In this document: piece after piece, positions 1 to 64,000 of the stretch
Layout: each line of letters begins with the position of its first letter
Numbering within the stretch: position 1 is the first letter of the stretch
Origin: Daphnia pulex
Taxonomy: Eukaryota; Arthropoda; Branchiopoda; Diplostraca; Daphniidae
Assembly: GCF_021134715.1 (NCBI RefSeq)
Contig: NC_060021.1
Location: forward strand, 6,324,001 to 6,388,000
DNA length: 64,000 nucleotides
Direction: 5' to 3'
Program-made: the position numbers and the translations under genes
Notes under the pieces: model-generated
Database searches by the model: none
What the model was told of the DNA's origin: nothing
What the model saw: only the letters and a program-made list of their open reading frames with translations

Positions 1-889
1 AACTTGCAGATTAGGCCAATTTTGCACCGGTCAGACAAGTGAAATGCCAAATTCAACATTACGATGGGTCTCCAGAGACATGTTTTCGATAAAAACCAGC
101 CCTTCGGTATGACTTTTCCAAGTGTGCATCGGGAAATACTGCCAAGTGTTAAGTTTTTTTCCTCGAAAATAGATGGCGTGTTATTATTTTGTTTGACTAG
201 TCGTCTGCTTTTCCTTTTTCTTCGTTTGAGCACTGTTTGGTGTTTTCAGTTTTGGATATGATAATTTATGGTAATTTATTAGTGAAATCGTCGTTTTCCA
301 TATTATTGAAACCGAAATATTACAGTTCTGTGGTGACTAATGCAAGGTCTATTAAAAAAAAAAAAAAAAATTATCGGTCGGCCGTTATCATCAAGTCTTC
401 ATTCGTTCTTCAAAACACACAGGTGAATCCACAACAGTTTGTTAAGGATTCCTTGCATTCACTCTATATAATAATCCAATAAATATATATTTTAAGATGA
501 GTTTGTTCGGTAAATGTTTCAAGAACACAGTGCATCCAGCTTTGCAAGATTCAACAAATTAATACTCACTACTCAGTAATAAACTTCACACCAAGATATT
601 AAAATAAGTTTGGCCTAGAAATCAATAGTGGTGAAAACAGCTCATTTTTCACAATTGCGAAAACCCAATCCATTTAATCAAGAGGCAGGTTTCTTCTTTA
701 CTTCAGGTTTATAATTTATTTCCTAACTTGGCGGCTTAATCTGAATCTGACGCAAAAACTAATCTGCTTTTCGTGATGCTCATCAAATTGACTTAAGATT
801 TCATGTTTCCTTGACAAAAATCGTAAAATCGCTGAAATTTGTAAAAAAAAAAACGAAGTCTACAGGAAAATTCACGAATTTTACCAATT
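1..889. other. Non-coding flank left of the inverted repeat
   Basis: I see no supported gene here. The stretch is AT-rich with short A runs (352-369 and 843-853), and its small open frames have no splice-site or motif support. It may contain 5' parts of the spliced transcript proposed for the adjacent repeat arm, since a few short stretches (for example around 310-325) loosely resemble the reverse complement of about 5345-5370. That similarity is too weak to extend the repeat. Confidence 0.4.
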
Positions 890-2438
890 TTCCGTTAATA
901 TTGTAGATTTGCATGTTAAATAGATAAGTCTGAAATAGCTATCTAAATAATTTGAATGTTTCGTCATAGAGAAAGCTGCTTAGCTGCTGGAGTTATCTAG
1001 TCTTTATCCTCACTTGATTAATTTCGTGCCAGCTACTGAAAAAAGGTCGTGACGAATTCAAATTTAGCTGCGTGCTGTCTGCAAACAAGCAATCCAGTTG
1101 GCTGTCGCTAGGTGGCTAAAATGATGTCCACCAGGTTGCGCGAGTGTCTTCAGGGACAAATGGGCTGCTGGTCGTGACGTTGTCACGAGTCGTGCGTGCG
1201 TCGTCCAAATGTCCAATGCACCAGCAAATGTAAGTATTTTTATCCAATTTCCTACTAAAGTACTAAGTCAATATGACTAGAGATCAATTTGCAATTGTAA
1301 TGCCTTGCCAACTATAACTTCCTTTGTAAAATTTGAGATATCATTCTGTTGTAATGTGTAGTTTTCTTTTACTCCTGGTATTCTTTTGTCATAATAAGTC
1401 ATGTGTAATTGTGTACACACTATGTTTTCCTATGGTAATTTTTATACTTCCTTAAATAGGTCTGTGCTGGTTACTTTGTTGCAGCCAGCTGGCGATAGGT
1501 TTTCCTTTTGCAGGCTTGCTACCTGTACTGGTTGCAACTTTTGTCACATACAGAAACAATTCTAAAGCGGGTAAGGGAATCGTGAGAATTGTGGCTTTTC
1601 GAAAAGTCCATTTTCTAATCTGCTTTAATTCAGTTTTTAAAAGCAAGTCGAAGATCTTTCCTTTCTCCATTTTTTTGCTGCCCTGTTATGAAGATGTGTG
1701 TTTGACAGTGTCTACTATATATTGCAAGACAAAAATGTGATGAAAACAGACAATATGAAATGGTAATATGTACTAGTATGATAAATCAAGTAGGCTAGCA
1801 TTTTGTTCTTGGTGTCGAAGATAAGTGAAATCTTATTTTGTGCTTCAAAATAGCCTTAGTGGAAAGTTCTTGCAAAGAGTTGTACATTTTTTTAATGAAG
1901 TAAAACAGAAATTCCCTTTATTTTTAAAAACCTGCAGAATTGAAATCTTTGTGATGTGATGATCTTTGATCACTTTGATTTCTTTTTCTCTAGTTAAGTG
2001 TATATTAAAAGTAAATCATTATTGGTATCTTTTTTTCACATTTCCAAATGTTATTGGTTTATTAATGTTCTTTTACTTTGTAGGTCTCCATGGTCAGTTT
2101 GGTGGTACAGTGGTTTTGCAGTCATTTTCCAGTTGAGAGATGTGCTGAAATGGAGCTTGTGCAGACTTGCAGTTCAACACCATACTTTAATGTGTCATTT
2201 GCCTATTTTGAAATCCATGCAGTATATGCAGTGCAACAGTTGGGTAATAGTCAATGTTGCCTGATGGCTGTCGGGCTTATTTTATCGGCTTCGTTTTGTC
2301 GATATGTCGTCTCTTGCTACCTGTACTGACGTTTAGGTAATGCTTGAAGTTTTGTTCAGTTGTCGACTTTTAATTAAAATATTTTCTTTTTTTTTTTCAG
2401 TTTAATCGTTGCTGCTGTTCCATATACTTGACCCATTG
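890..2438 (+). repeat. Left arm of a long inverted repeat
   Basis: This roughly 1.55 kb arm matches the reverse complement of 2974-4495 almost throughout, with scattered substitutions and small indels. One example is an extra stretch near 1540-1565 (ending ...attctaaagcgg) that is absent from the other arm. The outer end is blurred: clear similarity starts near the taatattgtagattt stretch at about 896. The inner end is sharp, at the ...cttgacccattg sequence ending at 2438. The spacer between the arms is about 535 bp. This was read by eye; no alignment was computed. Confidence 0.9.
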
Positions 2439-2500
2439 TACCGGACGATCTGTTTAATACAATTTGTTATATTAATTGTTTGTAATTCTAATTTTTATGT
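1010..2500 (+). ncRNA. Candidate spliced non-coding transcript, left copy
   Basis: Good splice sites define a possible four-exon transcript on the plus strand: exon to 1229 (donor GTAAGT), 1460-1570 (donor GTAAGG), 2084-2336 (donor GTAATG) and from 2401 (acceptor after a long T tract). Each of these sites is kept at the mirrored position in the right arm. The only sizeable frame in exon 3 differs between copies by a 2-base indel near 2230, so a protein is unlikely. The function is unknown. A 3' end near 2500 is a guess from the AT-rich sequence that follows. Confidence 0.45.
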
Positions 2501-2572
2501 GATTTATTAATTAAATTCGAAACATATTTTTATTAAATGTTTTTTATTTATTAAAAAGACCGTCCGGTACAA
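2436..2572. mobile_element. MITE-like AT-rich element at the repeat centre
   Basis: A 137 bp AT-rich block is bounded by near-perfect terminal inverted repeats of about 23 bp. The left end starts TTGTACCGGACG and the right end is the reverse complement of the same sequence, with two mismatches across the 23 bp. It has no coding capacity. It sits exactly where the left arm stops matching the right arm. I see no convincing target-site duplication, so MITE is the best description but not proven. Confidence 0.5.
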
Positions 2573-2973
2573 GCTGCAGCCAGTCGAGCAGGGGGTGACA
2601 CTGCCCGACTGACTCGACCAGGAAGATTACCCGGCCATGGTTAAGAGAAACCGGAAAAAGAGCGAAGAGAGTTGAGGAGTAGTTATTATGAGAGCAGTGT
2701 GTCATAGTAGGCTTCCGGCTTAGACTCATGACCCTTCAACAGATTTCATCGAATCATGCGCCTTGCAAGTCCCCGTTCGACCAAACATCTCCCTTCCTCC
2801 TGGTTGTCGCAGCGAGTGAGTGACCACTGGCGGGCGTTGGTTAGTGGTTATTTAGGGAAACGGGGCCACTGAAGAAGGGAGCCCAGATATGCGCTTTAAT
2901 TTATATCTACATCTACATAATTTATTGACGAAATGACGAGTCTTGAATTTCAGCAATCTCTCCTCAGTGTTAC
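2573..2973. other. Unique spacer between repeat arms
   Basis: About 400 bp of single-copy sequence lies between the MITE-like block and the right arm. It contains a possible polyadenylation signal for the minus-strand copy: AATAAA read on the minus strand near 2920-2930. There is also a GC-richer portion (2580-2870) with no coding signal that I can support. Confidence 0.35.
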
Positions 2974-4390
2974 CAATGGATCAAGTATATGGAACGGCAG
3001 CAACGATTAAACTGAAAAAAAAAAAGAAAATATTTTAATTAAAAGTCAATAACTGAACGAAACTTCAAGCATTACCTAAACGCCAGTACAGGTAGCAAGA
3101 GACGACATATCGACAAAACGAAGCCGATAAAATAAGCCCGACAGCCATCAGGCAACATTGACTATTACCCAACTGTTGAACACTGCATATACTGCATGGA
3201 TTTCAAAATAGGCAAATGACACATTAAAGTATGGTATTGAACTACAAGTCTGCACAAGCTCCATTTCAGCACATCTCTCAACTGGAAAATGACTGCAAAA
3301 CCACTGAACCACCAAACTGACCATGGACATGCACCTACAAAGCAAAAGAACATTAATAAACCAATAACATTTGGAAATGTGAAAAAATATACCAATAATG
3401 ATTTACTTTTTATAAACACTTAACTAGAGAAAAAGAAATCAAAGTGATCAAAGGTCATCACATCAGAAAAATTTCCAGGTTTTTTTTAAATAAAGGGAAT
3501 TTCTGTTCTGCTTCATAAAAAAAATTTACAACTCTTTACAAGAACTTTCCACAAAAGCTCTATTTTGAAGCACGACATAAGATGTCACTTGTCTTCGACA
3601 TCAAGAACAAAATGCTAGCCTACTTGATTTATCATACTAGTACATTATTACCTTTTCAGATTTTCTGTTTTCATAACATTTTTGTCTTGCAATATATAGT
3701 AGAGACCCTCTCAAACACGCATTTTCATAACAGGGCAGCAAACAAATGGAGAAAGGAAAGATCTTCGACTTGCCTTTAAAAACTGAATTAAAGCAGATTA
3801 GAAAATGGACTTTTCGAAAAGCCACAACTCTCATGATTCCCTTACCCGCTGTGACGAAAGTTACAACCAATACCTACGGCTAGCAACTAGCAAGCCTGCA
3901 AAAGGAACACCTATCACCAGCTGGCTGCAACAAAGTAACCAGCACAGACCTTTTTAAAGAAATATAAAAATTACCATAGGGAAACACAGTGTGTGCACAG
4001 TTACACATGACTCATTATGACAAAAGAACACCAGGAGTAAAAGAAAACTACACATTACAACAGAATGATATCTCAAATTTTACAAAAGAAGTTATAGTTG
4101 GCAAGGCATTACAATTGCAAATTGATATCTAGTCATGTTGACTTAGTACTTTAGTAGGAAATTGGATAAAAATACTTACATTTGCTGGTGCATTGGACGA
4201 CGCACGAATACAGACGTCACGATCAGCATTCTGAAGACACTCGCGCAACCTGGTGGACATCATTTTAGCCACCTAGCGACAGCCAATTGGATTGCTTGCT
4301 TGCAGACAGCACGCAGCTAAATTTGAATTCGTCACGACTTTTTTTCACTAGCTGGCACGAAATGAATCAAGTAAGGATAAAGACTAGATT
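2915..4390 (-). ncRNA. Candidate spliced non-coding transcript, right copy
   Basis: On the minus strand the same exon pattern as in the left arm is visible: exon ending at 4180 (donor GTAAGT), 3846-3949, 3076-3334 and a last exon from 3011. Every GT and AG is retained. Small indels relative to the left copy (for example two extra bases near 3176-3180 and changes just after the acceptor at 3334) shift any reading frame, so a structural or non-coding role is more likely than a protein. It would be transcribed towards the left copy (convergent). Confidence 0.45.
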
Positions 4391-4495
4391 ATTCCAGCAG
4401 CTTTCCCTATGACACAAAACACAAATGATTTAGTTAGCTATTTCAGATTTTCCTTAACTTCTCAACATAAAAATCTATGATATTAACAGAAAGTA
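2974..4495 (-). repeat. Right arm of a long inverted repeat
   Basis: This is the reverse complement of 890-2438. The arm starts at the caatggatcaag sequence (2974) and clear similarity fades around 4490. It differs from the left arm by point changes and small indels, so the duplication is not brand new and is not a trivial assembly mirror. The arms could fold into a stem of about 1.5 kb if co-transcribed. Confidence 0.9.
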
Positions 4496-5490
4496 TGAAA
4501 TTATGAATCACGATAAAAAATAATACTTACAATTTTCTGAAGAAAAGAATAATTTTTCAGCCTTTGGCTGTAAGGCAGCAGCAGCATCGGTTTATCTGTG
4601 TTTGAGTTCCAACTAACTTTGGCATCAAACAGTTAGTTATGTTGAATCTAAAAGAAATATGTCAATAAATATTCCAATATTATTGCTATAAACTAAAGTT
4701 ATTGCAACCTACTGCTTTAGTAAAATATTGAGAAAAATACAATACATATTGGTATGTGCCCTGCATCTTTTCATGTGACTTTCTTCCCCAAAGTTGCTGC
4801 AATCTATCTGAGGATTACCCATGGCCTTGATTATGTTCTCGTAGCTTTCTCTATGAAAGAAAATAAAGTTTATCACATATTCACATTAAAAAAAGTTAAA
4901 AAATTCTTTAAGAAAGAATAATACTTGTCTGTCACTGCATTATTTGTAGAAAAAACATGTTCAGAAAAAATAACACATGTCCACACTAAGTTAGTGACCT
5001 AACAAGATCAATAGAAACTCCAGAAAATATCAACTAAATTGGTGAGGAGGTATTCACAAAATTGTGATTCAGCTATTATTGGTTTAAAACTCTCAAGACT
5101 GCTCAACGTCAATAAGTGTTGAGAAACACGGTGAAGTAAAATCAAGTGTTACTTCTGACTCGTGAAACCGCATAGGTATCACGCCGGATCACTTTCCAAT
5201 TTCCGATCACACACGACTTGCTGATGCTTGACTTAATCACGGATTCCTTGCAGTACACAAGAAAGCAATGAATACTAAATAATTCGAGAGAAGAACTAGA
5301 GTTCTTTACGAAATTAACCAAAAAAAGGATAAAAATTGCAAAGGTTCCCAAAAAATTTCTGCTGTAATATTTAGGCTGAAGAACCAAAACAAAACAAACG
5401 AAAAGCAAACACCGTACAACGACAGCAACGTAAGAAAAAAAAATGTCGACTTTTTAAGTTTAACGCCAACGACTCCATGAATCCAGATTA
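4496..5490. other. Intergenic, between the repeat and POLR3A
   Basis: About 1 kb of AT-rich sequence with no supported gene. It contains the 3' flank of the minus-strand POLR3A gene at its right edge and may contain 5' exons of the minus-strand repeat transcript at its left edge. An 88-codon minus-strand frame at 5142-5408 has no recognisable motif and composition like its surroundings, so I do not call it. Confidence 0.4.
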
Positions 5491-10709
<5,219 letters not shown>

Positions 10710-11642
10710 TTTTTGGCTTCTTTCTACAGTCGTGTAACGAAAATTAAACACGTGTAACTTACACGACAAAGGAAATTTTAACCGAACAGATGTTGGAACC
10801 GTTGGAACTTACAAGTTACAACAGAGACCGCAACTGTGATGTTGCCAAATATATTATAGATTCGGAGGGTATTAAAAACAGTATTAATAAAAATCAACCA
10901 AAAAGAAGCTAATTAAAATTTTTGAATTTCAGAAGTTTAAATCTGCTACCTAATATAAATAATGAAGATATTCAAATATTATAAAAATTGAAAAAAACGT
11001 TTGCGCTAGTATTTTAGTCATAGACAAAGACCACTGGTTGAAGCTCTTCATAAGAAAATTAACATGGCCAACTGTCGCCAGAATTCTTGCTACCCTTCCT
11101 CCGATTTCTCCAATCTTGGACTACTTATCCTGCCCTCTAGTGTACGTTTTCATCTCTACACTCTGCTTACTTCTATTCAATTGCAATGATTCAATGGATT
11201 TCTCTGCTTTTGTAATTAGCAAATGTCAAAATTAAATACAATTTGACTTCTTAATAAAAATGTTTAAGGCAAAATTACCTAAAACTATTAAACGCCAGCA
11301 AAGAATTTTACCAAGACAGAAGGAAAACAATCGTCGTCTGCAAAACCCTTCGTAGCCTCGGTGCAGTACAGTACTTTGTCCGCTAGAGGCACTACAAGCA
11401 CTCCAAGAACTCGGGGTCAGTAGGGATAGGGCTAAAAGGATAGCACATGCGAAACCAGTCTTCTTTATCTATGTTTTAGTGCAGCTTTAGCAAAAGCATT
11501 GTTTACACACACCGACACACGTGACCACAGCAGTCCACAGAAGCACTCATTCTCATTCATACTGCTGAGAACTTTGCCTGTTACTGTTCGACGTTCGTAC
11601 TAACTTTCTACGAATAGCAAATTAAAGTATTTGGTTAGGAAT
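10710..11642. promoter_or_regulatory. Shared divergent promoter region of POLR3A and the TFIIB-like gene
   Basis: About 930 bp separate two divergent start codons, 10709 (minus) and 11643 (plus). It must hold the minus-strand promoter and 5' UTR of POLR3A on the left and those of the TFIIB-like gene on the right. I see no clear TATA box at a supportable position. The right part (about 11290-11600) is less AT-rich than the left. A 65-codon frame at 11038-11235 has no support and is not called. Confidence 0.45.
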
Positions 11643-12858
11643 AATGTCATTAGGAGGTGGTTTTCGGATTGGGATTTGCCCTTCTCATCCCCATTACCCC
11701 TCGATATGATTATCGTTCCAGCGACCGAATTTGCTCAGAATGTGGTTTAGTTGTTGAAGACAGGTTATTGGAATAGCTATTCTGGGTTTAATAAGTACTT
11801 TTCCTGGCTAATTTTTTTATTCTGCCTTCTCTAGAGTGGATTATGTCGGCTCAGAATTAGAATGGCGAACATTCAATTATAAAGCAGCTTATGCGGATCC
11901 TTCACAAATTGGTGAGGCAGAAAACACTCTACTGGACGGGACAAATCTTTCAACAATGTTTGGGCCCAATGATTTCGATGTTTTCGTAGATTTTGGAGCA
12001 GCATTCAAAAACTGTCAAGTAATTTAATTTGCTAAAGTTTTGTTTGTAAAATCTATCATTTTTAAACCTAACTTCTTCCAACTGTATTTTTATTCAGATG
12101 AGGAGCTCAGACCAAACTCTTGTCAATGCTTATAAAGAAATAAGCAACATGGCTGATCATATCAACTTATCGAGAACCGTTGTTGACAGAGCAAATTGTC
12201 TTTTCAAGAATGTTTATGATTGCAAGAACTTAAAAGGACACAGCACTGATGCTAGTGCATCAGCCTGCCTATACATAGCTTGCAGGTGTGTAATACTCAA
12301 CTATTTTGGTACTGTTCCAATGAAATTTTGTATTTTATTTATTTATTTTTCTTTGGTTTCCAAAGGCAAGAAGGTGTCCAACGGACTTTCAAGGAATTTT
12401 TCGCCGTCATCAAGATAGACAAGAAAGAATTTGTAAGATGTTACAAAATCATTCTCAAAGCATTAGAAACTTCAGTCGATTTTATGCCACGTTTCTGCTC
12501 AAATCTTGGTATGCAATTAAGAAAAGTTACCGTTAATTTAATAATTTGTTAATAATTTTAACCCATCAATTTAATTTTAGGATTGCCTGCCATGGTCCAA
12601 CGAGCGGCATCGCATATTGGACGCAAAGCAGTGGAGCTTGATGTCGTTCCTGGACGTTCATCAATATCAGTTACTGCAGCCGCCATCTACATGGCTTCCC
12701 ACGTCTCAGAAAATAAATTGACAAAGAAAGAGATAGGTGATATTACTGGAGTGTCCGACGTCACCATCCGCCAATCGTATGAATTGATGTACCCTCGTGC
12801 CGCAGAGCTGTTTCCTCCGGAGTTCAATCTAATTACCAGCCAACTACCCCAACGTTAA
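11643..12858 (+). CDS. Divergent TFIIB (GTF2B-like) gene with a frame break in the zinc ribbon
   Basis: Related to transcription factor IIB, which bridges TBP-DNA and RNA polymerase II. Five exons: 11643-11763, 11835-12018, 12098-12285, 12366-12508 and 12581-12858. The zinc ribbon half CPSH is in the ATG frame, but that frame stops about 9 codons later (TGA at 11706-11708). The second half, ...[13 protein letters not shown], lies in another frame. Inserting one base near 11700 would restore the family's 15-residue His-to-Cys spacing, and the exons total 914 nt, one short of a multiple of three. Downstream, both cyclin folds are recognisable ([37 protein letters not shown]). Compared with human it lacks about six residues after ETSVD and has two extra in GSELEWRTF. 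Introns are present, so it is not a retrocopy. It is a decaying or fast-evolving paralogue, or the break is a sequence error. Confidence 0.8.
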
Positions 12859-14821
12859 TCGGAGAACAGAAGTTTTTTTGGTTATCACTACTGAACCTGG
12901 AAATTGATCTCTCTTTTTTTTCTCATCTTTTAAACAGTTAAAAATGTGATTCGCTACATTTCGGTCCTAAACCCATGCTCTGTTTCACCTTAATAGCTTG
13001 TAATGTGTGACATCCATGTCTTCATCTTTACAAAATTTCGTATCAACAGTTTTAAAAATTGAGTTTTAACATTTTTTTACACATCTGGCACGGTGTCGAG
13101 CAAATTAGGAGAACAATCCAGAAGTATTATTAGTAGTTTCAACACTCGGGAGCACAGCGTTGGAAAATGTTCGAAGTTATTGATGATAGATTTACAGCAA
13201 ACGTTTCTATCTGCTCCCTAGCGGATTTGTGTCATTCTAGCTATTTCTTACTGCCTTCACGTATCTTGGTTTGCTAATAAGAAGAATGTACATGGCTTGT
13301 TTTCTCTTCATTCGACGTTGCTTATGGTTATTGACGACTTTTCTTGATTGGCTAGTTACATTTGTGTTTAGCATACGTACCTTATGAGCTAGGATTGACG
13401 CCGTCTTTTTTGTTAATTGATTGAACTCCTTGAGTAGTAGCAGCAGCTGTGGCCTCAGGTTGGCTGCCGAAATCGCAACAGTTAGCTGGAAGTCTGAAAA
13501 ATTAGATAGCGAAAGTCTATGTTTGCTCACTCTTTCGAATTTAGCAGATAAATCTTGAATAAAGCCTAGTAATCAATTCTTAATTAATATTGTGTTTTTT
13601 TTTTTTAAATTATGATTCATCATTATTTATTAACACTGATTCAGCCAGCATTTAATTAAAAAACCAAAACTAACTTATATTTTACCTTTAAGTAAATGCT
13701 CTTATAAACAGTTCGAACTGCACCGAACGTAAGTCAACTAAAGCAGAACTATGGTTATGGTTCATCATTTATTCTCATACACATTATGAAAATAGAATTT
13801 CTGTTTATTTCATGACCAAGTTTTACTGTTCTAATCTTTAATTGAAAACGTGCTGGGATTGAATCAGGACAAGTTTTGTTAGAGGACAGGGGCGTCCCTA
13901 CTAAATATAGTCCGTTCATATGGAACGATATGGAATTCACAATTTCGTTTGCATAGTAAATAAACGTGTATTTCTGTTTTCATCACGATGGTATCAGGAA
14001 AGGAAAAGTAACGATTGAATAAACAACAACCAAACGGAGAAAATGTATTCATACAGCGAGCTGCACTTTCTTGTATAATCATCAAATCATATATATATAT
14101 ATATATACTTTATATATATTTATGTATATGCGTGGGGTGCAGTGGCAGCGGCGAAAAGGAGTTATTAATCAAATGTATGGCCACAGCTCACAGCGGCCGC
14201 AAAAGTATATACGCAAAGGCACGTGATTATCATCGACACATAAACACAAGGCACACACGTCATAATGCAACAGGCAAATAAATTAAAGAAACATGAAGGA
14301 CGACACGATATAATTCTTTCAAAATGTTCAACTGTGTTGTTGGTTTTACTTCCCTCCTCCTACCCACAACCTTGTCTCTTTTCCTACATCCAGCCGTCCG
14401 CCAAAAACAAATACATTTGGGTCGGACACATGACCAATTTTAATTCGAAATTAAATTTTCAGAGAGAGAGAGAGAGAAAAAAGGAAAGAAAGAAAACGAA
14501 ATATGACACAATCACACACACAGAGAATAGAAAGAAAAACAAAAGACAACCGAGAGCACGTGATGCAGAAAAGACAAATCGAAAAAAAAAGAAACAAATT
14601 TCACTGGTGCGTTTGGGAAGTGCGTGTGGTACAGAGGTAAGAGCTGCCCCAATGATAATCAATCATTTGGCTCGTGCAAATAGAACCAAGAGACACGGAA
14701 CTGGTTGCACTAACGAACTTTCTGAAAGTCACCCACAATTGTTGTCCTGTTTTCCCACACTTTCATTAATTTATTTCAATAAGGATTTTCACTCGAGTGT
14801 TTTTTGTTTTTTGGTTAAGAT
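12859..14821. other. Intergenic, between the TFIIB-like gene and SARM
   Basis: About 2 kb between convergent genes, so it holds the 3' UTRs of both. A minus-strand AATAAA at 14775-14770, 47 nt past the SARM stop, is a plausible SARM polyadenylation signal. A 97-codon minus-strand frame at 13237-13530 opens only with GTG. It contains a possible acceptor (after 13500) and donor (near 13380), so it might be a small spliced exon, but I cannot identify it. An AT dinucleotide run lies at 14089-14107 and a GA-rich run at 14460-14500. Nothing else is supported. Confidence 0.4.
14089..14107. repeat. (AT)n microsatellite
   Basis: A run of about nine AT dinucleotides is followed by a second imperfect tatata block to about 14130. 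Simple repeat in intergenic DNA with no sign of function. Confidence 0.8.
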
Positions 14822-17800
14822 TCACTTGTTGATCAAAGTTTTCATTTTGGTGACGCAGCGATCAACGAATTTGGCAGATCCGGTTGGCGTCGTGGGTTCC
14901 GAGGTCTCGTCGTCGCCGGCGATGGATCGTCGAGTGGCTTTGCGCGTCGCTCCCGCCTGGTTGATGGCCGCCACAATGATCTGAGACGCTTTGGATTTGG
15001 TCCGGACCACTGGCGCCCGATCCCGGCGGCTGGGCCGCTCCGTCGTCGGGCTGGGCTGTTGAACGACCACCACCGGCGGGGACGGCGACTTGGTGAACAA
15101 AGTGTTGGGTCGAATGGGCGGCTCGACCCGACTCACTGGTGGCGACTCCAGGACCTCGTCCTGCTCCTCCGAGTCGCTGGTATCCGGAATGACGACTTCG
15201 TTGATTCGCGACGGAAGGTTGTGATCTAGATCCAACTTGGCTTCGTGGCAAAGGCCAGTGTCCAGGCTGCGAGACCTTGGAACACCTCCAGGCAGGGAAC
15301 CGATGGGCGTCACCCATCCGTTGCGAGCCTGGTTGAAGAAAGGCACCGGCAAATGTTGGCCCGCAGAGATTCGGCGCTGAACCAGCGGACTGATGGGAAT
15401 GGGACGAGGAGAGATGGAACGAGACGGACTGGCAGCACGCTCTCCGGCTGAGCCCCTCAACAGTAGACGCTTCTGCCACTGGCCTTGCTGTTGCTGCTGC
15501 TGGAGAGATGAGCGACTGGGACTGGGACTACGTTGAGCGCAACTGGGTGAAACAGCTCTGAGATTTCTGCATCGACCGGAAAAATAAACACAAACACCAA
15601 AAAATTCAATCAACCCATTTAGACACCGGCCATACAAATGAACTAAATGTATATCTTTAATCCTAGGTAAATGTTTTTTTGTTTTTTTAATGAATAAATA
15701 AATAAGCAACAGAATCCCCAAAGTGCAAAGATGAAACAATAAAAATAGATTGAATCGTCAGTTCAACAAGAATGCCGCAACAGAAATGAAAAAAACAAGG
15801 ACCCCAAATAGAAACTGTGGATGGATTGAGAAGAGAAAAATTAAAGACCCAAAGAGAAAACGACATACCAGACGTATACGTGTAACAAAAAGATAAAATT
15901 TGGGAAAATAAAAGTGTGTGTGAAATCAAAGCGAAGAATAATCAAATCGAATAATAATAATTAAAAAAAAAAAAAAAAGAGATTGGACGAAAGACCAGAG
16001 AAAGAGAAGCCGTGACGCACATGATAGGTACCTGTGAAGAGCTACCGGGTTAGCTACCGATATAGCTCCTCCGCCACCTCCGACACCGACACCATTGCAG
16101 AATCCATTACTCCCGATGCCGCCCATTTCCTTATCGGATGAGTAAGAGCCTTTGCCGCTCTCATTGCTTCCTTGCCTTTGGTATGAGGGCGGCACTGGCT
16201 GGACGCCGTTGCCGTTGTTGTTGCAGTTGCGACTCAGCATCGTGGCTCCGGGCTGGAGGATCGACGCCGAACCGGGGGTGTACGACGGAGTCAGGACTCC
16301 GTCTTGCGGTCGTCGACCGTGGACGTGGTCAAATTTGCCGTAAGCGTCGCCGCGCATAAATTTGTCCAGTTTGTCCACGCATGCGTCCTGTTAAGTCATT
16401 GATGAAAATAGGGAAATTAAATAACAAAATTCCGATTTGAAAGGTCGGCGGTTGTTTTTGCAACGTACCTGGTAGTCGTGGACCCATCGGACGCCGTTAA
16501 AGTAGCAGACGGCCCGCATGTCTTCGGGCAGATCTTCGGGCAACGGCCACTGGAAGTTGTCGATGATGGGGATAATTTTGCAGTTGGATTCCAATGCGGC
16601 CACGATTTCTCTGTGGACCCAATCCTTCCGCTCATCGTCGCCCAGGCAGCGATCCAGCGCGTTGGGCGTCAGCACCAACAGGAAATATTTAGCCTGACTG
16701 ATGGACTGCAAAAGATTGTTGTCGAATTTGCCGGCCTCCAGGCGCTCGACGTCGATGAAGACGGTAAAGTTCCTCAGCTGGAGGTGGACTGCACACAAGG
16801 TGGAATAAATCAATCAAGCGTTAGCGGACCGATCCCGTTCACAATTCTTTAAATTGATTATTTCATTACCTTTAAGTAGACTGGCCAGTTGGGATCCAGT
16901 GGATCGTCGATAACTGATGAAGGCATCCAGCGGCTTGTTGTCCAGGTAATCGTAGATGCCGTTCTCTCCGCGGATGGCGTCAAAGATGCGCTGCCGGTGG
17001 ATAGAATTAATGATTCCGCATTCCGTCAAGAGCTGCTCCTCGGACAAGAGTCGGAGGCTCTTCTTATCCACGCCAGAGTTGAGCATCGAGTAAGTGTAGG
17101 CGCAAAACGCCGGGTCCAGCGTCTGCAAGAAATCGTTCAGACTCGATTTGTCACAGCTGCTGTAATCCGCCTGGAATGATTTGAAAAGGAAAATTAATTT
17201 AGAAATGAAATCAAATGGAAATTTCTTATCCATGATTCAACTCACCATCTTCTTGAGAATGGCCAGCTCACGCATGAAACGCTTCCGCAGGATGGCATTG
17301 CGCATTCCAATGTCGTCGCGGAGCATCTCCTCCGTCAGCTGGAGCAAAAGATCACCGTCGACCTTGCAGACGTCGGCGAAGCTTTCGCAGTGGTCGTCGA
17401 AACCGATTTGGCGGACCCACTCGCGGACGTCCTCGCTGGACCAGAGCGGGACCTGCTGGCTGAGCTTGTGCGGCACTTCCTCGCCAATGAGCCGCAGCGT
17501 CTGGGCCGCGTACTTGGAGGCGATGGCGTTGGGCGACGAGGCGACCGACTTGAGCGAGTCGATGGCTCCGATCTCGCTGAATATGTCCGTGCTGCCCTGA
17601 CTCTTTTGAATGATTCCGGCCTCCATGCAAAAGTGGAAGGCCGCCAAATTGCGGGCCTCCTCCCGCTTGGAATTCAAGACGGGCACGAGCCGCTTGAGCC
17701 AGTTTTTCGACTGGCCCAGTCCCCGGCGGGCGTGGTGCTGCCAGGTGGCCGCCACCGTGTTGGCGAACTCGTAGGGATTGTGGGTCGAGACGAAGGGCTC

Positions 17801-20800
17801 CACCAGGTTCAACGTCACCGACTGGAGAACGGCCGCCTCGATTTCCTTGTTGGCCACCAGGACGGCGATGGCCAGACAGGCGTAGTATTTGATGTTGTCG
17901 TCAGAGTGGAAGGCCAGCGGGAAGAGCCACATGGGCACCTGACGCTTGATCATGGCCTCCTGGTTCTCGGCGCCGCCGTACAGCGACAGGTTGGCCAGGG
18001 CGCCGGCGCAGTGGCGCAGGATCTCAACGTCCGAGCGGCGACATTCGCGGACGACGGCGTCCAGCCCTCCCAACTTGACCACCTCGCTGCAGGTCGCGTC
18101 GTTGTGCTGGAACAGGTGCTCCAGTAAACCCGTGCCCACTCGCGACTGGTCCACCTGGGCCGACGACTCGGTGCACCCGCACGCCACCGACACCACCTGG
18201 GTAAAAATAATAAAAAAAGAAAAACCAATTAGCATAAACTCAATGCATCAGGCATCAAGGACTGTCGATCGCCTCAGAGAAATAGGAAAAACATCAACAG
18301 CAAAAAATCCGGATGAAGTCTCAAGGCCGGCACAAAGCTTAAGGCCAGCGACGAATCGTCAATGCAGAGATTGACAGGAGAGAGAGAGAAAGAGAGAAAT
18401 GGCGATTTACCTTATCGAGTCCGCACTCGACGACGTATTCCCTGTTCTCCTGGGTGAGGCACTGCTCGAGGAGGCGGGCGCTGGACAGCTGGAGATTGCT
18501 GTCGTCGGCCACGCAATTGTTGATGAGGACGTCGAGTCCGCCATTGTGGCGCAGGACGTCGCACAGGGAGGAGGCGAGTGACTGACCGTGCGGTGCCGGG
18601 ACGGCCCAGGCCTTGCCGACCATTTGGCTGACCCGGTCAAGGTAGACGGGCATCATGTGGCTCTGCTTATTGCGCTTGGCCATCTCCTTGAGCCGCTCCA
18701 CGCAACTCGACATGACGCCCGTGTATTTGGTTTTGGCCTGCTCGACGTCGGCCAAATCGGAAGACGAGTCCAGGATGTCCAGGTCGTCGAGCGAAGGCAG
18801 CGATGACATCAGATCGGCATCCTCTAGCGATACCAGGGTTCCGTTCATCTGATTATCCAAAAAAGTAAATAAACAACACGTCACTGATTAACTGTTATCA
18901 ATTCCGTAGAAGCCAATCAGTTCCGGCGCGACTCACCTGAGATGAGGAAACGACCGACAGCTCCTTCCTGACCGATTTGGCGTTGATCGTCAACTTGGAC
19001 TGGGAGGCGGCCGCCGCGTGACGTTCTTGGTTGAAGCGGCCCGAAGAAGTCACCGTTTGCTTCTGCTGCTGGGTCGCCATGGCAACCTGAATGGCGGCAA
19101 ATACGAAAATATTAGTTTCAATCCAATTTTCTGATGCAACTGTCAAATGAAAGTGTCGGAAAGGATAAGAAAACAGGGAAAAAATGGAAAGGATGATGAA
19201 AACTGACCTTTTCGGCGCTGAAATTGTCTGTCGTTAGTTTCATGCTGGCAGCTGCCGTCGTCCTACTTTCTTGTTGACTCACGTCGCCGGCCTTTAACGA
19301 TCTCTGCTCCTGTTGTAACCAGACAATGGCAGAAAAATGAGACACGTCATTTTATTTAAAACAACAAACAACAACTCAAAGGCAAAAACAAAATGGCGAA
19401 GAAAGGAAAAACCAGTTGTCGGCGAATGTTTGATTCGTTCATCGAAACACACACACAATAATTATGTAGTTAAGTAACAATGTGTATGTACCACTGGCCG
19501 GAAGAAGATGACCTTGCCCTCGTATTCCAACAGACAGAGGAATTTCAACGCATTGGCTTTGGCCGTCCGCCGTTCGTGACAGCGCGGACATTGCCCAAAA
19601 GTGGCCACCACCATGTTATTCACCCAGAAACACACACGCCGGCACACGAGCACAACCAAACTCCTTTTTCTCTTCGACCAACAAATCACAGGAGAAGATC
19701 CGGGTGAAAGAAAAAAAAAAAAACCCAACTTAATCGAGTCGACGATCAAACAATTGGTTCCAGATTTTATAATAAAAAATTCCCCTTTTCCCCCTTCTTT
19801 CTATTGAAAAGGCACCAAACAAGAGACACACGACGAGATGGAGAGAGAGTTGCTTCCTCTAGGCGACACGAACCACACACAAACACACCAAAAGAAACAG
19901 TTTGAAAATAATAGTAATATTTCTTTTTCCTACGATTCGTAAATCGACCGCAAACTTTACGCTGGCGGTGACTCACGCTGCACGGACGGAAAGGTAAGAT
20001 AAGAGACTTTAATCGAGTCATAGACGACAACGACGTCTACTCGGCCCGGCTGTCGGCGTCTGAATGAAACATTCGGCTGCTAGTACAACCCGGTAGTATC
20101 TCATGGGCATGGCTAGAGAGAGAGAGAACCTGTGTGCGTAGAATAATTTACTACTACCACACTTTCTCACGGATTTCCCCTTCGAACCACACACACACAC
20201 ACACACCCATAGAGCTGCTGCTGCTGCTGCGAGTCTAGTCCTGGCCCTACACTGAAATGCGACTGGGAGTAGAGAACAAGACAAAACCTTGCCCGGACAT
20301 GCTACTACGCGCCACAGATAGCATACGCATCCGCGTCAAGGTGAAAGTGCTGCTGCCGCCACTGTTTTGCTCCGAAATTTGGTCGAGATAATAAAAAAAG
20401 GTTCATCCTTCGCCTCCTCTTTCTCCCAACTTATCCTGAGGGTGTTTTTTTTTTAATTTGACTTTTTCTGTTATAACCGCCCACATTTACATGAAAAAAA
20501 AAACTTGTCAAATCAAAACAACTTATTTAGTTGGAGGGGAGGGAATGTGTCAAAATGGATTTTTGATTTTCCTCATCTTCCGGAATGCTCGGATTTTTTT
20601 AAAATTCCCCTTTTTTTTCTTAAATCAGATAAAAAGCAAAATCTAGTACACTTTGCCCGCACTCTAGATAAGGTGAGATAGTTGGATGCAAACACTGGAA
20701 ATATTTCGGCACAATGATGAAACACAACACACACAACCGACGTGCCCGCCAATCGGAGCGACTCTGGGGTGTGCGTAGAAAAGATGCAAATTTGAGCGGG

Positions 20801-23800
20801 TGTCCCATGACCTCGACCAACTCTAAGCCTCTTATATGTACGTGTGTGTGTGTGATTCTTATTTGATTTTTTTCTCTCCCTGTCCCGAACAAACGGACAA
20901 AAATTGTTTCTATTTTTAAACAGGCCAACATCTCCGCACCTCCCACCTTGAAGAATGTCAAAACCTATAAATAACTCAACCAAATAAAAAAAACTGCAAA
21001 ACAAAAACGTGAAACGAGAAAAATCGAAATGAGCACCCCGCCCTTAGCCAGTCCCCCCCCCTTCCCTTCCTCTCTTTCTTAATTCGTCACGTGGGATCTT
21101 CTCTCCGGACTACCAACGAATCAGAAAAAATTTAATAAAATAAAAAAGAACCTCTACGCATAAAATGGCGGATTGTGTGTGTTGCCCGAGTGAGTCTGGC
21201 CCGTCTTGTGTGTGTGTGGTGGTGGCTGCGCACGCAAGTCATTTGATGATCTTGGCTGTCCTTCAAGGGCTTCTCTCTCGAGCCGGGCGAGCTGAACGAG
21301 ATGAAAAGAATCGGCCTAGACCTGATTGGCACCAGAACACACAGCACAGCACCGGTGCTGCTGCTCTAGACGTGTTTTCTCTTTTCTCTTCGGTTGCGGA
21401 AAAAATAAAATAAAAAAAGGAAATAAAATAAAGCGTAGGGGAAAGCAAAAATGCCCAACAACAGCAGCTGGAGCGTGGAATCCGTGTTAAAGAGACGGTC
21501 CCCCATCCATTTTGGCCATCTATTTCCATCGCAGTTTGACCTCGGATCAAGCGACATCAAGTGAGGATGCAAAGATAACGGCGCAGAGTTGGGCACGCCC
21601 CAAATAAAATTTCAACTTTTCTAAAGCGACTGGACTTCAACAAAATTGGTTCACTTTCAAAGCCGCTAATCCGGAACTCCGGGACGGAGGATGTATACAT
21701 GGCCCTAGAGCGTTATCGCTTTTGAATTTTCCCCCCAGCAGAAATGAAACCGGACATTGGAAAAATACGGAATTCCGGACTTCCATTCGGCGACCGCAAT
21801 AAAAAAAAGTCAAACGACAAAATGGTTGGGACGCGGTTGGAGACGGACCTGTTTGACTGCGGCGGCTTTCTCGGCTGTGACGCCGTCCATTTCGAGCCGG
21901 GCCTTCATGGCCGCCGCTTGGCCCGACTCCTCGTAGTGGAGCCCGTCGGCCTGAAGGCGTCGGCTGTGCGAGGCGTTGGCCGTCGCCTCCTCGCTGCTGT
22001 AGCCGTCGCCGTGCGTGATTTTGGTCGACGTGGCGGAGGCGACTCGCGTCTGCTCAAATTTCATCTCGGAAGATTTGCCACCGCCGCCGTTGGCGTTGCT
22101 GTTCGAGTTGTTGATGTTGTTGTTGTTGAGGGTGGCCAGACATCCGGCCGGATTGACCGAGAAATCGTGGTCCACGTCGACGATGGCCAATTCGGAGCCA
22201 TCGCCACTGACCATGTTCAATCCTTCCAGCGAACCTGAGGCGGAAGAGCAGAGCGGGAAATTTGGATTAAAAAAAAAAATCACCGGAATTTTGAAATTGT
22301 GAATTTGTCTTACCCTGTAAGAGTCCGGCGGAAGGGAATTTGGAGGCGGCTGAAGATTGGGCGGCTGCTGCGGCTGCGGCGGCCACCAGGTGGGAGGACA
22401 AACTGGACTTCATCTCGGTCATGTTGGACTTGAGCTCGGACAAACTGGAAGTCAATTCCTGGGTGCTCATCTTGGAGCTGGACGATTGGAGCTGGCTGCT
22501 GCTGCTGTGCTTGTTGCTCGACGAAATCTGCTCGCTCGACGACATTGAATGATGCATCACCTGTTTGATCACAATCCAAATCAGACTCGGCCAGCAAACA
22601 GTGTGAGCACTATTTAACATGTCACGGTGGTTAACATGGCCGTGATGACTGGGCAAATCGGCCCGTCAGAGAAACAACCAAAACACACAACGCAGGAGAC
22701 ACTGGGGTTCGACTGTCTGCAGTCTGTGCAGCTTCCTTTGTTAATGCCCCTAAGGACGGACGGCCATCGTCTTTATAAACCTCCACCGACCCCGAACGCC
22801 CATCATCCCACCCACCATCCTTTTGGGGGGGAATCGGTTCGGCGCACGCCCGCCAACCGGCCAGAACGTGTACAATACCCGGGGTATAGGAGGAGAAGGA
22901 GAGAAGGTTGACGCATTCTGCGTGGGATGTTTATTTCAGTCGACAATGAGCAAAAGTCTCAGAACCCGAAAGGAAAAAAAAGAGAAGAAAGAATCGCCCT
23001 GGACGCCCAGGCGCGGCTTTTTCTTTTTCCAATGATGGATGGAGCCAACTGGACGTCTTGTCGATTCATGTTTTCGCTGGGCAGAGACAAACTGGCCTCA
23101 ACCACAAAAAAAAGAGGCGGCTGATTCACTTCCGCGTCCAGGAAAAATACAAAAAATCCAAAAAAAATAAAAATTCTGGACGTGGCGCAATCGGTCGTGA
23201 TCCGCTTTATGTCTATCGTGGAAGCTGGGCCGGTGGCCTGGGCCAAAAAAGTTAACAACCCGAGAATTGCCAACCGTAGCCGAGCCACTCATCCTCAGCC
23301 ATCTCTGGCTGGATGACAATTGTTTCGCGGAAAGAGTTGCGGACGGAAGATTGAGGGGCCCATTGAGAAATCGCTGGAAAAAATCAGGATCGCTGGAGAA
23401 ATAAGAGTTGCGTCACCAACCTGAGAGGAGCGCTTGACACGTGAACTGCTGGTGGACGATGATGTGGACGAGACGACTTGTTGCTGGGCCGGGAGGTTGT
23501 TGTTGTTGCCAATGATGAGGGTAGTGCCGGGCGATCCGGCCACCGATGTCACAACCATCGAGCCAGGGCCTCCGCCTCCGCCCGATCCTGGCACAGCGAT
23601 GCTGCCGCTCTGGTGATGGTTGATCCGGTTGAGCATGGCCGCCGTGCTGTGGCTGCTGGCCCCCGTTTTCTTGTGCTGGAAATTCTCAATCATGGCCGCC
23701 ACGTCGCCTTGCTGCTGCTGCTGCTGCTGCTGATGTGATCCGGAGGCCGACGAGCTTCGTCCGCTGGCCGAATGTGTACTGCTGCCGCTGGAAGCCAATC

Positions 23801-23879
23801 CGTTGACCAAGGCGCCGCTGTCCGTCTGCGTCGCCGACAGTTCGGGACCCGTTTGATTCTCCACCGGAAATTCGGACAT
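14822..23879 (-). CDS. Sarm1: SARM1/Ect4-like ARM-SAM-SAM-TIR NADase
   Basis: Family role: NAD+-cleaving TIR protein that executes axon degeneration and acts in innate signalling. Eleven coding exons: 23879-23421, 22560-22314, 22234-21849, 19309-19208, 19086-18937, 18848-18411, 18196-17246, 17170-16870, 16788-16469, 16387-16032 and 15566-14822. They total 4455 nt, or 1484 residues, with all phases consistent. Residues 1-450 are Ser/Gln/Asn-rich and low-complexity (polyQ near 52-59). The ARM region spans about 470-830, SAM1 about 845-911, SAM2 912-985 and TIR about 988-1120. The TIR has [10 protein letters not shown] and then [12 protein letters not shown]; the glutamate expected to be catalytic lies in that segment. 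About 365 further residues form a Ser/Pro-rich tail (from 1119), absent from vertebrate SARM1 (724 residues). The 23879 exon opens with ATG directly after an AG, so it may also be entered by splicing from upstream first exons. Confidence 0.95.
19492..19614 (-). CDS. Candidate alternative first exon of SARM (41 codons)
   Basis: A minus-strand exon begins with ATG (19614) and ends at a GTG|GTACAT donor in phase 0, directly upstream of the phase-0 exon 19309-19208. The peptide begins [16 protein letters not shown] and ends ...EGKVIFFRP plus V. Codon use is GC-rich at third positions, like the neighbouring real exons and unlike the AT-rich intron. Joined to the 19309 exon it would give a SARM form without the low-complexity N terminus. 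The CPRC motif is suggestive of metal binding but stands alone. Identity as a SARM first exon is inference from strand, phase and position. Confidence 0.55.
20187..20232. repeat. (CA)n and (CTG)n microsatellites
   Basis: A run of about ten CA dinucleotides (20187-20206) is followed by a short GCTGCTGCTG tract to about 20232, within a SARM intron. One of many simple repeats in this region; no function is evident. Confidence 0.75.
23708..23734 (-). repeat. CAG repeat encoding polyglutamine in SARM
   Basis: The plus strand reads repeated CTG, so the minus-strand exon encodes a run of eight glutamines between a Ser/His stretch and GDVAAM in the N-terminal region. It is likely length-variable between individuals. 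The downstream exon at 15566-14822 has a second glutamine run of six. Confidence 0.8.
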
Positions 23880-26298
23880 CTATTGTTTGTTTTTCCAGGG
23901 AAAAACCCAAAAAAGAAAAAAGATAAGCAACACATTTTTCTTTTTTCAAAAAGATAAAAACGGCTCGTTTTCACCAACTCGTTTCCCACGACAGGTACAT
24001 CAAATCCTGAATAACAAATCATTCCTTTTTTTCTTTTTCTTTTTCAAATATAACAAAGCCGTGTCCAGTGTTTATCGTCTTTTATGATTGGTAATCTATG
24101 TGCATGAATCACCTCTCGAACCCTTGCAAAGGGGAAAAAAGAAAATCAAAAATGCCGAGCGCAAAAACGTAATCGACCGGACATAAAGGAGGAGACATAA
24201 AGATAAGCGAGTTGAACAACCAACATACACACACACAAGTATATATACGTATAGTAAATGCTACATTCTAACTATGTTTCTTCTTTGACTTGTGAAGAAC
24301 CGACCGAAATGGAGGATATCCTGACGGGTGGCCATCACCAGGATGTCAATAACGTGGAAATTCCAAATGACTTTTGAAATATTTTTGAAGGTTTGAATGA
24401 AACTTGTTTAAAATTTGGATTTTTTCTAATTTGTTTGCCATTTTTTGATCAGGATAGAAAATTAGTTTTTTTTTCCTTGTTTTATTTAATTAGCAATCGA
24501 GATCTGGGCCGACTGGAGCCAACCGCAATCGCTTCGGCTTGGACCGACGATTTTATATTATCATTTTCCTTGTTTTCTTTGCGCTGTACGACACGGAAAC
24601 ACGTTCGCTAATCAAACAATAGGCTGTTTTTCTTGACTCTCCCGTCTCAAAAAGAAGAAAAAAAAGGAACGACGGGAAAAGGAAGGAAGGAAGGATAAAT
24701 ATCATTGAATTTCCATGAGTTCATTCCACCGGGCGAGCGCTGCTGCTGCTGCTGCCGAATCCGCCGCTTACCTTACATATTTGATTACCTTCCCATTTCT
24801 TGGAAAATCAAACAAAACAAAACAAAAAGGCGTCGGTTTGTGTTTAAGCATTTCAAATGTCTTTTTAACGAAAAACAAATTTGGCAAAAGTTGTTTTCAA
24901 AAAGGTGGAAAAAACTAAACAAAAAGCAAAAAGTAAAACAGGAATATCAAACGACCATGGTAACAAGATTTTTTGGCCGGCACACAGCCGGTGACGTTAA
25001 TCATACAGGTGACTGCCGGATTGAATTGAATAATATACACCGACGAAACACACCGCAGCGAAATGATTTGTGTGCCAAGGCATTTGCCAAAGATATTTTG
25101 TCTCTGTCGCTTCGAGTGTAAGAAACGATCCGCCAAGAAAAAGAGACTTTGCCAGCGTGAACTCTCTCGATTCCCGACATTCCGTTCCGCACTCTCCTCC
25201 ACCCGGGCCGGGCGGCGGATGGCAAAGAAAAACAAGCAAGTTGGAGAAATGATTACAAGATTTGGCGGTCGTTTTCGGCTTTTCGCTTCTGTATCTCATT
25301 TCATGTACATTTCAATAAAAGAACACAAAAAGACTTCAAAGATAAATAACATTTTCCAACTGACCCTAATACGGAATAAAGGTGAACCGGCTCGATCCAT
25401 CATGTCCCACAGCATGATCCGCCGCTATCATTTGATTTTTGGGAAAAATCTTTTTTCCTGATTTTTGTTTTTATTTTCTTTTTTCCCCCAATCGACAAAA
25501 GGAAATGTCGTCGTCCCCTTTCGTGTCTTTTTGGGAGGGAATCGAAAAAATAATTCTCTTGACGAAGGTTGACACGAGAACAGCCAGACACTAATCAACG
25601 ACAAACGACAAACGACTGAAGAAAAAAAAGAAAGAAGTTTTCGATTAGATTTCACGTTGGGGCCCAGCACCGAAAACGGAACTTTCTCGATTCTCTCACA
25701 AAGAGACACAAGGCCAACTCTTCAATTCCAGTCACGAAACTTGAACGAATATCTACGCCCGGCTCACACACAACACCACAAGTTCAGAGAGTTCTAAAAA
25801 AAACACTCGAAAATGGGATCGGAGTTTTTAGTAGAAAACGGAAAATAAAAAGATAAACTTTGCTGGTTAATGGCAGCAATCAATCGATTGTTAACGAGCC
25901 TCGCAATTTCGACGTCAAGCATCACCAGAGTATATTACACGAAACTCCTTTTTTTCTTTTCTTCTTTTGTTGTTATTTTTAAATCACCAACCGCAAAATG
26001 GTTGTCGAAGCTAAAAACAGAAAAAAAAAGGTCACTGAGCATTTGGAATCAAGCCGGTTCGAAAGCGGCGCCAAGACTGTGCCTTGAACGCGGCCGGACT
26101 TGACTTGTCTTCTCTTCTCTCTCGACTCGTGTGTGCGTGTTGCATCGCGTTCAATAGTTAACACACACACCAAAAAGGGGGCCGGGCTTAGTTTTCTATT
26201 TTTCCCTTTTTCTCTCTCTCTCTCTCTCCGTGTTCTTTTTTGATGACGTGGAAGCTGCGAGAAAGAAAAGAAATTGAAAAGAGGAGAGAAAGAAATTG
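23880..26298. other. Upstream of the main SARM start: intron or 5' UTR, no gene seen
   Basis: Non-coding sequence with many T and A runs. The AG immediately before the 23879 ATG suggests an acceptor, though its pyrimidine tract is weak. Minus-strand open frames here are low-complexity and unsupported, as are the short plus-strand frames. It probably contains intron or promoter sequence for the 23879 exon. Confidence 0.4.
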
Positions 26299-26299
26299 A

Positions 26300-26900
26300 T
26301 GACGTCATGTTGCGTAGGCGACTACACTCTAGCGCCGCGCAGTTGTACACGTCACGCTCAAAGGAATCCTTGTCGCCCGGGAAAAAAAAACACAGCAGAC
26401 ACACAAATTCCTTCCATCTTATTGACATTGACGTTTCAAACACCTTGCGGGCGATAAAAACCCAAAAGGGAAAAAAAATTGAAATACTTTGCTGAATGTT
26501 GTCCGAGAAAATGATAAAAACATGCGTGGGGGGGAGTTGAGAGGCTTTCAAAAAAAGGTCTTTAATGATATCATCACATCGGAAGTGGCCAGATATGGCC
26601 AATGGAGACACAATCAAGGCAATCAGGGGCGACATTACGCACACTCTCACGAACGAGCAAACACCGTCGTCGTCGGAAGAAACTCGAATGGCACACAATC
26701 TGATGGACCGGCAAGAGTGATGACGTCACTCCGGTCCGCGCTAACGGGAAAAACAAGAAACAATTTCGTTATTGTTGCCTCTTTTCTTTTTTTTTTCTCT
26801 CGACGTAATTGCGGTCGAATTTTTTCCCGGCCGAGAATTTGTGACGATGCGAGAGCTGCACCGCAAACGTGCGGTTTCCGATGGAATGACTATGACGTCA
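26300..26900. promoter_or_regulatory. Cluster of three perfect CRE sites
   Basis: The palindrome TGACGTCA, the full cAMP-response element bound by CREB/ATF factors, occurs at 26300-26307, 26721-26728 and 26893-26900. A related TGACGTGG lies near 26243. The cluster is 2.4-3 kb upstream of the main SARM start (minus strand), a reasonable place for a promoter or enhancer. The sites are read directly; regulatory function is inference. Confidence 0.45.
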
Positions 26901-29900
26901 CGATGAGTGGCGGGTGACTTATGTTTGAGTCAATTCCAGGTAAGGAAGAGGTTTTTCTGTCTGAATTTTGATTTTATTTTTAACAGGAAAAAAAAAGAAA
27001 AGAAAGAAAGGCGTCGTCATCACGACCGACGAGCGAGTCTGAATTCTCCATAAAAATAAAAAGGAAAGAATTTCATTGCCTTTTTCGATCATTCATTGCA
27101 TTTTTCACGCGGGGTATTATGGAATGAGAGAGGGAGGGGTATTTCCCAGATCGACTGCTGCTGCTACAGCGCGTGCAATTGTGTGTCCCACACACGCGCC
27201 TGACGGTATAAGTAATATCCCTAGCCTTTGGTTATTTTCCGATTCAATTAATTAATCACGACACACACACACACAGCACTACTTCCGGCCGAGGCGTTCT
27301 GCAGTGGCGGAGATCATCAAATCAATCAATCACAAATCTTGTCCCACGCGTTTGATTTATCACTCCGGGGCTGGAGCAAAAAAGGAAAAAACAAAAAGAG
27401 CTGAGAGAATCAAATCTTTGGTACGCGGATGCCAGCACAAGCGAAACTTTGAAAAGTTGTATTAGAGGGCGTGGCCTGTAGACTCTGTTTCAACTGTATC
27501 AGCTTTTAGCAGCGTGAAAGGTATATACTACTACACACAAAAGAGAGAGAGAGAAAAAAAGGAACAAAGTTCACGCCGGATTCGAGATTTCGGGCAGAGA
27601 TAAGATCATCAACAAAACAGACATCAACGCCGACAGCCTCGTGATATAACATTTCCATAGTTTCTACACAACAACCAAAATAAAATACCGTACGTGCGCG
27701 CCTAATGCCGGTGCTTGTTCTAATTCGTCGTGTTTTTTTTTTCTTATTTACAAAATTCATTTCGGTAATACCACAAAAAAAAAAATCTAATTAACATTTT
27801 TATTGTTTTGGTTTTGGTAAAGAAAATGGTTCGAAACTGAAAGAAGAAAAAAACAAAGTCCCGCGGGAGAATTACTCACCCCCAACCGTGATTTCTCATT
27901 ATTTCGAGTATTTTTTTTTTTCAACGAGTCGTTCGAAATTGACACGATCTCCCGCGTCTTTGTGCTCCCAATTTTACCTCCTTCAACCTCCCGAACCCAT
28001 TCAAAAGAAAAACCGCAACAATAAAAACCAGCAAATGATTCAATGTCAATTTCTTTTCTTTTCTTTTTTACCTTTCGAACTGGAAACATTCGGCGTGAAT
28101 ACATGTCGAAAAAAGGAAAATCCCGAATTGAGACTCGTATTGTAGCACAAATGTCAACAAGTCAAGGGGTCTGCTGGCACGAACAACTGTACACGACTCG
28201 ATTTTTTATTTTTATCAAAGTGAAGAGGAGAGAGAAAAACAAAAAAAGCGCCGGCGTGAATTCACGCGTCTCTAAAGTGCACAACAATCGGCGTTAGTGT
28301 CTGCCGGCGTGAACGACAGGCGAGAAACTGGCGATTTGAGAAGACTGAGGGCACCGGTGGGGGGTCGAAACGCGTTTTCAGAAGACGCCCAGAAGTTTCC
28401 TGCATGGCTATTGCTGTTTGCTGCTGCTGCTGCTGCCCACCAGTTTTCGTGAGCGGGATAACTGAAGGTGTGACTCTCGCTTCTCTCCCACCTCTTTCTC
28501 TCCCTCTCTCTAGCTGTGTGTGTCTATACTCTCGTTTCTTCCACTTATCTCTTCTCCCGGTCCCGTCTTATCGCATCCGAGTCGTACGGCGACGATAAAA
28601 AGAAGAAAAGAAATAAAGAAAAGGGCAACTTTTTTTTGTCGCAAGGACGTGCGTGACTTAGCGTGACGGCCCAAAGGACAAAATCAAATAATAATAATCA
28701 AAAAAGAAAAAAAAACAAATCGGGATTCCCCATGACGAATGATTGAAAGCGGATGAACGATTTGGGCCGACACCAATTGGTGGTTCGATTTTGTTTGTTT
28801 CTTTTTTTCTATTGACGTGATGTAAGAGCGGCGTAACGTGAGTAGGGCGCAAAGCGGTACCAGGCGGTGGATTCAAATCGAATTCCCCCCCCCCCCCCAA
28901 CCCGGATGTCGATCGTTTCTAGTCCACAATTTTAAATTTAAAAAAAAAAGGCGTTTACTCTTTAAACGTCGAAATAAATTCTTGTTTGTTTCTTTTGAAA
29001 TAATTTATCATCTGTATCATTTTCCAATGGTATATCTGATCATTCCTGTATGCAGTATGCAAATCATCTTGAATCGAATTGAAATCATTTGACAAGCGGG
29101 AAAGTGTCGGCCCTAGATGGCGTTGCGTGTTATCAGAGATTCCAATTGCGTTTGGTGGTATGTATCCTTGAGTCGGGCGACGTAATATCTCGAATTGCCT
29201 TGCGAGCTGTGCGACACGATTGAACTAAACGAGCGAGCGAGGGGAAGGTCGTTCGGCCCAACGGGGAAAGGTGGCGACAACAGGTGACTACTGTCCACCA
29301 TTGCCCAACGCGCATTTGTTATTGGGTTGTTGGCGTGACGCAACGGCAGCAGCCGCACATCAACGCATTCGCTCATTTCCATTCCAACTTCCACCCGCCA
29401 GTCGTCCGTCTCTCTCGACAGACAGCGCAGACAAAATGTCCGACCAAAAAAAAAATTCTTTCGTTTCCTCCTCCCCCCTCCCACCAGTTCACCGTCCGTC
29501 CGACATTGAACGCAAACAACAAGAGGAGAGGAGAGTTAAGAAAAACAATAACACAAGAGGAGCAACAACCGGGAGCAGCCCGGCTCAACCCGAAGCTAAA
29601 AATGGCAGAGTCGTGAAACGATTGCAAGACAAACATCGCGGCCGAGGTCGTGACGGCCAATTGAATTTCATCGGCGTGACTGATGATGAATCAGATCAAA
29701 CAAATCACATCGTCCAGACTCCAGACACCACCATCACCATCACTATTGGGATTGAGAAAAATAAGTACATTTCCTCCTCCTTCTCCTATAGCTATATTGC
29801 TGCCCAGCTCTTTTTTGACAACGTCTTTAGCCAAGTGGAAATGATCCATCACTTCGCCTAGATTTCTCTCTCACTTGGCTCCATTTTTGATTGATCGTCT

Positions 29901-30477
29901 TTAATTCCAGCGTCGTCTCTTTTTTTTAAAATGGCACCGGTTCACAACCGTTTAGAAGCCATCCATCTTCCGCATCCAATCCATCCGACTGATAATCGAA
30001 CAATGTATTTGTAATCATTTCAATTCACCAGAAGAAGAAAAAAACAAATTCCCCCGGCGCTATATAGACGTATAGACTTTGGTTTAGCGGTCGGATGTGC
30101 GGGTTACAAACTTTTGTGTATGACGTGTATAAATAGACGTTGGTTGCGGTCTGATTTCATATTCCCCTTTAAATATTAACGCACACCACGACATACATTT
30201 AACTTGCGAATTCGGAGAATTATGCGTAAAAAAGTAGGGGGGTTTTTACCCCCTCTCGACTCTCGTCGTTTTTTCCCGTTTCGTTCAAAACAAATCGGAT
30301 GTGGTTTGGCCCAGTGACTCAAAAATACGGGCACACTGGCAATCGTCTATTTCGGAACCGGTGGTGCACATGACCTCGCACTTCGTTTTCCCAGTGTCGT
30401 TAGATGATGGCAAAGGAGCTGCGAAAACAAACGAGAAATTCCTACCGAGAAAACGGACCTTGCGAACGGTTTTTTCA

Positions 30478-30504
30478 TTTTTTTTTTTTTTTTTTTTTTT
30501 TTTT
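30478..30504. repeat. 27-base poly(T) run
   Basis: An uninterrupted T run within non-coding DNA. It could be the poly(A) scar of an old minus-strand insertion, but no recognisable element body or target-site duplication adjoins it. Confidence 0.8.
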
Positions 30505-33500
30505 CTGAAAACGAGCGTGAAAAATAGAATCGTTGGCCGGCGGCGGCCAAAGTCGCGTTCTTCAAAGTCAACAAACACGAAGAGAAAAAAAAAAGCGCAA
30601 AAGTTAATTTTTTTTTCCATCTTCATGTCAATTTTTTTTTGTGATGTTTTGAAATTCCCGCGCAACGATGCGACTCATCAGTTACTCTCGTCTTACATGT
30701 CACGTCGTGCGTGTGATGGGTATCCGGTTCTGCCGGAATTACGTCCACGCACTTTGCGCTTATCTCCTTTTATCTATGCGAGTCATTTGACACTGCGCCA
30801 AATGTTTTTTTTCATTCCTTTGCTGCTCTAATTGATCGAACCAATCGGGTTCGACATTTCCTTCTCCCCCCCCCCCCCCCACCCGCCACATTTGAAATTT
30901 AAATGACGGACAAAATGGTGGAGTCACTCGGCAACAGCGCGTCTGTATAACCTTGAGGGCTTGTCTGGGAACTCGACTGTTTCGTTCATATGTTAATCAA
31001 AAAAATTCACGAAATACAGACACGTCTGAATCAGGTTTAAATGCCATTCGAATAAATGCGTCCAGATTTCGTGCGGAACCAAAACGTCGGCGGTTCAATT
31101 TCGGACTACATTTTCCCGCACATTTCGCACGGGTTCTAACAGCAGCCAGTCTAAAAGCTGTGTGATGTAATCCGAGGAAATGTGCGCGTAATAAAAGTCA
31201 TATAACCAACTCTGGGATCAATTGAAACAAACTTTCGAATATTCAAATTCTAACACGTTTTTTCTTCTGAAATCAAATCAAAATAAAGAAAGAAAAACGG
31301 TTGGGAATTGGGTACGTGACTTTTGTGTCCCGAGAAGAGTCCTTGCCTTTTATTTCCCGAGAGTCCAACCTACACCTCCGCCAACGGTCAAGTCCTTCAG
31401 TTTCGATTTTGATAAACGAAAAAAGGGCACAGAAAACGGTTGGGTTTATTTTGTTGGGGGTTTATGCTAATGAGGAAAACTGGTCGCGGATGTCTCATCG
31501 CACGTTCTTTCACCGTCGCCGAGCTCGGTGGCGTAACAGAAATTGAAATCCACCGGTAGAAGAAGGTGGAAAAGGAAAATAAAATATACGATCCGAGGCC
31601 TTGTAGGGCCGTCAGAGCGTCCGGCCATCCCGACCAACACAAAAAACGGCGCGTCTGAACGACGCCGGTCTTGCGCAACCGACGCCAGTCAACCCGAAAA
31701 ATCTCTCGGTCGGAAAAGAAGAAGAAAAAACAAAGTGCATAAACAGCCGAATAAAAAATTTGTGGATCATCGGCGGAAACCGCACGTTTGCGCCGGCCCC
31801 CCAACATCTACATATAAGGTTAAACGCGTGATCGGGAAAAAGAGAAAACGACGCCAAAAGTTTTTTTCCCTGCATGAGTAACACGGGTGTGGATGTTTTT
31901 GTTAACGGAGGGGAATTCTCTCTTTAAAAAAAAAACGGCCCGGCTGTTGTTGGCTCGGCTAAATTGGTGGTCGACGCCCTTTTTTTTATTATTCCTTTTT
32001 AACTTGTTTCTCTAATCTGTCAAAATTTTTGCCTACAAGGAAATGAGAAAACACAAATTTCCAATTTCGTTTCTACGTGTGTCGGGGGGGCCCAAGAAAA
32101 ATTGGGCAGACACGCAATGCCCGGCAGAGAATAGAGCGATTCGTTTACAACTTCTTCGGTCGATGAATCAAAAAAACGTTTCCTCGTTTTGATTTGTCTT
32201 CCCTCTTTAAATATGCAAATGAAACCCCCTTTTTTATTCTTCTTCTTTTTCTTCTTTAATAAATCAAGAGGAAATAAATTGAAAGGAGTTGTCGTTCCTC
32301 ATCGCCATGACGTTCGCTTGGAAAACTCAATCAACATTTCGCTGGCCGCTATATTGGCCATCACGCAGGAGGTAAAAATTCTTTAGCCATTTTTCATCAT
32401 CATTTCCGACGGAAATTTCAGCGCACACACACCGAAAAGGTGGCGACGGCGGATTTGTGACTAATAATATAGGAGATGCGGATGGACCCCATTTTCTGTT
32501 GATTTTATTCCTCCCAGAAAATAAAATGTCTGGAATGTGTTATTTCTCCGAACGGTTCCCCTAGTGCAGACAAATTTAACACAAATTGACGACTCATGCA
32601 GGAGAAACTGCTGGGGAAAAAAAAGAATTTTAAAAATTTCGCAATATTCGCGGAAATTCTTTTTTTTTTGTTTCTTTTCTCCTTTTTTCCCACAAATGGA
32701 ATGTCTAATAAACTCCAGTGGAGGTCCACCAGTGGGAGATAATAATGCAGGCGGTAGCGACCTTGAACACGTGAGTGTACGCTGCTGCTGCTGCTGGTAC
32801 TTGCTGGGCTGTCCACTTCCAAGAAATCCAATCATTGTATTTATTTTGCATCTCCTTAAGAAGCCGAGGATTTATTTTCGGCATTTCCACACACACACAC
32901 ACACGGAATGGATCGATTACGTCGCTACATATTGGCCATGATGTCTTGTCGGCAAGGATTGAAGACTTTATCAACGCGCTCGTTTGAATTGATCTTATGC
33001 AACAAGGGGGGAAAAAAAGATACAGATATGTGACTTGCAAATGATAAGCTCATGTGTTTACCGAGTTCAGCACACTCTGTTTATAGATTGGCAAGTTCTG
33101 TTTCTTTTTTTTTCTTCTTTTTTCGCCATTTTTATTGCGCACTTTATTCGACTCTTATCGCGAATGGCTCCTATTTTTCTCAAATAATTTAGAGTGGCTG
33201 TTAAATTGTTTCTTTTTTTAATCTTGAGATATGTTCAACAGTAAATTTTTTTTCCTTCTTGTATGTTCATCATCGCCATATGTTTGATGTATTTATTTTT
33301 TATTTCTTCCCCTTTCCATTGACTCACTCGACACACAAAAAGAGAGAAATACAGGAGGAGGAATTCATTTGAAATGATTTCCAAAAAAGAAAAAAAGAAA
33401 CACGTCGTGGACACCTGTCAACGGTTGAGCTGTCGACCGGTGCGGCAGGTATTTATCATTATTTATCCATTCATGTTATCTTTATTTCTTTCTCTCCTTT

Positions 33501-33708
33501 ATTAATCAAGCCAATCCCATACAAGGTGGGATTTCTTTTTAAAAATATTTATTCATTTCTTTTGAAGGGGAAAAAAATTTATTTAATTTTTTAGAAATAA
33601 AAAAAGATGATTTTTATTTTTTTATTTTTCAAGTAATAAATAAATAAATAAATTTATCAAAAAAGGAAATCGGTCGGCATCTAGCGTGATGTTACAACTA
33701 ACGCCCTG

Positions 33709-33731
33709 GTGTGTGTGTGTGTGTGTGTGTG
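33709..33731. repeat. (GT)n microsatellite
   Basis: About eleven GT dinucleotides in non-coding DNA upstream of the main SARM start. Confidence 0.85.
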
Positions 33732-34673
33732 AGCGCTCCTGCCGCTTTATTTATTCTTGATCAAAATTATTATCACAGTCACACGACCGTGGCAAATGTT
33801 TCAAGAACGAAGTGAGGAGGAAAGAAAAAAGAGTCAAAGAAAGTTGAGGAGGAACTCCTAGTGGCAATTCTGTAACTATATAGTATCAGGTGTTGCATTT
33901 AAAATCAAATCAATTCATTCACGCTCCTGCACGCTCCTAATGAAGCTATCTGACATCTGATTTCCAATTTTTTTTCCCCGCCCTCGACGACAACAACAAC
34001 AACAACAACAGTAGTGCCGTAATGAAATGTGAACGCAATATCGGATCGATCGGGATAAAAAAAAAAGAAAAATAAATTTCGGGAGTTGACATTTTCAAGG
34101 AGGAAGAAAAAATTGATTGCCTCCTTGTATTGCCGGGCAGTGTGTTGCTTGCTCGGTGGCTCGTGAGTCTTGTCTTTTTTAGGGAATGTGATGGGGACAG
34201 TGTCTAGTCGTGATAATGAGCAAATCTCTTTCTATATCCTCGATAGAGTCTGCGTCTCAATTCTCTCTTCCACCGTCTGTTGTGATGAGATACGACACAC
34301 ACACACAACTCCGAACCAATTTCGAAACGAAAATACGCCCAAATGTTGTTGTCTTTCCGTGTTGACAATTTGGGCTGGTCCCCCAGCAAAAAGTAGCCAA
34401 CACCCATTTCAGAATGTCAAACAAGTCCCCCCATAACAGAGAAGAAAAAAACCCAAAAAAGAATAATAAGTCTTGTGTCCTGTGCTCATAAAATGTTTCC
34501 CAGAAGACTGGCGGAAAAAATAAAAAAAGATATCGACGCTATTATTATTGAATTACAGACGACAAAGTGAAAAACAAAACAAAAAGAAAGTCTTCCTTAT
34601 TTAGTAGCTATTGAAAAAAAAAGATGGACGTTTCTTTTGTTGGCAGAAGAAAAAAAGAAAGAAAAACGCTCAC

Positions 34674-34900
34674 CCTTCGCCGGAAGGCTCCACGACGTTC
34701 GGATCTGACTGGAACGGGCGGTCCAGGCCATTCGGGCTGTTGGTTTTGGTGATGGCCAGCAGTCATTTCGGCCGAAGTCGAACCACCGTTTCGTTCCACC
34801 ACCGATTGACTGCGCTGATAGAATTTCGGCACTACATGGCCGGCCCTGTTACCCGAAGAATGCTGATGATGGAATTGATCCATCTTCTTTCTTTTCTTTT
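34674..34900 (-). CDS. Candidate alternative 5' coding exon of SARM
   Basis: On the minus strand a T-rich acceptor (...ttttcatag) precedes 34900. An ATG lies at 34883 and the frame continues for 70 codons to a donor (AGG|GTGAGC) at 34674, phase 0. The peptide begins MDQFHHQHSSGNRAG and ends ...ERRGAFRRR, with non-repetitive, GC-rich codons. Phase 0 fits the 23879 exon (phase 0) and other phase-0 SARM exons. The 17 nt between the acceptor and the ATG are open and fit an upstream phase-1 exon such as 40612-40639. Assignment to SARM is inference from strand, phase and lack of any other minus-strand gene nearby. Confidence 0.55.
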
Positions 34901-36365
34901 CTATGAAAAAAAAAAACCTTTTCTTCTTTTTTTTTTCCCAACGGAAAATTCGTGCGGGACACAACAACAACAACCACAAAAAAAAACGTTTTGGCAAAAA
35001 AGTTGCGGGGCCTTCACCAAGGGCGAAACATTTCCTATTCGTCCTTGAAGAGTTGAGCTTTTGTAAAACTCCTTTATACCTTCTTCTTCTTCTATTCTAT
35101 ACGAGTCGGGTGGAGAAAGAGCGGACCAACTTTGTTTGAGCCACGACGCAGCACCGCAGTCAGCGCACTGACGGCCAAGAATCGACACTGGCACGCACAA
35201 AAGAATCGCTTACACACGTCCGCACAAAATTAACCAAAACATCCAGCGGGAGTAGCAGCAGCAGCAGCAGCAGCGGGCCGTGTGTGTGCCGTACCCAAAA
35301 AAAGAAGTTTTCCAACCTCCCCCTGGACAGCAGAGAGTCGAACGAAATAAGAAGTTCGACACCCAACCAACACACACACACACAAACTGAGAGAGAGAGA
35401 GAGAGGACGCGCAAGTTTATATTTGGCGGGTTTCGAGGTTGTGGTCGTCTCTATGTGTGTGTATGTGAGTGTGCAGCAAGAAAAGACGTAATAACAAGAA
35501 CGGAGAGGCAAAAATTCCAGTCACTTGGCTACCAATCAAAAGAGAGGCCCACCACACACTCACCACACTGGGGGGACGACGATTGGCACTATAGGCAAAA
35601 ACACAGGAGGAGAGTTAATGTGAGCACATCATTTGCCCGCGCAACTCAATTGATTTACTCAACGACATTTTGAATGGGAGCCGGGGCCGTACGCAAAATA
35701 AGTTGTTTAATAAAAAAAAGAGACTCGGAACTAATAGCTGCCCATTTCTCTCTCTTCTCGTCCGTTTGGGAATGATTGAAGCGCCCGTGTTTGTTCTCAC
35801 TTCCCCACTGAAATTCCTCCGCAAGGTCCTTCGTCTTTTTAGAGAAGAGAAAGAAAGAGAAAAAGAAAAGAAACGAGGCGCTAACTGGTTGCCGAGGGAA
35901 TTCAACGGGGGGGACACACAAAAGACGTTGAATCAACCAGAGTCTGAATAGTGAATGAACAAGGAGGGATTTCCAAATAATAAAAAACGGGAGGGAGACG
36001 AAGAAAATGGGCAAGAGCTCGACAACGTCGTGACTGACCGGTCGGCACCACCTGAGTCAACTGAGCTCCGGCCGCAGAGAGAACCATTCACGCTCAACCG
36101 CTGTTGCCTGTCTACAGTTCCAACAGACACACACACACAAGTCGGTGAAGAAGAAAACAACAAAAAAGAAGATAGAAGAGAGGGGGGGGGGGAATGTGTC
36201 TAGAAAAGCTGCCAGATGGGTCCAGACTCCACACACACACACACACACACCACTCGAACGGGATAAAAAAACCACCGAAAAGAACTTTTTTTTTCTCTTA
36301 CACGCAGAGAGAGAACGGGCTGCTGCTGCTGGAACGGTGCCAGCCTTTTTGAGCAGTTTAGCGCG
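34901..36365. other. Non-coding, microsatellite-rich
   Basis: No gene is supported. It contains a CAG tract (about 35254-35276), a CA run followed by a GA run (about 35369-35404), a short CA run near 36126-36139 and a CA run at 36230-36251. Open frames on the minus strand here lack an ATG or are repeat-driven. Confidence 0.4.
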
Positions 36366-36379
36366 GTTGCCGTGGCAAC
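36366..36379. promoter_or_regulatory. Candidate RFX X-box
   Basis: GTTGCCGTGGCAAC is a near-perfect inverted repeat matching the X-box bound by RFX factors (consensus half-sites GTTGCC and GGCAAC with a two-base centre, usually AT). In animals RFX sites often mark ciliated-neuron genes. It lies upstream of the 34.9 kb SARM exon. A single site of this kind can occur by chance. Confidence 0.4.
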
Positions 36380-39050
36380 GAACGTGTGCCACGTCTCACG
36401 AGGAAATCGGGAGGGAAAAGATTTTTCGTTTTTCTTTCCTGACTTCCTCGGTAAAATTATTCTTTTTTTATGACGGGGTCAGTTTGAATTTTTATTGGAC
36501 ACCAAAAAGACAAACACACAGAGAAGGAGAGGGCGGCGGAGTTAGACACCCAAGATCTGGGTCGGTTGGCTCTTTTTTTCGCCGTACGTGCTCTCGCTCT
36601 TATCTCGCATATATTGGCAATGGCATACGATTGGAAACTGAGATAATTTACGACACTCAAACGAGCTGAAGAAGAAGAAGAAGAAGGAAAATTATGATTA
36701 TTTATTTGCCAGCTGATGCGCGCGTGAAAGAGAAAGAGGCGCTGAACATTTTCTAGTCGGAAAGCAACTCGACAGAGGGCGTTGTCTCAATAACGCCCGC
36801 GATTACACATTCAAAAAAGGAGCCAACTAACCAACAAAAAAAATCTCAAATGAAATTTTTTCACGAAAAATTAAAAAAATAAAACTAAACAAAACGAAAA
36901 ATCTGTCGACTCTATTTTTCAAAAAAATTCTCTCTCTCTCAGAGACTTGTTTTGTTTCTTCCCCTCAACACACACACTAATGGATCCCGTGGCTGTTGCG
37001 TTGCGCCTTTCCTTCAATTTATTTAAATTTTCATTTTATTTTTTTTTATTTTTTTATTTTCTTTCACTTGGGTGGAGTGCACACACGAAAAAATATTCCC
37101 AGACAACGCAAGAAAATGGCCACCACCTCGACGAGTTTTTTTTTCTTTTTTCTTGTGTCGGGATTCCTTTTTAAATATTGCGCCGATGAATCACCTTAGG
37201 GCTTTCTCTCTCTCTCTCTCTGGTGTGTCTCCTGTTCACTCTTTTTAAACATTTCTCCTAACCCCAAAAACGGTCGAGGAAAACCCTGAATCAGCCGGAT
37301 CCTCCTTCTCCCGCTGCCGCTGTTCAAAGACCTGCATTACAAATCTCCTTCCAAAAAGCAACTCCTATCGGCAAAAGGTCACGAAGGGGCCGGGACCAGT
37401 CCGTCTAGAAGTTTCTCTTCTCAATGTCTCAGCCATTCGATCGTGTTAGAGCAGCAGCTCCCTCAAATAAGGCGATCCATCATTAAGTTGTAAGGGGTTT
37501 GAATCAGATTTGAATGCAGTTAACGACCCTTTGAACTTGTGTCTTCAATCGGATTCTCTTTTTCTGTCCGACAAACAAATCTTCAAATGTACTGTGATTG
37601 ATTTGGCCGGCGCTGGGATTCATGGACATGTCGACCGATTCCGATTGACGTCGGCCCGTTTTTATCGGCACGACTCGTCGTCGGCTGATTCGCCACTTTT
37701 TTCTTTACATCCCTTCCCTTCCCTCCCCCGATTTTATACATAATAATGAGCTACGGCGATATGGCGGAGGGAATCATCTTTGGACTTTCCAACGTTCCGG
37801 TTCGTTGATAATGTGCGTGGATGATGATAAGGACCTCGTATAATATTTTCCATCCATCCAGCTCAGCTATAGTTGAGAGCTATTTGCATGTAATGCACAC
37901 ACACACACACACACACAACACACTCGGCTCTGTAATGATTTCCCTATGGCACCTCATCAGCGCCGCAGGCCTCAAAACATATCAGCCCACGATTGTTTGA
38001 AAAGAAACGATGTGTTGCCCCACACACACAACCAAGTACACGTACACACAAAGTTCGATGGAAGAAACCGAAAAAATCGTGATCGACCGGCGATGGGAAA
38101 AAAAGAACCGCACCTTTCGGGACTTCCGACGATGATTCACGCGCAGATATGCACATACAACTATCGAATCATCCAAGTCATTAACTTGCGGCGACGCCAT
38201 TATTCAACAAAAAAAAAAAAAAGAAAGAAGAAGGAGAACTCGTTATTCATTGCCAATTAAACATTGTCGAAAGAACGGATTGGATGGATAAATTTCTTCT
38301 CCCCGGGAGCGCCGGAACCCCATTTCGTATTCCGTTTTCTTTTTTTCTTATTATTTATTTAACGAGCGAATTGAAAATAGAAAGGGAAAGTCCCGCGCGT
38401 GCGGTGATAAATCACCACCAGTTTTCGGACATTTAGTGACCACAAAAAAAGAAGTTTGTGATTGTCAGGACGCCACTAATCGACGCAAGCGACAAGAAAA
38501 ATCACATCAACAAGAATTTTAAGAGCCCTGCTATAAAAATCAGGTCAAGGCTCTAAAAAAATAAGAAAGAAAAATGGTTTTTGATTATTTCTGAACAAGA
38601 AGAACACGCCGGTCATTAATTATATTATCCGAGGCGTTACGTCTAATCCCCCTCCCTCCCTCCCTGCACGCTTGTCAAAGAAAATGAATCTACCTTCCTA
38701 AATAGTTGGCTGCGAGCAGCGCCGAGTCAGCTCTCCAGCAGCTTCGCGGGACTCACGCGTGTGTAGAGTAATGAAAGGGTTCTTGATTTCGTTTCTTTTT
38801 TTCTTTTTTTTCCTTCTACACCTTCCATTATCAACGCCATTTGGCGTCGAGGCCCTCGGGAGTGCGTACATCGCTGTTGAGGGTAAAACCACGAAACGAA
38901 TGGAGAAGGGATTCAAACGCATTTCTCATTTCAAACATTTTTTTCCCAAGGACTGAGGGGGGGGGATTATCTTCAATAAATTGCGTCAGATGCGTTGCGA
39001 TAGATTTTACTTTTTACTTTTTGTTTTGTTTTGTTTGTTAAATGTTTTAC
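36380..39050. other. Non-coding, between candidate SARM first exons
   Basis: No supported gene. Simple repeats include GAA (about 36664-36687), CT (about 37206-37221) and CA (37895-37917). Around 38780-38965 on the minus strand there is a C-rich acceptor followed by a 32-codon ATG frame, but its phase does not fit the neighbouring phase-0 exon, so I do not call it coding. Confidence 0.4.
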
Positions 39051-39149
39051 CTTGACTTGTTGTTGTTGTCCGATGTTGGCGGGACTGGGTGGTTGCGGTG
39101 AAGGGCGATTCGCCGGGCGCGGTAAAGGGGCGCAGCACACAGTGCCCAT
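39051..39149 (-). CDS. Candidate SARM first exon with an acylation-type N terminus
   Basis: A 33-codon minus-strand exon begins at ATG 39149 and ends at an AAG|GTAAAA donor in phase 0. The peptide starts MGTVCCAPLPRPANRPS and is proline-rich. Gly2 followed by two cysteines at positions 5-6 resembles a dual myristoylation/palmitoylation signal, although position 6 is Cys rather than the preferred Ser or Thr. Phase 0 is compatible with the phase-0 SARM exons downstream on the same strand. Coding status and assignment are inferred. Confidence 0.45.
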
Positions 39150-40611
39150 ATCGAGCGCTAGATGGCGTCCGTTGTTGGCCCCACCGAAATTTTCAATTTT
39201 CAATTGCCACCAACAAGTCAAACAACAAAACTCAAAATCAAAACAAAAGCCCGCGCCCCTTTTCTCTGCCAAATACTTCCGACGACGGGAGGAAAAAAAC
39301 AACAACGAAAATTGCTTGGGGTTGTTGTTGTGTTGTCGACTGTTTCTGTGGTGCCACCGGATAATAATTCTGTTGGACGGCTATCAACATTCAACAGTGA
39401 CTACGCACACACACACACGAACGGGGAGCGCGCGTGACATGCACCTTTTACGGGACGTCGAGGCCAAGGACAGCCAGCAGAGAGACACACACACACACAC
39501 ACACACTGCACCAGTGAAAAAGATACGCAACAACAGTCCGGTCAGTAACAACCTTTTGGCAGTTTCTCTTAAAACTTTTTTTTTTTTCGCCGTGAGGAAT
39601 TATAAAAAAACCTGTGCTCCACCTTTACAAAAAAAAATAAAACACCTGATTGAATCGAAACGCCAGAAGAGTTTCAGGTGCGAGCTAACACGGTGATTAG
39701 TTTAGTTAACGCTAGCCGACCAGTTCATAGTCGGCAGATAAATTACAGACACACAACAACAATAGATCGTTCGCAGATGTTGTCCCTCCCCAATTATTCA
39801 CTGGGCTATTTTTTTGTTGTTGTTGTTGTTCCAGGCGAAATATAGATTTTGGCACCGCACAATCAATCCTTTGGTATGAGGTTTTTTTTTAAATAAAAAA
39901 ATAACCGAACTGGCGGGACTCACGAAACGAAACACAAACGGACGGACGGAGAGAGAATGAATGAATGAACGCCGGCGACAGGTTTGTTTTGGAAATGTTT
40001 GACTTGGTTGTTGTTGTTGTCGTCGTCGTTTCGCCTGGGCATTGTCGTCGTCCACTGTTGCGTCTATCGTCACGTGAGCAACTGCTGCCAGCCGACTAAA
40101 CAAGCAGCAAAGAAACGGCTCTCCTTTTGCCTAGTTTTCACCACCACCACCGACGACGCCGCCGCCGCCACACCAGCAGAGATCGGCCCGTCACGCGGCC
40201 AACGTGAATGAAAAAAGAAGAAGAAAATTCCTTTTCGTTTTTTGATTTCCCTTTGGCTTGTCTCTTCTTCTTCTTTTTCGCCAGTTGAAAAGGCAACACG
40301 ACCCACGCGTCTTATAGGCAAACAAAGATGGGCGAGAGCTCCTATAACTGGTAAGGAGCCAAGCCCCTCCGAGTGAAAAGAGCGACGACCAGCGGAAAAC
40401 ATTTAAGAGACGCAGTGGGGGGAAAAAAGTGCTGGTGTGTGCCATCTTGTACCACCGACGGAACAACATTTGAATAATCCTTTAAGGAAAGAAAAACTCT
40501 TCTTCTTCTTCTTATTCGGTTGGACGCTACGACTTTTTGGAGGCCGATGTTTTTAACACACGACGGCGACCAGAGTTGTTGGGACGATTCCCGAATATTT
40601 ATGACATTCAC
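39150..40611. other. Non-coding, between candidate SARM first exons
   Basis: No supported gene. It contains CA runs near 39405-39420 and 39485-39508, GTT/GTC repeats near 40006-40030 and CTT repeats near 40498-40514. Long open frames on both strands track these repeats. Confidence 0.4.
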
Positions 40612-40639
40612 CTGGGCTGCGCGATGGATCTGGCTGCAT
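40612..40639 (-). CDS. Candidate micro first exon (28 nt) joining the 34.9 kb exon
   Basis: A minus-strand ATG at 40639 opens nine codons (MQPDPSRSP) plus one base before a CAG|GTGAAT donor, phase 1. The acceptor-bounded exon 34900-34674 has 17 open nucleotides before its own ATG. 28 plus 17 is 45, so joining the two gives an uninterrupted frame that runs into MDQFHH. The arithmetic fit is the only support; a 28-nt ATG-to-donor stretch can arise by chance. Confidence 0.3.
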
Positions 40640-41418
40640 GTTTTTATACGACAGGGCAACCAAAAACCAAAAGGGAAGAAACATAATAAAAAGACAAGGA
40701 ACTGACTGACACACTTTTCTTCTCTTTTCTCTTTGTTTTCTTTTGGCGTCATTTTTCTTCCTCCCCCATTCGTTCAATCGCTTCGTTAAATCAACCGAAA
40801 TTTGTGCCTTTTGCGTGAAAAGAAGAAGAAGAATCTGCCCTTCATTGCCTTTTGTTCTGGGCCAAATTGAGAAAGACAAAACAGCGGCCGATAACAAGAA
40901 AAAATGTTCAAAAAGGGTCGCATCCGGTTGAGACCACCTGTTGCACGTGCAACAAGTTTTATTCGGCGGTCTGTTTCAATATACGCCGTGTGCTAAACGA
41001 TAAAAGAAGAAAAAAGAAAGAAAAGAAAAGAAAAAAAGAGCGACGTGAAGCAGATCATTATGCAAATGGGACACGACGGATACACCGGGAATTCCTTTCA
41101 CGGCGGGTCACGTCGATGTCGTGCTGACCGAGGCAACAACAACAACACAACAACTTAAAAAAAAAAATAAAAACCCGAAATAGAAAATTCGAGTTTCCGG
41201 TTCCGGGTCGAATCGTCATTGTTTCGATTTCACCTTTGAACGTTACGTAATCGCCGGAATAAGTTGACAAAAGAATAAAGGAGGGAATAAAATGAAAAAA
41301 ACAAGACAGGCGGAATTGATTGAATGAAACGAGGTGCGGCAACCATTTGAACTTTGATCTGTCTCCCCACCAAAAAAAAAGTTGGTTGATGAAATCAAAT
41401 GGAGAGGATGAAACTCAC

Positions 41419-41640
41419 GTTTTTGTTGGTTGGATGCGGCTGGTGGTGGCGGACGGGAGTGGTTGTTGCGGTGCGGTTGATTAGTGGGCAGTTGCCACCT
41501 CCCCTTCCTTTGTGATGGCGCATGACGTGCTTGATGTAGCCGTTGACGTGCTCGGCTGAAGTCGCTCCGACGACGATGTTGTTGCTGCTGGCCAGTTGGC
41601 CGCCGTTCCGCTGCAGGTGTCGCTTGCTACACTCGCACAT
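41419..41640 (-). CDS. Candidate distal first exon of SARM (74 codons)
   Basis: A minus-strand exon runs from ATG 41640 to an AAC|GTGAGT donor at 41419, phase 0. The peptide begins MCECSKRHLQRNGGQ and contains ...VNGYIKHVMRHHKG; it is basic and His/Asn-rich. Third positions are strongly G/C, in contrast to the AT-rich surroundings, which argues for a real exon. Phase 0 fits the 23879 exon and other phase-0 SARM exons but not the 34900 entry. If correct, the SARM locus spans at least 27 kb. It could instead belong to an unrecognised short gene. Confidence 0.5.
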
Positions 41641-44600
41641 CTCTCTTCAACTGCTTGTCATTCACTCGCCACCGAAGAAAAATGCAAAGAGCAGCACAGG
41701 AATTTGCTGCTCATAATCAAAACGAGTTCTTTCTCTACCAACAATCTATCTTGTCTGTTTGCTGGGACGACAGCCGGCTCCCACTTCCGGCCGGCCCACC
41801 GCCTCCCACCTACAAAAGAGTGAAAAGAAAAAAAACATTCAGGAAACATCAGAATTTATGTCAGTGCATTTTGTTTTTTTAAATTAAAAGTTCAACTCTT
41901 CTTTTTGACGCAGTTGCTGTTTAGCCAAATAACGAACCGACTAGATAGAAAAGATGCTCATTAAAGAAATGGCAGCAGCTTTACAAAAATGGAAAAATTT
42001 GGGAAATTATTTTCAAGGTTGGCAAGGGGAACCAATCAGACGAGGTCGTGCGAAATAGAAAAAAGCTATTTTATTTTAGTTTGACATTCCGGCTGGTACT
42101 CAATAATAATGACTATACTTTTTAACAGTGTATCCAGTATACACACTCTACTACTGCGTCAGATAATTGCCACCACCACGCCATTTTGTTCTCCTTTATG
42201 TGTCTCGCTGAGGGATAAATATATATCTCTAGACAGTCTTCGAGCTCTTTAACGACGTATTATGTCCAGATTTCTCACAGGACGTTCCAACATTGGCGTG
42301 ATTACGTGTGGCCGTGAAATTCTTTTCTTTGCTTTTTCTTTTTTAGATTGGTCCCCGCCAGCTGTAAAATTAGTCTCAGATCCGGTTGACATTATTAGCC
42401 AATCGTCCAATTACCATAACAATAATTTTGGTAACAAAAATTCCCCCCATAGCTGGAGATGGATGGTAAAAAAAAGTTATTCGTATTCCAAGGTTCAACC
42501 CAGAAGCAAGTTTTGCATCATGCTGGCAATAAAAACTAAACCAGTCTTTTTTTTTTTTTGTTATCTCTGACCATACAAACACACAGATTCAAAAGCAAAC
42601 AGGCCAAGAGATCTGGAACTTTCTTCTGGTTTTCTCTTACACACGAGGTTCTATGGAGTGTAACATCCTGACAATATTTACCATAACAAAAACATCAAAT
42701 AACTCCAGACAGTAACATGAGACAGACATGAGTACTGAATTATGAGACTCAAAATGGCCACTTACTTGAGAGTAATTTCCTAGTATGGCCATGACGAACT
42801 TCTCGAGACACAACACACATGTCCCCTTCTCAAAATACAATCACGAGTGACTAATTACTACCTGAGTATTTTTTAACGACTTGAGCTGTAAAAAAAAACA
42901 ACAGGAAAAATGAAACAAAACGAGGGAAATGAAAATAAAGAACAGCATGGTTCACTTGAAATTGTTCACTTTCTAACTCGAGCCATTTCTCGTGCAACGT
43001 TGTCATTGCACAACGTTGCAACTATTTTTATTCAAATTAAAATTTTTCCGTCAGAGAAATAATAATGAAAATTTGTCAGATTACTCAGATAAGCCAAAGA
43101 ATAATGCAATAAAATAGCCAAAGGCTAGTTTTAAAATAATAAAAAAACAAAACCTTTTTCACTTGACCCGAAAACCAAACTTCATGGCTGCTGCTGTTGA
43201 AACGTAGTCGTGAATATCAGACGATGGATCTGACGTGAAGTCAACCGTGTTGATGCCAATTTCTCTTAACGAGATAACGAAAGATTTCTGCCACTAGCGA
43301 TTACAATCTAAGTCGACTGATACAACAGCATTTCATATCGTTGAACTGAAAATTTCATCGTCTAATATTCGTGACGGGGTTGGCATCGAACCGGATGCCG
43401 AGGAATGCACGTGCGTCAAATTATGACATTTGAATCTCTTTACAACTTTTGCTGGGTTGTTAGACTCTCGGCAAGGGAGGGAGCCGTAGGGACATGTTTA
43501 ATAACTCTCGGTCGTGACAAGAGCGTAACACAACATAGGGATAGTTGTAATAACCCGCCGAAAAAAACCAAATTTGAATTTCAGAATAGGAAGGAAAAAA
43601 GAACGACCACCAACCAGGTCGATTATATGTTTCACGAAACAACTGACAGCGGAAATTCCCTCTCTTTTAAGAAACTAAACAAAAACGTGAACAACAGTGG
43701 AAACACACACACACTGCGGACGGGAGCAATACGTAGAGAAATCACGAATCAATTTGGCTTGACGGGGAGGCGGGAAAAAAGCTCTACGCGGCCGACATGT
43801 CGTTCAAACTAAAGATACGAGAGAATCATATAATCACGTTTCGTTCGTTCATTTTTTTTTCCTCGTTCATTTCGGCAATAAGACGCCGAAATGAACGAAG
43901 GGAATATTCGGGCAATCAAAAGTTGGCACGCCAGGGCTGCCAAATTCACGAACGCTCTATCATCTCACATAATGACTGGCGACCTTGGTGTGTATGCGCA
44001 CAGAGAGCTCTTCTCATCATTTCGTTCTCGAGTTCAATAGCTGTATGGCTATTATTGCACTGGCGCTCTATTATCACGGAAGAGAATCTCTCAACCCAGG
44101 AGAATGAACTTTGGAAAATTGAGCAGCAAGAATGAAACAACAACGCCAACCACCAGCTGATCAACAAAGCGTGAGTAATCCACAGCCACGGAGCGCGCTG
44201 GCCATCTACGGAACCATTTCTCCCGTATTTAATCGTAAAAGTAGCCTAGTTTGTAATTCAAACCGCCTTGAGGCGTTAATAATCACCAGCACCGCCAATG
44301 ATTCATATACACATGCAAGGGGGCCAGCCAGACTATGTCAATTTCGCGTTCAATGCTATCATAAATTATCAGCGATTCATTTGTGATCGTCTCGGGTAAC
44401 ACGGACGACCTTTCGCAGTAACCTCTGCGAGCTATGCGTGAATGTTTTTCGATAGCGAATAATATAAACGCCAGCACACCAATCTACGGTTACTAAAGTA
44501 TCGAATAGAGTGTTGTCTCTCTTACTATACCTTATTAAATACGGTGTGAGAGTGTCTTCTTGTTGTTGGATATTCCTCCAAAGTGGACGCACGACGATCG

Positions 44601-46533
44601 AAGATAAAACCGCACGTGCTGCTCGCTCCCGATTGGCCGCCGACACGCACCCCGCGCGTTGAGACGTAGAAGAAAACAAAACAAAACAACCAGACACTTT
44701 ACTATATCCTTTTTGGAGAAGAAGATGATGAAGAGGAAAAAGAAGAAGAGAAGAGAAGAAGAAGGGACGAGGCACGATCACTGGCTTCCTCTCGAGACCG
44801 AGTCAGCTTGGCAACTGAATGAAACAGCCCGCCCTCTTTAAGAAAAGGAAACTATAAGAGAGAGAGAGCCCAGCAAAGCGGCGGCTGCTGCCGGCCTCAA
44901 ACGAGCTATAGTAGTATAATCCTTTCCCAGCAGCAGCTCACCAGCCCAAAGCGGACCACAAAACACAGAAAAAATAGTCGTTGTGAATTTGAGTTTTGTT
45001 GTTATCGTGTAGATTTTTCCCCCATGCGACTATACTACTACTGCTGCTGCAACCATTTTACGGTATTCTCTCGCGGCGCCGGTCAAACAATACATAACTT
45101 GTTGCCTTCGAAATCTTTTTTTTTTTTTTTGGCCAGGCAGAAAATCTATAAAACTACTATACACACTCACTCCAGCGGGGTACTAAAAAAGATGAAAGAA
45201 AAATATCAGTCGAAGAGTTATATATATATGTATAGATGTGTGTGTGTATTCTCTCTTTCGTGAATACGACCTTCGGCCATATAACGCGGTTCTACCTTGA
45301 CTGATTTTTCCTTTTTTTTTATTCTTATCCTGCGAAATGTTGCGTGTTTTCCCCTGGAAAGTTATTAAAAGGCGTGCAACACACACACAAGAATGAATCG
45401 TTCGGCATCGTTTAAAGAAAAGCCCGTATATAAAGACTATAGACTCGAGTGAATAATGTTGTGTTTTGGATTTCACGATAGTGCACCGTCCGGTCGGTCC
45501 GATGTGTGTCCCTCCCGCGGGCGCCTCAGCGTCTCGAGGGAAGAGGATCATCACATTACACATATCAGAAACCCTCTCAAAAATGCATATCCGACAAATA
45601 ACACGAGATAAAAAGGAATGAAAAAAGGGAGGAAAAAGAAGAAGAGCCCTTCACAAGGATATAACCAACAAGACACACACACACACACAGCACTCGAAAG
45701 AAGAAACGCCTCGGGCAGAAGCAATCACGAATTTTTTTTTTGCGCGCGCGCGTTCGACCTCCAAAAACAGCTGTAGATGATCATCAACAACCGACACGTT
45801 CACCATTCGATTTCTCTCGTCGATCGTAAAAATTGGGAATAATAATCAAACAAACGAAAAAAAAGGAAAACGAGTCGGAATTCTCCGTTTGTAGTTTTTG
45901 TTTTTAAGATTCTGTTAGTGCGTGGCACCATTACAACTCACACGTTTTGTTTTTTATACAATCCAAATAGATTTTATGTAACATTTTGGTAACAAAGTTA
46001 AGGTAACTTTTTTGTCAAACGATAACATTTTGGTCGGAATATACACGTAGCATCCAGAGAGAATGAATAAACCATGTAGTAAAAATCGATCAAATCCCCT
46101 ATGACATTCCATTTACAAACAAGAAAGAGAGAGAGAAAGAGAGAGAAACAAAAAAGGATTAGAAATTCTTGCCCTTCCTCAGACGGCTGGAACGAAATGG
46201 ATTTGATGGATGGTCGGCTTTGTAAACGGGGTAGAATAATACAAACAGGTGTTTCTTCTGGAAAAGGGAAAAGCAAAAGGAATACACGAAAAGGAAACAA
46301 AATAGGAAATTAATCCTGGACAAACAAATGGCTCCGTGAAAATAAAGAGCTGGACATTTGAAATAATGGGATGATTAGCATCGGATTTGGTGGTATCCGG
46401 TCTGACCCAACATCCACCAGTCGCAAAAATCAAATCGGCAGGTAAAAATTTGTAATCAAAATGATTTTAGTGGAAATATTAAATTGGCTTTAGGCTGTTT
46501 TCGCGTTATTTGATGCCACTGTCGATTGAATCG
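41641..46533. other. Intergenic, between the SARM upstream region and LIMK
   Basis: Almost 5 kb without a supported gene. It is likely to contain the distal SARM promoter on the left and the LIMK 3' flank on the right. Low-complexity GAA/AGA tracts occur at about 44720-44765, GAGA near 44856-44867, CA near 45672-45690 and alternating GC near 45743-45752. A plus-strand 13-codon ATG stretch at 44132-44170 ends in a good GTGAGT donor, but no downstream plus-strand exon is seen before ERAL1. Confidence 0.4.
42993..43020. repeat. Perfect 11-bp hairpin
   Basis: TGCAACGTTGT and its exact reverse complement are separated by six bases. Each arm also contains the palindrome AACGTT. Its position in intergenic DNA gives no functional clue. 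Confidence 0.6.
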
Positions 46534-49769
<3,236 letters not shown>

Positions 49770-50741
49770 GAAGGAATCTCCATTCTCTAATGTAACATCT
49801 GTCGTGAATTCCAAATGTAACTCTCGGGATTCGGATTTGTGGGGAGATATAGTGCGGGAAATGGATGCGGATAGTTAATCACCCAATGGCCTTCGTCGGA
49901 ACCCTATGATCCCATCCCTTGTTGCGCGCGCGAGTTTTTCTCTAGGACCGACCCGCTTTGAATGTTTTTAAATCTGTTTTATTCTATTTATTTAACTTGG
50001 AGAAGTATTTTGGACACGGAACATGGTTGACCACTAGTTACTCAAGAAGTCCAGATAACAGAAGGCAGACATTCAGATGAAGCATACAGTTATCTTAAAT
50101 TATTCAGTATGATTAGCCGGCCTGTAAGGAGGAATTGCGTAATGTAACTGAATTATTTTGCTGGGGATTCCCATTTTTAGGGTGACAGTGCTGTTCAGGC
50201 GATGGAAATAGTAATGACAATAGAGTGACTTGATTAAATTCAAATTAAGATGTGCACTCATCGCGCTAATCATTATCATAATCACCTTTCGCGCATTTCA
50301 ACAGTGTTCTAATTTAACAACTGCTATTTATTCTTATCAATTACGATATATCAACTTGCATGTTAGTTAGAAAAAGCGTATAAAAATTGTTGTTTGATTT
50401 CTAAGCTCTCCCTATCACTCTGAGAGGACAGCGCCATCTTATCGAATGGTGGACATTATGGACAACTTAGTTTGAGATAGAAGCATAGAACTTTCCGGAA
50501 AATCTAGAAGGTTATTTTATTTTTATATGTTCTACTTTTATGAGTATTTTAAATTAATGAGCACATTTTTCCCTATTAAAAAATAACAGAGTAGGTAGCG
50601 CAGTGTAGCCGACTCCCAAGTCCCAGTTCCAGTCGACTCAAGTTTCGAATTCCGTAAATTATAATTCCGCATTCACTTTCCCGTAAATTATACAGCCAAA
50701 GCCCAAAACATCAGCCAATCAGCTGTCATTGAAGTCGTCTG
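49770..50741. promoter_or_regulatory. Divergent promoter region of LIMK and ERAL1
   Basis: About 970 bp separate the divergent start codons 49769 (minus) and 50742 (plus). It must contain the LIMK 5' UTR and promoter at the left and the ERAL1 promoter at the right. I see no clear core element with a supportable position, and the small open frames within it have no support. Confidence 0.4.
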
Positions 50742-52189
50742 ATGCACGTGGGTATAAATTGTGGTACAAAAATGTTGTGCCATTCACTAACACATCAATC
50801 AAAATGGTTTCGTGTGAATTCATCTTTAAGAGTGTTAACATTGAGATACTTTTCCCAAGAATCTCCATCACCGGGATTTCGTTCACCGTCACAGCGTATT
50901 CCGTCTACGCCGGCTATACAAAGTGAATTGGTTAGAACCCCATCTGAATATGTGAAAGGTTCCCGCGTATTGCAAGTTGCAATTCTTGGCATACCGAATG
51001 CCGGTAAAAGTACTCTAGTCAATCAACTTTCTGGATGGCAGACATGCTCAGTTTCCAAAAAAGTTCACACAACCAAAAAGATGTCGAAAACTGTGTTAAT
51101 CAGAGATGAAACTCAAATTGTTTTCCTCGACACTCCAGGGCTGGTTCTACCTGCTGAAGCCAAACAGTAGGATATATTATTGTTAAATAACAATTATTCT
51201 TAAAATATTTGTATAATTAACATTAGAACATTTCCTTTTCAGGTTTAATCTTGATAAATCCTTTGTAATTGATCCTGAAGTTGCACTATCTAAAGCAAAT
51301 TTACTTTTGGTCTTGCATGACATCAGTAACAAATGGACAAGAGGAAGTTTGAGTTCAAAAATCCTTAGACTTCTCCATCTCTATCCCGACAAAGAATCGG
51401 TTTTAGTATTGAATAAAATTGATTTATTAAAGGAAAAGCGCCTCCTTCTAGACTACACTAACAAATTGACGGAAGGCATAGTTGGTGGTAAATCAATAGC
51501 ATCAAATACTGATCCACGAAAACGAAGAATGAGTCGGCAAAACAGTGACATGTCCACTGTCAATGAAAGCAACACAGAGTTATCGGAACCCACCAATTCA
51601 CGAAGTATGTCAGAGAAGGAAGTGGCAAAAAGGATCGAAGGAAAGATGGGTTGGCCCAACTTTTCTCGTGTGTTTATGATATCTGCCATTGACGGAGACG
51701 GAGTTTCGGACATAGTGGTTCGTAATTATCGGTAGATTAAAATTTTAATTTTTTATACCCAAATTTCTTTCTCAAAGGAACATCTGTATGGAGCTGCTAA
51801 GCCAGGTCGGTGGATGTACAATTCTTCGGTAGTAACGGATCAAAACCCTCATGAAATGGCAATTGCCATAATAAGAGGTAAACTACTAGATATTCTGGAT
51901 AAAGAATTGCCATATTCGATTAATACATCTGTTCGATACTGGGAAGAAGATTTATCAGGTAAATAAAAATAAAACTATTATAGAGGATTAGTTGTGGTAC
52001 ATTTTCATATACGGCATAGGTACCTTGAACATCGTGATGGCTTTAGATTGTCAGAAAAAATTCACTGCTAAAGTAGTTGTCGGCACTGGTGGTCGCACTG
52101 TAATTCAGCTCGCTAGAGAAGCAGAACAAGATTTGAGAAACATGTTCCGTCAAGAAGTTCGTCTTAAAATCGTTGTAGAACCGGCGTAA
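50742..52189 (+). CDS. ERAL1: Mitochondrial GTPase ERAL1 (Era-like)
   Basis: Era-family GTPase that chaperones mitochondrial 12S rRNA during small-subunit assembly. Four exons: 50742-51166, 51243-51717, 51778-51958 and 52020-52189. They sum to 1251 nt, or 416 residues from the first ATG; a second in-frame ATG at 50772 gives 406. The N terminus is basic and Ser-rich with no acidic residues early on, as expected for a mitochondrial presequence. G motifs: GIPNAGKST (G1), DTPGL (G3) and NKID (G4). A Ser/Arg-rich insert precedes a conserved WPNFSRVFMISA stretch. The C-terminal KH domain contains VVGTGGRTVIQLAREAE in place of the usual GxxG loop. The second-exon donor (GTG|GTTCGT) is the least certain boundary. 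It lies tail-to-tail with the zinc-finger gene, 197 bp apart. Confidence 0.93.
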
Positions 52190-52197
52190 AGAAAAGT

Positions 52198-52203
52198 AAT
52201 AAA
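52198..52203 (+). terminator. Polyadenylation signal of ERAL1
   Basis: AATAAA lies nine bases after the ERAL1 stop codon, implying an extremely short 3' UTR in the 197 bp gap before the convergent zinc-finger gene. Confidence 0.6.
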
Positions 52204-52385
52204 AGAATGTATGTAATTCTTGGTCGTGTACAATTGACGTGTATTCAAAATTGGTGTTGTGTTCTTCTCACTTTCATGATGTCTTTACAGAACTAAAGCA
52301 GAAGACGTGTCTCTTCGATGGGGTAGGACAAAATCTCAAAAAGATATAATCTTAACAACCCTTGTTCAGGATTTTTCTTAATTTT

Positions 52386-55300
52386 TTAAATTATCTGTTG
52401 AGGAGGTGGTTGAGGTTGGAAAAACGGCTCATCAAACAGAGCTCGGTATTTGGGTCTCAATCTGCATTCAGGACAATAATAAGTTCCTTCGGGTGCTTCT
52501 GAAATGCCAACACACTCAAAGTGGAACCATTCATAGGGACAATCACTAGCGTCACAGCCAATCATTTGTGAAACTTCATCGTAAGGACATCGGCAATAGC
52601 AGTAAAGTCTGTCAGGATCTTCAAACGAAGGTACTGGATGTATGGGTGTTTTCATCACCTTCGCCGGAGAGAGTGGAGGCGGTGGAGGAATTGCGTCATA
52701 GTTGTGAGTAAATTTTAATTTCGCAGTCGTTCGCCCCGGCTTTTTCGAGATGGTTTTCACTTTTTTAGTTGAAGCGGCCGGGTTGATTTTTTCTTCCAAA
52801 CTGTCACCCTCGTACCAGTAGAGATCGTCGTTCCGTTTACGCCGACCTCGTCCACGCTTAGAGTCGGATCTCTGCTCTACATTAACTGCCGGAGGTGGCG
52901 GTGCCATAGTGATCTCCTTTACAGGAAGTGGCATGATGTTTAACATCGGAATCGGCTCTTTTTTCCTCTTGAGAGACCGCTTGTAGAGACCGCTAGCCAC
53001 CGCGTTGATGATGTCGTCGACTGTGTTGCCAGTTGAAGGCAACTGGTGATCTAAAATCCAAAAAAAGCGAATCGTTAATAGTCTATTTTCTTAAGTAAAC
53101 GACTAATTAAAAACCAAATACCTTCCAAATTGAAGTTCAGTGACGATTCTTTCAAGGCTCGTCTCTTCTTTTTCTTCTTCTTTCGCTTCTTTTGAGAATC
53201 ACTCCGAGCTTTAGGTGATGCAAACCTCGACCGCTTCTTGTTCTCCGAATCGGAATCACTTGTTTCTAGGTCCGATTCGTGCACACTGATATCGGCATCC
53301 GATTCGACCCCATTTTCGGAATCTGAGGAGGATTCCAAGGAACTTGGAGGTTCGCTATTGTTTTCAATGTCAACATCCGCCTCATCTCCTTCGGGAGCTT
53401 GAACGACTGCTGGCACTGGCGGTTTCTCTACCACCTCCTCGTCTTCCTCACTGGAACTACTACTGCTGGAACTATCGCTATCGCTGTCACTGCTGCTGCT
53501 TCCACTACTAGAGCTGCTAGAGTCACTGCTGCTAGAACTGCTGCAGCTGCAGTCGGTTGGACAGCAACTGGACTCGCTGTCACTGAGCCGCGTCAAAACT
53601 TTTCCAAATTTCCCTGGTCGGGTACTTAAACTTTTCGCTGGTTTGCCGTTGACCAATTTGCTTTCTTCGTCCTCTTCTGAACTGCTACTGCTACTCAAGT
53701 CCAAAACATAACGAGGTTCTTTCTTACTGCGGTGTTTCTTGTGGTGGCGAGCCTTTCTGGCCAGTTTCTTGAGCTTTTTAGGATCTTCCGGCGGCGGATC
53801 TCCAAGTTTGCAATAATCGTGATCCAACAGAGCAGGGATGGCAGGCTCTGGGGTAATCACAGGGATTTCGGCTTGTTTAGACGTAGCGGCTGAAGCTAGT
53901 AAATCCAGAAGATTGACATCAGAAGTACTGGGTTCTCCGTCCACAGATTTGGTTGCTTCAACAGTTCCGTTAAGTCCATCCCCTTCCATCGGTTCTTCTT
54001 TAATTTTACATTCAGGTAACGGAGAGGTTGGAGGTTCCTTCTGGTCGGTTTCCATTTCGCTGTCAATGCCTTCCTTATTTTCGCCAGATTTCTTCTCACT
54101 TGTTTCTTTAGCTTCACTCAGTTCTTTGTTGCCAAACACTTCATTATTTTTGACATTATTAGCTTCAGAAACTTCTGCATTGGAAATCGTTGGATGTGCA
54201 ACGTCATTCGATGTACCAATATCCGACGGCGTTCCATTGGGTTTACACTTTTCCTCCTCGTCATCCTCAATGTCAAAAATGGAGCTTCCTATACGACTGA
54301 GGGAGGTCACTACAGAAACAGATGCACTGCCCTTTTCTTCATCCACCGGTTTGGTAGCCCCATCTGTGATACTGGCTGTTGGCGCGATGGGCATTTCTTC
54401 GTCGTCATCATCGTCATCGGAAGATAATGAGCATTTGAATCGGACTTTTTCAACAACTGGCTCAGGAGGCGCTTCAATGCTTCCGCCATTTGTCAATTCG
54501 GCTTTAACCTTGTCGGGTGTTTCGGGGCTCTCTTCTGTGCTCACCCTGCGTGACGAAGCGGCTGATCGCTTTGCAGCGTTCTGCTGTCCTATCAGTTTGA
54601 GAAGCTCCTGTTGGACTTTCCTTGGCTTTAGACCACTTTTCTCTAATGCGGATTTGATTTCATTAGCCGCTGCTTCGGCGACAGCCGCTTGATTGACGGC
54701 AGCCTCGCTGTGCTTCATGACTGCGTGTTTAGCCAAGAGTTTCTTTGAAATGAAACTTTTTTTACAGCTATGACATTTGTGCGGCCGCTCGCCGGTGTGT
54801 AAACGAGTGTGAACTTTGAGCATAGACGCCTTGCTGAACTCGAGTCGGCAGACAGTGCAAACGCAGGGATTATCCACCACCTCTGCTAAGGAGGCCGGTG
54901 CCCCTGGGCAGAAATGGTAGGTGCAGAGCCACGTCTTCTCTTGGCAGGTTGGGCAAGGCTTGCTTTCGGTTCCGTGTTTCCACAGCAGATGCATTTCGAG
55001 TGACTCGTAGTTTTTGTAGGACACCTGGCACACAGTACACGCATATGGGCTATCCTGCTGATGGTTGAACATGTGTTTCCGCAATGCTGTCTGGCTCTCG
55101 AAGCAAGTGTGGCATATGTCGCATAGCGAATGCGTGCGAAGATGTGACTGGAGCATGTAGAGACTGACCATTCCCACGATGCCACACAAACGGCACCCAT
55201 AAATCGACTCTTTGCCGGTAGAGACCAAATGCGAGATGAAATAGCCATAGGTTTTAAACTGCTGGCCACACTCGAGACAGGGGTACATCCGAAAGCCATG

Positions 55301-58188
55301 GGCACCTCGCAGATGCTGTACCATCTCCTTGACGGACAACTCGTTGACGTTGCAAAGGTCACAAGAGTAGGTCTTGTCAAGTGGTTCGACGCAGAACTTG
55401 TGTAGCACCTTGCGACTTGCGTTGCCGTCGATGTATTCATCCGCCTCTTCATTGGACACATCTTCCATGTAAATGCTCCTGACTTCGGCGAATAACTTGT
55501 TTTGCGTATCCTCGCCGAGTCCACGGAGTAAATGGTTGTTGTGAGCTGCCTTCAAGTGCTCGCAGATGTCTTCCAAATTGGACTCTTGAATTTCGTACCG
55601 AAGACAGACGGGGCAATGGAGTTGCTGGATCTTTCGTAAGGCCTTCTTCACTCTGAGTAATAACTTGTGGAGCAATGGCTCAAGCAGTGCTTTCCAGTCT
55701 GTCTTTTCTCGGGGCGGCAGTTGCGGTGCGGGAGAGGGTTCTCTGGTCGGTTCAGACTCTTCCGGCGTCTGTTCTGGGGAAGCAGCATCCAAGTTCTGTT
55801 CTTCATTTTCAGAACTTTCCACCAACCCCTCGACCTCCTCCTCCGCACCGCCTAACAAGTTTTTTGAGTTCGTGTTGTCGGGACTCAATGGAGAGAGTGT
55901 TGGTCGACCAAAGCCTGGCGTAAGTATCCTTTTAGGAGGTGTCGGAGGCGGACCTTTGTTCCCTACAAGTGACAATAAATTTGTCAACAAAATTCAAACT
56001 AATAATGATTAATGCAAAAGATTGAATACCTGGCAATAAGGTTCGAAGTCCCCTTGGAGAATCGAGGTTAGGAATCATCACCTTGACTTTCTTTTTAATA
56101 GGAACCTCTCCAGGAGATCGGAATTCCATTCCGTCCTTTGGCTCTACCTTTGGTTCGACAGGGGGTTCAAAAGTTTGTGCAGGCGATTTCATTATACTAT
56201 CTTCGATATCAGAATTAATCTCTATTTTAGGCTGTAAGGGCTCATTTTCGGGTAGCTCCGCCTTTATCCGACGCTTGTATTTCCTCTTCTGCTTGGATAT
56301 GTTTGGTGTCGTCTTGTCCACGTCGACCGGGGCTGTCGTTATTGAAGACGGTGAAGGGTACGTAATAGCCAGAGATTGCTGCTGCTGACTGTCGGAATGA
56401 TAGCCTACTTGACTGGGCAATGGGAACCGCGGAGTTGCTCTACAGTTTACACTGTGTGCTTCAGCATCAAGAACGTGAATGGCAGCTCCACATTCAGTGC
56501 AAATTAAAATCGAAGCACGACCCAAAATTTCACCTAAACGAGCAACATCGGAGGGACCACGGTACCTTAAAAACAAATACACAAAATAATAAATTATTAC
56601 TAAATGAAACGATGAATTCAAACTTTTCTGTAAGTACCTATCCTCTTTGCCATGGACGGCTTGCAGATGTTTGACAAGTGCTGCCACTTTGGCGTGCATA
56701 GAACCGCAAACGAGACAAGCGTGCCGTTGGTGGTGGAGATGCGCATGCAGGTACCGCGACAGGCCATCACTAAGACCACGTGCTCCGCATATTCCGCAAG
56801 CATCCGGGCCGTAAGTTGACTGAACGGATCGGATCGAGCTCGCCCTTGTACCGTAGCTTTTGGATGGTGAAATCGGTGATGGAAGCGGAGGGGGAGGTCC
56901 CAGTGGTGTCAGTGCCGGAAGACTCTCAACCGGCGGCGGAACTAGATATACGACAAAGAAAAATGTTAGTCTTTGGATAAATAAATAAATCCACATCAGT
57001 GAAAAATGTACCAATATCATTTTCTTCTACTGCTTGTGGAACGGGAATACCACATACAGAGAGATGCTCTCTGGCAGATGAGACGCTGACAACTGTGAAG
57101 CACTTTACACATTCTACAAATCCACTATCTTCTGGGGACGCATCAAGCGGTTTCACTCCAGCAACTGTCCGGTTTAGGGTATCCCCCGTTTTAATCGGTT
57201 TACGATATACCGCCTTAGAGTTTCCTACCACTTTCTTCTTCACCTGCTTGTTCCTTAATAGATTCGGGCCATTCACTGTTCGCTTTTTGGGCACGGGAAG
57301 AGGCACAGGCATAGCTTCCACTGCCACTGATTCTTCAACTGGTGCTGGTAATGGTTCAGCTGGCTCCGACTCTTGATGTGGTGACACTGGCACTGAAGGC
57401 GGTTTCATTTCGCCGTTGGTATGTTTCGATATTGTATTTGGTGAGAGTTTGAGAAGTTTGACCACTGGGCCTTCACTTTTAGGGGTAGACCGCCTAATGT
57501 AGGGACGCTTCTTCTTCCCTACAGGTGGACTACTAGGCTCAGGAGATCCATTCACCAATACACTAGGCACCACATTCTCATTTGCACTGCTTGCTTCAAG
57601 TTGTTCTGTTTCGGAACTGTCAGAAACAGTCTTAGGCAAATCCAACGGTGCAAAACTATCCAAGTAGGCTGGAGTAGAGCCGTCTTCAATTTCATCTGCA
57701 GCTTCTATGTTAAAATCTACACCTGAGTAAAACAAAAATAGAACATTATTTGGATATTTTAACTAAATTCGCAAACAAAACTTACCTAGAAGATCTACAT
57801 CCAGAGGTAATTCCTCTGAAGGAGTGTCCTTGACTTCAAAGGCAGAATTCATACCGCCAAACACCTCACTGTTTTTCAAATACAAAGTAAATGTTAGTGT
57901 TTTAAAACTATTACTTTATTAAGATACAAATTATGGACTAAATTAATAATTCCGACGTGCTACTCCAATAACCCTGTCACAAAAACAAGTTATATAAGCA
58001 CAAATGAACAGAGTTATCCTCAAATCTGCCGGAGAAGACACACAAATGCTATACCCGTTTCACCGATTCTTACGAAAGCGCGGGTAAAGCCACTTGCCGC
58101 ACCAGTTAACTTCTTTAACACCAAAACGTTGACCAGATATGCAACTCACCGAAACTTTTTCAATCTGAGAATTTAATTCCGCTGACAT
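52386..58188 (-). CDS. Large C2H2 zinc-finger protein with C-terminal ING-type PHD finger
   Basis: Probable chromatin or transcription regulator in the nucleus; I do not recognise a specific orthologue. Seven exons: 58188-58150, 57864-57786, 57722-57012, 56941-56638, 56565-56030, 55962-53122 and 53050-52386. They sum to 5175 nt, or 1724 residues. Paired C2H2-like fingers (CGICGARG...HACLVCGS) lie near 315-375. A cluster of about eight C2H2 fingers spans roughly 670-985, ending in a classical TGERPHKCHSC linker and finger. A long acidic and Ser-rich region follows (about 1000-1450), then a Lys/Arg run (about 1480-1495). The PHD at about 1648-1698 (MIGCDASDCPYEWFHFEC) matches the ING type and keeps the Trp and upstream Tyr that bind methylated H3K4 in that family. 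Finger spacing recalls ZNF592/687 or fly row, but this is tentative. The start choice depends on a two-acceptor exon. Confidence 0.88.
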
Positions 58189-60265
58189 AGAACAGAGCTA
58201 ATCAACAGAAGAAAAATACAAATAAAAACCACTCAGCTCAAGCTCAATCTTTCGTCAATACGACGCGAAGAGCGTACCGCCATCTTAACTAGCCGCACTG
58301 GCGCTATCTGGATTGTGATGCAGAAGCACTACTACAGCAGCACCATCTTGTGTCAATAGACTCGTAAACATCGATACGAGAAAATGTCTTAATAAGTTAT
58401 TGCTGCACCAAATTACGGACGATAAAATCCATTGATAATTTGAAAATCGCAGAATAATATGTGAAATATTTTAATTGTATTTTGTGTAAGGAAAAAATTG
58501 ATTTGAAAAATTTGAACTTAATAAAAACCTGTAGACATCTAGCGATGAAAAATCAAGCTTTTCAATAATCAACCGCGTGTTTACTAAACTGGCGGGAAGT
58601 CGCCCGCCACTTTTTTTTTGTTTTCTCAACAACGTTAACACATGTATACTATTTTGACTTGGACGTTGCGCATTAAATTCCGTGAATGAGATTTAAAGAG
58701 TGAACAAGAGGCCAATCACGGCACTCGATTGTTGTTAATAAATTCTAGAGGTTAAATAGAAGACCAAGTTCAATTAAAACGTCGCAGAAACGTTTGTAAC
58801 TAAAATATCATGTTGGTGAAATCAACAAAAAAGTTGAAGAAGAAAGTAACCTAAAAGGATTTAAAAAAACATAGCCGTGTTCTGCGAAATCCAATTTCTA
58901 CGCAAAACTGAATAACATTTTTATGAGTTATCAAGACATGAAATTGCTCGACCATTTTTCCCCCATCAGCTTTCAGTTGAAAAGTTCTTTTTTTTTTTAC
59001 TTTCGGTATAAAAAGCTATGTAACGTTTATTTATTTTTTATCAATCAATTCGTCAGAAAGATTAGAATTGAACTGTGTTTGTTTTGAAACTTATTCTTCA
59101 TTATGTAACTTTCGGGCGGGGATTTTTTTTTATTCCTATGCTTATCAATTTACCTGTAAAAACAAGAGACATGTTATATCTTGCTATTAGCCTCAGTTTG
59201 CTATTAGCTCTCAGTTATTAGTCATGTCCCAGGAGAAAAACATGGTTTCACACTTTGGTATCTCGACAGACGTTTCAAACTGTTGAATTCCTGACGATAG
59301 TATTTTTAAATTGATCACACGATTCCGCACGATTCTATTATCTTTGCTCTAAAGTTCATGAAGTTCATATTCCATTCCGACCCCATCTTCAATAATGATG
59401 ATCAAATTTCAAGCTTGGGTTTTTTTTTATTGTTACTTAATTTACAAACTGTTTCCTATTATGTATTATTAAATGTGGTTGATCCCCATTCTCTATATTG
59501 TACTATCTGAAACTTCACACTTTATTCCTCGGGAGAAGGGAGCATTCAAACATTTTTTTTTTTCGTTTTTTTTTTTATCAGCGTAGTTTTATGTGATCAT
59601 TTTATTGTTGTGTACTTTTCAAGGCTTACCTGTATCTGTATCCTAAACCTTGAAACTATTAACCTAAATTTAATAGCGTTAATAAGTACAATACAGTATA
59701 TTTTTGCCAATGTGGCAAAAGAAATATGAAATAATCTAAGTGAAAGAGTATATAGAAAATAGTTATCTAATTAGACAAAATATGGTTAGCAGTTAGCACA
59801 TGTACAAATATAGCGGTTACCGGCGGTAACAGCCTGTAGTTTTTTAAGAATTTTAATCACTGCTTTATTTAAGTCGTATTTAGTCACAGTTAGCAAAACT
59901 GTTTTGTCCTGATACCTTGATAAGGCTTCTGAGAATTGTTTTTGAGGATCTTCTAGAAAGTAACGGAAAAATTGGCTATGAATATGACTGATGCGTCGTT
60001 AAGCGGACGTCGATCCGGGTTATAGCCTGGTTTGTACCACTCGATTTCCATTAAACAACAGTCAAGTCAACTACTATGTAGTTCCTCCACTTCAAGGCAC
60101 CGGTAACGTGTAAATCTCTCATTCGTATAATTTTAAAATGCAATCTATATCTTTTTTTAAACATTTATTATGAACATTGTTGTCGAATTCATAGCTTCAG
60201 CTCATAGACATGTTATTCGGTTAATGACTTGCATTCTTATATGATGTAACATTCTATTTTCACAG
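58189..60265. other. Intergenic, zinc-finger gene to orphan ORF
   Basis: The left end holds the promoter of the minus-strand zinc-finger gene. A 17-bp tandem duplication (gctattag...) lies at 59183-59222. A 15-bp palindrome with GTTACCG arms lies at 59816-59830. A candidate 5' non-coding exon of the orphan gene ends at the gtaacg donor near 60107, and the acceptor is at 60265. The segment 59377-59660 is a duplicate of sequence downstream of the orphan ORF. Confidence 0.45.
59377..59660 (+). repeat. Direct repeat, copy A
   Basis: About 280 bp match 60965-61240 in the same orientation. Shared blocks include gatgatcaaattt, ctttattcc..gggagcat, the 30-plus base stretch around tagttttatgtgatcat, and tgtacttttcaagg..acctgtatctg. 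Many substitutions and indels separate the copies, so the duplication is old. Confidence 0.75.
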
Positions 60266-60273
60266 TTAACATA

Positions 60274-60867
60274 ATGTGTGGGTGCGCTGCGTGTTCAGGA
60301 ACCTTGTATGAATCGAAGATCGCCTCGAAGATCGCAGAAGAGTCCGTTGAAATGATATGGGAGCAGCTTTTATCGTTCCTAATTTCCTTGGACACTAAGG
60401 CTGACAGACTTGGAGAATGGAAAGAACAGAAACCCCTGTTAGAAAACCTCTTTTATCGCTTTTTTAAACTTGGTCTGAAATTGATAGAATTGGGGGATTG
60501 CGTTAAGAACTACCCCAGCAATGTAGATGCTACCATAACATCTTTGATTAGAAACAGACGTTGGATTCAGCGGCATCTTTATCTCTTCACCTCATTAGAT
60601 TACGATCGTCGAATGGCTACAACATTCCATTATATCTGCAGATTTCGATCCGGAATTCAGTTTCTTGTGGACGATTTTTCGGATATTTCTTTTAGATTTG
60701 ATCAAATTCTAAAAAATTTCAAATGTGGCGATTTTCTTAATGAACATAATGATTTAGAAGATCTTGATAGTGATTTGCATTTGTTGAAACCTTTAGATCC
60801 TTATTTACATCCTGATCCTTTTGAAACTCCCTCAAGTATCCCCAAACATCATTGGTGGTGGTTTTGA
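60274..60867 (+). CDS. Orphan 197-residue protein, function unknown
   Basis: A single-exon frame opens with ATG eight bases after a good acceptor (60265), so an upstream non-coding exon is likely. It begins MCGCAACSG and is then mostly helical-looking and amphipathic (IWEQLLSFLISLDTKADRLG; LLENLFYRFFKLGLKLIELG). An acidic segment follows near 160-175 and it ends in KHHWWWF. There is no signal peptide, transmembrane segment or family motif that I recognise. An AATAAA lies about 40 bases after the stop. Codon use is AT-rich like its surroundings. It may be a lineage-restricted gene. It sits between two copies of a direct repeat. Confidence 0.6.
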   Translation: MCGCAACSGTLYESKIASKIAEESVEMIWEQLLSFLISLDTKADRLGEWKEQKPLLENLFYRFFKLGLKLIELGDCVKNYPSNVDATITSLIRNRRWIQRHLYLFTSLDYDRRMATTFHYICRFRSGIQFLVDDFSDISFRFDQILKNFKCGDFLNEHNDLEDLDSDLHLLKPLDPYLHPDPFETPSSIPKHHWWWF

Positions 60868-60964
60868 CGAATCAAAATGGGTGTGATGCAACTTTTGTGT
60901 TGGTTTATAAATAAATACAGCTCAAAAATTATTTGAAAAAATTTAACAGTTTATTAAATCGAAA
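60868..60964 (+). terminator. 3' UTR and polyadenylation signal of the orphan gene
   Basis: AATAAA near 60910-60915, about 40 nt after the stop at 60867, supports a short 3' UTR and supports the ORF being expressed. Confidence 0.45.
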
Positions 60965-61240
60965 ACGACCCCACGTTCAATGATGATGATCAAATTTTAA
61001 GTTTGTTTTTTTACTATTATTAATTGGTTATTTAATTTAGTATTGTTTAGTATGCATGTAGCTATAAACTGTTTCCGTATTTATATTTTATAACTATCTG
61101 AATCTTTACACTTTATTCCAGGTGGTAGTAGGGAGCATCACCCAATTTTTTTTTTCATCAACTTAGTTTTATGTGATCATTTTATTGTGGTGTACTTTTC
61201 AAGGATAACCTGTATCTGCATTACACACCTTGAATTGATA
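60965..61240 (+). repeat. Direct repeat, copy B
   Basis: The partner of 59377-59660. It begins just past the polyadenylation signal of the orphan gene, so it is the 3' flank that has been duplicated, not the coding part. Confidence 0.75.
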
Positions 61241-62137
61241 AGAATTGTGAAACTACATTGTATTACATTTTTATTTCTTCAAAAGTTTTGTATGCGACCA
61301 ACACCTGAATTTTTATTGGGGTGGAGATCGTGATAAAGTTCAGCTTCATCATATGCAGTCAATATGGCTATATAGAATCGACTTGACACGTGTGCACCAA
61401 AAATTGGACGCCCCGCAGTCTGTGATCTCTTCTCTATTAAAGTCGTTTTCCTTATTAGTCGCCGACCAAAATAATATTGAAATTCAAACAGACTTGATGC
61501 ACTGATTATTCAATGACAACCATTTCCCTCTTGGTCTCACAATGGGGGCAACTTTTTTCTTTTCTCTTTCTCTCAATAGCAGAAATACCTGCGCAATAAA
61601 AAGCACTCTCGGGAATTGGCCGTATCGGGGACGACTGTGTGTGTATGTGTCAGGAGCAAAGTTGGTCCAGAGACTGGCACATCGAACATTCATGGGTATT
61701 TCTAATTTATTTTTTTGCTTTATTGGGTCCCCGAAATTATTTAGGGTCAGCCTCTGCTTACGCAATCTCAAGATTATTGTTATACGCGCTTCCAATCCCG
61801 ATATTACGAAAGCTCTCTGTAAATAATCCCTACATCCACCAGGAGACCCGATATAAGGTTATCAATGAAAATAATTCTGTGCCCTGATCTCTTATAAAAC
61901 TGAGAATGGAGGGGAACAACGTAATATATTTAAAACTCATTATTAATTGATTTTTCAATTTGACATTCCAATCAAAGGCGAATGAATGGAAAAGAATGCG
62001 ATTTAATGCCACCTAGTGGCGGAATTTGACATTTGTTTGAATGAAACCTCGGCACCAGGTGGGGTTGAAAGCCGTGAGTAGCAGCAGTAGAGACTTTTCA
62101 TTGCGAGAAAATTGTAGACGTTTGTAGACGTGAAAAA
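61241..62137. promoter_or_regulatory. Upstream region of the PKA-R gene
   Basis: About 900 bp with no supported gene. It should contain the promoter and 5' UTR of the type I PKA regulatory subunit transcript. Open frames at 61484-61887 on both strands overlap each other and show no motif, so I leave them out. Confidence 0.35.
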
Positions 62138-62302
62138 ATGGCGGCGAATCTGGATGAAGAACAGAGCCTCCGTGAGTGCGAGGCCTACGTAGCCCGTCAC
62201 AATATTCAACAAATCCTTAAAGATTGCATTGTCCAGTTGTGTGTTGTACGGCCCGACAATCCTACATCATTTCTACGAGAATATTTCCAGAAACTTGAAC
62301 GG
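62138..62302 (+). CDS. PRKAR1A: First coding exon of PKA type I regulatory subunit (partial gene)
   Basis: Regulatory subunit of cAMP-dependent protein kinase; it holds the catalytic subunit inactive until cAMP binds. This exon (55 codons, ATG in a good context, donor CGG|GTGAGT, phase 0) encodes the dimerisation/docking domain. The markers are [28 protein letters not shown] and [11 protein letters not shown], which match type I (not type II) subunits and end exactly where the fly Pka-R1 docking exon would be expected to end. The inhibitor site and two cAMP-binding domains must lie beyond the right edge of the window. Confidence 0.93.
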
Positions 62303-63243
62303 GTGAGTCCATTCTATTGCCCAGATGGCTGTGCTTTTCTTGGCTGCCCCAGTGTGAGAGTCAGAAGGTCTCCCCAACTTTTCGTGTGTGTGTGTGTGTG
62401 CTCTGGCCCCATCGATCGTTGAAACCATGCCATATGCACTAGGTTCTTTCTCGATATTTGTTATCAGTTTTCTTTTAAAGCCAAGTTGATTTCGTCCACA
62501 CCCACATCTCGTCTTTTTTATTTTTGTACGACACCCCTCACTTTTCTTTCTGTGTGCAGAGGAGAACGTATAAAATCTGTTTCTCCCTTCGGGTATTCCA
62601 ACTCTCGGTGTAATGGATCGAATTAAATATTTACATTCATAAAAGAAGCGACAATTTGAGTACGCGAAAAAAAAAAAGTAAACGACATCTGTGACGTTTT
62701 GAACCAAGTGATTCTGTCGGGGAATTTTTTATTTTTATTTCTTAGATATATATTTTTCGCCTTTTTTTACTGTCGTCTCCCACTCCGAAATAGCTCACTT
62801 TCACCTCCTGTTTTCCCACCTCCTCCCTCCCGCCCTGAAGTGAACTGAATAACGCATGCGCCAGACTGCATGACGTCATGTGGCTAGCCCGATTGGTTGG
62901 CGACCAATTGACGATAAACGTCTTCTTCTCTCTCTCTCTCTTTTTGTACCCGCCTTTGGGCTTCGACGGCTACTGTATGTGTACACGTACGTGTTTTTTC
63001 CTTGGTTTCCCATTCTCGATATTTCGTTCGTCTATGTGTGTAGGCAGTCGATCCGGATATCTGGGAAGAACTTGGGGGTTTCTTCAGTTTTCACCGGTCC
63101 TCCCACCAGGCCCATTGTGTCGTTCGACTGGTCCCAGAGAGAGCGAAAATCTCGTTTTTTTGGTTTAGTCAGTTCGTGACTGTGCTCCTCCCTTTTTTGT
63201 TTTTTAAACACTGAATTATTGAATAAGACGAAAGAAATCGAAA
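62303..63243. other. PKA-R intron or second promoter region
   Basis: Non-coding, with GT and CT tracts (about 62384-62400 and 62925-62942). Overlapping open frames at 62273-62707 and 62878-63179 show no family features. Confidence 0.4.
62871..62878. promoter_or_regulatory. Perfect CRE upstream of the second PKA-R first exon
   Basis: TGACGTCA, the full CREB/ATF site, lies about 370 bp before the ATG at 63244. It is a plausible promoter element given that the gene encodes the cAMP sensor itself, which would make a feedback loop. Function is inferred. Confidence 0.4.
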
Positions 63244-63492
63244 ATGGGGCAGAGCTCGTCGAAGAAAGATTTCAAATTGGATAATTCCAAGGGCAGCAGC
63301 AGTTTCGAACCGACCGGAAGCATCAAAAAGCGGATTGAGGCTGCTGATGTCGCCGTTCCGTCCGGAATGCCCAAATCGAGTTCGCGGACTTTGGTGACTC
63401 CTAAACAACAACCGGCCCAAGTAGTAGTGGCAATCGCCGAGAATTCGGTCGCCATGACGACCGATCAACCTGAAGCCCAAAGCAATACCGAG
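63244..63492 (+). CDS. Candidate alternative first exon of PKA-R with a myristoylation signal
   Basis: ATG at 63244 opens MGQSSSKKDFKLD, a close fit to the N-myristoylation consensus (Gly2, Ser6, Lys7/8). The 83-codon stretch is Ser/Lys/Gln-rich, low in hydrophobics, and ends at a possible donor GAG|GTTGTT (phase 0); the frame itself would stop at 63534. Phase 0 equals that of the 62138-62302 exon, so both could splice to the same next exon. The result would be a regulatory subunit lacking the docking domain. It could equally be the start of a different gene lying to the right. Confidence 0.55.
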
Positions 63493-64000
63493 GTTGTTCC
63501 TACTGCCATTCTCCTACTGTTGTATCTTCTGTAGACTTGATATCTTTATTTTATTCCTTTCCCATGTCCGTTTTCGTCCTGACAAGGCTTTACCAGTTTA
63601 TCCGGCCTCCTTTTTTTTTTGAAATGCCAGTGGCAGACTTTATCAATCGTGACACATGTGTACATGAAATAGTTTCATCTGGTCAAGTAGCTCTTACACA
63701 ACGTCTGATTGGGCACGATATGTCGACTTGATTACGGCCAACGAAAATTCCCTTTTTTATCAACTGGATCCCCTTTTATTTCTTTTATTTCTCGGTCGAG
63801 AAACGTCTGACCATAAACAAGTCACAATTTTTCCTGGCAACGACGCAATTAATGGCCCCGTGGAGTCGTTGGTCGAAAACAAATGGACGTGTAACGAAGA
63901 AGAAGATGGGTGGAAAAAAAGCATTTGACGAAACGACTCACGCACGCATCTTAGCTGGTAGTTTGTAAGAGTAGTAGTAGCTCCCACACGAAGGATGATG
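63493..64000 (+). other. Intron-like sequence to the window end
   Basis: No exon is supported. Several open frames overlap on both strands with no motifs. The next PKA-R exon is not visible within the window. Confidence 0.4.

What the first reader, a model, noticed from the sequence alone, without database searches (positions are those of the whole stretch)
890..4495. Convergent spliced transcripts inside a 1.5-kb-arm inverted repeat
Two arms of about 1.5 kb match as reverse complements, and four splice acceptor/donor pairs are preserved in both. Splice-site conservation suggests selection on a processed RNA rather than a passive duplication. Convergent or read-through transcription would give long double-stranded RNA, so this could be a natural hairpin-siRNA or antisense locus.
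Basis: partly seen in the sequence, partly recalled or inferred. Interest (0 to 1): 0.7.

Follow-up and report, generated by a model that had tools for sequence, protein, structure and literature searches.

The report
Tail-to-tail pair of a repeated gene
The mirror-image DNA is real, but it is a worn-down, tail-to-tail pair of copies of a gene-like repeat with many relatives in this genome, some of which sit in bigger and much more perfect mirror-image blocks; nothing here shows that it makes silencing RNA.

Summary
The inverted repeat is real: arms 889-2438 and 2974-4492, 88.7% identical over 1,579 alignment columns. Three introns (not four) keep GT/AG in both arms, but between the arms introns are as well conserved as exons, so the arms alone give no sign of selection on a processed RNA.

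The arms are two tail-to-tail copies of a dispersed, gene-like repeat: a 30-base core of its last exon has 360 genome matches (reversed control 0), a first-exon motif 165 (control 0). Across 17 copies the splice dinucleotides are kept in nearly all that cover them. Exon 3 has frame-breaking indels and no codon periodicity.

Some relatives lie in large palindromes beside tyrosine-rich protein genes. Of 37 neighbouring tyrosine-rich pairs, 33 are convergent. In the three convergent palindromes read, arms are 97-99% identical; other units differ more (median 84%), with exceptions.

Here no tyrosine-rich frame remains and arm 1 lacks parts at both ends. Arm 1 starts at a junction where relatives also swap sequence, so mobility is a serious rival. 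Hairpin-siRNA production is possible but untested.

The parts
889..2438 (+). arm 1: copy of the repeat, inferred exons 1-4, lacking exon 0 and exon 5
2974..4492 (-). arm 2: homologous stretch of the second copy, opposite strand
970..1229 (+). arm 1 inferred exon 1, with the motif TCCACCAGGTTGCGCGAGTGTCTTC at 1127-1151
1460..1570 (+). arm 1 inferred exon 2
2084..2336 (+). arm 1 inferred exon 3 (frame-breaking indels across copies)
2401..2438 (+). arm 1 inferred exon 4; then joined to TACCGGACG, TTG being shared by both would-be breakpoints; intron 4 and exon 5 missing
4531..5085 (-). upstream region / putative exon 0 of the arm 2 copy (donor GT at 4530-4529); parts of it are homologous in L013, L014, L015, L023, L024 and L031; absent from arm 1
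4180..4406 (-). arm 2 inferred exon 1 (motif at 4233-4257)
3846..3949 (-). arm 2 inferred exon 2
3076..3334 (-). arm 2 inferred exon 3
2974..3011 (-). arm 2 inferred exon 4; arm homology ends exactly here
2551..2868 (-). putative exon 5 / conserved core of the arm 2 copy, 93% identical across covering copies; 360 genome matches to a 30-base pattern inside it
2436..2551 (.). AT-rich centre with inverted TACCGGACG ends; AATAAA 3 on the minus strand, 0 on the plus strand (2 ATTAAA); a similar centre lies beside the core in relatives

Best explanation
The locus is two tail-to-tail paralogous copies of a dispersed, intron-bearing and apparently non-coding repeat gene ('unit A'). Shown: the two copies, the genomic relatives, the kept intron sites across the family, and that some relatives lie in large convergent palindromes with tyrosine-rich reading frames. 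Inferred: unit A is transcribed from its upstream exon and spliced into a non-coding RNA that ends at the conserved last exon and its AATAAA tail; the pairing arose by inverted duplication; palindrome arms elsewhere are kept alike by gene conversion, or were duplicated recently. This window copy is an old remnant: its arms have drifted to 89%, no tyrosine-rich frame remains, and arm 1 lacks its upstream exon and, probably by a 3-bp microhomology deletion, its last exon. If anything is transcribed here, the likeliest is a minus-strand RNA from the arm 2 copy.
For: Multi-copy: 103 alignments with the locus as query (a place can count twice because both arms match; 40 of 839 candidates scored); exon-3/4 query 40 places, 40 of 176 candidates scored; core pattern 360, control 0; first-exon motif 165, control 0. 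Splice sites kept across 17 copies. Non-coding: no codon-phase signal in exon 3 (0.088/0.067/0.082; 18 rows, arm 1 left out), indels not in threes (19 rows); spliced-model reading frames of 79 and 60 aa reached by 95 and 455 of 1000 shuffles. Orientation: 37 neighbouring tyrosine-rich pairs under 20 kb, 33 convergent, 2 divergent, 2 tandem (all 150 rows listed); 27 of the 33 have equal scores; core pairs 8 of 8 and hairpin pairs 6 of 6 convergent. Palindrome arms 99.3, 97.4 and 98.2%, between-unit median 84.3%, n = 134. Centres of two palindromes are homologous. Arm 1's missing parts.
Against: No transcript evidence. Between the arms introns are as conserved as exons; across copies exons 2 and 3 (80-83%) are no better conserved than introns 2-4 (80-82%), and exons 0-2 are covered by a mean of only 2-6 of 17 copies. 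L021, left out, lacks the exon-0 GTAAGT donor. The exon 5 acceptor is absent in the commonest core subtype (L032, L034), so exon 5 may be a promoter or other DNA element. With exon limits one base off, arm 1 gave a 102-aa frame that only 12 of 500 shuffles reached; alternative acceptors were not tested. Not every unit pair fits the gene-conversion picture: copies from different places can be as alike as arms (L014/L015 97.8%, L014/L016 95.0%, L021/L024/L026 96.9-99.0%). P1 has an unrelated 2.75-kb centre, and a second subfamily is divergent (L030). The core is identical over 250 nt in two copies whose flanks fall to 54-96%, and arm 1 begins at a junction shared by the family: both suit a mobile element.
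Confidence: 0.57

Rival explanations
1. A hairpin-RNA (endo-siRNA) locus: read-through across both arms folds into a long duplex that Dicer cuts into 21-22-nt RNAs aimed at family members.
For: 1.5-kb arms, 88.7% identical; 152 of 231 exon-3 21-mers shared by the arms and 107 of 231 found in fetched relatives; arm 1's strand has no AATAAA in the centre. Fly hpRNAs can accumulate as discrete spliced RNAs (PMC10317233, passages seen).
Against: Arm 1 lacks the upstream exon; arm 2's strand has three AATAAA before arm 1; the arms have been allowed to drift; exon 1 shares no 21-mer with fetched relatives (0 of 229). No small-RNA data.
Confidence: 0.13
2. A non-autonomous transposable element family (foldback-like), whose mobility rather than gene duplication explains the copies.
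For: 360 dispersed core matches; core identical over 250 nt between L032 and L034 while flanks fall to 54-96%; a recurrent sharp junction: arm 1 starts at the point (889/4492) where arm 2, L031 and L021 pass from exon-0 sequence to TTNCTGTTAATA, and where L014, L015, L023 (same upstream) and L017, L018 (another upstream) pass to CCCCAATCTC; inverted motif ends of the centre.
Against: The centre is not seen dispersed alone: 17 of its 22 strong matches adjoin a top-40 core match, and one of the five exceptions (C2:1553148) adjoins a core pattern match. No transposase-like Pfam hit in the five ORFs tested (few). Target-site duplications were not sought systematically.
Confidence: 0.28
3. A passive, wholly dead inverted duplication: pseudogene debris with no transcription.
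For: Arms drift alike in exons and introns; arm 1 lacks both ends; no clear coding frame.
Against: The three shared introns still have GT/AG in both arms; the arm 2 copy retains upstream exon, introns and last exon.
Confidence: 0.3
4. Assembly artefact.
For: Inverted repeats are known assembly hazards (general knowledge).
Against: The arms differ at 11% of alignment columns and continue differently at both ends.
Confidence: 0.01

Closest known systems
Gene palindromes in arthropod and rotifer genomes (Folsomia candida 11 palindromes; Adineta vaga 17, both as stated in PMC5490193, passages seen)
   Same: Inverted duplicates of gene blocks in an invertebrate genome; gene conversion discussed as a cause of arm similarity.
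   Different: Here palindromes share a repeated unit and mostly one orientation; the window copy is far smaller and its arms have diverged. The Folsomia authors found a wide Ks range and say concerted evolution does not explain their blocks.
Mammalian sex-chromosome palindromes with arm-to-arm gene conversion (PMC3723533, PMC8981503; search listing only)
   Same: Arms of the three convergent palindromes read here are 97-99% identical.
   Different: Dispersed over many contigs; the window arms are only 89% identical.
Drosophila hairpin RNAs (PMC10317233, passages seen)
   Same: Long inverted repeat overlapping inferred spliced exons and homologous to other genomic loci.
   Different: No small RNAs, no continuous transcript and no target shown here.
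MITEs / foldback elements (general knowledge)
   Same: Inverted motifs around an AT-rich centre; a recurrent sharp junction at the outer end of the arms.
   Different: The centre is not seen dispersed by itself; no target-site duplication shown.

Membership tests
Hairpin RNA (hpRNA) locus | Long inverted repeat with high arm complementarity | tested here: met
   88.7% over 1,579 columns
Hairpin RNA (hpRNA) locus | One primary transcript crossing both arms | not testable with these tools
   no RNA data; three AATAAA on the arm 2 strand before arm 1 argue mildly against, none on the other strand
Hairpin RNA (hpRNA) locus | Dicer-dependent 21-22-nt siRNAs | not testable with these tools
   no small-RNA data
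Hairpin RNA (hpRNA) locus | Target with near-perfect complementarity elsewhere | tested here: inconclusive
   exon 3: 107 of 231 21-mers in fetched relatives, exon 1: 0 of 229; shared ancestry alone explains this
Palindrome maintained by gene conversion | Arms much more alike than paralogous units | tested here: not met
   window arms 88.7% against a between-unit median of 84.3%, range 76.8-96.4; three other palindromes 97.4-99.3%, though five pairs of different places also reach 95.0-99.0%
MITE / foldback transposon | Terminal inverted repeats | tested here: inconclusive
   inverted TACCGGACG motifs around the centre; the arms themselves are inverted
MITE / foldback transposon | Common outer boundary | tested here: inconclusive
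   arm 1 begins at a junction where sequence changes also in L014, L015, L017, L018 and L023; few copies examined
MITE / foldback transposon | Target-site duplications | not tested
   not sought systematically
Known structured RNA family (Rfam 15) | Match at the curated threshold | tested here: not met
   0 matches in the 64 kb window; two matches of E 3.8 and 4.4 in 800-5200
Protein-coding gene family | Conserved reading frame across copies | tested here: not met
   exon 3 and core: no phase signal, frame-breaking indels; alternative acceptors not tested

The most novel reading that the evidence does not exclude
This genome carries a system of dozens of dispersed, mostly convergent palindromic cassettes (unit A, tyrosine-rich gene, mirror copy), possibly mobile, whose arms are homogenised within each palindrome and whose non-coding units carry a conserved first-exon motif (TCCACCAGGTGGCGCGAGTGTCTTC) resembling a CTCF site (resemblance recalled, not tested). 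The units could act as paired boundary or conversion-promoting elements around a secreted-protein gene family; the window would be a decayed cassette.
Probability: 0.12. Interest if true: 0.75.

Novelty: new variant of a known kind. Interest (0 to 1): 0.42.

Why it matters
The window locus itself is a modest relic. Its family matters more: a repeated, intron-bearing, apparently non-coding unit that recurs in convergent palindromes, some with nearly identical arms, would be a natural set of replicates for studying inverted duplication, gene conversion and mobility in an animal genome. It would also warn annotators that a convergent 'spliced antisense' locus here may simply be a pair of paralogues.

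Tried and rejected
Rejected: selection inferred from splice sites between the two arms (introns equally conserved). Rejected: an unusually stable fold in the core (z-scores -0.06, 0.72, 1.14 and 0.09 for two subtypes on both strands). Rejected: coding core or exon 3. Rejected: the centre as an independent MITE. Rejected: a general link of the second core subtype with a small secreted-protein cluster at C1:5.39 Mb; 13 of that protein's 14 matches are on C1, 7 of them in one cluster, no Pfam hit. Led nowhere: phage DNA search, tRNA scan, Rfam E-value search of L032, which gave 11 matches, all below their thresholds and the best to plant long-hairpin miRNA models. Paper searches (listings of 10-15 rows seen) showed no report in their listed rows of such palindromes in Daphnia. 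This covers an open-licence library only, and the species is my recollection from genome size and contig number, not a test.

It also said AATAAA stands on both strands of the centre; one search shows it on one strand only.

Rows dropped: one search used 130 of the 150 rows listed (158 matches; 150 of 1416 candidates scored); one search repeated the orientation count on all 150. One search used 17 of 22 fetched copies (L011, L015, L021, L026 and L027 left out as near-identical to others). One search used 17 of 20 fetched loci plus both arms (L021, L024, L026 lack that part). One search kept 8 special pairs out of its 134 (3 palindrome mates, 5 pairs of different places at 95.0-99.0%). Searches scored only 40 of 455, 176 and 231 candidates.
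Full report
OBSERVATION. The inverted repeat is real. BLAST of the window's first 8 kb against the window gives one pair of arms, 889-2438 and 2974-4492 (reverse strand), 1400 of 1579 columns identical (pieces also), with no other pair of separate inverted arms of 100 nt or more in the 64 kb at E <= 1e-10. Intron identity between the arms (94.8, 92.9, 95.4%) is as high as exon identity (88.9, 92.3, 98.0, 94.7%; gaps excluded), so the arms alone do not show selection on a processed RNA.

WHAT IT IS. The window is C5:6324001-6388000 of a 133.2-Mb genome in 13 contigs. Size and contig number would fit Daphnia pulex; that is recalled and was not tested. The locus gives 103 alignments in this genome, with only 40 of 839 candidates scored and some places counted once per arm; the exon-3/4 query alone hits 40 places with 40 of 176 candidates scored. 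A 30-base pattern inside the most conserved part (2551-2868) has 360 genome matches at up to 3 mismatches, 0 in the reversed control; this counts the core, not whole units, since the four loci fetched for the commonest core subtype match the window only from about 2700 to 2985. A 25-base motif in exon 1 has 165 matches at up to 2 mismatches, control 0. The arms are thus two members of a large dispersed family, placed tail to tail.

GENE-LIKE ANATOMY. Using 17 of 22 fetched copies, exon 5 is 93% identical to the window and exon 4 89%, introns 2-4 80-82%; exons 2 and 3 (80-83%) are no better conserved than introns. Yet the splice dinucleotides are kept: D3 and A3 in 16 of 16 covering copies, D2 5/5, A1 4/4, D0 4/4, D1 3/3, D4 15-16/16, A2 13-14/14, A0 2/3, all with flanks at 79-87%, and A4 13/14 with flanks at 98%. 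This is evidence for genuine introns at the level of the family, although coverage upstream is thin, the copies are related, and L021 (left out there) lacks the exon-0 GTAAGT donor. Exon 3 in 19 aligned rows has indels that are not multiples of three and no codon-phase signal in 18 rows. The best reading frames of the spliced models (79 and 60 aa) are reached by 95 and 455 of 1000 shuffles; a first try with limits one base off gave 102 aa for arm 1, reached by 12 of 500 shuffles, and alternative acceptors were not tested. The unit therefore looks non-coding. The core shows no unusual folding energy, and the window has no Rfam match at threshold.

STATE OF THE WINDOW COPY. The arm 2 copy continues upstream into sequence parts of which are shared with L013, L014, L015, L023, L024 and L031, with a donor at 4530. 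Arm 1 lacks it and begins at a junction that recurs in the family: at the same point arm 2, L031 and L021 pass from exon-0 sequence to TTNCTGTTAATA, while L014, L015 and L023 (same upstream) and L017 and L018 (another upstream) pass to CCCCAATCTC. At its other end arm 1 stops exactly at the end of exon 4 and is joined to TACCGGACG; TTG stands at both would-be breakpoints, so a 3-bp microhomology deletion of intron 4 and exon 5 is the simplest account (inference). The AT-rich centre has three AATAAA on arm 2's strand and none on arm 1's, which has two ATTAAA. Relatives have a similar inverted-motif centre next to the core: 17 of 22 strong matches adjoin a core copy from the top-40 list. L023 seems to keep a piece of a partner's last exon there (my reading), so tail-to-tail pairing may be old in the family.

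PALINDROMES ELSEWHERE. One relative pair lies in a 22-kb palindrome at C2:1462086-1484430 with 9.8-kb arms 99.3% identical around a 2.75-kb centre. Two others, at C2:3.81 Mb and C1:4.67 Mb, are near-continuous palindromes of about 10 and 13 kb at 97.4 and 98.2%; a fourth on C3, where the units point apart, has arms of at least 1.8 kb at 99.9%. These four are the only ones read. Between other units the median identity of the best alignment over 600 nt is 84.3% (134 pairs, 76.8-96.4%), but five pairs of different places set aside there reach 95.0-99.0% (L014/L015, L014/L016 and the three among L021, L024, L026). Of 20 fetched loci, 10 carry tyrosine-rich reading frames found by composition; L010 and L011 have others by inspection. 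A search with one such frame gave 158 matches, several with stops inside. In all 150 rows listed (130 merged places) 37 neighbouring pairs lie within 20 kb: 33 convergent, 2 divergent, 2 tandem; 27 of the 33 have equal scores. Core pairs are 8 of 8 and hairpin pairs 6 of 6 convergent. The centres of two palindromes are homologous, although their middle spacers differ. Arms alike within a palindrome while most units are unlike between palindromes is what arm-to-arm gene conversion would give; recent inverted duplication is the alternative and is not excluded. The window has no tyrosine-rich frame by the same test and its arms are ordinary in divergence, so it is not itself a maintained palindrome.

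MECHANISM. Most likely (inferred): unit A is a non-coding, spliced transcription unit of uncertain function that was multiplied together with its neighbours; the window holds a degraded tail-to-tail pair, of which the arm 2 copy is the more complete. A hairpin RNA would require read-through between the arms. This is possible, since exon 3 is 98% identical between the arms, but it is untested. The transposon rival is serious: the core is identical over 250 nt in L032 and L034 while flanks fall to 54-96%, and the outer junction recurs.

KNOWN KINDS. Gene palindromes are reported in Folsomia and Adineta (PMC5490193, passages), and fly hairpin RNAs can be spliced (PMC10317233, passages). My searches listed no paper on this family; the library is partial, only 10-15 rows of each listing were seen, and the species is unconfirmed.

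Noticed in passing
G000 C2:1462086-1484430 (L010, L029, L011): A 22-kb palindrome, 9.8-kb arms 99.3% identical, with a 400-aa ORF (weak zf-RVT similarity, below Pfam's cutoff) in the unrelated 2.75-kb centre.
   Followed up: partly
L032 1686-2185, L033 1648-2147, L034 1642-2161, L035 1674-2205: In the four loci fetched, the commonest core subtype is followed by a palindrome of about 500 bp (86-92% self-complementary) and, in the two printed (L032, L034), then the ACCGGACG motif; if transcribed it would form a long hairpin, perhaps a better siRNA candidate than the window locus.
   Followed up: partly
window 1127-1151 (+) and 4233-4257 (-); 165 genome matches: The conserved first-exon motif resembles the CTCF consensus (recalled); divergent pairs of it occur, one at a palindrome centre read here (C1:4668861-4669086) and others unread (e.g. 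C12:9822942-9823678).
   Followed up: partly
L021, L024, L026; C7:7531, C12:35142, C9:43473, C9:9566642, C7:12214836: Five copies within 70 kb of contig ends match the arm only up to 2091, near the start of exon 3, and then diverge: a possible subtelomeric subfamily with a different 3' part (three of the five fetched).
   Followed up: partly
L019 and L023; C1:3507783/3509848, 4138121/4140205, 4843815/4845925, 7421887/7423986: The two core subtypes lie 2.07-2.11 kb apart on the same strand at these four C1 places, and about 2.0-2.5 kb apart in L019 and L023.
   Followed up: no
window 8220-10420 (-): Reading frames of an RNA polymerase largest-subunit gene (Pfam Rpb1 domains 1-3) lie upstream of arm 2 on the same strand.
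   Followed up: partly
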